Shown here piece after piece: positions 1-64,000 of a stretch of DNA of 64,000 nucleotides (the first letter of the stretch is position 1; every line of letters starts with the position of its first letter). Below the pieces are notes generated by a model. It had not been told where the DNA came from, searched no databases, and saw only the letters and a list, made by a program, of their open reading frames with translations. The DNA comes from an uncultured Flavobacteriaceae bacterium. Its GTDB lineage: Bacteria > Bacteroidota > Bacteroidia > Flavobacteriales > Flavobacteriaceae. Location: positions 372,001 through 436,000 of the forward strand of contig CANKZQ010000003.1 of the NCBI GenBank assembly GCA_947488345.1, given 5' to 3'. The translations under genes and the position numbers were made by a program.

Positions 1-898
1 GAGCATTTGTCGCGATCACTTCAGATGTCAATCCTAATGCTGGTAATAAGATAATATATACTTCTGGGTGTCCTAGGAACCAGAATAAGTGTTCAAATAA
101 AATTGGAGATCCTCCTTTGTAATGCAATACTTCTCCGGCAATAAAAATATCCGACAAGTAAAACGAGGTACCAAAACTTCTATCAAAAATCAATAATAGT
201 GCTGCAGACAATAATACAGGAAATGAGATCACACCGATTATTGCTGTGATAAAGAATGCCCAAATTGTTAACGGCAATCTTGTCATTTTCATACCCTTTG
301 TACGCAAGTTTAAAACGGTTACGATGTAATTCAAAGATCCTAGTAATGACGAAGCAATAAAAATTGCCATCGATACTAACCATAAGGTCATCCCTGCACC
401 AGAACCTGGCATTGCTTGCGGTAAGGCACTTAACGGTGGATAGATCGTCCAACCTGCTGATGCTGGTCCTGTCGTTACAAATAATGATAATACCATCACT
501 ACACTAGATAAGAAGAACATCCAATAAGAAAGCATGTTCAAAAAGCCTGATGCCATATCACGGGCACCAATTTGCAATGGAATTAATAGGTTACTAAACG
601 TACCACTCAAACCAGCTGTCAATACAAAGAATACCATAATAGTACCATGTATTGTCACCAAGGCTAAATACATATCAGGAGTCATTACGCCTCCTTCGCC
701 ACCTTCTCCAAGGAAAGCTTCAATAATTCCGAATGACTCTCCAGGATATGCTAATTGTAAACGAAATAGCATTGACATGAAAATTCCAATAACTCCCATA
801 ATCATCCCAGTAATTAAATACTGCTTGGCAATCATTTTGTGATCTTGACTAAAGATATACTTTGTTACAAAGGTTTCTTTATGATGATGATCTGACAT
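1..898 (-). CDS. coxA: Cytochrome c oxidase subunit I, N-terminal part (cut by window edge)
   Basis: Catalytic subunit of the haem-copper oxidase in the inner membrane; it reduces O2 to water and pumps protons. The frame runs 299 codons from ATG at 898 and leaves the window without a stop. A His-rich start (SDHHHKE) is followed by hydrophobic helices. The segment TIHGTIMVFFV carries a candidate low-spin haem histidine. HPEVYIILLPALG near the window edge is the invariant CuB His and cross-linked Tyr motif. It is the last visible gene of the act-cox operon, 30 bases after coxB. Identity is certain; the C-terminal part is not in the window. Confidence 0.97.
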   Translation of the reverse strand, partial: MSDHHHKETFVTKYIFSQDHKMIAKQYLITGMIMGVIGIFMSMLFRLQLAYPGESFGIIEAFLGEGGEGGVMTPDMYLALVTIHGTIMVFFVLTAGLSGTFSNLLIPLQIGARDMASGFLNMLSYWMFFLSSVVMVLSLFVTTGPASAGWTIYPPLSALPQAMPGSGAGMTLWLVSMAIFIASSLLGSLNYIVTVLNLRTKGMKMTRLPLTIWAFFITAIIGVISFPVLLSAALLLIFDRSFGTSFYLSDIFIAGEVLHYKGGSPILFEHLFWFLGHPEVYIILLPALGLTSEVIATNA

Positions 899-928
899 AT
901 CTATTATTTTATTTTATTCTTTTAATTA

Positions 929-1969
929 TTATAAACTTTCAGCAAGCGTTTTTTGCTTTTTCAACCATGCGTTAAAATCAGCTTCTTCTTCTACAACGAT
1001 CTTTAATTGCATATTGTAATGTGATGCTCCACAAATCTTATTACACAAAAGTATATAGTCGAATTCTACTTCTTCTTTCCCTTGTGCCTTTCTTAAGATA
1101 TTGATATTTTCGAATTTCTTCTTTGTATCGGCATTTTCGCGCATTTCTGCTGTTGTTACTGTAGGTGTCATTTTAATTTGTGTTACCATACCAGGTACAC
1201 AATTCATTTGCGCTCTAAAATGAGGCATATATGCTGAGTGTAAGACATCTTGAGAACGCAATTTAAAAATGACTGTTCTCCCTTTTGGTAAGTGTAATTC
1301 TTTTACAAAAGAAACTGGATCTGCTACTACAGGGATATCATCAGCCGCATTTTTATCGGTCATATCAACTCCCATAACATTGGCTCCTTTTATAAAGCGA
1401 ACGTTACCATTACCTAAGGTATTATCTTCACCTGCGTAACGAGCATTCCAATTGAACTGTTGCGCATATAACTCTATAATTAATGGATCTTCAACATCAG
1501 AAGCGTCCATTACTTGGTTCCAAGTCCACAATCCATAAATAATCATTCCAGCTAGTACAACCGCTGGCGTAATTGTCCACCACATTTCTAACTTATGACT
1601 ATCTGCAAAAAAGTATGCTTTTCTACCTTCGGTACCTCTGTATTTAAAGGTGAACCAGAAGATTAAAGCCTGCAGTATAAATTGCACAACAAGTATGAGG
1701 GCCATCGAATATTTAAACAATATATCAATATGCTCTGCTTCTGCGGAAGCTCCTAATTGTGGTAATAATACCTCTCTTGTGCCCCACAAACTCAATACCA
1801 TTAGCACGTATATAAATGTCATTAAGACAAGCATGAGCTTCCCGTTAATGTCATTTTCTTTTGGTGTTGCAGTTTGATCCTCTTTTTTAGTTAATCCTAA
1901 CAATTTTACTAATTGCCAACAAACAACCATTAGAGCTACACCTATGATAATATAAAATAATGCCTTCAT
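929..1969 (-). CDS. coxB: Cytochrome c oxidase subunit II
   Basis: This subunit carries the CuA centre that takes electrons from cytochrome c and passes them to subunit I. The 346-residue protein has an N-terminal membrane helix, two further helices and a periplasmic cupredoxin domain. The CuA ligands are visible: C309, C313, H317 and M320 in CNKICGASHYNM, with an upstream His in DVLHSAYMPHF. The extra first helix is, as I recall, common in this phylum; the canonical subunit has two. It follows actF by 25 bases and precedes coxA, so it should be cotranscribed with complex III. Confidence 0.96.
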   Translation of the reverse strand: MKALFYIIIGVALMVVCWQLVKLLGLTKKEDQTATPKENDINGKLMLVLMTFIYVLMVLSLWGTREVLLPQLGASAEAEHIDILFKYSMALILVVQFILQALIFWFTFKYRGTEGRKAYFFADSHKLEMWWTITPAVVLAGMIIYGLWTWNQVMDASDVEDPLIIELYAQQFNWNARYAGEDNTLGNGNVRFIKGANVMGVDMTDKNAADDIPVVADPVSFVKELHLPKGRTVIFKLRSQDVLHSAYMPHFRAQMNCVPGMVTQIKMTPTVTTAEMRENADTKKKFENINILRKAQGKEEVEFDYILLCNKICGASHYNMQLKIVVEEEADFNAWLKKQKTLAESL

Positions 1970-1994
1970 TTGTTATACTTGATATAATTTCTTT

Positions 1995-3410
1995 TTAATG
2001 ATGAAAAATTTCACTCTCTTTTATTAGTGGGTTTCCTTTCGGATGCAACGGTGCTTTTGTCAATGCATTAAACACCACATATATAAATAATCCTGCAAAG
2101 AAAAGAATACCACCCATCTCAGGTAATCCAAAATGCCAATCATTACCTACAGTACCCGGAGATACCATTAAGAACAAGTCTAAATAATGTCCGGCAAGAA
2201 TTACCAAACCAGCAATTACCACAAACCATGGCACTTTCTTATAATCACTATTCATCAATACTAATATTGGAAATGCAAAATTCATTACAATCATACCTAT
2301 AAATAAAGGCTGATAGTTTCCGATCAATCTTGGGTAAAAATAAGCCGTTTCTTCTGGGATATTCGCATACCACTGTAACATAAACTGTGCAAAGAAAAGG
2401 TAGGTCCAAAAAATACTAAACGCGAACATATACTTTCCTAAATCGTGAATATGGTAATCGTTTACATTTGGTAAAAAGCCTTTTGCTCTCAAATAAATTG
2501 TCACAAAAGTAATCACTGTAATACCAGATACAAACATACTTGCAAAAACATAGAATGAATACAATTGGCTAAACCAGTGATGATCGATGGCCATTAACCA
2601 GTCAAAAGCCATAAACAATTCTGTCACTAAAAACACTACTAAGAACACTACTGAAAGCGTAAAGTTTTTATTATAATGTTTCAAATCAGTCGCTTCATCT
2701 TGTAACCTTGAATTTTTAATTATGAAATGTTTAAATCCAATCCATATTAATACATAGATTACTGCTCTAATCAACCAAAACGGAATGTTTAACCACCATC
2801 CTTTTGTTTCCATTGCATAATCATAATTGGCAGCTGTTGGATCTACACTTGTATACATCCAAGCGAACATATGATTTGCATGGCCAACCGAAGAGGCAAT
2901 TAAAAACACTAATACAATAATCGAACCTGGTACGATATACGCAGATACACCTTCCATCACTCTAAATAACACCGGAGACCATCCTGCTGTAGATGCTCTT
3001 TGGATACAATAGTAAACAAACGCACATACACTTAAGAGTAAAAAGAATAACATAGCAATATATATTGCTGCCCATGGTCTGTTCTTCGCTTGATCTAATG
3101 AATGTTGTAGGTGTTCCTCTTCTGAAACTCCGTGTGCATCTTCATCACCATGTGCCGCTCCATCATTCGCTGTATGCAATGCTTCTTTGGTATGCTCTTC
3201 ATTTGCATGTCCGGCATCGGTATCATGATTAGCTGCAACAGCATCGTGTGAAGCGGTTGCTGCACCATGACCGTCCTCAGCATGAAGCATCTGCTCTTTT
3301 AAATCCTCAATTGTGCTTGGTGCAGTGATAAAACCATATGCTATACCGAGTGCACCAATAATCATGAATGCAATCGCTGTGGTTTTTAATCTACTTGAAA
3401 ATGTGTACAT
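1995..3410 (-). CDS. actF: Alternative complex III subunit ActF (quinol:cytochrome c oxidoreductase membrane subunit)
   Basis: A polytopic inner-membrane subunit of the quinol:cytochrome c oxidoreductase that replaces the bc1 complex. The 471-residue protein has one N-terminal helix (about residues 10-30), a polar loop, then about nine to ten hydrophobic helices of the NrfD-related fold. The loop at residues 43-103 is unusual: 11 histidines among Ala, Asp and Glu residues. The identity rests on order in the operon, directly after actE and before coxB, and on family resemblance. The His-rich loop could bind a metal, which is inference only. Confidence 0.9.
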   Translation of the reverse strand: MYTFSSRLKTTAIAFMIIGALGIAYGFITAPSTIEDLKEQMLHAEDGHGAATASHDAVAANHDTDAGHANEEHTKEALHTANDGAAHGDEDAHGVSEEEHLQHSLDQAKNRPWAAIYIAMLFFLLLSVCAFVYYCIQRASTAGWSPVLFRVMEGVSAYIVPGSIIVLVFLIASSVGHANHMFAWMYTSVDPTAANYDYAMETKGWWLNIPFWLIRAVIYVLIWIGFKHFIIKNSRLQDEATDLKHYNKNFTLSVVFLVVFLVTELFMAFDWLMAIDHHWFSQLYSFYVFASMFVSGITVITFVTIYLRAKGFLPNVNDYHIHDLGKYMFAFSIFWTYLFFAQFMLQWYANIPEETAYFYPRLIGNYQPLFIGMIVMNFAFPILVLMNSDYKKVPWFVVIAGLVILAGHYLDLFLMVSPGTVGNDWHFGLPEMGGILFFAGLFIYVVFNALTKAPLHPKGNPLIKESEIFHH

Positions 3411-3434
3411 ATCTATAATATTCCGTGTAAACGC

Positions 3435-4022
3435 TTATTTTAATAAATCAGTTCTTAATTTCTCAACATGATGCACTACTTGCCATCTTTCGGTAGCGCT
3501 CAATTGAGATGAGTGTGACCCCATAATTCCTTTACCATACATCAATACATGATAAATACTACCTTCTGTAATATCTCTATCTTTATAATTCGGTACCCCT
3601 AAGAATTTTTCATTCATCACCAACGGTCCTTGACCGTCACCTTTCGTACCATGACAAGCCACACAGTAAATACCATATAAATATTTACCTTGTTCTAAAT
3701 TAGCCTTAGAGACTCTACGAATAGAATCGTTCGGAGCCATCACTTTTATCGGTGAAAACAACGAATCTTTTGCCACTAATAATGCATTAGGTGTATCAGG
3801 GTAATCATACGGTACATTTCCCCTTGCAATTGTTCCTGCAACAGGTAATCTAGCTGATATACTATCGGCACCTATGGTAGACTCACCATATGTTTCATAA
3901 CCCACAGGCGTATACATATCAGTATCGGCCATGTATTGTACTTGTCTTGACCTTTTATCTTGACAAGATGACAAGGCTACAACTACTACAAGTACTGTTA
4001 TTATTTTAACAACGCTTTTCAT
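3435..4022 (-). CDS. actE: Alternative complex III subunit ActE, monohaem cytochrome c lipoprotein
   Basis: Periplasmic monohaem cytochrome c of alternative complex III. I take ATG at 4022, which gives MKSVVKIITVLVVVVALSSC, a lipoprotein signal peptide with the acylated Cys; the longer frame to 4052 would bury this signal and overlap actD. One haem motif, CVACHGTKGDGQG, sits in the C-terminal half, with an axial Met candidate in a following GIMGSHS segment. It lies 10 bases after actD and 24 before actF. Electrons probably pass from ActA through ActE to the oxidase. Confidence 0.92.
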   Translation of the reverse strand: MKSVVKIITVLVVVVALSSCQDKRSRQVQYMADTDMYTPVGYETYGESTIGADSISARLPVAGTIARGNVPYDYPDTPNALLVAKDSLFSPIKVMAPNDSIRRVSKANLEQGKYLYGIYCVACHGTKGDGQGPLVMNEKFLGVPNYKDRDITEGSIYHVLMYGKGIMGSHSSQLSATERWQVVHHVEKLRTDLLK

Positions 4023-4032
4023 ATATCTTCTA

Positions 4033-4557
4033 TTAGTGCTTTTCTTTAACATTAATTTCTACTGCTCCAGTTCCTTTTAATAATGAAGCTAATTGATCTG
4101 CATCACCATCTACAGCTACTTCCATTAAAAAATGGTCATCAGTTGTTCTTGGATCTGGATTTTCAGCCTCTCTAAATGGCCAAATCTTACTACGCATGTA
4201 GAAAGTAATTACCATCAAATGCGCTGCAAAAAATACCGTCATTTCAAACATTACCGGCACAAATGCGGGCATATTCTCGGCAAAACTAAAACTTGGTTTT
4301 CCCCCAATATTTTGAGGCCAGTCTTGAATCATAATAAAATTCAAAAACCAAACGGCGAAACCTAAACCTGTTAAACCATACATAAATGCGGTAATTCCCA
4401 ATCTTGTTGGTTCAAGACCCATGGCTTTATCTAATCCGTGCACCGGAAAAGGTGTATAAATCTCTTCTATATGATGGTGTGCCGCTTTTACCTCTTTAAC
4501 GGCTTTTAATAGCACATCATCGTCATCGTATAAAGCATGTATTACTTTCGAACTCAT
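4033..4557 (-). CDS. actD: Alternative complex III subunit ActD (DUF3341)
   Basis: A small membrane subunit of alternative complex III. The 174-residue protein has a soluble N-terminal domain with an acidic, His-bearing stretch, then two adjacent membrane helices (FMYGLTGLGFAVWFLNF and VMFEMTVFFAAHLMVITFYM) and a short C-terminal tail. This matches the DUF3341 layout. It starts two bases after the actC stop, so translational coupling is likely. No cofactor motif is present; a structural role in anchoring the complex is what the family suggests. Confidence 0.92.
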   Translation of the reverse strand: MSSKVIHALYDDDDVLLKAVKEVKAAHHHIEEIYTPFPVHGLDKAMGLEPTRLGITAFMYGLTGLGFAVWFLNFIMIQDWPQNIGGKPSFSFAENMPAFVPVMFEMTVFFAAHLMVITFYMRSKIWPFREAENPDPRTTDDHFLMEVAVDGDADQLASLLKGTGAVEINVKEKH

Positions 4558-4559
4558 AA

Positions 4560-6302
4560 TTACGATTTAAGTTTGTTAGCTTGACCTGCCCAATCATCTC
4601 TTTCTGCTCTTCCAGGGAAAGAACCAGTAATTGAATCTAACAGATCATATTCTTTTTTGGTCATTTTACTCACTTGAGCAAACGTATAAATTCCTATTTG
4701 GTTTAAGGTTTTTTCCATAACTGGACCAATTCCTTTTACTTTCTTAAGATCATCAGCTTGTTGTGTGTTAGGATCAAAAGCTCCTAAACTATCTAATAAA
4801 TTGCTCGTTTGCGCTGCTTTATCATCGGTATCAGCAATGATTTCCTCAGCTGGAGCTACTGTCTGTGCTTCAACTTTTTGCTCAACAACTTCAGCGATTG
4901 TTTTTTCAACAGGATCTCCACCTTCTCTTGCTCGTTTATAATTATCACCTGTAGATTTCAAGATTGATTTTACCTCTGCCTGTGCAATTACCGGGAACGT
5001 TCTAGCATATAATAAGAACAATACAAAGAAGAAACCAAGTGTTCCGATGAAAATACCAATGTCTACGAATGTTGGTGAAAACATCGTCCAAGATGATGGT
5101 AGATGTCCTCTACTTAAGTTAATTACAATAATATCAAAACGTTCGAACCACATACCAATATTGATAAATATTGAGATGATAAAGGTCCAAATGTAATTTT
5201 GTCTAATTTTTTTAATCCAGAATAACTGTGGAATCACTGAGTTACAAATAATCAATGACCAAAATGCCCACCAATATGGTCCTGTAGCGGCACCGACTGA
5301 TAAGTACACAAAGTCTTCATAACTACTTCCTGTATACCATCCTACAAATAATTCTGACAAATACGCAACGGTTACAATACCACCTGTTACTAAGATTACT
5401 TTATTCATATTCTCGATATGAACTCTGGTAATATAATACTCTAAATTTGATACTTTACGCATAATTAAGAGTAAAGTTTGTACCATGGCGAAACCTGAGA
5501 ATACCGCACCCGCAACGAAATATGGAGGATACACTGTACTGTGCCATCCTGGTATTACCGACGTCGCAAAGTCAAAAGATACAATCGTGTGTACAGATAA
5601 TACTAAGGGTGTTGCTAAACCAGCAAGTACCAAAGACACTTCTTCAAAACGTTGCCAATCTTTTGCTTTTCCGCTCCATCCGAAACTTACTAAGCTATAT
5701 ATTTTTTTCTGAAAAGGTTTTGTTGCTCTATCACGAATCATGGCGAAATCAGGTAACAAACCAGTCCACCAGAACACCAATGATACCGAGAGATATGTTG
5801 AGATCGCAAATACATCCCATAATAATGGTGAGTTAAAGTTCACCCATAAAGAACCTAATTGATTCGGAATTGGCAATACATAAAAACCATCCCAGATTCG
5901 ACCCATGTGAATCAATGGAAATAATCCTGCTTGTACTACCGCAAAGATGGTCATTGCTTCGGCAGAACGGTTAATACCCATTCTCCATTTTTGACGGAAC
6001 AACAATAGTACTGCTGAGATTAAGGTTCCGGCATGACCGATACCTACCCACCATACAAAGTTGGTAATATCCCAAGCCCAGTTAATTCTATTGTTCAAAC
6101 CCCAAACACCAATACCTGTACCTATTGTATAAGCAATGGCTCCAACTCCCCATAGAAATGCAACTAATGAAATGATGAAGGCAATCCACCATTTTTTATT
6201 GGCTTTACCTTCAATAGGAGCAGCAACATCTACAGTAATATCGTGATACGATTTATCACCTGTAATGATGGCTTCTCTAATAGGCGCTTCGTAATGACCC
6301 AT
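4560..6302 (-). CDS. actC: Alternative complex III subunit ActC (NrfD-like) with C-terminal helix-hairpin-helix tail
   Basis: The main NrfD/PsrC-like membrane subunit of alternative complex III, which holds a quinol site. The first 460 or so residues form about ten membrane helices. An acidic Val/Glu/Ala-rich linker follows, then residues 517-580 form a helix-hairpin-helix-like domain (LKKVKGIGPVMEKTLNQIG, ending RDDWAGQANKL). Such tails resemble the H3TH domain of small Bacteroidota proteins and are unexpected on a respiratory membrane protein. The gene follows actB by 25 bases. Core identity is secure; the function of the tail is unknown. Confidence 0.94.
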   Translation of the reverse strand: MGHYEAPIREAIITGDKSYHDITVDVAAPIEGKANKKWWIAFIISLVAFLWGVGAIAYTIGTGIGVWGLNNRINWAWDITNFVWWVGIGHAGTLISAVLLLFRQKWRMGINRSAEAMTIFAVVQAGLFPLIHMGRIWDGFYVLPIPNQLGSLWVNFNSPLLWDVFAISTYLSVSLVFWWTGLLPDFAMIRDRATKPFQKKIYSLVSFGWSGKAKDWQRFEEVSLVLAGLATPLVLSVHTIVSFDFATSVIPGWHSTVYPPYFVAGAVFSGFAMVQTLLLIMRKVSNLEYYITRVHIENMNKVILVTGGIVTVAYLSELFVGWYTGSSYEDFVYLSVGAATGPYWWAFWSLIICNSVIPQLFWIKKIRQNYIWTFIISIFINIGMWFERFDIIVINLSRGHLPSSWTMFSPTFVDIGIFIGTLGFFFVLFLLYARTFPVIAQAEVKSILKSTGDNYKRAREGGDPVEKTIAEVVEQKVEAQTVAPAEEIIADTDDKAAQTSNLLDSLGAFDPNTQQADDLKKVKGIGPVMEKTLNQIGIYTFAQVSKMTKKEYDLLDSITGSFPGRAERDDWAGQANKLKS

Positions 6303-6327
6303 AATTATATCTAATTCTTTATTATTA

Positions 6328-9300
6328 TTATGCTTCTTTTCTATTTCTTACATCTAATTGATAGAACACATTAGGTTGTGTACCCACAAAATCCAATAAA
6401 TGGAAAGTTCTATCGTCTTCTTTTAAATGTGCAACTGTATTCTCTTTATTATTGATATCACCAAACTGCATCGCTCCAGTACTACATGCATTTGCACAAG
6501 CCACTTGGAATTCATCTTTTGCAGGTGGTCTACCTTCTCTCTTCGCTTTCAAGATTGTTGCTTGTGTCATTTGAATACACATTGAACATTTCTCCATTAC
6601 ACCACGAGAACGTACTACCACATCTGGGTTTAATACCATTCGACCTAAGTCATTATTTAAGTTGTAATCAAACTCATCATTATCAAAATACTTGAACCAG
6701 TTGAATCGACGTACTTTATACGGACAGTTATTTGCGCAATAACGTGTACCAACGCAACGGTTATAAGCCATTTGATTCTGACCTTGACGTCCGTGTGATG
6801 TTGCTGCTACCGGACACACAGTCTCACAAGGAGCATGGTTACAATGCTGGCACATCACTGGTTGAAAGGTAACTTCAGGATTATCAGAAGGATGTGTTTG
6901 CGCTTCAAAATATGAACCACTACCAAAAATACCTTCTTCTTTCCCTCGCTCTTCTGTCATATCAGAGCTATAATATCTATCGATACGCAACCAGTGCATA
7001 TCTCTACTTTTTCTAATTTCTTCTTTACCGACTACGGGCACATTGTTTTCTGCATGACACGCCACAACACATGCTCCACAGCCAGTACATCCTGCTAGAT
7101 CAATTGATAGGTTAAATTTAGGACCGATACTGTCATCAAATTTCTCCCAAAGATCTACTTTTTCTAAGGCTACATTTTGGTGATCCATTTGCACGTGTGG
7201 TGCTGGATTCCAATCATGTTTTGGTTTATTGATAAAATCATCTAAGGTTGTTTCTCGGATAATTTCATCTCTACCCATTAAGGTATGTTGCAATTGAATA
7301 CATGCAAACTCATGGTTACCGGCTACTTTTTCGATACTCACAGACTGCGCCGTATTAAAGTTTTGATATAAAGGATACGCATTTACACCTACCTTCATAT
7401 TATCACTAACACCAACTTGTCTACCATATCCTAAAGCTAAACCAATAACACCAGGAGTCTGACCTGGCTGAATATATACAGGAACATTTTCTACCGTAAC
7501 ACCGTTTACTGTTACATTTACTAGGCTACCATCTAAGGCACCATTAGAAACAGTCACATTTTCGATACCATATGCTTCGGCATCTACTCTAGACATGGTG
7601 ATATAATTATCCCAAGAAGTTCTAGTGATAGGATCTGGCAATTCTTGCAACCATGGGTTGTTTGCCATTTGACCATCACCTAATCCTGTCTTCGTATATA
7701 ATGCTAATTCTAAGTCTTCTGATGCTGTTGCTTTCGCTAATGCGGAAACTGCCGCAGCAATATTAGCTGTTGGTGCACTGTAAAGTAATTCATTAGGTTC
7801 ACCATTCTTTTCTTCAACTGTTACAGAAGCAACACTCTTACTATATATACCATCATGCAACGCTTGATTCCAAGAATTGCCATTTAATACATTTGCTGTC
7901 CAATTCGCTTTGATATAATCATGGTATGATTGACTACTGCCCATCCATTTCAACACTGAATCTTCAAACTGACGTGTATTAAATAAAGGTCTAATTGTTG
8001 GCTGCACCAAACTGTAGTGTCCTTTCTTCATGTTTACATCTCCCCAAGACTCTAAATAATGAGGTGTTGCAGCGACATACTGTGCATTTGTAGCCGTCTC
8101 ATCTTCTTTCATGGTAAAGGCTACCGACAATACATTTTTTTGTGCTTCAGCAAATTCAGCACCATTATATAAGGTATAGGCAGGATTCGTATTGTAGGTA
8201 ATTAAAGCACCTACTTTACCTGCTTTCATATCATTTATTAATTGAGAGACTTTGGCATCACTACCACTTCTCACATATTTCGGTGCCGTTACATCGACCG
8301 CGGCACTTTTAAGTGCTTTATTAATAGCTAACGCTACTAATTGCGCATTTTTATCTTGTATTCCAGTTACGACCACACCTTTACTTCCTGCAGCTTTCAA
8401 TTGAGAAACAGCTTTTGCAACGCCTTCGTTTGCCGGCTTCGTACCATTGGTAATCGCATTATAGATAGCCACCAATGTTTGTGCCTGGTCTGCCGACTTC
8501 ATCATATATCGCTTATCTGCATTCGCACCTGTCAATGTCATATTCGACTCAAACTGGATATGTCGAGACATCTTACCATGATGAGGCACTCTACTCTTCG
8601 CGTAACCTACTTCGAAGTTACCACCTTGCCAATCTCCTAAGAAATCTGCTCCTACAGAAATGATAACATCTGACTTACTAAAATCATAATCAGGCAATGC
8701 TCTTTCACCATACATAGCTTCGAAAGCATCTAAGGCTGCTGATTCAGAAATAGCATCATATGTTATATGTGTAGCATTTGGATATAAAGTTGTAAAGTCT
8801 TGAATTAACTTTTGCGCCGAAGGGCTGGCCATTGTTCCTGTCATAAAAACAATTGACTTATCACTTCCTTTCATTGCATTTAGTGCAGCACCTACTTCTT
8901 TGTCGAGTGTTGCCCAATCGCTATCAGCACCTTTAACCTTTGGTCCTTTTAAACGATTATTATCATATAAATTTAAGACAGATGCCTGAACTCTGGCATT
9001 CGTGCCTCCACTTACTTTCGCTAGTTTATTTGGTTCAATTTTAATAGGACGGCCTTCACGAACTTTAATTAAAATGTTCGCAAAATCATATCCATCCGCA
9101 ATAGAAGAGGCATAATAATCTGGCACACCTGGTACCATATCATCGGGCTTTACTATATAAGGAATAGATTTAATTACTGGTCCTTCACAAGCAGCTAACG
9201 AAGCCGCCGCTGTGGTGAATCCAACATATTTTAAGAAATCTCTACGTGATGTTTCAGAAGAAGCTAAGGCCTCTTTATCTCCAAGAAATTGATCTGTTGG

Positions 9301-9399
9301 AATATCTGAAGCAAATTCATTTTGCTCGAGCTTTTCAACAATAGAACTATTTTCGTTTAGCTCTTCAACACTTTTCCAGTATTTCTTGTTTGATGCCAT
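6328..9399 (-). CDS. actB: Alternative complex III subunit ActB, molybdopterin-oxidoreductase-like/iron-sulphur fusion
   Basis: Large periplasmic subunit of alternative complex III, 1023 residues. A leader of about 50 residues precedes a Tat-like motif, SRRDFLKYVGF (SRR at 51-53), and a hydrophobic stretch ending at Cys in AACEG. The N-terminal two thirds resemble molybdopterin oxidoreductases, which in this family lack the cofactor. The C-terminal third has the four ferredoxin-type cysteine clusters, starting CTGCGACVVACHAENN, then CQHCNHAPCETVCP, CVGTRYCANNCPY and CSMC with CANACSTGA. The clusters should carry electrons from the quinol site to the ActA haems. Confidence 0.95.
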   Translation of the reverse strand: MASNKKYWKSVEELNENSSIVEKLEQNEFASDIPTDQFLGDKEALASSETSRRDFLKYVGFTTAAASLAACEGPVIKSIPYIVKPDDMVPGVPDYYASSIADGYDFANILIKVREGRPIKIEPNKLAKVSGGTNARVQASVLNLYDNNRLKGPKVKGADSDWATLDKEVGAALNAMKGSDKSIVFMTGTMASPSAQKLIQDFTTLYPNATHITYDAISESAALDAFEAMYGERALPDYDFSKSDVIISVGADFLGDWQGGNFEVGYAKSRVPHHGKMSRHIQFESNMTLTGANADKRYMMKSADQAQTLVAIYNAITNGTKPANEGVAKAVSQLKAAGSKGVVVTGIQDKNAQLVALAINKALKSAAVDVTAPKYVRSGSDAKVSQLINDMKAGKVGALITYNTNPAYTLYNGAEFAEAQKNVLSVAFTMKEDETATNAQYVAATPHYLESWGDVNMKKGHYSLVQPTIRPLFNTRQFEDSVLKWMGSSQSYHDYIKANWTANVLNGNSWNQALHDGIYSKSVASVTVEEKNGEPNELLYSAPTANIAAAVSALAKATASEDLELALYTKTGLGDGQMANNPWLQELPDPITRTSWDNYITMSRVDAEAYGIENVTVSNGALDGSLVNVTVNGVTVENVPVYIQPGQTPGVIGLALGYGRQVGVSDNMKVGVNAYPLYQNFNTAQSVSIEKVAGNHEFACIQLQHTLMGRDEIIRETTLDDFINKPKHDWNPAPHVQMDHQNVALEKVDLWEKFDDSIGPKFNLSIDLAGCTGCGACVVACHAENNVPVVGKEEIRKSRDMHWLRIDRYYSSDMTEERGKEEGIFGSGSYFEAQTHPSDNPEVTFQPVMCQHCNHAPCETVCPVAATSHGRQGQNQMAYNRCVGTRYCANNCPYKVRRFNWFKYFDNDEFDYNLNNDLGRMVLNPDVVVRSRGVMEKCSMCIQMTQATILKAKREGRPPAKDEFQVACANACSTGAMQFGDINNKENTVAHLKEDDRTFHLLDFVGTQPNVFYQLDVRNRKEA

Positions 9400-9462
9400 A
9401 TTAAATTGACTATTTATATTTGACTTGCGTCTAATTCTTTAATTATAATTCTTTGTAGATGA

Positions 9463-10674
9463 TTAGTAGTGACATTTACCACATTCCATACCACCCATTT
9501 GAGCAACCGTTACCTTTTCAATACCGTATTTCTTAGATAACTGCTCGTGTATTTTTGCATAATACTCGTTACCTTTTAAATCAACCTGAGTTTCTTTGTG
9601 ACAATCAATACACCAACCCATTGTTAATGGCGAATATTGATACAATTCATCCATTTCCTCTACAGGACCGTGACATTTCTGGCATTTGATACCGCCTGCC
9701 GTAACATGCTGTGAATGATTGAAATATGCAAAATCTGGCAAATTATGTATACGTACCCATTTTACTGGTTTTTGCTCGTAATTTTCTTTGTATGCAAAAT
9801 TATCCGCATCCCATCCTATGGCATCGTATAATTTCTTGATCTCTAAATCTAACTCTGCCTTTCCTAATTTCTCTTCTCCAATCATCACCTGCGTTGTCTC
9901 AGCAACTTCAGCAATACTCTTGTGACAGTTCATACATACATTTAATGAAGGGATCCCAGAATGCTTAGAGTGTTTTGCAGAAGAATGACAATACTGACAA
10001 TCTACTTTATTCTCACCAGCATGAATCTTGTGAGAAAATGCAATCGGCTGAATTGGCTGATAGCCTTCATCTAGACCAACACCCATCATAGCCTGATACC
10101 CAAAGTAAGCAACTGTTAACAGCAATGCTATGGTTGCCACTAGTTTTAAAAATTGATTATCACTTTTCAGATAAATCCACAATACCAACAATATCAATAC
10201 TGCTAAAACGACGTAAGACATCCAAGCCGTTGATGGCTCTTTCGTCACTACTTCTCCGCCTTCTGGAACAGGAATGACTTTTTTATCAATGTCGCCATGC
10301 GTTGTATATGCTAAAATTGCATCAATATCACTATCAGACAATTGAGGGAACGCCGTCATCACAGACCCGTTATACTCGTTAAAAATGGCAATTGCATCAG
10401 CATCGCCAGTTGCTCTTAGCGCTGCATTGTCTTTGATCCAGGCTTTTAACCATTCATTTGTTCTTCTCTCTTCTACCTTTCCTAATGCAGGCCCTGTAAA
10501 CTTCTTGTTCAACATGTGACAAGAAGCACAATTAGCATTGAAAATTTTCTTACCCGTTCGAACCTGGGTCGAGTCAATTTCTTGTGCCGAAAGCTGCGCT
10601 GTAAAAAGTAAAATAAATGTAAGACTTGATAGGAATAATCTTAAAAATCGATTGTGTTGATTCACACTTTTCAT
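9463..10674 (-). CDS. actA: Alternative complex III subunit ActA, six-haem cytochrome c
   Basis: First gene of the act-cox operon. I choose ATG at 10674 (MKSVNQHNRF, then a signal peptide ending LSAQ) over the upstream in-frame ATG at 10725, which adds a basic stretch with no export logic. Six CxxCH motifs are present: CASCH in an N-terminal class I cytochrome domain, then two membrane helices, then CQYCH, CMNCH, CQKCH, CIDCH and CGKCH in the multihaem domain. The Rhodothermus protein is, as I recall, pentahaem, so the N-terminal monohaem domain looks like an addition in this lineage. Confidence 0.95.
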   Translation of the reverse strand: MKSVNQHNRFLRLFLSSLTFILLFTAQLSAQEIDSTQVRTGKKIFNANCASCHMLNKKFTGPALGKVEERRTNEWLKAWIKDNAALRATGDADAIAIFNEYNGSVMTAFPQLSDSDIDAILAYTTHGDIDKKVIPVPEGGEVVTKEPSTAWMSYVVLAVLILLVLWIYLKSDNQFLKLVATIALLLTVAYFGYQAMMGVGLDEGYQPIQPIAFSHKIHAGENKVDCQYCHSSAKHSKHSGIPSLNVCMNCHKSIAEVAETTQVMIGEEKLGKAELDLEIKKLYDAIGWDADNFAYKENYEQKPVKWVRIHNLPDFAYFNHSQHVTAGGIKCQKCHGPVEEMDELYQYSPLTMGWCIDCHKETQVDLKGNEYYAKIHEQLSKKYGIEKVTVAQMGGMECGKCHY

Positions 10675-10756
10675 ATGGTAGAATATATTTCTGTCTTTTT
10701 GGTATGATTTTTTCTTAACTAACAAGACATAACAATGCCAAGTTTTTAAGATTGCA

Positions 10757-10764
10757 CAAAAATA
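10757..10764 (-). promoter_or_regulatory. Candidate -7 element of the act-cox operon
   Basis: Read on the minus strand this is TATTTTTG, an exact match to the Bacteroidota -7 consensus TAnnTTTG. Transcription would begin near 10750, giving a leader of about 75 bases before actA. I see no clear TTG at the -33 position, so this is a moderate call. Confidence 0.4.
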
Positions 10765-10837
10765 GCATTTATATACATTATAGAAAATCTAAAAATAATG
10801 TTAAATGTAATTTATAATTATTCTAAATAAGGCTTTT

Positions 10838-10870
10838 TTGTAAAATGATAAAAACAAAATTTTAAATTTG
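10838..10870 (+). promoter_or_regulatory. Candidate promoter of the SPOR-domain gene
   Basis: TTG at 10838-10840, a 22-base spacer, then TAAATTTG at 10863-10870 match the flavobacterial TTG/TAnnTTTG pattern. The predicted transcript start is about a dozen bases before the ATG at 10889. It is divergent from the act-cox promoter in the same 214-base spacer. Confidence 0.45.
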
Positions 10871-10888
10871 CCAATATTAATATTCATA

Positions 10889-11290
10889 ATGAGAAAGTTA
10901 ACACATTTAAAGAACATCTGCTTCCTAATTATTGCCTTTGTTTGTTGTCAGAATTTGGCTGCACAAAACGAAGAGGGAACTATTAAAGTTCAAAGCAACC
11001 AAAGTATAAAGGCACTTATTGCCAAAAAAAGAGCATACAATAAAAATCATGATTATATCAATGGCTATAAAATTCAGTTGTTTTATGGTTCTGAGCAAGG
11101 TGCGATACAATTAAAAGAAAAGTTCAATAGTGTATTTCCAGATATCACCTCTGAACTAAAATTTAAGTCTCCCGATTGGAAAGTTTGGGTAGGATCTTAT
11201 AAAACAAAATTAGAAGCTGCCAGAGCTTTAGTAGAAATAAAAGAAGGTTTTCCTGGTGCGATTAGAGTCAATGCCAAGGTACGAAATTAA
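10889..11290 (+). CDS. Exported SPOR-domain protein
   Basis: A 133-residue protein with a signal peptide (MRKLTHLKNICFLIIAFVCC, cleavage probably after NLAAQ) and a C-terminal SPOR domain: GYKIQLFYGSEQGA, later WKVWVGSYKTKLEAARAL and a final AIRVNAKVRN. SPOR domains bind peptidoglycan glycan strands lacking stem peptides, often at division sites. I take ATG at 10889 because an in-frame TTG at 10868 falls inside the -7 element. It is a single-gene unit with its own promoter and a strong terminator. Family is clear; the specific role is not. Confidence 0.88.
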   Translation: MRKLTHLKNICFLIIAFVCCQNLAAQNEEGTIKVQSNQSIKALIAKKRAYNKNHDYINGYKIQLFYGSEQGAIQLKEKFNSVFPDITSELKFKSPDWKVWVGSYKTKLEAARALVEIKEGFPGAIRVNAKVRN

Positions 11291-11320
11291 CAACCCAGAG
11301 CAACGTATTATATAATAAAG

Positions 11321-11352
11321 AGCATTCTCACCCAAGAGAATGCTTTTTGTTT
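11321..11352 (+). terminator. Rho-independent terminator after the SPOR gene
   Basis: A perfect 9-bp stem (AGCATTCTC / GAGAATGCT) with a 6-base loop is followed by TTTTGTTT. It ends exactly where the ruvB -7 element starts. Confidence 0.85.
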
Positions 11353-11360
11353 TATCTTTG
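11353..11360 (+). promoter_or_regulatory. Candidate -7 element of ruvB
   Basis: TATCTTTG matches TAnnTTTG exactly and lies only 5 bases before the ruvB ATG at 11366. A start of transcription about 7 bases further would make the message nearly or fully leaderless. No TTG is seen at the right distance upstream, where the preceding terminator hairpin lies. Confidence 0.4.
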
Positions 11361-11365
11361 TTTTT

Positions 11366-12388
11366 ATGAATGAAAATTTAAACCCTTCTAATGAAGATTT
11401 ATCTCATGAGGAGTTAGATCTAGAGAAGAAGTTGAGACCATTAACGTTTAGTGATTTTACCGGTCAAGATCAAACGTTGGAAAATCTAAAAATATTCGTT
11501 GAGGCTGCAAATCAGCGCGACGAAGCCTTAGATCACACCTTGTTTCATGGCCCTCCTGGTCTTGGTAAAACTACCTTAGCGCATATCCTTGCGAATGAAT
11601 TAAAAGCAGGTATCAAAGTAACCTCTGGACCTGTATTAGATAAGCCTGGTGACCTTGCCGGATTATTGACAAATCTCGGAGAGCGCGATGTATTATTCAT
11701 TGATGAAATTCACCGTTTGAGCCCGATTGTTGAAGAGTATCTCTACTCGGCTATGGAAGACTATAAAATTGACATCATGATAGAATCTGGCCCGAATGCC
11801 AGAACTGTTCAAATAAATTTAGAACCTTTTACACTTATTGGTGCTACTACGCGTTCAGGACTATTAACCGCTCCGATGCGTGCACGTTTCGGCATTAGTA
11901 GTCGATTAGAATATTATAAAACAGAGCTTCTTACGACCATTGTTCAACGCAGTGCGAACATCTTACATGTTCCGATTTCTATGGAAGCTGCCATTGAAAT
12001 TGCTGGTCGGAGTCGTGGCACCCCAAGAATTGCCAACGCCCTGTTGAGAAGAGTACGCGATTTTGCACAAATAAAAGGTGATGGACATATTGATATTGCC
12101 ATAGCCAAATTTGCTCTAAAAGCATTGAATGTGGATGCGCATGGTCTTGATGAAATGGACAATAAAATATTGAATACTATTATCGACAAGTTTAAAGGCG
12201 GCCCCGTAGGAATAACCACCCTTGCAACAGCAGTGAGCGAAAGTTCTGAAACGATTGAAGAAGTATACGAACCCTTTTTAATTCAGCAAGGTTTTATCAT
12301 ACGTACCCCACGAGGCAGAGAAGTGACAGAAGCAGCATATAAGCATTTAGGGAAGCTTAAAGGTGGGGTTCAAGGTGGATTGTTTTAG
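11366..12388 (+). CDS. ruvB: Holliday junction branch migration helicase RuvB
   Basis: AAA+ motor that drives Holliday junction migration together with RuvA (encoded at 17285-17866). The 340-residue protein has Walker A GPPGLGKT at 62-69, Walker B FIDEIH at 111-116, the arginine-bearing TAPMRARFG segment and a C-terminal winged helix ending in a [17 protein letters not shown] motif. Length is standard. ruvB and ruvA are separated here by three metabolic genes. It may be the first gene of a ruvB-P450-queG transcript, with spacers of 68 and 30 bases. Confidence 0.98.
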
Positions 12389-12456
12389 TTAATTCCAAGA
12401 CCATAAATACTCAGATTCGAATATCAGACTGAGCGCATAGATAGCACGAAAATCAA

Positions 12457-13794
12457 ATGACGAAGTACAAATATCCTAAATCTTTGCCCCTTATCACTTT
12501 CTTTTTGAATGCCGAAACCATTCGTAAAAACCCCATTCCGTTTCACAAAAAGAGTTTCGAAAAATATGGTGATTCCTTTTCGGTTTCATTAGGATGGAGT
12601 AGAAAAATTATGTTGACAAGAGATCCTTTAATTGTGAAACATATTTTACAAAAACACCATAAAAATTATTTCAAATCAAAGATTCAAACTAAGTACCTAA
12701 CAAAGTACTTAGGTTTTGGGTTATTAACCTCTAATGGTGAACAATGGTTAAAACAACGTAGATTAATTCAACCTGCCTTTCACAAACACAAAATGGAACA
12801 ACTCATAGGTTTGATGCAAACTACCATTCATGCAAACCTAGACCATATTGAAACAGACAAGCTTATTTCGGTGTTTCCTGTGATGAATACAGTTGCTTTC
12901 AACGTTATTGCCAATTCATTATTCAGCGAATCAACACACAACGAAACGCTCTCCCGCTTGCAAAAAATAATTGAACAGATTCAGGTTTTCCTAGTCAAAG
13001 AAGTTCGTCTTCCCCATAAGGGCTGGTGGTTTAAGTTAAGTGGACAAGTAAAGCATCACAAAACCCTTTCGGAAGAAAGTCGTTCTATTCTTAGGAACAT
13101 TATTGAAGAACGTCAGCGGTCTCAAGCAAATCATGATGACTTATTAGATATGTTATTGGCAACACGGTATGAAGATACCGGGAAAGCCATGTCTATGGAG
13201 CAATTAATTGATGAGATATCGATTCTATTCGTTGCGGGCCATGAAACCACTGCCAATGCCCTAACATTTACCTTGTTTTTGTTAGCCAAGCACCCCGAAA
13301 TTTACACCAAAGTTTATGAAGAAACTGTGCGAGTAGAAAGTGAAGCTCAGCACCCAATTGAACGCATAGGAAAGTTGATTTATACAAGAGCTTGTATTGA
13401 TGAAGCCATGCGTTTGTACCCTCCGGCTTGGATTACCGATCGTGAAAATTACGATGATGATTCAGTTGGGGATTTTCATATTAAGAAAAACACCTTAATA
13501 GGGGTTTCTTTTTACGAATTGCATCGCCATCCCGACTATTGGGAACGTCCGAATGAATTTGTTCCTGAACGTTTTTTAGGTGAAAATAAAAAGAAAACTA
13601 CGGGTCACTACTACCCTTTTGGTGCTGGTCCACGTATGTGTATTGGACTTGGTTTTGCGATTTATGAAATGGTCTTGACCGTCTCCTATATTGCCAAAAG
13701 ATACCATCTAAGCACAACTCAAAAAGAGGTGCGATTAAATCCGTTAATTACGTTAAAGCCCGTGGATGTTTCGATAATATTTAACAAAAGATAA
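12457..13794 (+). CDS. Cytochrome P450
   Basis: Haem-thiolate mono-oxygenase of 445 residues. The haem-binding segment is FGAGPRMCIG with the thiolate at C395; the I-helix oxygen-activation motif is AGHETT; the ExxR motif appears as EAMR. There is no fused reductase domain and no membrane anchor, so it needs separate redox partners, none of which are adjacent. It resembles the soluble fatty-acid-hydroxylase-like P450s common in flavobacteria, but the substrate cannot be read from the sequence. It sits between ruvB and queG. Confidence 0.95.
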   Translation: MTKYKYPKSLPLITFFLNAETIRKNPIPFHKKSFEKYGDSFSVSLGWSRKIMLTRDPLIVKHILQKHHKNYFKSKIQTKYLTKYLGFGLLTSNGEQWLKQRRLIQPAFHKHKMEQLIGLMQTTIHANLDHIETDKLISVFPVMNTVAFNVIANSLFSESTHNETLSRLQKIIEQIQVFLVKEVRLPHKGWWFKLSGQVKHHKTLSEESRSILRNIIEERQRSQANHDDLLDMLLATRYEDTGKAMSMEQLIDEISILFVAGHETTANALTFTLFLLAKHPEIYTKVYEETVRVESEAQHPIERIGKLIYTRACIDEAMRLYPPAWITDRENYDDDSVGDFHIKKNTLIGVSFYELHRHPDYWERPNEFVPERFLGENKKKTTGHYYPFGAGPRMCIGLGFAIYEMVLTVSYIAKRYHLSTTQKEVRLNPLITLKPVDVSIIFNKR

Positions 13795-13824
13795 TCGTAC
13801 TTTTACAAGAAAATATGAGTTTTA

Positions 13825-14748
13825 TTGCATACTAAAAACGACTATACTTCCCTTATTAAAACTGAAGCAGCACGCCTCGGTTTTTTGTCATGTGGTATTT
13901 CAAAAGCAGAATTTCTGGAAGAGGAGGCTCCACGCTTAGAAAAATGGCTTAAAGCAAGTAGTCATGGTGAAATGCAGTATATGGAAAATTACTTCGACAA
14001 GCGTCTTGATCCTACCAAATTAGTGGAAGGTTCAACATCTGTTATTTCACTCCTTTACAATTATTTCCCAAGCCAGGAGCAAACAACTAATAGCTATAAA
14101 CTGTCAAAATATGCGTATGGTACAGATTATCATTTTGTCATCAAAGACAAACTAAAAAGTTTATTGAGTTTCATCCAAGAAGAAATTGGTGAGGTACACG
14201 GACGTGCTTTCGTAGATTCGGCACCGATCTTAGAAAAAGCCTGGGCGGCCAAAAGTGGTTTAGGTTGGATAGGGAAGCATAGTAATTTATTGACGCAACA
14301 AGTAGGTTCTTTTTACTTTCTTGCAGAATTAATTATTGATCTAGATTTAGACTACGACATTCCTGTAACGGATCATTGTGGCTCATGCACGGCCTGTATT
14401 GACGCATGCCCGACGCAAGCGATTGTAGATCCTTATGTTGTCGATGGGAGTAAATGTATTTCCTATTTTACGATTGAATTGAAAAATGAAATTCCAGCAT
14501 CCGTCAAGGGCAAATTTGATGATTGGATGTTTGGCTGTGATGTATGTCAAGACGTATGCCCTTGGAATCGCTTTTCCAAATCTCACAACGAACCATTATT
14601 CAATCCGCATCCTGATCTTTTAGAAATGACAAAAAAAGATTGGCAGGAAATTACAGAGGATGTTTTTAAAAAAATCTTTAAGAAATCTGCAGTAAAACGA
14701 ACCAAATTCTCTGGACTCCAACGAAATATTGATTTCTTAAAAGAATAA
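13825..14748 (+). CDS. queG: Epoxyqueuosine reductase
   Basis: Reduces epoxyqueuosine to queuosine in tRNA, the last step of Q biosynthesis, using cobalamin and two 4Fe-4S clusters. The 307-residue protein has the QueG N-terminal domain and cluster motifs [12 protein letters not shown] and CDVCQDVCP. Start is TTG at 13825: the nearest upstream ATG (13815) is in another frame and stops at once, and the next in-frame Met would remove the conserved N-terminus. It lacks the HEAT-repeat extension of some homologues. It lies 30 bases after the P450. Confidence 0.95.
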
Positions 14749-14870
14749 TCACTTAAAGGCAAATATTTATATATATTCGTTTTCTGTTTGAAGTAAAAAA
14801 CTACCAAGAATTAAAATTAGTTAATAATATTAACTAATTTTACATTAAATACAAACGCTAATCAATTTTC

Positions 14871-17144
14871 ATGAGTACAAATAAACAAAAACAAGAGGCA
14901 TTAGATTATCATGCAAAACCAACTCCCGGTAAGATAAAAGTAATACCCACCAAAAAATATGCTACTCAAAGAGATTTATCCTTAGCCTACTCTCCAGGAG
15001 TTGCAGAACCTTGTTTAGCAATCGCTGACAACAAAAAAGATGTCTATAAATATACCTCAAAAGGTAATTTAGTGGCGGTAATTTCTAATGGAACAGCCGT
15101 ATTGGGCCTAGGAAATATAGGTCCGGAGGCGTCGAAGCCAGTGATGGAAGGAAAAGGGCTCTTGTTTAAGATATTCGCTGACATTGATGTGTTTGATATA
15201 GAAGTAGATGCCACAGATGTAGACAAATTCGTTGAAACTGTGAAAGCAATTGCGCCTACTTTTGGTGGGATTAATTTAGAAGATATCAAAGCTCCTGAGG
15301 CCTTCGAAATAGAACGTAGATTAAAGGAAGAATTAGACATTCCTGTGATGCATGATGATCAACATGGCACTGCCATTATCTCTGCGGCAGCTTTAAAAAA
15401 TGCATGCGAGATAGCACAAAAAGACATCTCAAAAGTTCAAATTGTAGTCAGTGGTGCTGGAGCGGCGGCCGTTTCTTGTACACGCCTTTATTTAAAACTA
15501 GGTGCCCAAATAGAGAACATTGTAATGACTGACAGTAAAGGAGTCATTCGAAAAGATAGAGATCATCTCACTCCGCAAAAAGCCGAGTTTGCAACTTCAA
15601 AAGACGTGAATACATTGGAAGAAGCCATGAAAGATGCCGATGTTTTCATTGGTCTTTCTCAAGGAAATATAGTCAATGAGGGCATGATACAATCGATGGC
15701 AAAGAATCCAATTGTTTTTGCTATGGCCAACCCAGAACCAGAAATCAATTATGATTTAGCCATCAAAACAAGAAAAGATATCATCATGGCTACCGGGCGC
15801 TCAGACCATCCTAATCAGGTCAATAACGTCTTAGGTTTTCCTTTTATTTTTAGAGGCGCATTAGACGTTCGAGCCACCGCCATTAATGAAGAAATGAAAA
15901 TGGCAGCAGTGCTTGCCTTGGCAGATTTAGCAAAACACCCAGTACCTGAACAAGTCAACATTGTGTATGATGAAGTGAATTTGACCTTTGGAAAGGAATA
16001 CATTATTCCGAAACCTTTTGACCCTCGTCTTATTTATGAAATTCCTCCAGCAATTGCGAAAGCTGCTATGGAATCTGGCGTAGCCACTGAGCCCATTTCA
16101 GATTGGACGGCTTATCGTGATGAGTTAATGGAAAGACTCGGAACAGGAAGTAAAGTAGTGCGTTTATTACATAATAGAGCTAAGACAAATCCGAAAAAGG
16201 TAGTATTCGCTGAGGCTGATCATTTAGACGTGATGAAAGCCGCTCAAATAGTGCACGATGAGAAAATCGCCCACCCTATTTTATTGGGAGATCGCGAGAC
16301 AATTTTAGAATTGAAAGCCGAAATTGGGTTCCATGATGACGTAGAAATTATTGATCCAAAAACACCTCAAGAAAAAGATCGACGAAATAAATTTGCTCAA
16401 AAATACTGGAAATCACGTCAACGAAAAGGTATTAAATTACTCGACGCCCAAAAATTGATGCGACAACGTAATTATTTTGCCGCTATGATGGTCAATGAGA
16501 AAGAGGCGGATGCCCTTATAACAGGATACACAAGAAACTACGCCACTGTAGTAAAACCAATTCTCGAATTGGTTGGAATGGCCAAGGGAGTGAGTAGAAT
16601 TGCAGCGGCCAATTTGATGCTTACAAAACGAGGACCTATGTTTTTAGCTGATACTACGATCAATATAGATCCAACGGCGAAGCAACTGGCTAAAATTTCA
16701 CAATTAACAGCTTCTTTGGCGAAATTTTTTAACATCAAACCGAACATAGCAATGTTATCTTTTTCAAATTTTGGAGCTTCCAATAGTGAACATTCGGCAA
16801 AAATAGCGGAAGCCATTAAAGATATTCATGAAAATTTCCCCAATGTTGTAATTGATGGTGAATTGCAGGCAGATTTTGCTTTAAACCCTGACATGTTAAA
16901 AAAGGAGTTTCCCTTTTCTAAGCTCGTAGATAAAAAAGTAAATGTGTTAATTTTTCCAAATTTAGATTCTGCAAATATTACTTACAAATTGATGAAAGAA
17001 TTGTATGATGCCGAGTCTATTGGCCCGATAATGATGGGGTTAAATAAACCTGCCCATATTCTTCAGCTTGGCGCAAGTGTGGATGAAATGGTAAATATGA
17101 CCGCTGTTGCCGTTATTGATGCGCAACAAAAATCTAAAATTTAA
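14871..17144 (+). CDS. maeB: NADP-dependent malic enzyme with C-terminal phosphotransacetylase-like domain
   Basis: Converts malate to pyruvate and CO2 with reduction of NADP+. The 757-residue protein has an N-terminal malic enzyme part (about 1-425), with [22 protein letters not shown] and the dinucleotide-binding [12 protein letters not shown]. The C-terminal part (about 430-757) is homologous to phosphotransacetylase and is regulatory rather than catalytic in studied MaeB enzymes. The length is typical of the MaeB type. It stands alone between queG (122-base gap) and ruvA (140-base gap). Confidence 0.96.
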
Positions 17145-17284
17145 TTTTGTTTTTGTATTATTGCATCATAAAGGTTTAACGCTAAAATATGATATAAAAC
17201 TACTTTCGTATTTATTTCCCAACACTATCGTTCTGTTCAACAGAAAATATATGTAGTTTTGGTCATTTTAAACCTACAATCCAA

Positions 17285-17866
17285 ATGATTACTCACATAC
17301 GAGGTAAACTAGTTGAAAAAAATCCTACTTATGCAATTATTGAATGTAATGGCGTAGGTTATTTTTTACATATTTCACTGAACACTTTTTCAAAGATTCC
17401 AGATAGTGAAGCTGTCATTTTGTACACGCACTTATCCATCCGAGAAGATGCACACACATTGTTTGGTTTTGCCGACAAAACCGAACGTGAAATTTTTAAA
17501 TTACTTATTTCAGTTTCAGGTGTTGGACCAAGTACGGCTCGGGCAATGTTATCTTCAATGACAACAGATCAAATTCAACAAGCAATCGCTTCAGAAGACA
17601 TTCCTACCATACAATCTGTAAAAGGAATTGGTGCTAAAACTGCACAACGAGTAATTATTGATTTAAAGGACAAAATTCTTAAAACCTACGAACTACAAGA
17701 AGATTCTGTTAATTCTAACAATACCTTGAAAGAAGAAGCGTTATCTGCTTTAGAGGTTCTTGGGTTTACGCGAAAGCAGGTAGAAAAAATGATACAGAAA
17801 ATCATTCAAGAATCGCCAAGTATAAGTCTTGAAAACATTATTAAACAAGCACTTAAAAACTTGTAA
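17285..17866 (+). CDS. ruvA: Holliday junction DNA helicase subunit RuvA
   Basis: Binds the four-way junction and loads RuvB. The 193-residue protein has the N-terminal OB fold (MITHIRGKLVEKN), two helix-hairpin-helix motifs (SGVGPSTARAML and KGIGAKTAQRVI) and a C-terminal three-helix domain that contacts RuvB. A possible TACTTTCG -7 element lies at 17201-17208. The gene ends 15 bases before the sprA ATG, so the two may be cotranscribed; the ruvA-sprA order is, as I recall, conserved in Flavobacterium. Confidence 0.97.
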   Translation: MITHIRGKLVEKNPTYAIIECNGVGYFLHISLNTFSKIPDSEAVILYTHLSIREDAHTLFGFADKTEREIFKLLISVSGVGPSTARAMLSSMTTDQIQQAIASEDIPTIQSVKGIGAKTAQRVIIDLKDKILKTYELQEDSVNSNNTLKEEALSALEVLGFTRKQVEKMIQKIIQESPSISLENIIKQALKNL

Positions 17867-17881
17867 TTGTTGAAATTTAGA

Positions 17882-20800
17882 ATGCTAAGAACATATAGCT
17901 CCCTCTTATTTTTTGTGTTGTTTTTTACGACATCAATATCGCATTCTCAAATTCCTCCGCCCCCGCCAAAACCAAAGACGGCCGCTAAGAAAGATACAAC
18001 TAAGGTACCGATTGTTAAAAAGGATACCATAAAAATAGACTCGGTAACGGCATTACCCTATCCGTTTAAACCCAATCAAAAAGGAGGCCTTTTTTTAAAT
18101 GAAATCAAGAACATGGAGGTCATTTATGACCCTGTTAAAGGCCATTATATTTTCGTAGAAAAAATCGGTGATTATTTTATCAAACACCCATTTTACATGA
18201 CGGCAAAAGAATATGAAGAATATCGCTTGACCCGTGATATGCTGAAATATTTTAAAGATAAAATAAGTGCCGTTGGAGGGAGAAAAAAGAATGCTTCAGA
18301 AGCTCAAAAGAACTTACTCCCTGCTTATTATGTAAAGTCTGAGTTTTTTGAAAATATTTTTGGGGGTAATAAAATCGAGGTAAACCCACAAGGTTCTGTT
18401 TTAGTAAAAATGGGACTCCTATTTCAACGGGTAGAAAATCCACAATTATCTGAGCGTAATAGACGCAGTAGGACGTTTGATTTTGGTCAAGAAATAAATG
18501 CCAGTTTAAATGCTCAAGTAGGAAAAAGGTTGAAAGTAAATGCTGCTTTCGACACTCAATCTACCTTTAACTTTCAAAATCAGGTGAAGTTAGAATATAC
18601 GCCAACCGAAGATGATATTATACGAAAAATTGAAGTTGGTAATGTAAGTATGCCTATTCAAAGCTCCTTGATTTCTGGAGCACAGAATCTATTTGGTGTA
18701 AAAACAGAATTACAATTCGGTAAAACTACAGTTACCGGTGTCTTTTCGCAACAGCGGTCTCAGACAAGGTCGGTGCAAGCTCAAGGTGGATCGACCATAC
18801 AAGAATTTAATATACGTGCTAGTGAATATGATGACAACAGGCACTTTTTCTTATCTCAGCAATTTAGAGATAGTTATAATGACGCCCTGAAACAATTACC
18901 ACTGGTCACCAGCTCAAAATATATCACAAGAGTAGAAGTTTGGATTACCAACCGAAACTCAACGACCGAAGATGTTAGAAATATTGTGGCCCTAGCCGAT
19001 TTAGGAGAAGGTGATGTCACGAACCTTGGAGCACCAGCCTTAGTGACTGTCAATGGATCTCAAGATCCTTCGAATGAAACAAACAGTTTGAGTACTTTTT
19101 TAACAGCCGGGAACCCTATAAGAAGTATATCTACAGTAAATAGTGCCTTGGCTGGATATGAACAAGGTAGTGATTATTCCATTTTGGAAAATGCACGAAA
19201 ATTGACCCTTGGTATTGATTTTGAATTGAATCCGCAACTTGGTTATATAACGTTAAACAGACGCTTGGCGGATAGTGATGTATTAGCGGTAGCTTATGAG
19301 TATACTGAAAATAGACCAAACGCAAGTAATCCTGGTGAAAACGTCTTTCGTGTAGGTGAATTGAGCGGAGATGGCGTAACAGCTCCCGATAATTTAGTGG
19401 TAAAATTATTGCGTAGTGAAATCATTGACACCAGCCTACCTTTATGGGATCTGATGATGAAAAATGTATATAGCTTGCCCGGAGCATTTCAATTACAGCC
19501 TGATGGTTTTCGACTTGAAGTATTATACCAAGATGATGCGACCGGAGTACCCGTAAACTTTCTACAAAATGCAGAGACTGTCATTGATACCGATTCGGTC
19601 AGCAAACAACCTCTTTTAAATTTATTACGCTTAGATATACTTGACGGAACCAATAATATTCTAGATGGTGGTGATGGTTATTTTGACTTTGTAGAAGGAG
19701 TTACCATCAATTCTCAAGACGGATATATCATTTTCCCAACGGTCGAACCTTTTGGATCTAGTGGTGCTGCAACCACCAATCTTCTTGAAACAGGTGAGTT
19801 GGGTCAAATTTTGACTGACCCCGCAGATGATCGATTTATTTTTAATGAGTTGTATGATCTCCCAAAAGCACAAGCTCAAAATGATTTTCAGAGCAAAGAC
19901 AAATACTCATTATCTGGTTACTTTAAATCAGAATCTAGTGGAGGCATTAGATTGAACGCTTTTAATGTGCCAAGAGGTTCCGTAACAGTGACTTCAGGAG
20001 GTCGAGAATTATTAGAAGGATCAGATTATGTGGTGGATTACCAAAGTGGTACAGTACAGATTATCAATCCAAATCTAGTGGCTTCTAATGCACCTATAAA
20101 CGTATCTGTCGAAAACAATAACGGATTCAATCAACAACGCCGAAGTTTTATGGGGGTTGATGTGCAACATATTTTCAATGATCAATTGGCCATCGGCGGA
20201 ACGGTTGTTAATCTAAATGAACGCCCCTTTACACAAAAGCCTCAGTTTGGTGCCGAACCCGTAAATAACACCATCATTGGTTTTAATTTAAACTACAATA
20301 CAGAAGTTCCAAAATTCACAAAATGGGTCAATAAGCTTCCTAATATTGATACTGATGCCACATCAAACTTTTCTCTACGCGCTGAGGCAGCTTACTTATT
20401 ACCAGGATCTCCGCGAGGCATTAATTTGAGTGGAAAAGCCGCATCATATGTTGATGATTTTGAAGGCTCTCAAATACCTTTAGACATTAGCTCACCACGA
20501 CAATGGTTTTTAGCAAGTGTTCCAACAAAACAAACTGACCCTACTTTAGATTTCACCAATGCGAATGTTCCAGGAAATTTAAACCCAGGTGTTCCGGGAG
20601 CAAATAATGCCAATTTAAGATTGGGAGCAGAACGTTCAAAGTTAGCATGGTATACCATCGATCGACTTTTTTATGGCTCTACATTGAAACCAAGTAATAT
20701 TAATGATATTGAACTTTCACGAGCTGAAGTTCGTCGTGTTGGTTTTCAAGAACTCTTTCCTGAATTGGATCTTGATGTTACTCAAAGTAATATTGTGAAC

Positions 20801-23800
20801 ACATTTGATTTAGCATACTACCCTAAAGAGAGAGGTCCTTATAACTTTAACGAAAATGTACTTAGTAATACATATGGCAACAATCCTGAAGATAAATGGG
20901 CAGGAATTATGCGTGCTTTGAACACTACAGATTTTCAACAAGCTAATGTAGAGTATATTCAGTTTTGGTTAATGGATCCCTATGAAAACTACTCAATTAC
21001 TCCTGAAGAAGGTGGTGAAGCGACTGTTAACCCGACAATCGACTTTGGTGGTGAACTCTATTTTAATTTAGGGAATGTTTCTGAAGATATTTTGCCAGAT
21101 AATAGGAGAATGTATGAAAACGGATTGCCCAGAGATGGCGTCAAAGTGGATGAAACAGGATTATCTCCTAATGTGAATAGAACTGAATGGGGTGATGTAC
21201 CCATTAATCAATCTTTAATTTATGCCTTTACGGAAGAGGATGACGAACGTCCGAATCAAGATGTGGGTCTTGACGGCTTAACTGATGCTGAAGAAGCCAC
21301 AAGGTTCCCTAACTTTGGACCAGACCCATCTAACGATAACTATAATTTCTTTAGAGGGAGCAACTTAGATGCAATTGATGCGTCTATCTTAACAAGATAT
21401 CGCAATTTTAATAACGCCGAAGGGAACTCACCAACAATTAATAACTCTACGGAGTCTTTCCCTACTTCTGGAACATCATTCCCTGATATCGAAGATATCA
21501 ATCGAGATCAAACGATGAGTGCTGTAGAGAGTTACTATCAGTATCGGGTTTCCTTAAATCCAGCAGATTTAGTCGTTGGACAAAATAACATTGTAGATCA
21601 AAAAAATGTTACGGTAAACTTACCGAATGGAGCCACACAACAATCAACTTGGTATCAGTTTAGAATTCCGATTACTACGGGTACTCCAATTGGTGGTATA
21701 TCAGGATTCAATGCAATTCGATTCATGCGAATGTATCTTACAAAATTTAGAATACCCGTAGTACTTCGTTTCGGAGAACTCGAATTGATACGTGGAGATT
21801 GGAGACGTTATACAAGATCACTAGTAGAACCTCTACCTGCAGATCCGGAGTTGGATGAAGATGAAAATAGAAATTTTGAAGTGGGTGTTGTGAACATTCA
21901 AGAGAATGAAAATAAACAACCTATTCCCTATGTTTTACCTCCAGGTGTTCGAAGAGAACGTTTGCAAGGTAGTACGACCATACAAGAACAAAATGAGCAA
22001 TCTCTATTAGTGAGAGTTAAAGAATTAGAGCCGGGTGAAACACGTGCCGTTTTTAAGAATACTAGTTACGATATGCGTATGTTTAACAAATTGAAGATGT
22101 TTGTACATGCCGAGAGTATTCCAGGTTTGCCAGCTACAGACAACAACGATTTAACCGCTATTATTCGCTTAGGAAGTGATACTGATGACAACTTTTATCA
22201 GCTAGAAATTCCATTAAAAATTACCGAATCTGGGCAAACTCTTGCCGATAGTATTTGGAAGAATGATTTTGACACTAAGTTAAAAGATCTTGGAAAATTG
22301 AAATTAGAACGCTTGAATACAACGGCGCCTACAAATGAATTATTTCCAAGTATTTCCTCAGCTCCAGAGGCTCGAATTAGAGTGCGTGGAAATCCGAATT
22401 TATCGAATTTAAGAACCATTATGATTGGTGTTCGTAACGATGCAACCACCAATAGAACTGCCGAACTTTGGTTTAATGAATTGCGCGTTGCCGAATTTGA
22501 CAATAAAGGAGGTTGGGCCGCCGTGTTAAACGCGGATGCTAATTTTGCCGATTTTGCCGATGTTTCTATATCCGCAAGAGCGAATTCTGACGGTTTTGGT
22601 AGCTTAGAGCAACGGGTCCAAGAAAGAAGTCAAGAAGACGTGAAACAGTACGATATTGTGACCAATGTGAACCTCGGACAATTACTTCCGAAAAAAGCAG
22701 GTATCAAAATACCTTTGAATTATAGTATTTCTGAAGAGTTTAAAGATCCTAAATGGGATCCACAGTATCAAGATGTACTTTTTGAAGATGCCCAAGATAT
22801 TAATCCGAATAGCGAGAATTCTAGAGACTACACCAAACGACGTAGTATCAATTTAATCAATGTCCGTAAAGAAAGAACGAACAATGAAAAGAAGAGACGC
22901 TTTTATGATATTGAAAATGTATCTGCATCGTATTCATTTAGTGAAACCTTCCATAAAGACTATAATGTTGTTCGTTTTTTAGATCAAAACATAAGGGCTT
23001 CAGCTAGTTATAATCATAGCTTTAAACCGCTACCCCTAGAACCCTTGAAAAACTGGAAATTTTTAAATAAGAGTAGCTATTTGAAATTCATTAAAGACCT
23101 GAACATCAACTTGCTGCCGACTACAATTTCGGTAAATTCTAATATTGTGCGTAGTTTTAATCAACAAGAGTCGCGTTCATTAGTAGAAAGCCTTCCTGCT
23201 TTACCTGTGTTGACACAACGTCGTTTTATGTTTGATTGGGATTATACAGTGGCTTACAACCTAACAAAATCATTACAATTCTCATTTAGAGCAGCGAATA
23301 ATTTTATTTATGATCAATTTGACCCAGATAGTGATCAAACTATTTTCAGTAATTTCTTTGAGGTAGGTCGACCGAATAATTATCATCAGACGTTAGATGC
23401 CAACTATAAGGTTCCTATCAACAAAATACCAATTTTCGATTTTATAAATGCCACCTATAAGTATACAGCAGATTTCGATTGGCAAGCACCTTCTGAGAGT
23501 TACGTTGAGCAAATAGGTAATACTATTCAAAATGCGAATACACATTCTTTATCGGCCGATTTAGACATGCGAAAATTCTACAAGCGCATTGGACTTTTAG
23601 ATTTAGCAAAGCCGAAAAGAAAAAAGAAAAAAAGAACGAAGAAGAACAATAAAAAGAAAAGCGATACATCTCAACCGAGGATTGCCAAGGCCGCGAAACC
23701 AGCACCGGTAGGAAGAAATACGAAAAAACAAACTGGAGGCCAAAAAGTACTGCAGAGTTTTGTTGACGTTTTAACCTCAGTTAAAAAAATTAGAGTTGGA

Positions 23801-25066
23801 TATACCGAAAACAACGGTACAATATTACCTGGTTACATACCCGACATCGGCTTTTTAGGAAGAAATCGTTTTGGAGGGGGCTTAGCTCCAACTTTAGGAT
23901 TTGTATTTGGGAGCCAACGTGACATTAGACAAACGGCAATTACTAATGATTGGTTGCTTACGAATGATGACTTTAGTAAGACATTCAGTACACGCAAACT
24001 AACCAAGTTAGACCTGAGTGCAGAAGTAAGACCCGCGAAAAACTTAAACATCGAATTAACAGCGAGTAGACTTTTTGCTAGTAATATATCTCAGCAAATA
24101 GCTTTAAATGATGCAGGCAATGCATTAGATACTAACTTCCCTGTCAATGAAGTTGGTAATTTTAGCATTAGTACTTTTATGTTGAAGAATGCATTTGATG
24201 GTAATGGTGATGCTACCTTCGAAAAATTTAAAGCCAATAGAGCGATTATTGCACAGCGTCTGGCAAATGAAACCGGGCAGCCAATTTCTGGATATGGTTT
24301 GAATAGTACCCAAGTATTACTCCCTGCCTTCTTAGCTACCTATACGGGTCAGAGTCCTGAAAAAGTAAAAACGAGCCCGTTTAGAGATATTCCGATTCCG
24401 AATTGGCGTGTAAATTATAAAGGGCTCATGAAATTTGCCTGGTTTAAAAAGCACTTTAGAAGTTTTACCATAGAACATAAATACAACGCCACCTACTCTA
24501 TCATTGGTTTTAGTAATAACTTATTGTTTGGTGGTCCAAATGACCTTAACGGAAACATACAGCCAGAAAAATTGTTTACGGGTATCAATCTCGTAGAAGA
24601 ATTCTCTCCTTTGGTGAAAGTCGATATGAAAATGCGTAACTCTTTTTCATTGAGAGCAGAAATCCGTAAAGATAAAGCCCTCAACTTAAATTTTAATAAC
24701 AATACACTTACCGAAATAAGAGGAACCGAATTTATTGTTGGTTTAGGATATCGACTCAAAGATGTACGCTTTAAAATGAAAACGGGTGAGGTAACCACCA
24801 CATTTAAAGGAGACATTAACTTAAAGGCTGATTTAGGTATTCGAAATAATTCGACAATCATAAGATCTATCGATATCAATAACAATCAAATTACGGGCGG
24901 ACAAAAACTAATCTCTTTTAAGTTCGTCGCCGACTATGCCTTGAATCAAAATTTGTTGGCCTCTTTATTTTATGATCAAAATTCTTCTCAGTTCTTGATC
25001 TCGACAACTTTTCCAAGAAAATCTGTCAATGCAGGAATAAGTTTACGATATACTATTGGAAATTAA
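17882..25066 (+). CDS. sprA: SprA, outer-membrane translocon of the type IX secretion system
   Basis: Giant beta-barrel that forms the type IX protein-conducting channel; needed for export of gliding adhesins such as SprB. The protein has 2394 residues from ATG at 17882, close to the roughly 2400 of studied SprA proteins. An in-frame TTG at 17867 lies directly on the ruvA stop and is less likely. A signal peptide ending ISHSQ is followed by a proline-rich segment (PPPPPKPK), then long stretches of alternating barrel strands to a C-terminal RYTIGN. A polybasic insert lies at residues 1910-1926. Downstream gcvH and a VanZ-like gene keep the order I recall from F. johnsoniae. Confidence 0.96.
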   Translation: MLRTYSSLLFFVLFFTTSISHSQIPPPPPKPKTAAKKDTTKVPIVKKDTIKIDSVTALPYPFKPNQKGGLFLNEIKNMEVIYDPVKGHYIFVEKIGDYFIKHPFYMTAKEYEEYRLTRDMLKYFKDKISAVGGRKKNASEAQKNLLPAYYVKSEFFENIFGGNKIEVNPQGSVLVKMGLLFQRVENPQLSERNRRSRTFDFGQEINASLNAQVGKRLKVNAAFDTQSTFNFQNQVKLEYTPTEDDIIRKIEVGNVSMPIQSSLISGAQNLFGVKTELQFGKTTVTGVFSQQRSQTRSVQAQGGSTIQEFNIRASEYDDNRHFFLSQQFRDSYNDALKQLPLVTSSKYITRVEVWITNRNSTTEDVRNIVALADLGEGDVTNLGAPALVTVNGSQDPSNETNSLSTFLTAGNPIRSISTVNSALAGYEQGSDYSILENARKLTLGIDFELNPQLGYITLNRRLADSDVLAVAYEYTENRPNASNPGENVFRVGELSGDGVTAPDNLVVKLLRSEIIDTSLPLWDLMMKNVYSLPGAFQLQPDGFRLEVLYQDDATGVPVNFLQNAETVIDTDSVSKQPLLNLLRLDILDGTNNILDGGDGYFDFVEGVTINSQDGYIIFPTVEPFGSSGAATTNLLETGELGQILTDPADDRFIFNELYDLPKAQAQNDFQSKDKYSLSGYFKSESSGGIRLNAFNVPRGSVTVTSGGRELLEGSDYVVDYQSGTVQIINPNLVASNAPINVSVENNNGFNQQRRSFMGVDVQHIFNDQLAIGGTVVNLNERPFTQKPQFGAEPVNNTIIGFNLNYNTEVPKFTKWVNKLPNIDTDATSNFSLRAEAAYLLPGSPRGINLSGKAASYVDDFEGSQIPLDISSPRQWFLASVPTKQTDPTLDFTNANVPGNLNPGVPGANNANLRLGAERSKLAWYTIDRLFYGSTLKPSNINDIELSRAEVRRVGFQELFPELDLDVTQSNIVNTFDLAYYPKERGPYNFNENVLSNTYGNNPEDKWAGIMRALNTTDFQQANVEYIQFWLMDPYENYSITPEEGGEATVNPTIDFGGELYFNLGNVSEDILPDNRRMYENGLPRDGVKVDETGLSPNVNRTEWGDVPINQSLIYAFTEEDDERPNQDVGLDGLTDAEEATRFPNFGPDPSNDNYNFFRGSNLDAIDASILTRYRNFNNAEGNSPTINNSTESFPTSGTSFPDIEDINRDQTMSAVESYYQYRVSLNPADLVVGQNNIVDQKNVTVNLPNGATQQSTWYQFRIPITTGTPIGGISGFNAIRFMRMYLTKFRIPVVLRFGELELIRGDWRRYTRSLVEPLPADPELDEDENRNFEVGVVNIQENENKQPIPYVLPPGVRRERLQGSTTIQEQNEQSLLVRVKELEPGETRAVFKNTSYDMRMFNKLKMFVHAESIPGLPATDNNDLTAIIRLGSDTDDNFYQLEIPLKITESGQTLADSIWKNDFDTKLKDLGKLKLERLNTTAPTNELFPSISSAPEARIRVRGNPNLSNLRTIMIGVRNDATTNRTAELWFNELRVAEFDNKGGWAAVLNADANFADFADVSISARANSDGFGSLEQRVQERSQEDVKQYDIVTNVNLGQLLPKKAGIKIPLNYSISEEFKDPKWDPQYQDVLFEDAQDINPNSENSRDYTKRRSINLINVRKERTNNEKKRRFYDIENVSASYSFSETFHKDYNVVRFLDQNIRASASYNHSFKPLPLEPLKNWKFLNKSSYLKFIKDLNINLLPTTISVNSNIVRSFNQQESRSLVESLPALPVLTQRRFMFDWDYTVAYNLTKSLQFSFRAANNFIYDQFDPDSDQTIFSNFFEVGRPNNYHQTLDANYKVPINKIPIFDFINATYKYTADFDWQAPSESYVEQIGNTIQNANTHSLSADLDMRKFYKRIGLLDLAKPKRKKKKRTKKNNKKKSDTSQPRIAKAAKPAPVGRNTKKQTGGQKVLQSFVDVLTSVKKIRVGYTENNGTILPGYIPDIGFLGRNRFGGGLAPTLGFVFGSQRDIRQTAITNDWLLTNDDFSKTFSTRKLTKLDLSAEVRPAKNLNIELTASRLFASNISQQIALNDAGNALDTNFPVNEVGNFSISTFMLKNAFDGNGDATFEKFKANRAIIAQRLANETGQPISGYGLNSTQVLLPAFLATYTGQSPEKVKTSPFRDIPIPNWRVNYKGLMKFAWFKKHFRSFTIEHKYNATYSIIGFSNNLLFGGPNDLNGNIQPEKLFTGINLVEEFSPLVKVDMKMRNSFSLRAEIRKDKALNLNFNNNTLTEIRGTEFIVGLGYRLKDVRFKMKTGEVTTTFKGDINLKADLGIRNNSTIIRSIDINNNQITGGQKLISFKFVADYALNQNLLASLFYDQNSSQFLISTTFPRKSVNAGISLRYTIGN

Positions 25067-25104
25067 CTGAAAAAAATTAAATTCGCATTACTAAACAAAG
25101 TACT

Positions 25105-25485
25105 ATGAATATTCCAGCTGATTTAAAATACACAAAAGACCATGAATGGATCAAAATTGATGGCGATGTAGCGACCATTGGTATTACCGCATTTGCCCAA
25201 AGTGAATTGGGTGATATCGTATATGTCGATGTAGATACACTCGACGAAACGGTCGATAAAGATGAAGTATTTGGTTCGGTTGAAGCCGTGAAAACAGTTT
25301 CTGATCTTTTTATGCCCTTGACAGGAGAAGTAATCGAATTCAATGAAGCGCTGGAAGATAGTCCTGAAAGTGTAAATAGCGATCCTTATGGTGATGGTTG
25401 GATGATTAAAATACAAATTAGTGACACTACCGAAATAGATACACTTCTAGATGCTGATGGATATAAAAACCTTATTGGCGCGTAG
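25105..25485 (+). CDS. gcvH: Glycine cleavage system H protein
   Basis: Lipoyl carrier that shuttles the aminomethyl group between the P, T and L proteins of glycine cleavage. The 126-residue protein has the family start (IPADLKYTKDHEW) and the lipoylated lysine K63 in GSVEAVKTVSDLF, then NSDPYGDGWMIKI. Length is standard. None of gcvP, gcvT or lpd is adjacent. It lies 38 bases after sprA and its 3' end overlaps the next gene in another frame. Confidence 0.98.
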   Translation: MNIPADLKYTKDHEWIKIDGDVATIGITAFAQSELGDIVYVDVDTLDETVDKDEVFGSVEAVKTVSDLFMPLTGEVIEFNEALEDSPESVNSDPYGDGWMIKIQISDTTEIDTLLDADGYKNLIGA

Positions 25486-25846
25486 AGCATATGCCATTGC
25501 AATTGCCTTCACTATTTTTATTACTGTAACCAGTCTAATTTCATTAAAAGGCCTGAAAACAGTTTCAATAAGTATTAATAACTTTGATAAAATAGTACAT
25601 TTCACTTCGTATTTTATTCTCACCTTAAGTTGGTTTTTTGCGACACAAGCACTCACTAAAAAGAGAAAGAATAAAATAATTTTAGTGCTCTCTTTGATAT
25701 CTTATGGCATAATTATTGAGGCTTTGCAAGGTAGCATGACAACTCATAGACAAGCTGATATTTATGATATATTGGCGAATTCTATTGGAGTAATTTTAGC
25801 AACAATTTTATTTCCTAGACTAAACCGCTGGTTTGATTCTATTTAA
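25451..25846 (+). CDS. VanZ-like small membrane protein
   Basis: A 131-residue protein with about four membrane helices and the VanZ-family pattern: a first helix, then NFDKIVHFTSYFILTLSW, then a polar GSMTTHRQADIYDILANSIG segment before the last helix. VanZ relatives occur widely and their biochemical role is uncertain. The ATG at 25451 overlaps gcvH by 35 bases; a second in-frame ATG at 25457 still overlaps. Translation is therefore probably coupled to gcvH. Confidence 0.85.
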   Translation: MLMDIKTLLARRAYAIAIAFTIFITVTSLISLKGLKTVSISINNFDKIVHFTSYFILTLSWFFATQALTKKRKNKIILVLSLISYGIIIEALQGSMTTHRQADIYDILANSIGVILATILFPRLNRWFDSI

Positions 25847-25907
25847 AAAAGTTGTTTTTATCATTATTTATTTATTAAATTAGCAAACAAATAAATCTCT
25901 TTTACAG

Positions 25908-26627
25908 ATGGAAGTTAAAAAAAACCCGAAAGCAAATCTAGAAAGCTACACAAAGTTGTTTTTACAACTTGGTTTGGTACTTGCCTTATTAATTATTTAT
26001 GTAGGTATTGAATACAAAACCTTTGATAAAAGTTTAGCTGACTTAGGTGATGGAACAAATCAAGAAGAAATCGAGGAAGACATTCCAATTACAGAACGTA
26101 TAGAACAAATCAAGCCACCTCCACCTCCACCACCTGCTCCTGAAAAAATAGAAGTAGTTGAAGATGAGAAAGAGGTAGAAGAGACGGTATTAGAGTCTAC
26201 AGAGACCGACGAAGATGAAGTTGTAGAAATTGAAGAAATTGAAGAAGCTGTAGAAGAAGAAGAAGTTGCAGAAGATGTACCTTTTGCAATTATTGAAGAT
26301 GTACCTGTATACCCTGGATGTAAAGGAACAAAACAACAGAAAAAAGCCTGTTTAAATAAATCGATGCAAAAGCATGTTGCGCGTAAATTTAATGCCGATT
26401 TAGCCACAGATTTAGGATTAGCACCAGGTAAGAAAAAGATATTTATTCAGTTTAAGATTACAAAAACTGGTACCATACAGATTATTGGTGCAAGAGCTCC
26501 TCACGCAAGACTTGAAAAAGAAGCAAAGCGTGTTGTAAACTTATTACCGAAAATGATTCCAGGAAAACAACGTGGTCGTCCTGTGAATGTAACATACATG
26601 TTGCCAATATCATTTAATGTAGAGTAA
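25908..26627 (+). CDS. TonB-like energy transducer, tandem copy 1
   Basis: A 239-residue protein built like TonB: one N-terminal membrane helix (LFLQLGLVLALLIIYVGIEY), an EDIPITERIEQIKP segment with seven prolines, an unusually acidic Glu/Val linker (about residues 80-125), and a C-terminal TonB domain ending VTYMLPISFNVE. The motif PVYPGC with a second Cys 10 residues later suggests a disulphide. Two paralogues follow directly and a fourth lies at 46390. TonB proteins pass proton-motive force to outer-membrane receptors; the partner here is unknown and no exbB/exbD is in the window. Confidence 0.85.
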   Translation: MEVKKNPKANLESYTKLFLQLGLVLALLIIYVGIEYKTFDKSLADLGDGTNQEEIEEDIPITERIEQIKPPPPPPPAPEKIEVVEDEKEVEETVLESTETDEDEVVEIEEIEEAVEEEEVAEDVPFAIIEDVPVYPGCKGTKQQKKACLNKSMQKHVARKFNADLATDLGLAPGKKKIFIQFKITKTGTIQIIGARAPHARLEKEAKRVVNLLPKMIPGKQRGRPVNVTYMLPISFNVE

Positions 26628-26648
26628 CATATACTGACAAATAAAATA

Positions 26649-26676
26649 AAAAACCCAGCCTTCGCTGGGTTTTTTA
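26649..26676 (+). terminator. Rho-independent terminator after tonB-like copy 1
   Basis: A perfect 9-bp stem, AAACCCAGC / GCTGGGTTT, with loop CTTC lies between an A-run and a T-run, so it could stop transcription in both directions. Confidence 0.88.
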
Positions 26677-26764
26677 TTTTATACCCCTTTATTGAACTGA
26701 TTTATATCATTCTTTTTTTACCAAGTATCATATAGCTTAGAGGTCATTAATTAAACTAATGATT

Positions 26765-27493
26765 ATGGAAAGTAAGAAAAATGATAACGTTAAAATTGAA
26801 AATTTCAGTAAATTCTTCTTTCAACTAGGGTTGGTATTTTCATTACTTGTTGTTCACCTTTCGCTCGAACATAAAGTATCAGAGCGCTCAATGAGTGAAT
26901 TAGTTGCTGGAAATACGCACAACGAACTCATAGAAGATATTCCAATTACAGAGCGACTAGAAATGGTTAAACCACCTCCTCCACCTCCTGCGGCACCCGA
27001 AGTAATCGAAATTGTCGAAGATAAAACCGACATAGAGGAAACGGTATTAGAATCTACTGAAACAGACGAAAATCAAGTTATTGAAATTACAGAAATTGAT
27101 GATATTGAAGAAGTCATTGAAGAAGAAATAGTCGTTGAAGATGTGCCCTTTGCCATCATTGAAGAAGCACCAATTTATCCAGGATGTAAAGGGAGCAAAA
27201 AAGAAAAAAAACAGTGTTTTATCGCTAAAATTAAAGCGCATGTAGGTAAGAAATACAATATTGGTTTGGCGCAAGAACTTGGACTGGTACAAGGAAAGAA
27301 AAAGCTCTATGTGCTATTTAAAATTGATCAAAATGGTGATGTGGTCAACATTCAAGCCCGAGGCCCACATAAGAGATTAGAACAAGAAGCTGTAAAAGTA
27401 ATTAAACAATTACCTAAAATGACTCCAGCGCGACAACGAGATAGACCTGTTGGTGTTAAATACGTACTACCCATTACCTTCGATGTTCAGTAG
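26765..27493 (+). CDS. TonB-like energy transducer, tandem copy 2
   Basis: A 242-residue paralogue of copy 1 with the same order: membrane helix FFFQLGLVFSLLVVHLSL, EDIPITERLEMVKP with a polyproline run, an acidic linker containing ETVLESTETDE (identical to copy 1), the PIYPGC motif with a second Cys 10 residues later, and a TonB domain ending KYVLPITFDVQ. I choose ATG at 26765 because it matches the start of copy 1; another ATG lies six bases upstream. Separate terminators on both sides suggest its own transcription unit. Confidence 0.85.
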   Translation: MESKKNDNVKIENFSKFFFQLGLVFSLLVVHLSLEHKVSERSMSELVAGNTHNELIEDIPITERLEMVKPPPPPPAAPEVIEIVEDKTDIEETVLESTETDENQVIEITEIDDIEEVIEEEIVVEDVPFAIIEEAPIYPGCKGSKKEKKQCFIAKIKAHVGKKYNIGLAQELGLVQGKKKLYVLFKIDQNGDVVNIQARGPHKRLEQEAVKVIKQLPKMTPARQRDRPVGVKYVLPITFDVQ

Positions 27494-27500
27494 ATTTAAA

Positions 27501-27526
27501 ATCCCAACCTTTCGGTTGGGATTTTT
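27501..27526 (+). terminator. Rho-independent terminator after tonB-like copy 2
   Basis: A perfect 9-bp stem (ATCCCAACC / GGTTGGGAT) with loop TTTC is followed by five T residues, 8 bases after the stop codon. Confidence 0.85.
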
Positions 27527-27577
27527 GGTATGTTTCTTGTGGTTGTTAACATAATTTTAACGTCTTAAATTAATATT

Positions 27578-28318
27578 ATGAATTCACAAAAACAACACCG
27601 AAATGACAAGTTACAAAAAAGTTCAGTACTCTTTCTTCAACTAGGCTTGGTCTTAGCCCTATTTCTCGCGTACACAGCTTTAGAATTTGAAAGTATTAAA
27701 ACCAAGTTGGACTTCACTGTTGAAAATCAAGAAGATCCTGAAATAGAAATTGCTCCGGACAAAATTTTTACCATTGAGCGACCGGAAACAAAACCTATTG
27801 AACAAAAAACACCCTCTAAATCTTTGGTAGACATTGAAATCGTACCCGATGATATACCAACACCAACAGCTATTTTAGACCCTATAGACAAAGATCCCGA
27901 ACCGTCTATTGATGATCAAATAGGTAAATTACCAGGTAACGATACCGAACCTGTTGAACCTCCTGTAGACGATATAATTTTTGAAAAAATCGAAGATGCA
28001 CCAATCTTTCCTGGTTGTGAAGGTCTAGAAAAGTTAGCGGCTAAACAATGTTTTACAAATGGAATTTCAAAATTTGTTAATAGAAAGTTCAACACAGGCA
28101 TCGCAGATGATTTGACTGGAAAACAAAAAATATGGGTACAATTTGTCGTTGATAAAACGGGAACAGTTACGGACATTCAAGCCAGATCTCATCATAAAAA
28201 ACTAGAAAAGGAAGCCATACGTGTTGTTAAAAAACTCCCGCAGATGACTCCAGGTAAACAAAGAAAAAGAGCTGTAAATGTAAAATATACCTTACCGATT
28301 ATCTTTCATACTTATTAA
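27578..28318 (+). CDS. TonB-like energy transducer, tandem copy 3 (diverged)
   Basis: A 246-residue paralogue that keeps the N-terminal helix (LFLQLGLVLALFLAYTALEF) and the TonB C-terminal domain (KIWVQFVVDKTGTVTDIQAR, ending KYTLPIIFHTY). Its linker differs: the polyproline run is lost and replaced by scattered Pro, Asp and Glu (TIERPETKP, DDIPTPTAI). The cysteine pair is kept in PIFPGC with the second Cys 11 residues on, one more than in the other copies. Its divergence suggests a different partner or age from copies 1 and 2. Confidence 0.83.
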   Translation: MNSQKQHRNDKLQKSSVLFLQLGLVLALFLAYTALEFESIKTKLDFTVENQEDPEIEIAPDKIFTIERPETKPIEQKTPSKSLVDIEIVPDDIPTPTAILDPIDKDPEPSIDDQIGKLPGNDTEPVEPPVDDIIFEKIEDAPIFPGCEGLEKLAAKQCFTNGISKFVNRKFNTGIADDLTGKQKIWVQFVVDKTGTVTDIQARSHHKKLEKEAIRVVKKLPQMTPGKQRKRAVNVKYTLPIIFHTY

Positions 28319-28330
28319 GATTCATAAAAA

Positions 28331-28366
28331 TCCAGTCCCGAAGACTCGTGACTGGATTTTTTTTTG
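28331..28366 (+). terminator. Rho-independent terminator after tonB-like copy 3
   Basis: Outer stem TCCAGTC / GACTGGA with an inner CGA / TCG stem and loop AGAC, followed by nine T residues. Confidence 0.85.
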
Positions 28367-28398
28367 TTTAATTTGGTGCCCAGATAGAAACAAATACC

Positions 28399-29142
28399 AT
28401 GAAAATCAACGAGTTTTTAGAGAGTACCTATTTAAAAACTTCCGCGCAAGCGAATATCACCGATACCAAAACGTTACAAACTGTTATAATTTTGGTGAAA
28501 GAAGCCATCGAACATCGATTCAAACTTGTGATGGTTCGTCCTAAGTTCATTTTACAGGCGAAACAGCTGATTTCAACTGCTAACAGCGATGTCCTAGTAG
28601 GCACAGTCATTGGTTTTCACGAAGGGACATATACAGTACAACAAAAGTTAGAAGAAGCAAAATTAGCCATTCAACATGATGTGGATGATTTGGATTTTGT
28701 TATCAATTACCAAGCATTCATAGAGGGAAATATTGAAATGGTGAAGAAAGAAATATGTGAATGTACCAAATTGGTACGAGATGCTCAAAAAACAATTAAA
28801 TGGATTATTGAAGTAGCCGCTTTGACAAATGATCAAATTATTACCTTAACAAGACTCATTCGCGATACTATTTTGACTAATTTTGACCCAAAACATGCAG
28901 CTTGCGTTTATGTGAAATCCTCTACCGGATTCTTTAAAACGAAAGATAATAAACCAAATGGTGCTACGTTTGAAACTATAGCATTAATGGTTAAAAACGC
29001 TGCTCCATTACCTGTAAAAGCCGCAGGCGGAGTTCGAACCTATGAAGACGCATTAAAAATGATTACTTTAGGGGTCACTAGAATTGGAACTTCATCGGCA
29101 AAAATGATATTACAAAAACAAAAAAATAACACTAACTACTAA
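28399..29142 (+). CDS. deoC: Deoxyribose-phosphate aldolase
   Basis: Cleaves 2-deoxyribose 5-phosphate to glyceraldehyde 3-phosphate and acetaldehyde in deoxynucleoside catabolism. The 247-residue protein has the Schiff-base lysine in CVYVKSSTGF, the second catalytic lysine in LPVKAAGGVRTYEDAL and the aspartate in VDDLDFVINY. Length is standard. It begins 33 bases after a strong terminator and may be the first gene of a deoC-acyltransferase-remB unit, since the next genes follow at 5 and 27 bases. Confidence 0.94.
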   Translation: MKINEFLESTYLKTSAQANITDTKTLQTVIILVKEAIEHRFKLVMVRPKFILQAKQLISTANSDVLVGTVIGFHEGTYTVQQKLEEAKLAIQHDVDDLDFVINYQAFIEGNIEMVKKEICECTKLVRDAQKTIKWIIEVAALTNDQIITLTRLIRDTILTNFDPKHAACVYVKSSTGFFKTKDNKPNGATFETIALMVKNAAPLPVKAAGGVRTYEDALKMITLGVTRIGTSSAKMILQKQKNNTNY

Positions 29143-29147
29143 ACTAT

Positions 29148-29723
29148 ATGGATCGTAATTATTTCGCTCATGAAACCGCCGTAATTGATGACAATTGCAT
29201 CATCGGTGATCATACCAAAATATGGCACTTTAGTCATATTATGCCTAACTGTAAAATTGGAAATAAGTGTAATATAGGACAAAATGTTGTGGTCTCTCCC
29301 GATGTTATACTAGGAAATAATGTGAAGGTGCAAAACAACGTTTCTATTTATACGGGCGTTGAGTGTGAAGACGATGTTTTCTTAGGGCCTTCTATGGTTT
29401 TTACAAATGTAATCAACCCAAGAAGTGCAGTCATAAGAAAAGATGAATACAAAAAAACTATTGTAAGAAAAGGGGCAAGTATTGGCGCCAATGCGACTAT
29501 AATATGTGGAAATGATATCGGAGAATTCGCCCTTATAGGTGCAGGAAGCGTAGTTACAAAAGAAGTACTGCCCTATGCCTTAGTTGTTGGCAACCCTTCT
29601 AAGCAGATTGGTTGGATTAGTGAATTCGGACACCGATTAGAATTCAATGATGATAATATTGCTATTTGTCCAGAAAGCAATGAGAAATATGTATTAAAAA
29701 ACAACAGCGTACAGAAACAATAA
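29148..29723 (+). CDS. Hexapeptide-repeat N-acetyltransferase (WbpD/WlbB-like)
   Basis: A 191-residue left-handed beta-helix acyltransferase with serial hexapeptide repeats (IGDHTKIWHFSHIMPNCKIG, then IGNKCNIGQNVVVSPDVILG). The segment TNVINPRSAVIRKDEYKKT resembles the enzymes that acetylate UDP-2-acetamido-3-amino sugars in surface polysaccharide synthesis. No other polysaccharide gene is adjacent, so the substrate is not settled by context. It starts 5 bases after deoC. Confidence 0.85.
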   Translation: MDRNYFAHETAVIDDNCIIGDHTKIWHFSHIMPNCKIGNKCNIGQNVVVSPDVILGNNVKVQNNVSIYTGVECEDDVFLGPSMVFTNVINPRSAVIRKDEYKKTIVRKGASIGANATIICGNDIGEFALIGAGSVVTKEVLPYALVVGNPSKQIGWISEFGHRLEFNDDNIAICPESNEKYVLKNNSVQKQ

Positions 29724-29750
29724 TCTTTACTAAACTTCTAAGTTATTTTT

Positions 29751-31409
29751 ATGAAGCATTTTATTCTACTGGTTTTCATTTTTGTCGCTATTCAGTCAAC
29801 TGCGGCTCAAGGAAATACAAATACTCAAAAGAGTCTTTTCCCAGAACATGAGAGTCAATTAAATATTCCTTTTACACATAATTCATATGTCGAATTGGAT
29901 TATTCTTTAAATAAGGCCGATAATTCGCATACAGCTTCTAAGCCTTATTTGTTTATGGATGCTGCTCGATATTTAGATTTAAATGCGCTAAAATCTGATC
30001 TCTTAAAAAACAAGTCATCCTTTATTGGAAGAAAAATATGGAATGAGCATTTCTTTTCGGTTCAAAAAGAGGATTATTGGTTTACCATAGATCCGGCTTT
30101 TGATTTACAACTCGGTAAAGATAATTCAGATGATGTCTCTTTTACCTATAACAATACACGGGCCCTTAAGATTCAAGGTGGCTTAGGTAAGAATTTCAAT
30201 TTTTCGACCACGTTCTATGAAAGTCAGGGAAGATTTGCGGATTATATAAATAGGTCGGCCAGAGCGAATCCACCGATTGGAGCGGGTGCCATAATTCCAG
30301 GTCGTGGTAAAGGTAAAAATTTACCCGAAGGTGGTTTTGATTATCCCATCGCTGAAGCATACTTATCATATACACCTAACAAATTTTTTAATTTTCAATT
30401 TGGGCATGGAAAAAATTTTATTGGCGATGGGTATCGGTCGTTCATGTTATCAGACGTTGCTTCCCCAAATACTTTTTTCAAAATAAATACTGAATTTTGG
30501 AAAATAAAATATACTAATATATGGATGTGGTTAGATGACGTGCGTCCGAGTGTGAGCATTGATGGAAACAACTTTCGAAAATATGTCGCGATTCATCACT
30601 TAAGCTGGAATGTGAATAAGCGTTTAAACCTCGGTCTCTTCGAGGCGGTTGTATCTAGCAATAACGGTAATGGATTTGATGTTAGTTTTTTCAATCCGGT
30701 AATATTCTACAGAGCCGTAGAATTTACCAAGGGGTCTGAAGGTGGTAACGCCATGATTGGATTGAATGGCAAATACAAACTAACCGATAATATCACTGCT
30801 TATTCGCAGTTCGTTTTAGACGAATTGACCGTTGGTCGCTTCTTTGATGGAGATGGTTATTGGGGGAATAAGTTTGCGTTTCAGTTAGGAGCCAAGTATT
30901 TTAACGCCTTTAAAGTCGAGAATTTATATCTACAAGGTGAATTTAACCTAGCAAGGCCTTATACCTTTAGTCATTTTGGAAATAGCACTCTCAACTATGG
31001 GCATTTCAATCAGCCTGTTGGGCATTTATGGGGTAGTAATTTCTGGGAAACAGTGGGAATAGCTCGCTATAAAAAAGGTCGATGGTTTGCCAATGCAAAA
31101 ATAGTCTTAGGCGAAAAAGGATTCGACCAAGATGGCTTGAACTTTGGTGGCGATATTTATAGAAATAATGACGAAAGAATTGCTGATACCGGAAATGAAA
31201 TAGGGCAAGGAAATAAGACATCCATCTTTATTGGGGATATCCAGGCTGGCTACGTTGTGAACCCAACGACAAACCTTCAATTCTTTGGTGGACTCACGGT
31301 ACGTAACTTTGATCCAACAACGCAAACAAGTAATTTCTCAACACAAAATACAACCTGGTTCACCGTTGGTTTACGAACTGACTTATTTAACTGGTATTTC
31401 GATTTTTAG
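29751..31409 (+). CDS. remB: Probable gliding motility protein RemB (Wzi-like outer-membrane barrel)
   Basis: A 552-residue exported protein with signal peptide MKHFILLVFIFVAIQSTAAQ and a body of alternating amphipathic strands ending in WFTVGLRTDLFNWYFDF, typical of outer-membrane barrels. It resembles the capsule-assembly Wzi-like group that includes flavobacterial RemB. In F. johnsoniae remB lies, as I recall, a few genes downstream of sprA, as here, which supports the name. RemB affects gliding and surface polysaccharide interaction there. If not RemB, it is a related Wzi-type protein. Confidence 0.68.
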   Translation: MKHFILLVFIFVAIQSTAAQGNTNTQKSLFPEHESQLNIPFTHNSYVELDYSLNKADNSHTASKPYLFMDAARYLDLNALKSDLLKNKSSFIGRKIWNEHFFSVQKEDYWFTIDPAFDLQLGKDNSDDVSFTYNNTRALKIQGGLGKNFNFSTTFYESQGRFADYINRSARANPPIGAGAIIPGRGKGKNLPEGGFDYPIAEAYLSYTPNKFFNFQFGHGKNFIGDGYRSFMLSDVASPNTFFKINTEFWKIKYTNIWMWLDDVRPSVSIDGNNFRKYVAIHHLSWNVNKRLNLGLFEAVVSSNNGNGFDVSFFNPVIFYRAVEFTKGSEGGNAMIGLNGKYKLTDNITAYSQFVLDELTVGRFFDGDGYWGNKFAFQLGAKYFNAFKVENLYLQGEFNLARPYTFSHFGNSTLNYGHFNQPVGHLWGSNFWETVGIARYKKGRWFANAKIVLGEKGFDQDGLNFGGDIYRNNDERIADTGNEIGQGNKTSIFIGDIQAGYVVNPTTNLQFFGGLTVRNFDPTTQTSNFSTQNTTWFTVGLRTDLFNWYFDF

Positions 31410-31418
31410 GAAATGGTC

Positions 31419-33908
31419 TTAAAAGAAAAACCCTATACCTCCTTTAACACCAAATTTGGTAGCTCCGGGAATATCTAAATATTTGCCTCGAAAGATAAAG
31501 TCAATACGTATCAATTTAAATATATTATCTACCCCAAAACTGTATTCGTAGTATGGTTTTGTTGGAGCTCCAGCATTACCTTCTCGTAAGAATGTACTCA
31601 ATTGTATATTTTCAGGCGACAGGTTACCTACGATTCCTCTTACTCCGACAATTTCCCGCAGATTCAATTTTCTTAATAATGGTATTCTTGAAAAAATACG
31701 ACCATTAAAATTATGTTCAAGATGTAAAGAAGCATACTCATCTGTTATAAACTCGTAATAATCTAATAAATCAAAAGTTCTGGGCGCTCTAAAAAGTGTC
31801 TGATTTCCAGGAACGGCATCCAATAATGACAAGGGTACTTCACCGAAAGTTTTTCCTAATTCTAAAGTATATCTCAATTTACCAAACCCACCCATTAACA
31901 ATCTATGTCTGTAATATAATTGTAGCTTATCATAATTAAAATCGCTATTCAACACTCCCTTCAGTCCTTTTGTATAGCTCATATATAGCGTAGGGTATCG
32001 TCCAGCATTACTCACATCGCGATCCACACCAAAGCCCGCATTTTTTCTGCCAGGCGTATAATTAATCGCAAAATCAACTTCCGTTTGTCTAACCTCAGAT
32101 TGAATGATACCATTTTTATCTACATAGGTAACATCAAATAAATCTGGCGCTGCAGCTTGAAGTGTCTTATACGTTGCTCCTAATTTAAAATTTAGATTTC
32201 GTACAGGTTCAATATCAATAGCAAAATTTGTCAAATTTAAATTTGTGAGTCTAAAATTCTCTCCACGTGTAAAAAAAGCCGCGGAAGCAAAGCTTCTATT
32301 TAGTACATCATTTGCTGTCGTTAAACTCACACCGGTCTGTTCAACATCTCTTCTATTTCCACCCGATAAGATGATCCTGTTTTTTTTATCTACCATCCAT
32401 TTCCCTCCGATCCCATACTTAAACTTATTATCTCTGGTACCATAGGCCATGAACGCCTGAATTCGCCAAGTATCATTTTGGGTAAAAAAGGTTCTTCCTC
32501 CTGCTCTAATTCGAGTCCCTTCGACGTCATTGCTTCCTAGTGTTGAGAAAATAGGACCATAATCAAAACCTTTAAATAACTCCCAATATCCTGAGGCCAA
32601 GGTAGCTCCTAGACTATAAAGTTGTTTAAATTTTCGTACCGTTTTTAGCGTATCGAGCATTTTATAAATTCCCACTTCATCATCATTCAGTTTTTCCAAT
32701 CGATTTTTATTCCAAAAATCGTCGGGTCTATTATAGATTTCTTCCTTATAAGCATCTACGCGTTTGGCGTAGAATTTATCTTCTAATACTTTATCAAATT
32801 CATAGTTATCAAATAAGGTGGTCCTTCTTCCGTAGACTCCTTTAGACTCATCTTTCTTTCTGAAGGCAAAATCAGACATCATGTGATCTCTTTTTAATAA
32901 AAAGACCGAATCGTTTAAGACATTGAATTCTTGCTCTATATGAATTTCTTTTACCCAATTAATATTAGCACTTTTCGTTGCATCCATTTCTATTTCTTTC
33001 ACCGCAAAGGTCGAATCGTTCACCCAAAAGTCTCCTTTAAAGGTCAGCTCATTCTTTCTTCTCGGATAAAATAAAATATTATAGCACCACTTATTATCGA
33101 TAAAGGCACTATCGGTTAGCACATAGTTATACACTGAAACACCGGTGCGAGAAAGTGGGCTGGTAAAACTCTTATCAAAAAATTTCAGGTAGTTATCATA
33201 TATATTGTAATCAACATAGAGCTGTTTTACAAACTCAATAAGTTCTTGATTACTTTCGAAACCAGAATTTTTGTTGGCAATTAGTTCTTCTCTAAATTTC
33301 TTGGATGGTCTGTTTTTACCATGTGTTTTATACATGGCTTCATTGATAAAAATGGGTAAGTACGGCTTCCCGGTAACACTCGAAGTATCTATTTGATCAA
33401 AAACGAACTCCATTCCTTTAAAAAGTTTCTTTTTCTTGAACTTTTCATCAATGTTGTTGAGATCAAATTCAATCTTTTCATATTTGTCATACTGATATTG
33501 CGGATATAAATAGATGCCATTTTGTCTTTTTTTGGCCCAAATTTTTCTTAAAATGGCGATAGCCGGATTTCCTTTTTTCTTTTGTTTCCCAGAATAGAGC
33601 ACCACCTCATCTAATTGAGCTCCTTCTGCCAAGACAATCTTTAAATCAAAGTTTCGGGCTTTTAATGGGACAATCTTCGTCTCATAACCTAAAAAAGAAA
33701 CAATCAATTCGGTATATGTTTTATCTGATTCTAGATAGAATTTTCCATTCTCATTTGAAACAGTACCCACGGTAGACCCTTTAAACACAATATTTGCATA
33801 GGGTACGGGTTCATTTAATTCGTCAATGACAATACCGCTTACTTTTACTTGTGCAGACAGCATCATAGAACAGAATATCAGGGCCAGCGTTATTAGTTTA
33901 CTATTCAT
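31419..33908 (-). CDS. DUF5686 outer-membrane protein with carboxypeptidase-regulatory-like domain
   Basis: An 829-residue exported protein. The signal peptide (LITLALIFCSMMLSAQ) is followed by a carboxypeptidase-D regulatory-like beta-sandwich (about 20-105, VKVSGIVIDELNEPVPYANI), then a long DUF5686 region with predicted barrel strands and a C-terminal GGIGFFF. This domain pair is frequent in Bacteroidota and has no established function. The gene converges on remB with a 9-base gap. A terminator just upstream implies that it has its own promoter. Confidence 0.88.
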   Translation of the reverse strand: MNSKLITLALIFCSMMLSAQVKVSGIVIDELNEPVPYANIVFKGSTVGTVSNENGKFYLESDKTYTELIVSFLGYETKIVPLKARNFDLKIVLAEGAQLDEVVLYSGKQKKKGNPAIAILRKIWAKKRQNGIYLYPQYQYDKYEKIEFDLNNIDEKFKKKKLFKGMEFVFDQIDTSSVTGKPYLPIFINEAMYKTHGKNRPSKKFREELIANKNSGFESNQELIEFVKQLYVDYNIYDNYLKFFDKSFTSPLSRTGVSVYNYVLTDSAFIDNKWCYNILFYPRRKNELTFKGDFWVNDSTFAVKEIEMDATKSANINWVKEIHIEQEFNVLNDSVFLLKRDHMMSDFAFRKKDESKGVYGRRTTLFDNYEFDKVLEDKFYAKRVDAYKEEIYNRPDDFWNKNRLEKLNDDEVGIYKMLDTLKTVRKFKQLYSLGATLASGYWELFKGFDYGPIFSTLGSNDVEGTRIRAGGRTFFTQNDTWRIQAFMAYGTRDNKFKYGIGGKWMVDKKNRIILSGGNRRDVEQTGVSLTTANDVLNRSFASAAFFTRGENFRLTNLNLTNFAIDIEPVRNLNFKLGATYKTLQAAAPDLFDVTYVDKNGIIQSEVRQTEVDFAINYTPGRKNAGFGVDRDVSNAGRYPTLYMSYTKGLKGVLNSDFNYDKLQLYYRHRLLMGGFGKLRYTLELGKTFGEVPLSLLDAVPGNQTLFRAPRTFDLLDYYEFITDEYASLHLEHNFNGRIFSRIPLLRKLNLREIVGVRGIVGNLSPENIQLSTFLREGNAGAPTKPYYEYSFGVDNIFKLIRIDFIFRGKYLDIPGATKFGVKGGIGFFF

Positions 33909-33919
33909 ATTTTTTTAAT

Positions 33920-33954
33920 AAAAAATTCCTTTCAGGGTTGAACTTGAAAGGAAT
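33920..33954 (-). terminator. Rho-independent terminator after pdhB
   Basis: On the minus strand a perfect 10-bp stem (ATTCCTTTCA / TGAAAGGAAT, loop 33935-33944) runs into a T-tract. It lies between pdhB and the DUF5686 gene and should separate their expression. Confidence 0.8.
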
Positions 33955-33978
33955 CTATATAGCAATTTTAGTGCCAAC

Positions 33979-34959
33979 TTATTTCACGTACAACACAGAT
34001 TTAACTGCTTTTATAACATCCATATGATTTGGTATCCATTCTTCCAATAACACTGGTGAATATGGTGCTGGTGTATCTGCCGTTGTAATACGTTGAATTG
34101 GAGCATCTAGATAATCGAATGCCTGTTCTTGTACTTGGTATGTAATTTCTGAAGCTACACTAGCAAATGGCCAAGCCTCTTCTAAAATAACCAATCTATT
34201 TGTTTTCTTCACGGAGTTTAAAATAGCTTCATGATCCATTGGCCTCACCGTACGTAAATCTATAATTTCAGCAGAAATATCTTCTTTTGCCAATTCATCC
34301 GCTGCCTTGTAGGCTTCTTTTATTATTTTACCAAAAGATACAATCGTCACGTCAGTACCTTCTCTTTTTATATCGGCCACTCCGATAGGCAAAATATATT
34401 CACCATCAGGCACCTCACCTTTGTCGCCATACATCTGTTCTGATTCCATAAAGATCACAGGATCATCATCACGAATAGCCGCTTTCAACAAGCCTTTCGC
34501 ATCATATGGGTTTGAAGGAACAATCACTTTTAATCCAGGGGTATTTGCAAACCAATTTTCAAAAGCTTGAGAATGCGTCGCTCCCAACTGACCTGCAGAA
34601 GCTGTAGGGCCGCGAAATACAATTGGACATTTGAACTGACCTCCAGACATCTGACGAATCTTAGCCGCATTATTTATAATTTGATCAATTCCTACTAAGG
34701 AAAAATTGAACGTCATATATTCTACAATAGGTCTATTACCTGTCATTGTAGAACCAATAGCAATACCGGCAAAACCTAACTCAGCAATTGGTGTATCTAT
34801 CACTCGCTTCGCACCAAACTCATCAAGCATCCCTTTGGAGGCTTTATAAGCACCATTATACTCAGCAACTTCCTCCCCCATCAAATAGATGCTTTCATCT
34901 CTGCGCATTTCTTCACTCATCGCCTCGCAAACCGCTTCTCTAAATTGAATTGTTCTCAT
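33979..34959 (-). CDS. pdhB: Pyruvate dehydrogenase E1 component beta subunit
   Basis: Thiamine-dependent E1 beta subunit; with E1 alpha it decarboxylates pyruvate and acetylates the lipoyl group of E2. The 326-residue protein has the family features LMGEEVAEYNGAYKASKG, DTPIAELGFAGIAIG, FRGPTASAGQLGATHSQ and the C-terminal transketolase domain (IDLRTVRPMD). Length is standard. The alpha and E2 genes are not adjacent, so the complex is encoded at more than one site. Confidence 0.93.
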   Translation of the reverse strand: MRTIQFREAVCEAMSEEMRRDESIYLMGEEVAEYNGAYKASKGMLDEFGAKRVIDTPIAELGFAGIAIGSTMTGNRPIVEYMTFNFSLVGIDQIINNAAKIRQMSGGQFKCPIVFRGPTASAGQLGATHSQAFENWFANTPGLKVIVPSNPYDAKGLLKAAIRDDDPVIFMESEQMYGDKGEVPDGEYILPIGVADIKREGTDVTIVSFGKIIKEAYKAADELAKEDISAEIIDLRTVRPMDHEAILNSVKKTNRLVILEEAWPFASVASEITYQVQEQAFDYLDAPIQRITTADTPAPYSPVLLEEWIPNHMDVIKAVKSVLYVK

Positions 34960-35010
34960 TTTTTATTTTTAGTGAATAGCAAAAATAAGAAAATTAATAG
35001 TAAAAGTTAC

Positions 35011-35823
35011 TTATTTTTTTCTCAAGATCCATACATCTTGTTGCGGCTTATTGTTCTTAGTTTTACCCGCTACATGTTCAAGAATATCAAATCCATTATC
35101 CATACATAAATCCTTAAAAAAAAGTGGTGATTGATAAGACGCGTACAACCTATTCCCTTCAATTTTATAACTATGTTCGATCAGTTCTCCTTCATTGAAT
35201 AATTGCCTTTCTTTTTTCGATAACTTTTCTTCAAAGCTATTTCCATGAGTTGTTAGCATTACAACCCCATTGTTTTTGATCACTCGACCCAGTTCTTTCA
35301 TCCATTCAAAATGCATTTGTTTAGACAAATGTGTAAAAATAGATATTCCATAAATTGCATCGAAAAATGATGTGCCGAATGGTAAAGGCGGACTCAAACT
35401 GTTTTGTTTGATGGTTACTCTTTGAATATTTTCTCGACACCATTTAACGTATTTTTCGTTGTAATCTGTACCATAAATTGAAGAAGACTTATCGATTAAA
35501 TTTGGAAGATGACGTATAACTCGACCTGAACCACAGCCCCAATCTAGGATGACCTTATCTTTAAAAGTCATATACTTTTCAAAGTGATTAATTACCCATT
35601 TAGAAGTTTCCAATCCGCCTTTATATATTTTGTCATAATTTAAAGCAAAAGTCTCGTACATATAAAAATCAGGAGGCAACACAACAGAAGGATTTTCCTT
35701 TTTAAACTTATGATTACTTGAGCGGTTTCTCATTCGAACGAAGTTGAAATTTAAAATTTCTACCAGCGGAAATAACCCTAGGGTCTTCAAAAGATACTTT
35801 ATATGCTTTTTTATCCTATTCAT
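35011..35823 (-). CDS. Class I SAM-dependent methyltransferase
   Basis: A 270-residue protein with the Rossmann-like SAM-binding motif I VILDWGCGSGRVIRHL, an acidic loop (YGTDYNEKYVKWC), post-I and motif IV segments (FDAIYGISIFTHLSKQM) and the usual C-terminal strands. The substrate cannot be inferred. The first 45 residues are basic with a weakly hydrophobic stretch. It follows no obvious partner and is divergent from etfB across a 184-base spacer that contains an 18-bp palindrome. Confidence 0.85.
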   Translation of the reverse strand: MNRIKKHIKYLLKTLGLFPLVEILNFNFVRMRNRSSNHKFKKENPSVVLPPDFYMYETFALNYDKIYKGGLETSKWVINHFEKYMTFKDKVILDWGCGSGRVIRHLPNLIDKSSSIYGTDYNEKYVKWCRENIQRVTIKQNSLSPPLPFGTSFFDAIYGISIFTHLSKQMHFEWMKELGRVIKNNGVVMLTTHGNSFEEKLSKKERQLFNEGELIEHSYKIEGNRLYASYQSPLFFKDLCMDNGFDILEHVAGKTKNNKPQQDVWILRKK

Positions 35824-35916
35824 TTAGTTTTGAGAGTGGTCAGTATTCAGAAATGAGGTTATAAATTAAAAGATGTACACTTTTTTGATCATTTCATACA
35901 GAAAAACATAAAATAA

Positions 35917-35934
35917 TACTATGCATGCATAGTA
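35917..35934. promoter_or_regulatory. Perfect 18-bp palindrome in the methyltransferase-etfB spacer, candidate operator
   Basis: TACTATGCATGCATAGTA equals its own reverse complement. It lies 17 bases before TAACTTCG (35952-35959), a near match to the -7 consensus, so it would cover the -33 region of an etfB promoter. That position suits a repressor. The regulator is unknown and none is encoded nearby. Confidence 0.5.
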
Positions 35935-36007
35935 AATTGAAAAAAATGTAGTAACTTCGCCAAAGTTAATTATTTAACGCTTTTACATTTAAAAAACACG
36001 ATAAAAA

Positions 36008-36748
36008 ATGAAAATATTAGTTTGTATAAGTCACGTTCCTGATACAACTTCAAAGATCAATTTCACGGATAATGATACGAAATTTGATACGAACGGAGTT
36101 CAATTTGTGATCAATCCATATGATGAATTTTCTTTGACTAGAGCTATGTGGTTTAAAGAAAAACAGGGTGCTACTGTTACTGTTGTCAATGTTGGCAATG
36201 CTTCAACAGAGCCTACCTTGCGAAAAGCATTGGCCATTGGAGCAGATGATGCTATCCGTGTAAACGCCGAACCTACAGATGGATTTCTTGTGGCTAAGGA
36301 ATTAGCGGCTGTTGTTAAAAATGGAGGTTACGATTTAGTTTTAGCAGGAAAAGAATCAGCCGATTACAATGGTCAAATGGTTCCTGGAATGTTAGCTTCT
36401 TTGGTAGATTTTAACTTCGTAAACGGATGTGTTGGTATTGAAGTTGACGGTTCATCAGCCTCACTAACACGAGAAATTGATGGTGGTGACGAAAAAGTTT
36501 CTTCTACATTGCCTTTGGTAGTTGCAGGACAAAAAGGAATTGTAGAAGAAAAAGATTTAAGAATTCCGAATATGCGAGGTATTATGATGGCACGTAAAAA
36601 ACCATTGCAAGTACTAGAGCCAACTGGAGCAGCGGCAGCTACACAATCACAATCATTTGAAAAGCCAGCGGCAAAAGGTGCTGTAAGTTTAGTGGATAAT
36701 GTAGATGATTTGATCAATTTATTACACAACGAAGCCAAAGTAATTTAA
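36008..36748 (+). CDS. etfB: Electron transfer flavoprotein beta subunit
   Basis: Small ETF subunit; with EtfA it takes electrons from acyl-CoA and other dehydrogenases and passes them to the membrane quinone pool. The 246-residue protein starts MKILVCISHVPDTTSKI and has LVLAGKESADYNGQMVPGML and the REIDGG signature with a C-terminal GIMMARKKPLQV. It is 101 bases upstream of etfA, an unusually wide gap for subunits of one dimer. A palindromic operator candidate lies upstream. Confidence 0.96.
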   Translation: MKILVCISHVPDTTSKINFTDNDTKFDTNGVQFVINPYDEFSLTRAMWFKEKQGATVTVVNVGNASTEPTLRKALAIGADDAIRVNAEPTDGFLVAKELAAVVKNGGYDLVLAGKESADYNGQMVPGMLASLVDFNFVNGCVGIEVDGSSASLTREIDGGDEKVSSTLPLVVAGQKGIVEEKDLRIPNMRGIMMARKKPLQVLEPTGAAAATQSQSFEKPAAKGAVSLVDNVDDLINLLHNEAKVI

Positions 36749-36760
36749 TGACGCTGAATT

Positions 36761-36834
36761 GTTTCGAAGTAGCTTCGAAACCCTCTAGTATTTAGATAAA
36801 GTTTAACAGATCCTGCCAAAGATATGCGCAGGAT
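36761..36834 (+). promoter_or_regulatory. Two hairpins in the etfB-etfA spacer
   Basis: The first is a perfect 9-bp stem, GTTTCGAAG / CTTCGAAAC (36761-36769 and 36773-36781), with a 3-base loop. The second is ATCCTGC / GCAGGAT (36810-36816 and 36828-36834). Neither has a T-tract, so they are more likely RNA-stabilising, processing or attenuation elements than terminators. Confidence 0.5.
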
Positions 36835-36849
36835 ACAAATAAAAAATAT

Positions 36850-37812
36850 ATGTCTGTTTTAGTTTTTGCCGATTCGTCGGAAGGAAAATTTAAAAAAACT
36901 GCTTTTGAAGTAGTTTCTTACGGAAAAAAAGTGGCAGAGCAATTAGGAAGCTCTATGACTGCACTCACGATTAATGGTGGTGATGCGTCAGAATTATATA
37001 CCTACGGTGCTGAAAAAGTACTTGAATTAAAAGAAGGAAGTCTCACTTCTTTCAATGCCAAATCTTATGCCGCTATTATTAGTCAAGCGGCAGCAGCTCA
37101 AAACGCCGATGTTGTCATCATTGACTCTAGTGTTGATGGGCTAACCGTAGCTTCGTTAGTAGCTGTTGCCTTAGAAGCAGGTTATGCATCTAATGTTGTT
37201 GACTTACCAAGTAGTACAAGTCCGTTTACCGTGAAACGCAAGGCTTTCTCAAATAAAGGATTTAATAATACTGTTATTTCTACTACCAAAAAAGTTGTTG
37301 GTGTTGCCAAAAACTCATTTGGTGCACATGAAAATTCAGTGTCAGGTACGGCAGAAAGCTTTAGTGCGAATCTACCAGAAATAGGTGTGAAATCTGAAAG
37401 TGTGAGTAAAGCAAGTGGCACAGTTACGATTGCTGATGCAGATGTTGTTGTTTCGGCTGGTCGTGGCTTAAAAGGCCCTGAGAATTGGGGCATGGTGGAA
37501 GAATTGGCCGATATATTAGGTGCAGCCACTGCATGTTCTAAACCAGTTTCTGATTTAGGTTGGAGACCACATAGCGAGCACGTTGGGCAAACCGGAAAAC
37601 CGGTGGCCTCAAATTTATATATTGCCATTGGAATCTCGGGAGCAATTCAGCACTTAGCAGGAATCAACGCCTCTAAGGTAAAAGTTGTTATTAATACCGA
37701 TCCAGAAGCACCATTCTTTAAAGCGGCTGATTATGGTATTGTAGGAGATGCATTTGAAGTGGTTCCACAATTAATTGAAAAATTAAAAGACTTTAAAGCA
37801 CAGAACTCATAA
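36850..37812 (+). CDS. etfA: Electron transfer flavoprotein alpha subunit
   Basis: Large ETF subunit carrying FAD. The 320-residue protein starts [20 protein letters not shown]. It has the C-terminal FAD-binding domain: [55 protein letters not shown] and [20 protein letters not shown]. Length is standard. It follows etfB after a hairpin-bearing spacer and is followed by a long imperfect hairpin before the bifunctional-nuclease gene. Confidence 0.97.
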
Positions 37813-37830
37813 AATTTATTAAATTGTGCC

Positions 37831-37888
37831 TGCAAAAGGCTGTCTAATTTAGGACAAAAAATCCTTTATTAGATAGCTTTTGCATTTT
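37831..37888 (+). terminator. Long imperfect inverted repeat after etfA, probable terminator
   Basis: The left arm TGCAAAAGGCTGTCTAAT and following bases pair with the right arm ATTAGATAGCTTTTGCA, giving about 23 paired positions with a few mismatches and a small A-rich loop, then TTTT. The stem is far longer than a usual terminator. Confidence 0.6.
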
Positions 37889-37898
37889 AGAATGAACT

Positions 37899-38507
37899 AT
37901 GAGTTTAGTAAGACTGAACATAAAAGGAATATCGTATAGCCAAACACAAAGCGGGGCGTACGCATTGGTTTTAAGTGAAATAGATGGAGAAAGAACGCTA
38001 CCGATCATTATTGGAGCTTTTGAAGCACAATCTATAGCTATTGCCTTAGAAAAGGAAATAAAACCACCGAGACCTTTAACTCATGACCTTTTTAAAACCT
38101 TCTCTGATCGTTTTCAAATCAAAGTAAAACAAGTGATCATTCATAAATTAGTGGATGGTGTTTTTTATTCAAGTTTAATTTGTGAACGTGATCGAATCGA
38201 AGAAATTATTGACGCAAGAACATCTGATGCTATTGCCTTGGCCACACGTTTTAATGCCCCTATTTTCACCTATGAAAATATCCTAGACAAAGCTGGTATA
38301 TTTTTAAAATCCAAAGAAGATACGACCGAAGATATTGCAAATATTGAAGTTGAAGAAGCTATTTCTGAATCATCAACACCACAAGAATCCTCCTTTAAAG
38401 ATACTTCTTTAGATGAACTTCATAACAAATTAGACGAAGCTGTTGTCAATGAAGACTATGAATTGGCAGCCAAATTAAGAGACGAAATTTCTAAACGTCA
38501 AAAATAA
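37899..38507 (+). CDS. Bifunctional nuclease family protein (DUF151) with UVR motif
   Basis: A 202-residue protein. The N-terminal DUF151 domain (1-130) shows IKGISYSQTQSGAYALVLSE, LPIIIGAFEAQSIAIALE and RTSDAIALATRFNAPIFT. An acidic linker leads to a C-terminal UvrB/UvrC-type motif (LDEAVVNEDYELAAKLRDEI). DUF151 members have been described as bifunctional DNase/RNase in plants and mycobacteria; the activity here is untested. It lies between etfA and the nucleoside transporter gene, 19 bases before the latter. Confidence 0.9.
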   Translation: MSLVRLNIKGISYSQTQSGAYALVLSEIDGERTLPIIIGAFEAQSIAIALEKEIKPPRPLTHDLFKTFSDRFQIKVKQVIIHKLVDGVFYSSLICERDRIEEIIDARTSDAIALATRFNAPIFTYENILDKAGIFLKSKEDTTEDIANIEVEEAISESSTPQESSFKDTSLDELHNKLDEAVVNEDYELAAKLRDEISKRQK

Positions 38508-38526
38508 CAACCTTACCAAGCCCATT

Positions 38527-40050
38527 ATGCGAAATTTACTTTGTATTGTTCTTGCTTTTTTTGCTTTTAACGTATATGCCCAAGATTCTCTGCAAACTGA
38601 ATCTTTAGATTCTGTAGCAATACAAAATGTAAGTCGAGATACTATTGACGCTACCAGTATTACTCCGCAAAATCAAAGCGAGCATCTTGCTAATGACAAT
38701 GCTATTATTCCTAGTCAAGGATTTTCATTCAACTCATTATGGAGGGGTGTTTTAGGCATGATTTCTTTGATATTTATTGCTTTTCTATTTAGTAGTAACA
38801 AAAAGGCTATTGATTGGAAAAAAGTAGCTATTGGCTTATCTCTTCAATTAATAATAGCCATAGGAGTATTGAAAATATCGTTTATACAGAAAGGATTTGA
38901 ATTAATTGGAGGTGTTTTTATTGAAATCCTTGAATATACAAAAGCTGGAAGTAAGTTCTTATTTGAGGGGCTAGTGGCAGATATGAATACCTTCGGGTAC
39001 ATTTTTGCTTTTCAAGTATTACCTACTATTATCTTTTTTTCAGCCTTAACTTCTCTTTTATTTTATCTCGGTATCATTCAAAAATTAGTGAAAATATTGG
39101 CCATATTACTTTCCAAAGTATTAGGGATTTCTGGTATGGAAAGTTTGTCTGTCGCAGGAAATATCTTTCTAGGCCAAACCGAAGCTCCTCTGCTCATCAA
39201 GGCATACCTAGAGAAAATGAATCGATCAGAAATGCTGTTGGTAATGATTGGAGGTATGGCAACCGTAGCTGGGGCTGTTTTAGCTGCCTATATTGGATTT
39301 TTAGGTGGAGGAGATAAAGGACTAGAACTCGTTTTTGCAAAACATTTATTAGCCGCGTCTGTTATGGCCGCACCAGGAGCCATTGTAATATCTAAAATAT
39401 TATATCCACAAACAGAAGCTGTTAATACCGATGTAAAAGTATCTCAAGAAAAAATTGGATCCAATATACTCGATGCTATCGCAAATGGTACAACAGAAGG
39501 TCTTAAATTAGCCGTGAATGTAGGTGCCATGCTTTTAGTTTTTGTAGCGGTAATAGCAATGATAAACGGAATTTTAGGAGGAATTGGTGGTTTTGATGGT
39601 ATAGATTATTTTGAATGGCATTTTACCTCTCTTAATGAAATTATTGCTGCGAATTCTTCTTACGAATCTTTATCATTAGAGTTTATATTGGGATCTATTT
39701 TTGCGCCTCTTATGTGGTTAATGGGTGTTGCTACTAAAGATATGATGCTCATGGGGCAATTATTAGGTATCAAATTAGCGGCTAGTGAGTTCATAGGCTA
39801 TATTCAACTTGCGGAGCTTAAAAATGTAGCAAATGCAGCGCATTTGACCTATAATAAATCTATTATTATGGCCACCTATATGCTTTGTGGTTTTGCAAAC
39901 TTCGCTTCTATTGGGATTCAAATTGGAGGGATCGGTTCGCTAGCTCCCGGACAACGTAAAACCTTGTCTGAATTTGGTATGAAGGCACTCATTGGAGGGT
40001 CTATTGCCTCTTTGATTTCAGCGACGATTGCTGGTATGATCATAGGCTAG
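38527..40050 (+). CDS. CNT-family nucleoside transporter with exported N-terminal extension
   Basis: A concentrative nucleoside transporter importing nucleosides with Na+ or H+. The core has the CNT pattern: gate helices, GNIFLGQTEAPLLIKAYL, and a final GFANFASIGIQIGGIGSLAP. The 507-residue protein is longer than NupC because the N-terminus (MRNLLCIVLAFFAFNVYAQ) looks like a signal peptide followed by about 50 Ser/Thr/Asp-rich residues before the first core helix. Placement next to thyA and folA, ignoring the minus-strand insert, fits nucleotide salvage. Confidence 0.93.
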   Translation: MRNLLCIVLAFFAFNVYAQDSLQTESLDSVAIQNVSRDTIDATSITPQNQSEHLANDNAIIPSQGFSFNSLWRGVLGMISLIFIAFLFSSNKKAIDWKKVAIGLSLQLIIAIGVLKISFIQKGFELIGGVFIEILEYTKAGSKFLFEGLVADMNTFGYIFAFQVLPTIIFFSALTSLLFYLGIIQKLVKILAILLSKVLGISGMESLSVAGNIFLGQTEAPLLIKAYLEKMNRSEMLLVMIGGMATVAGAVLAAYIGFLGGGDKGLELVFAKHLLAASVMAAPGAIVISKILYPQTEAVNTDVKVSQEKIGSNILDAIANGTTEGLKLAVNVGAMLLVFVAVIAMINGILGGIGGFDGIDYFEWHFTSLNEIIAANSSYESLSLEFILGSIFAPLMWLMGVATKDMMLMGQLLGIKLAASEFIGYIQLAELKNVANAAHLTYNKSIIMATYMLCGFANFASIGIQIGGIGSLAPGQRKTLSEFGMKALIGGSIASLISATIAGMIIG

Positions 40051-40137
40051 TAGCGCATCTTCACAGTTATATACTTTTGTTAGGATAACCAGCAACGTCT
40101 CAATGCTCTATCTATATAAATAGATTTTCTCTTCATT

Positions 40138-42312
40138 TTAAAAATCAAATCTGTAGTTCATCTTGAACGCAATACCCCAATTTTTTCGTCTTATGTCTTG
40201 ATCGAAATTATCGGACACTACAAGATATACATACGATAAAGGTTTATACTCCCATTGCAAGCGACTATTTACATTAAAATTATCGGCCTGTGTATTATAT
40301 TGCACATAGGTCGTCCAATTTAAACGATTGTTAAAAAAAACTTCTCCTGTAAAACGGGCAAGATGAAAGGTTTCTTCTCCCAGTTCATCTAAATCAATCT
40401 TATTGATGTCATAGGATACTTCGAGATTTGCGAATGGTAGCAACTGATAGTTTAAGTAGGCCCCGCCTGTTGTTCTTTTACCACTATAATAGTTGCCTTT
40501 TCTTACATTCACGCGATAGCGTAATTTTTGATTATTTGCAGAATTATAACCTACCTTAAGGGTACCGAAACGATACACATCTGGCTGCAATGAATTTCCG
40601 TTTCCTAAAGGATCAAATCCATATTTTAAATCGATATAATCATAATTAACAACGAAGTAAACAGCCGATAGGTTTTTAAAGAATACAGCCGAATTATAAA
40701 AGTGTTGAGATTGTGTAAGTGTTCCTTTTTCATCGAAGTAATTATTCAGTCCATAATTTACCAAACGAATAGAATTTAACCATGAAGACTTTTCATAAAA
40801 TTTTTCGTACTCTACCCCAGACGAAGTTTGCGTATATCCTTCTCTCACAACAACATCATTTAAGGCATCATAGTTATAAAGTCTTGGTGTAAAACCTACA
40901 TCAGTAATATAATTTTTCTCGAGCCTTCTAATGGAGGTATTCCAATTAAATCCTCTCTTATTAAACCAAACACCTGCATTATAAAAGTTATTATCTCCAG
41001 AAATGCCATCATTGAGACTTTTCCCATAATTGAGTAATCCAATCCATTTATTATTAGTTGACTTATAGTTCAAGTTGATACCGGCTACCCGATTATAATC
41101 ATTGAGAAAACTAAATTTTTCGGTTTCCTGTCTATTAATAATATAACCCGTTGTGGAGAAATTTTTGGACAGCTGCTGTTCTGCAACAACAACTCCATAG
41201 TTTTGTGAGGCGATTTCATTTTCCTCTTCAGTCTGCACGTTGAGGACTCCTATTCTTGTTTTTGAAGATACATTTCCAGATAATTTAAGTCCGAATTGTA
41301 TATCATTTACCCCTCCTATTCTTCTCGAGTAAAACGGATTGACACCTACAACACCCAGATTTGAAAATAAGTCGCTGTTCTCTAAAAAGAAATTTCGACG
41401 CTCTGGAAAAAAAACAGAGAATCGAGTCAAATTTGTGACCTGTTGATCGACATCAATTTGTGAAAAATCTGGATTGATGGTAGCATCTAATTTCAAGGAA
41501 GAGGATACATTGTACTGTACATCCAAACTAGGCTTTATATTGGTTTCATCATTCTTAGCATTAACGTCATTTGCATAATTTGTAGTGACCGAAGGCGTTA
41601 CAGCAAAGCGTGAAGTTGCCATATTCGGCAAGGTCTCGACATTAAATTTTTTAGTAAAACGTAAATCAAACAATCGATAATTACGTTTCACATTTGTTAA
41701 AATCGTCCAAGCATTCTTTTTAATATCACGAACATAAAATTGAATACCAAATACAGTATCACCTTTTGTATAATTTAATGCCTTTAATGGAATTGCCATT
41801 TCATACTGTTTTTGTGTTCCATTAATGTATGTTTTTGCGTTCCATACGGCATTCCAACTGGTGGTAAAATCAAAGCCCTCATTAATTCGTTCGACCAAAC
41901 CGTCGATTAAGGTACCGTAAGCATTCACAGAAAAGTAATAGGCATTTTGTTCCTGATTTTGAGTATCAATAAGCATGACAACACCATCACTTAAACCAAT
42001 GGGAATATCTCGCTTTAAAGAGCTCACTTGTGTTTCTGGTGTAGAATCATTGTAGATCGCCCGAACATATAAATATTCGCCATTATGAAATAATTTTATT
42101 GATGTTTGATTTTCTGCAAGTCCAACATCTGTTGGCAAGTGATTATAGAAGCCCGTATACTCTGGTAATTCACTCCAAACGGCTTCATCAAATTTTCCGT
42201 CGATCGAAATTTTAGCGTCTACAAACTTAATATTCGGAGTTTGAGAAAATAAATCGTTGCTAAAAAAGAAAAGGAAAATTATCAATAACTCTAATTTGAT
42301 TCCTTTTTTCAT
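40138..42312 (-). CDS. DUF5916 protein: CBM9-like domain plus outer-membrane barrel
   Basis: A 724-residue exported protein. After the signal peptide (LELLIIFLFFFSNDLFSQ) residues 20-215 resemble a family-9 carbohydrate-binding fold (KISIDGKFDEAVWSELPEY, PIGLSDGVVMLIDTQNQEQNAYYF). The rest is a DUF5916 barrel with FSVFFPERRNFFLENSDLF and a C-terminal WGIAFKMNYRFDF. Function is unknown; carbohydrate binding is inferred only from fold. Its ATG overlaps the stop of the DJ-1 gene by 4 bases, so the two are translationally coupled. Confidence 0.9.
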   Translation of the reverse strand: MKKGIKLELLIIFLFFFSNDLFSQTPNIKFVDAKISIDGKFDEAVWSELPEYTGFYNHLPTDVGLAENQTSIKLFHNGEYLYVRAIYNDSTPETQVSSLKRDIPIGLSDGVVMLIDTQNQEQNAYYFSVNAYGTLIDGLVERINEGFDFTTSWNAVWNAKTYINGTQKQYEMAIPLKALNYTKGDTVFGIQFYVRDIKKNAWTILTNVKRNYRLFDLRFTKKFNVETLPNMATSRFAVTPSVTTNYANDVNAKNDETNIKPSLDVQYNVSSSLKLDATINPDFSQIDVDQQVTNLTRFSVFFPERRNFFLENSDLFSNLGVVGVNPFYSRRIGGVNDIQFGLKLSGNVSSKTRIGVLNVQTEEENEIASQNYGVVVAEQQLSKNFSTTGYIINRQETEKFSFLNDYNRVAGINLNYKSTNNKWIGLLNYGKSLNDGISGDNNFYNAGVWFNKRGFNWNTSIRRLEKNYITDVGFTPRLYNYDALNDVVVREGYTQTSSGVEYEKFYEKSSWLNSIRLVNYGLNNYFDEKGTLTQSQHFYNSAVFFKNLSAVYFVVNYDYIDLKYGFDPLGNGNSLQPDVYRFGTLKVGYNSANNQKLRYRVNVRKGNYYSGKRTTGGAYLNYQLLPFANLEVSYDINKIDLDELGEETFHLARFTGEVFFNNRLNWTTYVQYNTQADNFNVNSRLQWEYKPLSYVYLVVSDNFDQDIRRKNWGIAFKMNYRFDF

Positions 42313-43424
42313 TTCTCTTCTGAATTAATTAATTCTATAATTTTTAACGAAACCTCTTCTGATGATAAAAAATTTTGTCCGGTGACCAATCTACCATCAA
42401 CCTCAACATGTGATTTACTACGATCTGAAAAATAGAACTTCCCCCCTCTATCTTCAATGGTTTTTTTAATCAAAAATGGAAAGGTCTTAAAGTATGCCTT
42501 TTCTTTATTCTCAAAATCATCGGGATAACCACTCACTTTCTTTCCATCAACCAAATATTTTCCATCTTTGGTTTTTAAATTCACAATCCCTGCTGTGCCA
42601 TGGCACACCGATGAAATAATACCATTATGTTTCTCGTAGACATCCATCACAATCCGTTGGATTTCTTTATTTTCAGGAACCCCAAACATCGCGGCGCCTC
42701 CTCCAATGTATTGAATTGCCTTGTACTTTGATGGGTTAATTTGTGAAGGAGACTTTGAGTTTTTCAAAGCATTCATAAAATCTCTATCATATAGATGTTT
42801 TTTAATTAACTCGTCAGAAGTATCTATATATGACAACGGTACCGCACCTCCTTTAGGGCTCATAAAATCAATAGAATAACCAGCCTTTTTGAAAACATTA
42901 TATGCATGCACAAGTTCCGAAAAACTATTCCCCGTAGATAACTTTGTATTTCCGTAGAAATGGGCATTAGAAACGATAAATAAAACAGCATTTTGCTCTG
43001 GATCATCAACTCTAGTGGCTGTTTTGCTAATTATTCTCCAGTCGTTTTCTATTTTCTTTAACAAGAATAAATCAATATAGACCATATTGTTTTTTGCAAA
43101 AACAATCTCAACTTTCGCACGTGCTATATCTTTTGTAACCTCAATCTCTAGAATTTTTGCATACCGTCCGTTAAACTCTCCTCTCGTAGCATTTTTGAAA
43201 AAACCAGTATATTCTTTCGGTGAATACTGTTTAAATAACCCCTCTCTATTTGTAAGGTATAAAGTGGCATTATCCGCAAAAGCGCTTTCTAACATTTCAA
43301 GTTTGTTATAAGAGCTTCCATCCATATAATTCTGGAGCGTTTTTTCTATTAAGTTATACTCCGATTCTTGACTGAACGTCGTTGTTGTAAGAAGACATAC
43401 AACTACAAATACTACATATTTCAT
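42309..43424 (-). CDS. Exported fusion of an NTF2-like domain and a DJ-1/PfpI (Hsp31-like) domain
   Basis: A 371-residue protein with signal peptide MKYVVFVVVCLLTTTTFS. Residues 20-140 form an NTF2-like (lumazine-binding/SnoaL) domain. Residues 145-371 form a DJ-1/PfpI domain of the Hsp31-like group: nucleophile elbow SSVCHGTAGI with C274 and H275, a candidate acid E170 in SFSELVHAY, and MSPKGGAVPLSYID. Relatives act on methylglyoxal or as chaperones in the cytosol; an exported fusion is unusual. It is between a membrane AraC-type regulator (101-base gap) and the DUF5916 gene. Confidence 0.85.
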   Translation of the reverse strand: MKYVVFVVVCLLTTTTFSQESEYNLIEKTLQNYMDGSSYNKLEMLESAFADNATLYLTNREGLFKQYSPKEYTGFFKNATRGEFNGRYAKILEIEVTKDIARAKVEIVFAKNNMVYIDLFLLKKIENDWRIISKTATRVDDPEQNAVLFIVSNAHFYGNTKLSTGNSFSELVHAYNVFKKAGYSIDFMSPKGGAVPLSYIDTSDELIKKHLYDRDFMNALKNSKSPSQINPSKYKAIQYIGGGAAMFGVPENKEIQRIVMDVYEKHNGIISSVCHGTAGIVNLKTKDGKYLVDGKKVSGYPDDFENKEKAYFKTFPFLIKKTIEDRGGKFYFSDRSKSHVEVDGRLVTGQNFLSSEEVSLKIIELINSEEK

Positions 43425-43525
43425 ATTACGAGATTTAAAGTTTCGACAAACCTCTTAAAATGATATCTGAATAAAATGATGAGTTATAATTTAGGCGTCC
43501 AGAATTATAAATTTGGATTCTGGAC

Positions 43526-44575
43526 TTACATAAATTGTTTTTGAAATTCAGCTGGGGTTTTACCAACGGCTTTCTTAAAGGTAGCGTAAAAACTTGATTT
43601 AGAAGAAAATCCAGCTTCGTAACCAATAGCTTCTAAGGTATATTGATTATTTTCTTGTAATAAGCGTTTTGCTTCGTCAATACGATGATCATTTATGTAA
43701 GAGGCGAAACTTTTACCCAGATTATCATTCAACAATTGTGATAATTTGTGTGTAGAAATATGAATATCTTTCGCAACCAATTGCAATTTTATATCTGACT
43801 TTTTGTAGAGCTCTTTATCTTTCATCAAATCATTTAACTGCTTAATTAAAAAATTTGCTTCGGATTCATCAATTTTTTTAGCGCCATACTTTTGTGGGAT
43901 ATCCTGAAATATAGTATTCCTATTTTTCTTGAATAAAAAGAAAAACAACAAGCCATAAAACACTACCGAAAATGTGATTGTTCCGACTAGATACAAATAA
44001 AAGTAACCAACCATATAGGCGGTAAATATTAACACATTTCCTACAAATACTGCTACTAACCAGAGTTCGGCTGTTGTACACTTTTGACTTTTACTAAACA
44101 GTTTATGGAAGATATCTTTAAGCACAAAACCAGACAACAACATATAAATACCCCAAATGAAATAAATAAAATGTACAAAATAAATGTGCCAAAATTCTAT
44201 GTTGGTTTCATATGGTTTTATAAGTCCGACAATAAGAACGACTAAAAAAAGTACGGCAATATGAATTTTCCATGAATTCGGTATGATCCTTATATTTTCA
44301 ACCGAAGATTTCAAATAATAAAATAGCAATATCCCAATTAAAAAACAAGCCGACAATCCGATCTGAGGAATTATTAGTTCTCTATCGACGTCTTTTGTAA
44401 AAATCATATAAACAGATTTTCCAATTCTGATGCTCAACATTAATACAAGTAACCCGAAAAATATATTTTGGGGACGTTTCTGTCTAGAAAAAAACAAGAA
44501 ATAAAAGCTCGCTAAAAAGCCATTAAACACGCCTATGGAGCAAATAAAAAATAGTATTGGGTTTTTAAATGTCAC
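43526..44575 (-). CDS. Membrane-bound AraC-type regulator with seven helices
   Basis: A 349-residue protein with seven hydrophobic helices in the first 215 residues (from [20 protein letters not shown] to [19 protein letters not shown]). An AraC-type DNA-binding domain follows (about 245-349: [40 protein letters not shown]). The sensor half resembles the 7TM modules found in flavobacterial regulators, which suggests that an envelope signal is read directly. It probably controls the DJ-1/DUF5916 pair immediately downstream. It is divergent from thyA. Confidence 0.88.
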
Positions 44576-44747
44576 TGTCTATGTACAATTATTTTCGGAC
44601 AAGTTAATAAATAAAATCTCAAATATTGTTAATCTTCTCTTAACCAAATTAAAAATCTACGTTGATAACTTTTATATAATTTTAAGTCACATTTTCTTGG
44701 TAGTTCTTGCTTTTTTTTACTTTTATTTTCTAGAAAATGCTGACGAA

Positions 44748-45572
44748 ATGAAACAATATTTAGATTTAGTAAAACACGTTTTAGAAAACGGTAACGAGAA
44801 AGGAGATAGAACTGGTACTGGTACTAAAAGTGTTTTTGGTTATCAAATGCGTTTTGACTTAAGTGAAGGTTTCCCTATGGTTACCACAAAAAAGTTACAT
44901 CTAAAATCAATTGTACATGAGTTACTTTGGTTTATAAAAGGTGATACCAATATAAAATACTTACAAGAAAATGGTGTAAGAATTTGGAACGAATGGGCCG
45001 ATGAGAATGGTGATTTAGGTCCGGTTTACGGCCATCAATGGCGCAATTGGAATAGTGATGAGATAGATCAATTAAAGGAAGTCATTACCACATTAAAAAA
45101 CAATCCCAATAGTAGAAGAATGCTCGTATCTGCCTGGAATCCTAGTGTTTTACCAGATACTTCTGTTTCTTTTGGTGAGAATGTGGCAAATGGTAAAGCC
45201 GCTTTACCTCCTTGTCATGCCTTTTTTCAATTTTATGTTGCGGATGGTAAACTATCGTGTCAATTATATCAACGTAGCGCCGATATTTTTTTAGGTGTGC
45301 CCTTTAATATTGCATCTTATGCCCTATTTACTCTAATGATGGCACAGGTATGTGGTTATGAGCCTGGTGAATTTATTCACACATTTGGAGATGCCCATAT
45401 TTACAATAATCATTTGGAGCAATTAGAATTGCAATTATCGCGTGATGCAAGACCGTTACCAAAAATGGTATTAAATCCGGCTATTAAAGACATCACAGAT
45501 TTTACTTTTGATGACTTTACATTAGTAGATTACAATCCGCATCCACATATAAAGGGTATTGTTGCCGTTTAG
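44748..45572 (+). CDS. thyA: Thymidylate synthase
   Basis: Makes dTMP from dUMP using methylene-tetrahydrofolate. I start at ATG 44748 ([20 protein letters not shown]), giving 274 residues; the frame is open for 71 more codons upstream but these encode an AT-rich, non-conserved hydrophobic stretch and overlap the divergent regulator gene. The catalytic cysteine is C156 in [12 protein letters not shown], followed by [21 protein letters not shown]. The folate partner folA lies 1.7 kb downstream. The stop codon lies inside a hairpin shared with the convergent gene. Confidence 0.97.
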
Positions 45573-45593
45573 AATTACAATTCTAAAACGGCA
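45563..45593. terminator. Hairpin spanning both stop codons of thyA and the CBM48-like gene
   Basis: TGCCGTTTAGAATT pairs with AATTCT-A-AAACGGCA: 14 bp with one bulged A and a 2-base loop. It covers the thyA stop (45570-45572) and the opposing stop (45575-45577), so both genes spend coding sequence on a shared bidirectional terminator. The T-tract (TTTT) is short. Confidence 0.6.
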
Positions 45594-45871
45594 TTTTCAG
45601 CTCCTGCGTAGTTATTCCAAATATAGCGATCGGCTTCTTCATCGTTTTTATAGTCGTTATCTACCAAATATCTAAACTCGTAGTTCTCACCTTTAGCAAG
45701 ATCTATGGTGCCTTTAAACGTACCATTCTTCAATTTTCTGAGTTTTGATGCTGATGTATTCCAATTATTAAAGGTTCCAATAACTGCTACTTTTTTTGCT
45801 CCTTTCGCGGGTACCGTAAAGGTCACCTTGCAAACCGGTTTACTTTTTAAATATTGTTTCTTAATTGCCAT
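45575..45871 (-). CDS. Stand-alone CBM48/isoamylase early-set domain protein
   Basis: A 98-residue protein that consists almost wholly of one glycogen-binding (AMPK-type CBM48) domain: CKVTFTVPAKGAKKVAVIGT, then FNNWNTSASKLRKLKNGTFK, later ENYEFRYLVDNDYKNDEEAD. It has no catalytic domain, signal peptide or membrane segment, so it is cytoplasmic. Relatives bind alpha-glucans; here it could target a partner to glycogen or only keep the fold. It is convergent with thyA, two bases apart. Confidence 0.88.
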   Translation of the reverse strand: MAIKKQYLKSKPVCKVTFTVPAKGAKKVAVIGTFNNWNTSASKLRKLKNGTFKGTIDLAKGENYEFRYLVDNDYKNDEEADRYIWNNYAGAENAVLEL

Positions 45872-46053
45872 ATTTTTTTTAGTTAAAATTATGACATAAA
45901 GTTAGTGAAGAATACAGCAATAGCAAGCTTTAAAGATGAACTCTAGGTTATTTTTATGAATATAAAATTTAAGTTATCGTTAAAAAACAGAAATACTAAA
46001 AAAGGTACTGTTAAAATTTCATTTTATCTTTTTTTTAACAGTTACTATTCAAC

Positions 46054-46070
46054 AAATACTAGTATTTTTG
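46054..46070 (+). promoter_or_regulatory. Palindrome overlapping a -7 element upstream of the small-protein/TonB-CTD/folA unit
   Basis: AAATACTAGTATTT (46054-46067) is a perfect 14-bp palindrome. Its right half merges into TATTTTTG (46063-46070), an exact TAnnTTTG match. A protein bound there would block the promoter. It sits in the largest gene-free stretch of the window, 45872-46165. Confidence 0.45.
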
Positions 46071-46080
46071 TGTCTAACCT

Positions 46081-46148
46081 TACATCAATAGCTGTTAAAT
46101 AGATAAATATTTTAACTTTGATGTAGTTAATTGTCATTGATTACATCA
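46081..46148 (+). promoter_or_regulatory. Leader with mutually exclusive pairings
   Basis: TACATCAA (46081-46088) and TACATCA (46142-46148) can each pair with the same middle strand TTGATGTA (46118-46125). The first structure is strengthened by an inner GTTAAA / TTTAAC stem (46094-46099 and 46111-46116). If transcription starts near 46077, this is the 5' leader of the gene at 46166. The repeats could also be protein-binding sites. Confidence 0.4.
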
Positions 46149-46165
46149 TTTAAATAACACGAGAA

Positions 46166-46357
46166 ATGGAAAAAGGAGATTTAAAAAAAAGTATTTTAGA
46201 AAGAATTGAAAAGATTGATGATATAAATAGGTTATCTGCAATACAAACAATACTCAACACATTAGAAAGTGAACAAATCAGTTTAGAAGAAGTGAATGAC
46301 GCTTTAGAAACCGAAGACTTTTCAGGGTATATTAAAGAATGGTTAAAAAATATGTAG
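46166..46357 (+). CDS. Small helical protein of unknown function
   Basis: A 63-residue charged protein starting MEKGDLKKSILERIEKIDD, predicted to be mostly helical, with heptad-like leucines and isoleucines and a C-terminal GYIKEWLKNM. The size and helix plus tail layout recall Bacteroidota antitoxins, but no toxin gene follows, so I do not call it one. It lies 32 bases before an exported TonB-like domain gene and shares its regulated leader. I do not recognise the family. Confidence 0.6.
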   Translation: MEKGDLKKSILERIEKIDDINRLSAIQTILNTLESEQISLEEVNDALETEDFSGYIKEWLKNM

Positions 46358-46389
46358 CTTTACCGCTCGTTTTAACCAAAAATAATTCC

Positions 46390-46866
46390 ATGAAAAAAAT
46401 TGCTGTTTTATGCTTCTTATTCGTTTCTAGCCAGATTATATGTGCTCAAAACCCTGAAGAGGTTATTGAAGAAGTGATGATCGAAGAAATAAGCGAAGAA
46501 CAAGAAGTGATGGATGTTCCTTTTGCCATAATTGAGGAAGTTCCTATTTTTCCTGGTTGCTCAGGCACAAAACAAGAGAAAAAGAATTGTCTCAATAGGT
46601 CTATCCAAAAGCATGTAGCCGAAAATTTCAATCTCAAAAAAATGGGAACCTTGGAATTGAGTCCGGGTAAAAAGAAAATTTACATCCAATTTTTAATTGA
46701 TAAAAATGGGGAAACAAAGAAAGTTTTAGCAAGAGGTCCTCATGAAGAAGCTGAAAAAGAAGGGATTAGGGTAGTTAAATCACTTCCGAAAATGATCGCA
46801 GGAAAACATAGAGGGAGAACTGTGGGGGTTAGATATATGCTCCCGATTTCTTTTAACATATTATAA
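46390..46866 (+). CDS. Exported orphan TonB C-terminal-domain protein
   Basis: A 158-residue protein clearly paralogous to the TonB-like proteins at 25908-28318: it shares DVPFAIIEEVPIFPGC with a second Cys 10 residues later and a TonB domain ending VRYMLPISFNIL. In place of the membrane helix and polyproline linker it has a cleavable signal peptide (MKKIAVLCFLFVSSQIICAQ) and a short acidic stretch. I take ATG at 46390, since upstream in-frame codons overlap the previous gene. It cannot act as an anchored TonB alone; it may compete for TonB boxes or act in the periplasm. Confidence 0.82.
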   Translation: MKKIAVLCFLFVSSQIICAQNPEEVIEEVMIEEISEEQEVMDVPFAIIEEVPIFPGCSGTKQEKKNCLNRSIQKHVAENFNLKKMGTLELSPGKKKIYIQFLIDKNGETKKVLARGPHEEAEKEGIRVVKSLPKMIAGKHRGRTVGVRYMLPISFNIL

Positions 46867-46876
46867 TTCAACCTTT

Positions 46877-47263
46877 TTGGAAGCTAAAGAACAACATGAA
46901 GTTTACGAAAAAGCTCGTAAAAGAGTGAAGCAAAAGAAGCGATTGTATTATCACTTTTTATTGTTTTTGGTGGGGTCTGTATTTTTAATTGTACTCAATA
47001 TCGTTTTTAACGTTGGTCAACAATTTGGAGAATGGTTTAAATATGCTGTGGCGGCTTGGCTTTTTATATGGATCTTACATTTCGTAAATGTATTCATCAC
47101 AAATCGATTTTTTGGTAAAGATTGGGAGCGTATAGAAACTGAAAAACTTATTACGAAGCATTCGAAAAAAATTGAACAATTAGAAAAAAACCTTATCAAG
47201 AATAAAGTTATAACTCCAGATGATAGACTTCCTGAATCAGAAAAAAAAAGTCTAGACCTATGA
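46877..47263 (+). CDS. 2TM-domain protein
   Basis: A 128-residue protein with a charged start (EYEKARKRVKQKK pattern, here EVYEKARKRVKQKKRLYYHF), two membrane helices (HFLLFLVGSVFLIVLNIVF and WFKYAVAAWLFIWILHFVNV) and a charged tail with a coiled-coil-like segment. This is the 2TM domain layout common in Bacteroidota, of unknown role. The start is TTG at 46877; no in-frame ATG precedes the conserved part. Its stop overlaps the folA ATG by 4 bases. Confidence 0.82.
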   Translation: MEAKEQHEVYEKARKRVKQKKRLYYHFLLFLVGSVFLIVLNIVFNVGQQFGEWFKYAVAAWLFIWILHFVNVFITNRFFGKDWERIETEKLITKHSKKIEQLEKNLIKNKVITPDDRLPESEKKSLDL

Positions 47264-47748
47264 TAACCATGATCGCCGCTATTGGTAAAAACAATGAGTT
47301 AGGTAAAGACAATGATCTTATATGGCATTTGCCAAACGATTTAAAAAGATTTAAAAAAGTAACAAAAGGCCATCATGTTATAATGGGTAGAAAAACCTAT
47401 GAATCTCTCGGAAGGCCCTTACCGAATCGTACGAATATCATTATTACACGTAATTCAGATTATAAAGCCGAAGGTTGTCTTGTTGTTCATTCATTAGAAG
47501 AAGCCATTGAAGCTGCCAAGGAAGATGACAATCCATATATTTTAGGTGGTGCCGAAATTTACAAACAAGCTATGGTTTTTGCAGACTTTTTAGACTTAAC
47601 CTTTGTAGATGCGGCTCTCGAAGCAGATGCTTTTTTCCCTGAAATAAACAAGAACGAATGGAAAGAAATTGAAAGAGAAGACCATCAAAAAGATGATAAA
47701 CACCAATACAATTACAGTTTTGTAACGTACAAAAAAGTGGGCCAATAG
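47260..47748 (+). CDS. folA: Dihydrofolate reductase
   Basis: Reduces dihydrofolate produced by ThyA back to tetrahydrofolate. The 162-residue protein has MIAAIGKNNELGKDNDLIWH, then LPNDLKRFKKVTKGHHVIMG and later ILGGAEIYKQA. The frame opens at ATG 47260, overlapping the 2TM stop; the ATG at 47269 matches the usual family N-terminus better and is an alternative. The stop codon sits in the loop of the following terminator. Confidence 0.97.
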   Translation: MITMIAAIGKNNELGKDNDLIWHLPNDLKRFKKVTKGHHVIMGRKTYESLGRPLPNRTNIIITRNSDYKAEGCLVVHSLEEAIEAAKEDDNPYILGGAEIYKQAMVFADFLDLTFVDAALEADAFFPEINKNEWKEIEREDHQKDDKHQYNYSFVTYKKVGQ

Positions 47749-47758
47749 CCCACTTTTT
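47732..47758. terminator. Bidirectional terminator overlapping the folA stop codon
   Basis: GTGGGC / GCCCAC (47737-47742 and 47748-47753) is extended by flanking A5 and T5 runs. The loop CAATA contains most of the TAG stop. It serves folA and the convergent gene at 47786. Confidence 0.8.
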
Positions 47759-47785
47759 AACCAATTAACTAAACTTATGAATCAA

Positions 47786-48400
47786 TTACTGATCATAATT
47801 TTTTTTGATATCTAAATTCTGTACGAATCTTCTACCATTTGTTTTCATAACAAAAGTATATACACCTTTTGCCGAAGTTGAAAAATCATAGATTTTCCCT
47901 AAAACATCTCCTTCTTTTTCAATTTTTTCTGAATAGATCTGATCCCCATTCTCGGCATAAATTTCAACACTAAGCACCTTGTTATTAACGGCCATTTGTG
48001 AAACGTGTACGTAGTTATTGTTGCTCATAAATACCACAGGTTTGAAAATACTTTCTTCTGAGGTTTTATTAAAAGTAACTACAGAGGCCACCACTTTAAA
48101 TGGAATAATTTTTACTTCTACATCTTTATCCATTTCGAAATAGTAATTACCATCTGGTAATGACGTTAAATCAAATCCCTTTGTATAGCTACCGTTTAAT
48201 TGTATTGCCTCTTTATATAATACCAAACCATTCACATCTTTAATAGATAGAATTGACCCTTTCTTAACATCTTTAAATGTTACTGTTGTTCTTACACCTT
48301 TTCCGTTGTTTACGTTACTTGAAATCTCATTTCCGTAACTTACTGCAGCCGATACAAATAACGCTACAAGCACTAAACTTTTTCTAATTGTTGTTTTCAT
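47786..48400 (-). CDS. Exported protein of unknown function
   Basis: A 204-residue protein with a clear signal peptide (MKTTIRKSLVLVALFVSAAV, cleavage near SYG). The mature part is beta-rich with two similar sandwich-like halves: VLYKEAIQLNGSYTKGFDLT with LPDGNYYFEM, then IYSEKIEKEGDVLGKIYDFS with AKGVYTFVMKTNGRRFVQNL. The second half resembles the fold of type IX sorting tails but lacks a full tail. No family is recognised. It converges on folA across a shared terminator. Confidence 0.75.
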   Translation of the reverse strand: MKTTIRKSLVLVALFVSAAVSYGNEISSNVNNGKGVRTTVTFKDVKKGSILSIKDVNGLVLYKEAIQLNGSYTKGFDLTSLPDGNYYFEMDKDVEVKIIPFKVVASVVTFNKTSEESIFKPVVFMSNNNYVHVSQMAVNNKVLSVEIYAENGDQIYSEKIEKEGDVLGKIYDFSTSAKGVYTFVMKTNGRRFVQNLDIKKNYDQ

Positions 48401-48559
48401 AATTTATTAGTTTACATTATTAAACAAGGCAAAAGTATCACCAATCTCGGGGTCATAAAACATCAATTTTGGCTAATTTATATGCAAAATTAACATTAAG
48501 AAATTGTTAACAGGTTATTTGGGTTAAAATAGTATATAATTATGGTAAATTACTATAGG

Positions 48560-48586
48560 TTGATTATTTCTTATGCCGTACCTTTG
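48560..48586 (+). promoter_or_regulatory. Candidate promoter of the AraC/cupin regulator
   Basis: TTG at 48560-48562 and TACCTTTG at 48579-48586, an exact -7 match, are separated by 16 bases. The ATG is 18 bases further on. Confidence 0.45.
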
Positions 48587-48604
48587 TTCTAAAATTGTGA
48601 ATAA

Positions 48605-49477
48605 ATGGTTCAGAGAAAACCCGCTTTTGAAAAAGTAAGTCCAGAATTCGGAAGTTCTCTTTTGGTCAAACAACATACTGAAAAGAGAAAGAACAGTCAT
48701 ATGTTTTGGCACTTTCATCCAGAAATAGAACTCGTATATGTAAACCAAGGAAGAGGGAAAAGACATATCGGAAACCACTTGTCTTATTTCAATAATAGTC
48801 AACTCATATTAATAGGTTCTAATCTTCCTCATAATGGCTTTACGGATGGTTTAACGGCAAAAGGATCTGAGACTGTTATACAATTCAAACCAGATTTTTT
48901 AGGAGAAACTTTTTTTACCATTCCAGAAATGAGCACTATCAAAGCTCTCTTTGAAAGAGCGAAAAAAGGTATTTTGTATCCATCAGAAACAAAAGTAATC
49001 TTAGGTCCGAAAATAGAAAGTTTAGCGAAACTCGAAGGTTTTGAACGCATCAATAAGTTATTAGAAATACTACATGACCTCTCCTTGGCGAAAGAGTATA
49101 CCATCTTAAATGCCGATGGTTTTGCTTTCGAAACAGAACCACAAGATAGTGCAAAGATTGATTTGATATTTAAACATATCAATCGCAACTTCCAACAACA
49201 CATCAGTCTCGATGAAATTTCCGATAAGGTAAGTATGACCGTTCCTGCATTTTGCAGGTATTTTAAAAAAGCAACAGGAAAAACTTTTACAAAGCTTGTG
49301 AATGAGTATCGTGTTGTTCACGCGACGAAGCTATTATCTGAAAGTCAAAATAGCATCACCGATATTTGTTTTGAATGCGGCTTTAACAACTTTTCGCACT
49401 TCAACAAATTGTTTAAAGAATTTACTGGAAAAAGCGCTTCAAAATACCGGAGTGAAATGAAGCGCATTATACAGTAA
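48605..49477 (+). CDS. AraC-family regulator with N-terminal cupin domain
   Basis: A 290-residue cytoplasmic transcription regulator. The N-terminal cupin (about 20-110) shows HMFWHFHPEIELVYVNQGRG and GDHLSYF-like strands. The C-terminal AraC domain (about 185-290) has two helix-turn-helix segments: ISLDEISDKVSMTVPAFCRY and SITDICFECGFNNFSHFNKL. Such proteins often respond to a small sugar or aromatic ligand. It is not next to an evident target operon; its stop codon directly abuts that of sppA on the other strand. Confidence 0.9.
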   Translation: MVQRKPAFEKVSPEFGSSLLVKQHTEKRKNSHMFWHFHPEIELVYVNQGRGKRHIGNHLSYFNNSQLILIGSNLPHNGFTDGLTAKGSETVIQFKPDFLGETFFTIPEMSTIKALFERAKKGILYPSETKVILGPKIESLAKLEGFERINKLLEILHDLSLAKEYTILNADGFAFETEPQDSAKIDLIFKHINRNFQQHISLDEISDKVSMTVPAFCRYFKKATGKTFTKLVNEYRVVHATKLLSESQNSITDICFECGFNNFSHFNKLFKEFTGKSASKYRSEMKRIIQ

Positions 49478-51250
49478 TTATTTTATCTCGAGAATATATG
49501 GCATTCTCGCTTGAACTCCTTTTAAATCAATAAAGTCCTTCATATTAGTATAGATATTGTAATTTTCAATACCCAATTCTTCTTTCAATAATTTTTCTTT
49601 GGCTTTTAGAGAAATTGAAAAGGGACTAAAAGCATCTTGAAAATCAACTTTAAATCTCGGATAATTTGTTGTTCTATAGGATTCTATATCGGCAAGTTCT
49701 GCCGCGATTTCAATAGCATCTTCTAAACTTCCTAGTTTATCTACCAATCCATTTTCTAAGGCTTCAGCGCCTGTCCAAACTCTACCTTGTGCAATATTAT
49801 CAACTTGTTCAGCGGTCATTCCTCGCCCGGTGGCCACTCTATCCACAAAAGTAGTATATGTATCTTCAATGCCTTCTTTGGTAACTTTATAAAAATCATC
49901 AGACATTGGCTCGAAAACACTATATCCAACAGACTGTTTATTCGTTCCCACCTGTTCTGCATTGATACCAATTCTACTGGCAAACTCGTTGGCATTCGGG
50001 ATCATACCAAATACACCAATAGAACCAGTTATTGTTGTAGGTTCTGCAACGATAGAATCAGCATTACAAGCAATATAATATCCTCCTGAAGCTGCTAAAT
50101 TACCCATAGATACTACCAAAGGTTTTTCTTTCTTTGCCAATTCTAATTCTCTCCAAATTAAATCAGATGCCAAGGCACTACCCCCCGGTGAATTCACGCG
50201 CAAAACAATCGCTTTTACTTTTTTATCTTTTCTTATTTTTCTCAAGGCTTCAATCATCTTTCCTTGACCGATATAGCTAGGATCTCCCTCACCATACATA
50301 ATATTACCTTGTGCATACAACACTGCTATCTTATCAGTTGCCGATGATCTCATTCTTCCTTTACCTGAAGACACGTAATCATTTAGAGTAATTTTGTTTA
50401 AACTGTCGGCAGAATCTAACCCTACTAAGGTTTTCAATTTGTCTTCGTATTGATCGAAATATAGTTGTCCGTCGATCATATTATTCTGAAGTGCTAATGC
50501 CGGTGTTCGTATGAGTAAGTCGTCAGCAATTTGATTAATCTCCTTGGCTGATTTACCTCTACTTTCACCTATATCTGTTACTATTTCACTCCAAATAGAA
50601 TTTAAGAAAGAAGAAATTTGTTCTCTATTAGCGTCACTCATCTCGTTCGTTAAAAAAGGCTCGACGGCACTTTTGTACTTACCATGACGAATGATTTCCA
50701 TTTTAACTCCATATTTATCTTCAAAATCTTTAAAGTAGAGTACTTCGCTTGACAAGCCTTTGAAGTCTGCTGCCCCGACAGGATTCATATAAATCGAATC
50801 TGCTACAGAACTTAAATAGTAATTTTTTTGTGTAAACACATCCGCATAAGCGACCACAAATTTACCAGACTCTTTAAATTCTAACAATTTATTACGAAGC
50901 GTTTGGGTTTGTGAAATTCCAGCATTAACGTACAACGTGTTGATACTAATTCCTTTGATATTATCGTCTGTCTTTGCATTTTCTATAGCACTGATAATTT
51001 CGTGCATTTCCAATACATCGCCATCACTACTTCCGAAAAAATCGGCGAAAGGATCTGTTACACTGTAATCATCTTTGATGCTCTGCTCTAATTTTAATTC
51101 TAAAACAGAGTTGTTTTTAACCACCACAGCTCCATCCTCACCAAAAGAAGATGCCGAAGCACTTACCATGGCAATAAATATAAAAAACATAATACCTCCG
51201 GCAATAAAAACGCCTAGTATTACTGCTAATAATTCTCTTAAAAATGTCAT
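49478..51250 (-). CDS. sppA: Signal peptide peptidase SppA, 67-kDa type
   Basis: Membrane-anchored serine protease that digests cleaved signal peptides. The 590-residue protein has an N-terminal membrane helix (LLAVILGVFIAGGIMFFIFI), then two tandem ClpP/crotonase-like domains as in E. coli SppA. The C-terminal domain carries the serine in GNLAASGGYYIACNAD and GSIGVFGM; the general-base lysine is expected in the N-terminal domain (RHGKYKSAVEPF). Length fits the long form. It is divergent from folK. Confidence 0.95.
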   Translation of the reverse strand: MTFLRELLAVILGVFIAGGIMFFIFIAMVSASASSFGEDGAVVVKNNSVLELKLEQSIKDDYSVTDPFADFFGSSDGDVLEMHEIISAIENAKTDDNIKGISINTLYVNAGISQTQTLRNKLLEFKESGKFVVAYADVFTQKNYYLSSVADSIYMNPVGAADFKGLSSEVLYFKDFEDKYGVKMEIIRHGKYKSAVEPFLTNEMSDANREQISSFLNSIWSEIVTDIGESRGKSAKEINQIADDLLIRTPALALQNNMIDGQLYFDQYEDKLKTLVGLDSADSLNKITLNDYVSSGKGRMRSSATDKIAVLYAQGNIMYGEGDPSYIGQGKMIEALRKIRKDKKVKAIVLRVNSPGGSALASDLIWRELELAKKEKPLVVSMGNLAASGGYYIACNADSIVAEPTTITGSIGVFGMIPNANEFASRIGINAEQVGTNKQSVGYSVFEPMSDDFYKVTKEGIEDTYTTFVDRVATGRGMTAEQVDNIAQGRVWTGAEALENGLVDKLGSLEDAIEIAAELADIESYRTTNYPRFKVDFQDAFSPFSISLKAKEKLLKEELGIENYNIYTNMKDFIDLKGVQARMPYILEIK

Positions 51251-51334
51251 TCGTTTATTATTTTATTCAATAAGTCTTCTTTTAAGTCTATCCGTTACAA
51301 TCAACTTCTTAAAATGTTCATAAATTTAAAGAAG

Positions 51335-51342
51335 CAAATATA
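51335..51342 (-). promoter_or_regulatory. Candidate -7 element of sppA
   Basis: On the minus strand this reads TATATTTG, an exact match to TAnnTTTG, about 85 bases before the sppA ATG. No clear -33 TTG is seen. Confidence 0.35.
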
Positions 51343-51382
51343 ATCTTTTATTCACTGATTTTATTTTCTTTGTTCTTGCAAG

Positions 51383-52522
51383 ATGAAAATTCAACGTACT
51401 ACATACTTATCTCTGGGCACTAATCAAGGAAATACCTTGGCAAATTTGCAAAAAGCCTGTGATGAAATTGCTCAAAAAGTAGGTAGAATACTACAAATTT
51501 CATCGGTCTATAAAACAGCATCTTGGGGGTTTAAAAGCGATGATTTTCTAAATATTTGTATCGAAGTATCTACGAATCTACCTCCCGAAAGGTTACTCCA
51601 AACAGTACTTGATATAGAAACTACCATGGGTCGAGAACGCGATGATTCTCGTCAATATCAAGCGAGAGTCATTGATATCGATGTGCTTCTTTTTGATGAT
51701 GAAATTATTTTTTATGAGAACTTAAAAGTACCGCATCCGAGTATGTTAGATCGGAAGTTTGTGATGGTTCCCTTAACTGAAATTGCACCCAATGTAAAAC
51801 ATCCAATTGCGAAGAAAACAATTCTTATTTGTTTGCAAAGCTGCAATGACTCTTCTGAGATCGAAAAAACCGACTTACATATACACCGCCCTATTTCACT
51901 GGTCGACAAATATAATTATATCGCTATTGAAGGAAACATTGGCGCAGGTAAAACGACCTTGGCAAAAATGATTGGCGATGATTTTAATGCAAAATTGGTA
52001 TTAGAACGATTTGCGGATAATCCTTTTTTACCAAAATTCTATAACGACAAAGAACGCTATGCTTTTCCGTTAGAAATGAGTTTTTTAGCCGATCGATACT
52101 CGCAATTATCTGATGATCTTGCGCAATTTGATTTATTTAAAAATTTTATCGTTTCTGATTATTATATTTTCAAGTCACTCATTTTTGCACAAGTAACCCT
52201 CGCCAAAGAAGAGTATGTACTGTATCGGCGTATGTTTGATATTATGTATAAAGAAATTACAAAACCTGATCTTTATGTTTATTTATATCAAAATACAGAG
52301 CGTTTATTAGATAACATTCAAAAAAGAGGAAGAGATTATGAGCAAAATATTGCTAGTGAATATCTAGAAAAGATACATCAAGGCTATTCGGGGTTTATTA
52401 AAACTGAGCAAAACTTGAATACACTCATCATCGATGTCTCTGCCTTAGACTTTGTTCATAAATTAGAGGATTATAATCATATCATTAAATTAATTAATGA
52501 TGTTGATTTAGAGGATGTCTAG
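51383..52522 (+). CDS. folK: Fusion of FolK and a deoxynucleoside kinase
   Basis: A 379-residue bifunctional protein. Residues 1-160 are 6-hydroxymethyl-dihydropterin pyrophosphokinase (folate synthesis): YLSLGTNQGNTLANLQKA, then VIDIDVLLFDDEII and VPHPSMLDRKFVMVPL. Residues 178-379 are a deoxynucleoside kinase: P-loop EGNIGAGKT (183-191), the LVLERFADNPFLPKFY segment and lid KRGRDYEQNI. The join falls in a short charged linker with no stop or frameshift. The fusion links folate and dNTP supply, fitting thyA and folA nearby. Confidence 0.93.
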   Translation: MKIQRTTYLSLGTNQGNTLANLQKACDEIAQKVGRILQISSVYKTASWGFKSDDFLNICIEVSTNLPPERLLQTVLDIETTMGRERDDSRQYQARVIDIDVLLFDDEIIFYENLKVPHPSMLDRKFVMVPLTEIAPNVKHPIAKKTILICLQSCNDSSEIEKTDLHIHRPISLVDKYNYIAIEGNIGAGKTTLAKMIGDDFNAKLVLERFADNPFLPKFYNDKERYAFPLEMSFLADRYSQLSDDLAQFDLFKNFIVSDYYIFKSLIFAQVTLAKEEYVLYRRMFDIMYKEITKPDLYVYLYQNTERLLDNIQKRGRDYEQNIASEYLEKIHQGYSGFIKTEQNLNTLIIDVSALDFVHKLEDYNHIIKLINDVDLEDV

Positions 52523-52529
52523 TTCTTCC

Positions 52530-52952
52530 CTACATAAGTTCCAAGAGCAATGCAATTATGGATATACCTATGCATAAAGGCGAATAGTATTTCGAATCTA
52601 ATTTTCCGAATTCGGTATTTTTAATTCGTTTGAAAAATCCGACGTATCTAAAATTTCCAATGGCTCGTAGCAAAAAAATAGCAACAATAAACCAGCCTAG
52701 ATAATGAAGTATCCATAGATAAAGCGGAATCGAAATCAGTTTTATTTTAATCAGGTAGTACAATCCAAAGCACAATAATCCTATGGCCACAATGGCACTA
52801 TCTGTTGGTTTGGGATTGAGAACTCGCTCCCCATTTTTATTGGTTGGCAAGGCTTTCGCAAAACCCCAAGTACCTCCAAAAGCCCAGTTAAAATGTATGA
52901 ATGACAATGCTATTAAAATTGCACTCTCAAGAACACCTAAAACCAAACCCAT
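52530..52952 (-). CDS. DUF3995 membrane protein
   Basis: A 140-residue protein with four hydrophobic helices, starting GLVLGVLESAILIALSFIHF, with the family segment WAFGGTWGFAKALPTN after helix one. Function is unknown. It begins 2 bases after the gldC stop and so belongs to the gldB-gldC transcript. It converges with folK, 7 bases apart. Confidence 0.82.
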   Translation of the reverse strand: MGLVLGVLESAILIALSFIHFNWAFGGTWGFAKALPTNKNGERVLNPKPTDSAIVAIGLLCFGLYYLIKIKLISIPLYLWILHYLGWFIVAIFLLRAIGNFRYVGFFKRIKNTEFGKLDSKYYSPLCIGISIIALLLELM

Positions 52953-52954
52953 CT

Positions 52955-53290
52955 TTACTCTTTTAGCAATTCCAATTTTTCAGCAAAATATGCGCAAAAA
53001 TCACGCATGGTTGCAGTCATTTTTTCATCGTTTGTAGCGCGATAAAAAGTATCTGACATCGAAAGTAACGTTTGATGAAAGAAATGTTGCATTTCTTCTA
53101 AGGGCATGTCTTTTGTCCATAAATCCATCTTTAAGGTTTCCTTTTTAGTTGGATCCCACACAGAAATCATAAATGCCTTTGTATCTTCATTATCTACTCC
53201 ACCATCTTTGGCATCCCATGATAATTTTTCTGGTATTTTATTTTCATCTAATTCGACTGTGAATTTAATTTCAGATGTATGTGCTGCCAT
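52955..53290 (-). CDS. gldC: Gliding motility protein GldC
   Basis: A 111-residue cytoplasmic protein matching GldC in length and sequence: SEIKFTVELDENKIPEKLSW, MKMDLWTKDMPLEEM-type segment and a C-terminal CAYFAEKLELLKE. In F. johnsoniae GldC improves gliding but is not strictly essential. It lies 95 bases after gldB, as in that species. There is no signal peptide or membrane helix. Confidence 0.92.
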   Translation of the reverse strand: MAAHTSEIKFTVELDENKIPEKLSWDAKDGGVDNEDTKAFMISVWDPTKKETLKMDLWTKDMPLEEMQHFFHQTLLSMSDTFYRATNDEKMTATMRDFCAYFAEKLELLKE

Positions 53291-53385
53291 ATATATTAGT
53301 TTTTATTCAAAGATCCTGAATATCCTATCGTCTTTCAGGATAAGCGATACACACAAATTTTGTATTCCAAAATTTGGTTCTCCGC

Positions 53386-54354
53386 CTATTTTGTTGGTTT
53401 ATATTTTGATTTTTTAAAAATTTCTGTATTATCAGTTCTGAGCATTTCTCGTAACTCTACCTCATTCTGTTGCATGTAGGCTCTCACTATTTGCCACCCA
53501 AACCACGCCCCTATTTTTCCTGGAGATTCATTGTCATTTGCTAAGAAAAACTTTGAAAATGGAGCATCTTCGATAAAACGACGGGATAGCTCTTGATCTG
53601 TACTAAAAAGGTATTCGCTCTCTATAAAATACTTCCAAATATCCACATCATTGAATGCTGCCCATTTTATTTGCGCTTCACTATAACCAATTTTTAGAGC
53701 GTCACTCTTTTCGGGTAAAAAGGCATCTAGCATGTATAAGGCCTTCCCTTCTTGGATCATTCTAGCGATAAATGTTCTATCATTCGCTCTTGGAACTTCT
53801 CTTTTTGCCAACTCACTGGCAACTGCAACGGCTATATGTTCATTGGTAAAACTTTTCTTAATATACTCTGGAAAATCGGCATAGATAGGACTATCAGCGC
53901 CTAAAAAAACATCAAGAGATACCAATAGTAAACTATCGGCGTACACTACCTTTCTTTCATAATCAACATTTGTTAAAAGTGTAATCAACCTAGGTTCTTG
54001 AAACCCTTCGTAATAGTATTTTACATGTTTAAATAAGGAAATCAACTCTTCTTCTTGCGCATCAAAATTCTTATACAACTTCTGCGTTTCGGCAAATAAT
54101 TCTTGTTCATCCTTATCTTGCATTTTCGCCACCCAAATACTATCTGGGGTCGCTTCAGGAAACAAACGTGGGTAGGTCTGCTTTAAGCGCCCTAGCTCCT
54201 CAATCGGCGTATTATAAAAGGCCGTATCAAAGCGATCAATATGAAGCTCTACCTCAACATCTGAAACATCGACTGCTAACTTATTTTCCTTTGCACAAGA
54301 ACAGCACATTATAAAACATAAAAAGAGTAAATTATATTTATACATCGACTTCAC
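53386..54354 (-). CDS. gldB: Gliding motility lipoprotein GldB
   Basis: A 322-residue lipoprotein required for gliding and type IX secretion in F. johnsoniae. The N-terminus is a lipoprotein signal (MYKYNLLFLCFIMCCSC, acylated Cys before AKENK). The body has HIDRFDTAFYNTPIEELGRL and a central putative protease-like fold, and ends in LREMLRTDNTEIFKKSKYKP. The frame opens at ATG 54354; ATG 54345 (MYKYN) is equally possible. It is divergent from nadE and followed by gldC. Confidence 0.93.
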   Translation of the reverse strand: MKSMYKYNLLFLCFIMCCSCAKENKLAVDVSDVEVELHIDRFDTAFYNTPIEELGRLKQTYPRLFPEATPDSIWVAKMQDKDEQELFAETQKLYKNFDAQEEELISLFKHVKYYYEGFQEPRLITLLTNVDYERKVVYADSLLLVSLDVFLGADSPIYADFPEYIKKSFTNEHIAVAVASELAKREVPRANDRTFIARMIQEGKALYMLDAFLPEKSDALKIGYSEAQIKWAAFNDVDIWKYFIESEYLFSTDQELSRRFIEDAPFSKFFLANDNESPGKIGAWFGWQIVRAYMQQNEVELREMLRTDNTEIFKKSKYKPTK

Positions 54355-54402
54355 AACTTTTAGATTTTTTAGTATTTTCGCTATTATATTCAGTTAAAGA
54401 GA

Positions 54403-54420
54403 TTCCCGTCTTCGCGGGAA
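54403..54420. promoter_or_regulatory. Hairpin in the gldB-nadE divergent spacer
   Basis: TTCCCG / CGGGAA with loop TCTTCG, without a T-tract. It follows a TATTTTCG -7-like element (54373-54380) and would fall in the nadE leader. Confidence 0.35.
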
Positions 54421-54447
54421 CATGCAAAACTACTAAATTGTTTCTCA

Positions 54448-55239
54448 ATGCATACAGAAAAAGTTACAAAACATATTGTTAAATGGTTAAAAGATTATGC
54501 TACAAATGCGAATGTAAATGGCTTTGTTGTGGGCGTGTCTGGAGGTATTGATTCGGCGGTAACTTCTTCGCTTTGCGCGGAAACTGGTTTTGACGTTTTA
54601 TGTTTAGAAATGCCTATTCATCAAGGCCAAAATCAAGTGAACAGAGCAAAAGAACATATTGCCCAGTTAAAAGAACGCTACGACAATGTACGTTCTGAAA
54701 ATGTAAATTTAACTGCAGCTTTTGATGTCTTAAAAGACACCTTTCCAACAGATGGTAATAAAGATAAAGTAGATCTATCTCTAGGAAATACCAGAGCACG
54801 TATACGTATGACTACACTTTATTATTTTGCAGGCATTAACGGCTATTTAGTATGTGGCACTGGAAATAAGGTTGAGGATTTTGGTGTTGGATTCTACACT
54901 AAATATGGAGATGGCGGTGTTGATTTGAGTCCGATTGCAGATTTAATGAAGTCAGAAGTGTATGCTGTAGGTAAGTATTTAAATGTGCCCGCTTCTATTT
55001 TAGTAGCCAAACCCACCGATGGTCTGTTCGGAGATTCTCGTACTGATGAGGATCAAATTGGAGCGAGTTATGATGAATTAGAATGGGCGATGTACCGAGC
55101 TGATGAAGGCAAAACTGCTGATGATTTTGAAGGTAGAGAACAACGCGTGATGGAAATCTATACTTGGCGAAATAAGGCCAATAAACATAAAATGGACCCT
55201 ATTCCGGTTTGTGAGATTCCGAAGGAGTTGAAGGGTTAA
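54448..55239 (+). CDS. nadE: Ammonia-dependent NAD synthetase
   Basis: Amidates nicotinate adenine dinucleotide to NAD. The 263-residue protein has the PP-loop GVSGGIDSAV, the substrate segment LSLGNTRARIRMTTLYYFA, and GTGNKVEDFGVGFYTKYGDG with a C-terminal HKMDPIPVCEIPKEL. There is no glutaminase domain, so it uses free ammonia. The last 41 bases overlap the 3' end of the gene on the opposite strand. Confidence 0.96.
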   Translation: MHTEKVTKHIVKWLKDYATNANVNGFVVGVSGGIDSAVTSSLCAETGFDVLCLEMPIHQGQNQVNRAKEHIAQLKERYDNVRSENVNLTAAFDVLKDTFPTDGNKDKVDLSLGNTRARIRMTTLYYFAGINGYLVCGTGNKVEDFGVGFYTKYGDGGVDLSPIADLMKSEVYAVGKYLNVPASILVAKPTDGLFGDSRTDEDQIGASYDELEWAMYRADEGKTADDFEGREQRVMEIYTWRNKANKHKMDPIPVCEIPKELKG

Positions 55240-55960
55240 CTTGTAACTTTTTATACCGCTGTTTCCAACTATTTCTAATTTTCACAAACATTTGAGGATC
55301 TAATAACAGTTTTTCAGTTGTACTTGGCCTTACAGTTGAAGAGAAATAATAATTTCCATTTTTCAATAGAATTATGGTAGCATACATATCCACTCCTTGT
55401 CCGAACATTTTTTTTAGCACCAAATTTTCGTCTTTGTACCACTTTACTTTACTCTTGGCAATAGGGTATTCGTTTTTGTAATTATAAAAATTATAGAGTT
55501 TGGCCTTTTTATTCCGCCAATATCTTTCTTTCATTTTTCTTAAACCTTTTTTAAAAACTTCAAGACTCATCTTATTTCTTACTGTGGGAGTTGAGGAGGC
55601 ATACTTAATTTCTATAAGAGTATTTTTGGGCATCTTCTTAGTGTCTGGCAGCGAATCGTAATAATGTATTACCCAAACTTTACTTGAATCAATTCGATAT
55701 TTCTTTTTGAAAAGGTCATTTAGCTGTTTCTTCTTTTCAAATCCAATATTTCCAAAAAACTCTCTAAATTTTAGCTTTTTATAATCGATCGTATCTGAAG
55801 TGTATTTTGTATAATAGAATAACTTAGATTTTAATCTTCTTTCGAATTCAGACGAGCTTATTTCCTTATAATTCTCATCAACATGAATTAGTTGTTTACC
55901 TTGCGAAAATCCTCTTAAAATAGATAGAGAAAAAAAGATAAAAAATGACAGCTTTTTCAT
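55199..55960 (-). CDS. Exported basic protein of unknown function
   Basis: A 253-residue protein with signal peptide MKKLSFFIFFSLSILRGFSQ. The mature part is rich in Lys and aromatic residues (RKMKERYWRNKKAKLYNFYN) with a C-terminal TTEKLLLDPQMFVKIRNSWK segment. I recognise no family. It lies 36 bases after dnaG on the same strand and could be cotranscribed. Its final 13 codons are antisense to the nadE end, which suggests extension of the 3' end by stop loss. Confidence 0.7.
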   Translation of the reverse strand: MKKLSFFIFFSLSILRGFSQGKQLIHVDENYKEISSSEFERRLKSKLFYYTKYTSDTIDYKKLKFREFFGNIGFEKKKQLNDLFKKKYRIDSSKVWVIHYYDSLPDTKKMPKNTLIEIKYASSTPTVRNKMSLEVFKKGLRKMKERYWRNKKAKLYNFYNYKNEYPIAKSKVKWYKDENLVLKKMFGQGVDMYATIILLKNGNYYFSSTVRPSTTEKLLLDPQMFVKIRNSWKQRYKKLQVNPSTPSESHKPE

Positions 55961-55996
55961 AACTAGTATAGCGGTTTATACAACAGAATTTTAAAC

Positions 55997-57958
55997 TTAG
56001 ACCACCCTATTCAATTTTTCGAAGAGTAATTTTTTGAGAGACGTATAATTTACAATCATTTCGAGCATGCTTTGACGTTCTTCTGCTGGCTGTTCTTCTT
56101 CGAGTAACTCTTTAATTTTGAGTTCGATGAGAATACGGCGCAAATTCAAAATGGCATCCATCACAAGTTTCGAAAGGTTTTTGTCTTTTCCTTTGACGTA
56201 AATCTCTTTCCGAAGCCAATCGCTCAACACATACTTTTCATCATCCATGAGAATATCGGTTACAGCTTGTCCTATTTCTTCGTCTTCACTATTAATGAAT
56301 GTATCAATATTCACATCTTCATCTTGATTAAGCTGATGAATAATATGATAATAAATTTTCTGAAAAACAGCATTGCTAAATTCAATTTCATCGTCGTGTA
56401 GGTGCAGGTAAATTTCTTTAGATACGGTATTTTGATAGTTTTCTTTTACAATCTTCACGTTGCCTTCGTCATCTTCTACTTCGACAAAATCTGTAAAATC
56501 AACTTCTCTATCACCATACAACAGTAATATTTCGATCAGTTTTTTCTCTAACCGGTTCAGTTGATCTTCCTTTTTTAATGCTTGAGGTTTCCCTTTGACC
56601 ACCTCGAAAGATGGTTCTTCTGTGTTTTGTACAGGTTTTTTAGAGGCATCTCGGAGTTCTCGTTTTGATAGTTGCGCAAGTTCACTGAACAATACTTTTT
56701 CAGAAATATCCATAATGCGAGAACACTCTTGCACATAGATCTCTCGTTGAATATTGTTCGGAATCTTCGAAATACTCACAACGATATCTCGTATCAACGC
56801 TGCCTTTTTCACCGGATCATTTTGAGCTTCATCCATCAATAAAGACACCTTGAACTGAATGAAATCCTGTGAATGCTCCTTCAGATATGACTGTAATTCT
56901 TCTAGGGAATGATTTTTAGCGAAACTATCTGGATCTTCGCCATCAGGAAAAGCGACCACCTTCACATTCATCCCTTGTTCTAAGATCAAATCAATACCGC
57001 GAATAGATGCTCTAATACCGGCGGCATCACCGTCAAACAAAACGGTAATATTTTGAGTCAATCGATTTACCAGGCGTATCTGATCAGATGTTAAAGCCGT
57101 ACCTGAAGAGGCGACTACATTCTTAATACCTGTCTGGTAAAATGAAATAACGTCTGTATAACCCTCTACCAAATAACAGTTATCTTCTTTAGCAATGGTT
57201 TGCTTCGCATGGTAGATTCCGTAGAGTACTTTGCTCTTATGATAAATTTCACTTTCTGGAGAATTTAGGTATTTAGCTGCCTTTGCCTCTTTTGATAAAA
57301 TACGTCCGCCAAAACCCAGTACTCTACCCGACATACTGTGAATGGGGAATAATACCCGTCCTCTAAAACGATCAAACTGCTTGTTTTCTTTTACAATGGT
57401 GAGACCTGTTTTCTCTAAGAACTCTAATTTATACCCTTTTTTTATCGCAGTATCTGTAAAGGCACTCCAATCATCGAGACCGTATCCTAATTCGAAAGTT
57501 TCTATGGTTTCATTGGTAAAACCGCGCTCCTTAAAGTAAGACAAGCCGATGGCTTTTCCTTTTTGTGTATTTAGTAAAACGTCATGAAAATAGTTACGCG
57601 CATATTCAGAAACTAAGTACATACTTTCCCGCTCATTCTGCTGCTCTTTTTGCTCATCAGACTGCTCGGTTTCCTCAATTTCTATGTTGTATTTTTTGGC
57701 GAGATATCGAATCGCCTCAGGATATGAATAGTGCTCATGCTCCATTAAAAAAGAAATGGCGTTACCTCCCTTTCCAGTACTAAAATCTTTCCAGATTTGC
57801 TTGACGGGAGACACCATAAATGAGGGCGATTTTTCATCCGCAAAGGGACTCAAACCTTTAAAATTACTACCTGCTTTCTTTAATTGTACAAAATCACCGA
57901 TAACTTCTTCGACACGGGCCGTGTCAAAAACGTTGTCTATGGTGGTTTTCGAAATCAT
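55997..57958 (-). CDS. dnaG: DNA primase with ligand-less zinc-ribbon domain
   Basis: Synthesises RNA primers for replication. The 653-residue protein has the CHC2-like N-terminal domain, a TOPRIM core (YLVEGYTDVISFYQTGIKN, VLFDGDAAGIRASIRG, DGEDPDSFAK) and a helical C-terminal part that should bind the DnaB helicase. The four zinc-binding positions are replaced: GLSPFA in place of CPFH (S37, A40) and KDFST in place of CFGC (D58, T61). The rest of this domain is well kept. It begins 7 bases after the clpX stop. Confidence 0.96.
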   Translation of the reverse strand: MISKTTIDNVFDTARVEEVIGDFVQLKKAGSNFKGLSPFADEKSPSFMVSPVKQIWKDFSTGKGGNAISFLMEHEHYSYPEAIRYLAKKYNIEIEETEQSDEQKEQQNERESMYLVSEYARNYFHDVLLNTQKGKAIGLSYFKERGFTNETIETFELGYGLDDWSAFTDTAIKKGYKLEFLEKTGLTIVKENKQFDRFRGRVLFPIHSMSGRVLGFGGRILSKEAKAAKYLNSPESEIYHKSKVLYGIYHAKQTIAKEDNCYLVEGYTDVISFYQTGIKNVVASSGTALTSDQIRLVNRLTQNITVLFDGDAAGIRASIRGIDLILEQGMNVKVVAFPDGEDPDSFAKNHSLEELQSYLKEHSQDFIQFKVSLLMDEAQNDPVKKAALIRDIVVSISKIPNNIQREIYVQECSRIMDISEKVLFSELAQLSKRELRDASKKPVQNTEEPSFEVVKGKPQALKKEDQLNRLEKKLIEILLLYGDREVDFTDFVEVEDDEGNVKIVKENYQNTVSKEIYLHLHDDEIEFSNAVFQKIYYHIIHQLNQDEDVNIDTFINSEDEEIGQAVTDILMDDEKYVLSDWLRKEIYVKGKDKNLSKLVMDAILNLRRILIELKIKELLEEEQPAEERQSMLEMIVNYTSLKKLLFEKLNRVV

Positions 57959-57965
57959 TGGGAAA

Positions 57966-59207
57966 TTATGATACCGCTTTTAACTTACTCAATGTAGATT
58001 TTGTGAGTTTACCTTCGGCATATTTTTTTGTTACCTTCAATACTTTTTCATCGCTCCCTGGCAATTCGAACATCGCATCTGTCAAAATAGCTTCGCATAA
58101 AGAACGTAAGCCTCGTGCTCCTAATTTATACTCCACTGCTTTCTCGACAATATAGTTCAAGGCTTTTTCGTCAATATCGAATTTAATGTCATCCATTCCA
58201 AACAATTTATCATACTGTTTCATGATGGCATTTTTAGGCTCCGTTAAGATAGCACGCAATGTACCCGCATCTAACGGATTCATATAGGTCAATACTGGTA
58301 AACGTCCGATAATTTCAGGTATCAATCCAAAGTCTTTTAAATCTTTTGGTACGATATATTGCAATAAATTGTCTTCGTCGACACGTTCTTCATTTTTCGA
58401 CGCACTGTAACCAACAGCCTGCATATTTAAACGCTTACTAATTACTCTATCAATACCGTCAAAAGCACCACCAGCAATAAATAAAATGTTACGTGTATCG
58501 ACTTCCACAAATTTTTGATCAGGATGCTTTCTACCTCCTTTTGGCGGTACGTTTACTACAGTACCTTCTAACAATTTCAACAAGGCCTGTTGCACACCTT
58601 CTCCCGAAACATCACGTGTAATAGAAGGGTTATCGCTTTTTCTTGCAATTTTATCTATCTCATCAATAAAAACAATCCCTTTTTCGGCTTTCTGTGTATT
58701 GTAATCTGCTGCCTGTAATAATCGTGTTAAAATAGTCTCGACATCTTCACCCACATACCCTGCTTCTGTCAATACAGTAGCATCGACAATGGCAAAAGGT
58801 ACATTGAGCATTTTAGCAATCGTACGCGCTAATAATGTTTTACCCGTACCCGTTTCACCCACGAGCATAATATTACTCTTTTCTATTTCAATATCATCTT
58901 CCTTACTCGAAGGTTTTTGCAATAAACGTTTATAGTGATTGTATACGGCTACGGCCATCACTTTTTTCGCTTGATGCTGACCAATAATATACTCATCTAA
59001 AAAGGCTTTTATCTCTTGCGGTTTTTTTAATATCAGCTCGCCTGAAAGTCCTTCAGCTTTCGTATCCGTAATCTCCTCTAGAACGATTCCATGTGCTTGT
59101 TCGATACATCGATCACATATGTGTGCATCTAAACCAGCTATTAATAAGTTAGTTTCTGGCTTTTTCCGTGCACAAAACGAACATTCTAATTCTTCTTTCT
59201 TTGCCAT
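57966..59207 (-). CDS. clpX: ATP-dependent Clp protease ATP-binding subunit ClpX
   Basis: AAA+ unfoldase that feeds ClpP. The 413-residue protein has the N-terminal zinc domain with all four cysteines (CSFC and CDRC), Walker A GETGTGKT, Walker [28 protein letters not shown], the pore and RKH regions (GRKHPDQKF) and sensor 2 GARGLRS. It follows clpP by 47 bases and precedes dnaG by 7. Its intact zinc site contrasts with the lost sites in DnaG and L32 nearby. Confidence 0.98.
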
Positions 59208-59254
59208 ATTCTTCTACTAAATATAGGATATTAAACTAAATATGCTCCCTTTTA

Positions 59255-59932
59255 TTATTTATCTCTCGTCAAAACTTCGTCAATCATACCATATTTCTTC
59301 GCTTCTACTGCTTTCATCCAATAATCTCTATCAGAATCGTCACTTACTTTTTCTTTTGTTTGACCCGAGTGTTTTGCAATAATTTCGTACAATTCATCTT
59401 TTAACTTCAAGATCTCACGTGTTGTGATTTCAATATCAGAGGCTTGTCCTTGCGCACCACCTAATGGTTGATGAATCATTACTCTTGAATGAGGTAATGC
59501 CGATCTCTTTCCTTTTTGACCAGCACACATAAGTACGGCTCCCATAGACGCAGCCATTCCGGTACAAATAGTAGCTACATCTGGTTTTATAAATTGCATG
59601 GTATCATAAATACCTAAACCTGCATAAACACCACCACCAGGTGAATTTATATAAATTGAGATATCTTTAGAAGCATCTACACTTTCTAAAAATAGTAATT
59701 GTGCCTGTACAATATTTGCTACATAATCATCAATACCTGTACCTAAGAATATGATTCGATCCATCATTAAACGAGAAAATACATCGAAAACAGCAATATT
59801 CATCTGACGTTCTTCTATAATGTTCGGTGTCAATCCCACGGGATACATAGCACTGATCATTTTATCATAGTACATGCTATTAATTCCCTGATTTTTTATA
59901 GCGTATTTTTTAAATTCTTCTCCGTAATTCAT
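59255..59932 (-). CDS. clpP: ATP-dependent Clp protease proteolytic subunit ClpP
   Basis: Serine protease that forms the tetradecameric chamber used by ClpX. The 225-residue protein has the catalytic serine in GMAASMGAVLMCAG, the histidine in RVMIHQPLGG and an aspartate in DRDYWM. The N-terminus is about 25 residues longer than the E. coli mature form and may be self-processed. It is the first gene of clpP-clpX-dnaG and is separated from rpmF upstream by a terminator. A trigger-factor gene is not adjacent. Confidence 0.97.
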   Translation of the reverse strand: MNYGEEFKKYAIKNQGINSMYYDKMISAMYPVGLTPNIIEERQMNIAVFDVFSRLMMDRIIFLGTGIDDYVANIVQAQLLFLESVDASKDISIYINSPGGGVYAGLGIYDTMQFIKPDVATICTGMAASMGAVLMCAGQKGKRSALPHSRVMIHQPLGGAQGQASDIEITTREILKLKDELYEIIAKHSGQTKEKVSDDSDRDYWMKAVEAKKYGMIDEVLTRDK

Positions 59933-60034
59933 GTATATGTTTTTAAAAGTAATATCTGGTAAATATACTAATTAATTAGATTGAAATAAACTTGATAGAA
60001 AAGTAACAATCATGCATAATTTTCATCGACATCA

Positions 60035-60061
60035 TAAAAAAAGCCCTCATAAATGAGAGCT
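60035..60061 (-). terminator. Rho-independent terminator after rpmF
   Basis: On the minus strand AGCTCTCAT pairs with ATGAGGGCT (one G-T wobble), followed by seven T residues. It ends the DUF177-rpmF unit before clpP. Confidence 0.75.
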
Positions 60062-60085
60062 CTATAATTTTATAAATATCAATGC

Positions 60086-60280
60086 TTATGCAGCAGTCTC
60101 GCTGTTATCAATTATTACTTGACCACGGTAATATAATTTACCTTCATGCCAGTGTGCTCTATGATATAAATGAGACTCCCCTGTTGTTGGATCTACTGCA
60201 ATCTGAGGTGTACTCGCTTTGTAATGAGTTCTTCTCTTGTCTCTTCTTTGTTTTGATATTTTTCTCTTAGGATGTGCCAT
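60086..60280 (-). CDS. rpmF: 50S ribosomal protein L32, cysteine-free form
   Basis: A 64-residue ribosomal protein with the L32 start [20 protein letters not shown] and the later [17 protein letters not shown] segment. The zinc-ribbon cysteines of the C+ form are absent, so it binds no zinc. It begins 2 bases after the DUF177 gene, the classical yceD-rpmF pairing. Confidence 0.97.
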
Positions 60281-60282
60281 CT

Positions 60283-60813
60283 TTAGTCTTTTTTATCTGT
60301 TAATAGGTCTTTTAATTTAGACCATCTAGGATCTGTATCCTTATTATTTGTTGTTTCTTTCGGTTTTAATTCTTCTAACTTATCAAGTATATCAGATTGT
60401 AATGTGCCATCTTCGATACCCGGATGTACTTTCTTTACTGGCACCGCCAACACAATCATTTCGAAAATAAACTGTGCCACATCTAATTGAAATTCACTGT
60501 GCGGAATTATCAGTATCTCTTCATTGTCATCATTAAATTCGTTTCCGAATTTCACAACTAAACTCAATGAAGTATCGATCGGTTCTTGGTACTGTTCACT
60601 CGTAACATCACAAATTACTTCGATTTCTCCTGCAGCGCTAAAATTTAGTTCTAGCAAGGTACTTTTCTTCACAAAATCTAAGCGAACATCTATTGCTGCG
60701 CCTAAAATTTCATCATACTTATAAGTTTCAAAGAACTCGTTATTTATAACGTAATCAAACTGATGTTTTCCTTCTTTTAATCCTACAAAAGGAACAATAT
60801 ACGTTTTATCCAT
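60283..60813 (-). CDS. DUF177 (YceD-like) protein
   Basis: A 176-residue protein of the YceD family, which is linked to 23S rRNA maturation and ribosome assembly in other bacteria. The Cys pair typical of the domain is reduced to one ([20 protein letters not shown]), and the C-terminal [19 protein letters not shown] is kept. It directly precedes rpmF, which supports the assignment, and has a well-formed promoter. Confidence 0.88.
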
Positions 60814-60839
60814 TTTCCTGCAACATCAATTTGAGCGCG

Positions 60840-60867
60840 CAAAGATAGAAAATAATTATAAAATCAA
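60840..60867 (-). promoter_or_regulatory. Promoter of the DUF177-rpmF unit
   Basis: On the minus strand TTG (60867-60865), a 17-base spacer and TATCTTTG (60847-60840) give the best consensus flavobacterial promoter in the window. The transcript would start near 60833, about 20 bases before the ATG. Confidence 0.6.
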
Positions 60868-60888
60868 CTAAAAAAAACAACTTTTTGC

Positions 60889-61926
60889 TTACTTTTTTCT
60901 TTGTAATTTGTTTTCCGACAGTTGTATATGATGCTGTCTTGCCTTAAATATTTTAATACCTGCGAATAATGCTTCTTTAAAAGAACTATGATTAGCTTTA
61001 CTTTGACCAGCAATTTCATAAGCCGTACCATGATCTGGTGATGTTCTAATTGCATCCAACCCAGCTGTAAAATTAACTCCTTTGCCAAATGCCAATGTTT
61101 TAAAAGGCCCAAGACCTTGATCATGATACATTGCTAAAACGGCGTCAAAACCCTTGTATGATTCAGAACCAAAGAAGCTATCTGCTGCATAAGGTCCGTA
61201 GACCAATTTTCCATCCTCTTGAATCTTAGATAAAGTGGGTCTAATAATTTCGTCATCTTCCTTACCAATAACACCATTATCTCCACAATGAGGGTTTAGC
61301 CCCAACACAGCAATCTTAGGCTTCGAAATGGCAAAATCTTGAATTAAAGAATGATACATAATATGTACCTTTTTCTCTATCAATTCTTTTGTAATTTGTT
61401 CACCGATTTCAGTAACGGGTATATGACCAGTAATCAGGCCTATGCGAATTTCATCAGTCATTAAAATCATTAAACTGTCACCTTCAAGCTGTGATTCCAA
61501 ATATTCAGTATGCCCTTTAAAATTAAATGTATCAGATTGTATATTGTGTTTATTTATTGGAGCCGTCACTAAGACATCAATCTCTTTCTTTTGCAATGCT
61601 TTCGTCGCTGCCTGTAAGGATAAAAACGCATACTCGCCTGCTTCAGGTGTTTCCTTGCCGAAATCGACGGGCACTTGTTTATCTGATATCGAAATAACAT
61701 TCAATTTATTGGCAGCAGCTCTTTCTATGCTATTTATCGAATTGACTTGTACTTTGAGATTAAGCGCCTTAGCATGAACTGTCAGTATTTTTGAGGAACA
61801 AAATAATATAGGCGTACAAAAATCAAGCATTCTAGTATCTTCAAAAGTTTTTAGAATAATTTCAATTCCAATTCCATTAACATCTCCTACAGAGATTCCC
61901 ACCTTTATTTTTTCATTTTTCTTCAT
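60889..61926 (-). CDS. pdxA: 4-hydroxythreonine-4-phosphate dehydrogenase
   Basis: NAD-dependent enzyme of pyridoxal phosphate synthesis. The 345-residue protein has GDVNGIGIEIILKTF at the start, the metal-binding histidines in GHTEYLESQ, LNPHCGDNG and MYHDQGLGPFKTLAFG, and the C-terminal SPDHGTAYEIAGQ. Length is standard. It is divergent from ribE, another cofactor gene, across 145 bases. Confidence 0.96.
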   Translation of the reverse strand: MKKNEKIKVGISVGDVNGIGIEIILKTFEDTRMLDFCTPILFCSSKILTVHAKALNLKVQVNSINSIERAAANKLNVISISDKQVPVDFGKETPEAGEYAFLSLQAATKALQKKEIDVLVTAPINKHNIQSDTFNFKGHTEYLESQLEGDSLMILMTDEIRIGLITGHIPVTEIGEQITKELIEKKVHIMYHSLIQDFAISKPKIAVLGLNPHCGDNGVIGKEDDEIIRPTLSKIQEDGKLVYGPYAADSFFGSESYKGFDAVLAMYHDQGLGPFKTLAFGKGVNFTAGLDAIRTSPDHGTAYEIAGQSKANHSSFKEALFAGIKIFKARQHHIQLSENKLQRKK

Positions 61927-62071
61927 CTAGCTATGCTATTATTCCTATTTTTGAAAACAAAATTCAATATTATTATTGACTTTTATATATTGAGACGAAA
62001 GTAAAAAAAAATACGCTACTATTTAGGTTTAAATCCTTTTTTAGTCAAGCTAAAAATTTTAAAATACAACT

Positions 62072-62656
62072 ATGTTTACCGGAATTATAGAAGATGTTGC
62101 AACAGTAGAGACATTAAAAAAAGAAGGTAGTAACCTTCACATATCCATTAAAAGCACTATTACTTCAGAGCTTAAAATAGATCAAAGCGTTGCGCATAAT
62201 GGAGTTTGTTTGACTGTCGTTGAAATAGATAGCGATGTGTATACCGTTACTGCGATAGAGGAAACACTAGAAAAAACAAATCTTCATGCACTACAGGTGG
62301 ACGACATCGTAAATATTGAACGGGCAATGAAACTTGGGGATCGATTAGACGGACATCTTGTTCAAGGACATGTCGATCAAACCGGAATATGCATCCATAA
62401 GGAAGAGAAAGAAGGTAGCTGGATATTTACATTCGAGTATGACTCTTCTAAAAATAATATCACTATAGAAAAGGGATCTATCACTATAAATGGGGTGAGT
62501 CTAACTGTAGTCAACTCCAAAAAGAACTCTTTTAGTGTTGCTATAATACCTTATACCTACACACATACAAATTTTCAATATATACAGAAGGGGACCGTAG
62601 TAAATCTTGAATTTGATGTGATTGGTAAATATGTTGCTAGACTTGCAACATCCTAA
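62072..62656 (+). CDS. ribE: Riboflavin synthase alpha subunit
   Basis: Makes riboflavin from two molecules of lumazine. The 194-residue protein has the two tandem barrel repeats: MFTGIIEDVATVETLKKEG with SVAHNGVCLTV, and later LVQGHVDQTG with GSITINGVSLTVV. Length is standard. A TATTTTTG -7 match at 61946-61953 may drive it with a leader of about 110 bases; that leader does not show an FMN-riboswitch-like structure to me. Confidence 0.96.
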   Translation: MFTGIIEDVATVETLKKEGSNLHISIKSTITSELKIDQSVAHNGVCLTVVEIDSDVYTVTAIEETLEKTNLHALQVDDIVNIERAMKLGDRLDGHLVQGHVDQTGICIHKEEKEGSWIFTFEYDSSKNNITIEKGSITINGVSLTVVNSKKNSFSVAIIPYTYTHTNFQYIQKGTVVNLEFDVIGKYVARLATS

Positions 62657-62659
62657 ATG

Positions 62660-62866
62660 TTAATCCCGTATTTTTTTGATACCAAAGGCAATACCAGCGG
62701 CTAGCAGAAGGGCAATACCGCCATCTACAGGAACACCAGGACCGACAGGTCGACATTGACCAGTTACAGGGTGCGGTGCTTGACCCGGTGGGCACTGAGC
62801 AAACATCTCAGTTGACACAAAGAACAGAGATATTACTAATACTGTTGTAATGTATTTCTTAAACAT
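62660..62866 (-). CDS. PID-CTERM-like small surface protein
   Basis: A 68-residue protein from ATG 62866: signal peptide (MFKKYITTVLVISLFFVSTE to MFAQ), a short Pro/Gly-rich body with Cys25 and Cys38, then PVDGGI (46-51), a membrane helix (51-62) and a basic end KKIRD. The end has the tripartite form of a C-terminal protein-sorting signal (motif, helix, basic tail) and fits the domain I recall as PID-CTERM. The body is about 20 residues, so it is nearly all sorting signal. A purine-rich AAAGGGGAAAG lies just before the ATG, a rare strong Shine-Dalgarno for this phylum. Confidence 0.75.
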   Translation of the reverse strand: MFKKYITTVLVISLFFVSTEMFAQCPPGQAPHPVTGQCRPVGPGVPVDGGIALLLAAGIAFGIKKIRD

Positions 62867-62917
62867 AAAACTTTCCCCTTTTACAAAATAGCTAACGCTT
62901 AATTGCTTAATTAATTG

Positions 62918-62943
62918 CAAATATATAAATTCTTTTTTAGCAA
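62918..62943 (-). promoter_or_regulatory. Candidate promoter of the PID-CTERM-like gene
   Basis: On the minus strand TTG (62943-62941), a 15-base spacer and TATATTTG (62925-62918), an exact -7 match, lie about 50 bases before the ATG. Confidence 0.45.
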
Positions 62944-63020
62944 TAAACGTAATTTTATTTTTTTTAGCTTACTTAATTGCCTCAAACATTCATAAATGCC
63001 GCCAGCAACTTAAGATTTTG

Positions 63021-63094
63021 TGGACCCAGAAGGGCTCGAACCTTCGACCCCCTGATTATGAGTCAGGTGCTCTAACCAACTGAGCTATGGGTCC
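63021..63094 (-). tRNA. tRNA with CAU anticodon (Met elongator or Ile2)
   Basis: A complete 74-base cloverleaf: 7-bp acceptor GGACCCA / TGGGTCC, D arm AGCTCAGTTGGTTAGAGC, anticodon arm CCTGACTCATAATCAGG with anticodon CAT, T arm with GGTTCGAGCC, discriminator A. CCA is not encoded. The identity (elongator Met, or Ile2 after lysidine modification) cannot be fixed by anticodon alone. Confidence 0.96.
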
Positions 63095-63118
63095 ATTTGA
63101 CTTTTAAAAATCGGAGTG

Positions 63119-63149
63119 CAATATTACCAATTATTTAGCTCATCCACAA
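63119..63149 (-). promoter_or_regulatory. Candidate tRNA promoter
   Basis: On the minus strand TTG (63149-63147), a 20-base spacer and TAATATTG (63126-63119), one mismatch from the consensus, lie 24 bases before the tRNA. Confidence 0.4.
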
Positions 63150-63172
63150 TTTTTTGTTCGAAAAAAAATAGG

Positions 63173-64000
63173 TCAAATTTTTCTATCCATCAACACCGTT
63201 CCAAAATCAATTAATATCTTTTTACCACCCTGGCTGATATCCAATTCATTGCAATTGTCAAAAGCCTTCTTTGTGAAACTTTCAATTTCGGCCTTTATAA
63301 GGTCTGGAATCCCATATTTTTCAAATAATTTAATTACCTGCTCCACTTTTTCAACTTCGTTGTTTTTTGTTTGATACAATGAGTTTAATCGTTCACGATC
63401 TGTTGTATTCGCCAATGACAGCGTTTTGAGATACATCCATGTTTTCTTATTCTCAATAATATCACCTGCGTGCTTTTTTCCGAAATCATCCTGTCCAAAA
63501 ACATCTAAAAAATCGTCTTGCAGTTGAAAAGCGATTCCTAAATTTACCCCATAATCATACACTTTTTGTGCCTCATCTGTGCTGGCGTTTGCAATTAATG
63601 CTCCCATTTTTAAAGAGGCCGCAACCAACACTGCGGTTTTAAAGGCAATCATTTTTAAATATTCTGGTATGGAAACATCACTTCTAGTTTCAAAATCTAT
63701 ATCCAACTGTTGTCCTTCGCAAACCTTCAGCGCCGTATCATTAAACAATTTCATGAGTTTTTTATACACTACATCATCATACGATTCAAAAAGTTGATTG
63801 GACAAAACTAACATCGCATCTCCTGACAAAATTCCTGTATTTAAGTTCCATTTCTCATGAACTGTTGCTTTACCCCTCCTCAGAGAAGCATTGTCCATGA
63901 TATCATCATGAACCAACGAAAAATTATGAAACATTTCTATTGCTAACGAGGCATCGAGCGCATTTCTATAGTCTCCTTTAAATAAATCACAGCTCATGAG
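63173..64000 (-). CDS. Polyprenyl diphosphate synthase, C-terminal part (cut by window edge)
   Basis: Trans-prenyltransferase that condenses isopentenyl diphosphate onto allylic diphosphates for quinone or carotenoid precursors. Both aspartate motifs are visible: DDIMD in FSLVHDDIMDNASLRRGKAT and DDFLD in LGIAFQLQDDFLDVFGQ. The Met at 63997 is internal: the residue before it is in frame, and homologues have about 50 more residues upstream, outside the window. Chain length cannot be assigned. It ends 78 bases upstream of the tRNA. Confidence 0.94.
   Translation of the reverse strand, partial: LMSCDLFKGDYRNALDASLAIEMFHNFSLVHDDIMDNASLRRGKATVHEKWNLNTGILSGDAMLVLSNQLFESYDDVVYKKLMKLFNDTALKVCEGQQLDIDFETRSDVSIPEYLKMIAFKTAVLVAASLKMGALIANASTDEAQKVYDYGVNLGIAFQLQDDFLDVFGQDDFGKKHAGDIIENKKTWMYLKTLSLANTTDRERLNSLYQTKNNEVEKVEQVIKLFEKYGIPDLIKAEIESFTKKAFDNCNELDISQGGKKILIDFGTVLMDRKI

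Follow-up and report, generated by a model that had tools for sequence, protein, structure and literature searches.

The 64-kb stretch of DNA analyzed here (the window) encodes a DNA primase, DnaG, in which all four zinc ligands of the N-terminal domain have been replaced. We consider it probable, at roughly 70%, that this protein is the cell's working DnaG primase and carries a metal-free zinc ribbon whose knuckles would be held by hydrogen bonds, a reading that draws on sequence, on predicted models and on analogy with other proteins. That a zinc-binding domain can lose its metal is already known; what appears to be new is that a replicative primase has been hit repeatedly, with the same outcome each time.

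The dnaG gene (55997-57958, identified from the open reading frame list, its translation and Pfam) lies on the minus strand, as do clpX (57966-59207) and clpP (59255-59932), open reading frames whose names were read from the sequence and, for clpX, confirmed by Pfam. The 653-aa DnaG translation reads, in the region of the ligand positions, KGLSPFADEKSPSFMVSPVKQIWKDFSTGKGGNAISF. Four Pfam families, PF01807 (Zn_ribbon_DnaG), PF08275 (DNAG_N), PF13155 (Toprim_2) and PF10410 (DnaB_bind), were matched above cut-off and in the usual order, giving the arrangement of a bacterial DnaG, with a CHC2-fold domain, a DNAG_N/TOPRIM core and a DnaB_bind domain. The N-terminal CHC2-fold domain, which is without metal ligands, comprises residues 1-97 (57668-57958, minus strand), as delimited by PF01807 (residues 3-97, E 1.3e-28), an AlphaFold (AF2) model and Foldseek. 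It is followed on the same strand by the RNA polymerase (TOPRIM) domain with E265, D309 and D311 (residues 106-427, 56678-57643, placed by its match to 4edg) and by a C-terminal domain that is likely helicase-binding (residues 461-641, 56036-56578, placed by its match to 2r6c_G).

Translation and structure alignment place S37 (57848-57850), A40 (57839-57841), D58 (57785-57787) and T61 (57776-57778), all encoded on the minus strand, at zinc ligands 1 (Cys), 2 (His), 3 (Cys) and 4 (Cys), respectively. The first knuckle is thus changed from CPFH to SPFA and the second from CFGCG to DFSTG. The original prediction had named these same four replacements, and the span it gave, 57776-57850, matches the S37-to-T61 codons exactly. 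A profile built from 48 zinc-less sequences matched only two solved chains, 1D0Q (positions 1-96) and 2AU3 (positions 5-102), and aligned to both without gaps, so the ligand positions in the window DnaG are unambiguous. Since the Cys-His-Cys-Cys set of a zinc-binding CHC2 domain is absent from this gapless alignment, we do not file the domain as zinc-binding. Compared with the zinc-type DnaG of Geobacillus stearothermophilus (1D0Q) and Aquifex (2AU3), the protein has the same domain order, predicted N-terminal fold (1.1 A) and catalytic residues, but differs in all four ligands and in having DFSTG instead of CFGCG at the second knuckle. Its only cysteines are C261 and C412, so that residues 1-260 contain none, and the only histidines within residues 1-100 are H74 and H76. 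Displacement of the ligands to nearby positions was rejected on the basis of the gapless alignment and the lack of cysteine in residues 1-260.

To see how relatives compare, we translated 192 DnaG loci from overlapping sets of 395, 295 and 148 genomes, with 30 genomes searched again, mostly for weak or unlisted scores. Counts refer to 190 loci (the window's own and its relatives), a copy of the window (L032) and a locus read in the wrong frame (L192) having been left out; they are not a random sample, comprising loci that matched the window or PF01807 best, the 30 re-searched genomes and hand-picked places. Just two kinds of site were present, CHCC in 94 loci and S-x-[C/D]-[S/T] in 96, and recurrence of the same kind of replacement in 96 of the 190 rules out chance or sequencing error as the source of the ligand loss. 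All 96 zinc-less loci have Ser at position 37 and Ser or Thr at position 61, whereas position 58 is split between Asp (72) and Cys (24); position 40 is variable, with His found only in family f2 (SHDT or SHDS in 7/7 loci). Expressed as ligands retained, 65 zinc-less loci have none and 31 have one, and sites with two or three ligands were absent among the 190 DnaG loci. The recurring outcome is therefore a change from CPFH..CFGCG to SPFx..[C/D]FS[S/T]G. For column counts and trees, removal of two short rows (L008, L090) and 17 near-copies left 171 rows, of which 87 are zinc-type and 84 zinc-less. A re-read of the genome of L192 (G179) gave a zinc-type locus, L285 (CPFH..CFGC), which stands outside the count of 190; its open frame spans just 82 aa and the gene continues in a different frame, reflecting a frameshift or an assembly error.

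These rows bear on whether a metal might still be coordinated by a different set of ligands, such as D58 together with either H74 and H76 or residues of a neighboring subunit. D58 could act as a ligand, both histidines are present, and Cys or His is somewhat commoner in the zinc-less than in the zinc-type rows at position 74 (55/84 against 47/87) and position 76 (38/84 against 26/87). However, both columns are far from invariant in the zinc-less rows and are commonly Cys or His in the zinc-type rows; beyond positions 58, 74 and 76, no column of the domain has Cys or His in more than 9 of the 84 zinc-less rows, and in 56 of these the whole domain is devoid of cysteine. Such alternative coordination is, in our estimate, scarcely probable.

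The zinc-less domain is predicted to retain the normal fold. An AF2 model that covers residues 1-104 and takes in the window sequence plus 47 relatives had a mean pLDDT of 87.8, rising to 92-95 in the segments surrounding the ligand positions. Foldseek superposed it on 1d0q at 1.1 A over 92 columns and on 2au3 at 1.1 A over 86 columns, VIA-align gave Z scores of 16.2 and 15.5, respectively, and the overall range of deviations from 1D0Q was 1.1-1.3 A. The model of the full-length protein (pLDDT 88.7) matched RNA polymerase domains of DnaG with Z scores reaching 36.8, the value obtained for the TOPRIM domain against 4edg (2.5 A over 319 residues), so that on predicted models both the core and the N-terminal domain resemble solved DnaG. 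The C-terminal domain matched 2r6c_G with Z 9.6 and 4.0 A over 132 residues, which is weak for a helical bundle. Against the metal-free reading, AlphaFold may reproduce the family fold even if the protein were unstable without metal. The earlier statement that the domain must be held together without metal is thus softened to a likely reading, on the grounds that every ligand is gone while the predicted fold is retained.

The turn of a zinc knuckle is held, via the metal, by the two cysteines of CxxCG. In the window DnaG, hydrogen bonds from side chains and backbone would hold the knuckle turns in place of the Zn-thiolate bonds, supplied by S37, D58 and T61 together with S60 (57779-57781, minus strand), which, by column counts in the 171 rows, stands where the zinc form has glycine. 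The N-terminal domain would thereby keep its fold and still hand the template to the catalytic domain. D58-F-S-T61-G62 follows D-x-x-T-G, the pattern of the Escherichia coli adenylate kinase lid, and it is this likeness, together with the precedent of that enzyme, that leads us to propose hydrogen bonding of S37, D58, S60 and T61 in place of the metal. Excerpts of one account of adenylate kinase describe two subfamilies that share one lid structure, maintained at equivalent positions either by zinc bound to four Cys or by a network of hydrogen bonds, and name the polar residues as His, Ser, Asp and 'Tyr'; a two-plus-two chimera is cited there as non-functional, and a natural variant has three Cys and one Asp (PMC4227292). 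As in DnaG, a Cys-based zinc site or polar residues thus occupy equivalent positions, although the two proteins are unrelated. Half-changed DnaG sites may likewise be unstable, giving a switch between zinc and zinc-less states, and the absence of two- and three-ligand DnaG sites fits such a switch.

The parallel is inexact, which counts against the metal-free reading, since a three-Cys one-Asp lid exists in adenylate kinase but no three-ligand site was found in the 190 DnaG loci. The DnaG first knuckle, S-x-x-(T/S/V/A/H and others), and a third position that may stay Cys also set it apart from adenylate kinase. An all-polar set, as in the adenylate kinase-type lid, is present in family f2 (S-H-D-T or S-H-D-S) but not in the window, where S37, D58 and T61 fit and A40, whose side chain cannot form a hydrogen bond, does not. 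Position 58 is still Cys in 21 of the 84 zinc-less rows and H40 is kept in f2, so the zinc-less set varies and residue 40 is almost unconstrained, which also weighs against the reading. Another essential nucleic-acid protein, bacterial ribosomal protein S4, is different from DnaG but likewise has a zinc form and a non-zinc form and has undergone horizontal transfer, according to PMC3087516.

As to the role of the protein, the genome (27 contigs, 95% complete) contains one PF01807 match, the window DnaG, so that no second, zinc-type DnaG was found in this search, and a profile search for PF09250 (Prim-Pol) gave no match. E265, D309 and D311, the acidic TOPRIM residues by E. coli DnaG numbering, are invariant in the 48 zinc-less sequences, and the SPF, EK.PSF, KxFS and GKGG columns are invariant or nearly so. 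In 12/12 reduced genomes of the same order (0.3-0.6 Mb), a search for the CHC2 family gave a single gene each, in every case of the zinc-less SPF(S/T)..KDFSSG kind. As far as sequence can tell, then, the window DnaG would prime. The N-terminal domain might instead be a relic that has lost its function, like that of animal Twinkle, with priming carried out by the catalytic domain alone or by another enzyme. Twinkle was among the next structural neighbors after the two DnaG zinc domains (Foldseek and VIA-align), and according to excerpts of PMC7231222 the animal protein has lost three of its four cysteine ligands and also its primase activity; the search for primases in the window's genome covered just CHC2 and PF09250. 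Human Twinkle resembles the window DnaG in having a primase-type zinc domain minus its metal ligands, but has lost primase activity, whereas the window DnaG keeps the catalytic residues. The invariance of these residues, conservation of the four domain motifs, lack of a PF09250 match and the single zinc-less CHC2 gene of all 12 reduced genomes argue against a relic, which we regard as quite improbable.

Loss of four ligands from one zinc protein could also be part of general zinc saving by the bacterium. The zinc site of ClpX (C9-C12-C31-C34, 59106-59183, minus strand), which served as a control, is intact as originally noted, with all four cysteines present and zf-C4_ClpX matched above cut-off. 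PriA, RecR and DNA ligase encoded by the same genome likewise match their zinc families and keep their zinc cysteines. There is thus no general zinc loss among the four proteins examined, which weakens this explanation and leaves it a very small likelihood. The adenylate kinase lid family PF05191 had no match in the window's genome, a model that does match in six control genomes.

Zinc-less DnaG had been suspected to be a class trait of Flavobacteriia, which proved incorrect in both directions. Within the same order, CHCC is kept in families f121 (2/2 loci) and f126 (1/1) and mostly kept in f124 (7/8) and f128 (4/5), and zinc-less forms range from Flavobacteriales to Chlorobium, occurring also in Cytophagales, Mucilaginibacter, Chitinophaga and Bacteroidales records. 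In a scan of named genomes, the best 80 of 580 loci were zinc-less and their record titles were all Bacteroidota or Chlorobi, a scope (best 80 of 580) that does not exclude other phyla. These included Chlorobium, Thermochlorobacteriaceae, Chryseolinea, Reichenbachiella, Marinoscillum, Chitinophaga and Mucilaginibacter, as well as Crocinitomix, Owenweeksia, Aquimarina, Nonlabens and Bacteroidales bins. Ser was present at position 37, and His absent from position 40, in 80/80 of them; because the scan pattern itself fixes positions 58 and 61, it is positions 37 and 40 alone that carry independent information.

Phylogenetic trees of the core (query positions 101-440, with the N-terminal domain left out) pointed to many changes between the two states. 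The 171-row tree required 20 changes, 7 of them forced by starred branches, and came with a warning of long branches meeting. A 100-row tree (60 zinc-type and 40 zinc-less rows) was also examined, from which surplus rows of well-sampled families and ten long-branch rows had been removed (zinc-less L147, L178, L185 and L191; zinc-type L163, L164, L170, L173, L175 and L177). It required 16 changes (14-16 in bootstrap trees), 8 of them forced by well-supported branches; a single zinc-less clade appeared in 0/200 bootstrap trees, and forcing the 40 zinc-less rows into one clade cost 367 log-likelihood units (p-AU 1.9e-5). A class trait or single old loss was rejected on the 16 changes and the p-AU value, though the bootstrap of this tree is not fully settled (correlation 0.962). 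Zinc-less loci are found close to zinc-type ones at several well-supported points: L110 and L111, whose motif is nearly the same as that of Mucilaginibacter L272, group with zinc-type L112 of the same family, f3 (100/99); L137 is nested in zinc-type f124, adjoining zinc-type L138 (100/99); and L184 and L189 fall with zinc-type L172 (99/96). The direction of change does not follow from the count; it is likely zinc loss, because distant solved DnaG carry the ligands.

Position 60 changes together with the ligands, being Gly in 86/87 zinc-type rows and Ser in 83/84 zinc-less rows. G60S accompanied zinc loss in the same direction in 8/8 independent pairs on the 100-row tree (p 0.008) and in 6.8/7 on the 171-row tree, so the second knuckle shifts from CFGCG to [C/D]FS[S/T]G together. 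Column counts also drew attention to positions 29, 34 and 48 (A29, K34 and M48 in the window, within 57815-57874, minus strand), which are basic, non-basic and polar, respectively, in 74/87 zinc-type rows; the combination small, basic and hydrophobic occurs in 75/84 zinc-less rows against 3/87 zinc-type rows. On the 100-row tree, 4.5/8 independent pairs agreed with an association with zinc loss and none opposed it (median p 0.06), and on the 171-row tree the value was 4.1/7 pairs (p 0.125). We do not claim coupling of these three positions with zinc loss, which loses significance when relatedness is taken into account, and an enrichment of K63 in the zinc-less form was likewise not upheld on the tree. 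Altered template binding, the other option named in the original prediction, may at most be sought in these three differences. Four zinc-type rows (L138, L164, L165 and L177) already have Lys or Arg at position 34, three of them with the complete zinc-less triple, and are possible permissive backgrounds; five zinc-less rows (L048, L110, L111, L178 and L185) retain the old triple or most of it.

The changes may have arisen by repeated point mutation, or recombination may have swapped in a zinc-less N-terminal domain in one step, from a phage or mobile primase or from another lineage, a distinction that concerns the history of the protein and not its working. The lack of any two- or three-ligand site in the 190 loci speaks for recombination, as does a domain tree which, after removal of the eight switch columns, takes just 7 changes where the core tree takes 16. 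Zinc-less L110 is 72% identical to its zinc-type relative L112 in the core and only 64% in the domain. Viral sequences offer a possible source: in viral contigs, the best 80 of 332 loci comprised 56 CHCC, 23 zinc-less and one scored as CHCA with the last Cys one residue on, one of the two search patterns favoring zinc-less forms. Phage records gave 189 matches, from the 30 best of which the records examined were picked; of five loci, four were translated (L366-L369, with L370 of a Listeria phage left out), and primases were zinc-less in 3/3 Flavobacterium and Cellulophaga phages (two and one, respectively) and zinc-type in one Porphyromonas phage, few lineages being represented. The three zinc-less primases (phages laban6-1, 1H and Ingeline_1) have SPFx..[C/D]FSSG in the N-terminal domain, as in the DnaG described here, but differ in being part of larger genes of 3.2-3.6 kb.

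Other data run counter to such exchange. The domain of L137 stays with its family, being 76% identical to that of L138 against 74% to the best zinc-less domain of another family. Domain data reject the core tree among the 40 zinc-less rows (delta lnL 127) and all 100 rows (delta lnL 481), but also among the 60 zinc-type rows (delta lnL 192), and because the zinc-type rows alone conflict, disagreement between domain and core is weak evidence; further coupled columns would yield the same pattern. Recombination is therefore a tenable history that we hold to be somewhat doubtful. More speculatively, and in our view unlikely as a whole, DnaG may have two stable cores, one with zinc and one hydrogen-bonded, between which Bacteroidota and their phages would have flipped many times as a unit, partly via exchange of N-terminal domains with phages; the flip might remodel the exposed beta-sheet face (positions 29, 34 and 48), and hence start-site choice, and might render priming insensitive to NO and oxidants, whose target in DnaG is the zinc cysteines.

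Among the matches listed in a largely open-access primase literature, titles and abstract openings gave no description of a zinc-less DnaG, and excerpts of PMC3290774, PMC5429622 and PMC4164334 do not mention one; in the last, DnaG is used as a marker in Flavobacteriaceae. In PMC6163395 the DnaG zinc site is described as strongly conserved, with a part in the recognition of start sites that has yet to be defined precisely. Presence of zinc-less forms beside zinc-type relatives in one phylum allows one to ask whether the metal has a purely structural role, guides start-site choice or senses redox state. DnaG, PriA, TopA and ClpX are among the Salmonella zinc proteins that NO S-nitrosylates, according to excerpts of PMC6094482, which makes zinc-less DnaG a natural test of NO sensitivity. 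Without zinc thiolates, it would escape attack by NO, a conceivable selective advantage, though PriA and ClpX here keep theirs. For zinc-less bacteria, annotation of the N-terminal domain as a 'zinc finger' is misleading. Bacillithiol buffers zinc in Bacillus, and a link with zinc-less DnaG is conceivable. Bacillithiol derivatives, studied in Chlorobiaceae, are described as the most widespread bacterial thiols in PMC6282198.

Several CHC2-like proteins of other kinds were also encountered. L147 (genome G731), possibly from a mobile element, is a 1154-codon open frame that resembles DnaG but is zinc-less, whereas the four other loci translated from its family are zinc-type. Genome G146 combines both forms in one cell: besides a zinc-less DnaG (L182) and a small zinc-less protein (L284), it encodes a large frame resembling a primase that has CPFH as well as additional cysteines (L282). 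Thirteen further stretches (L273-L285) gave a motif match in nine and none in L276, L278, L279 and L280. Four of them, L274, L275, L277 and L284, are CHC2-like Bacteroidota proteins of about 300-350 aa with SPFR....W[Y/F]DHGxGxGG[N/T], and are probably mobile-element primases in which loss of the zinc ligands took another form.
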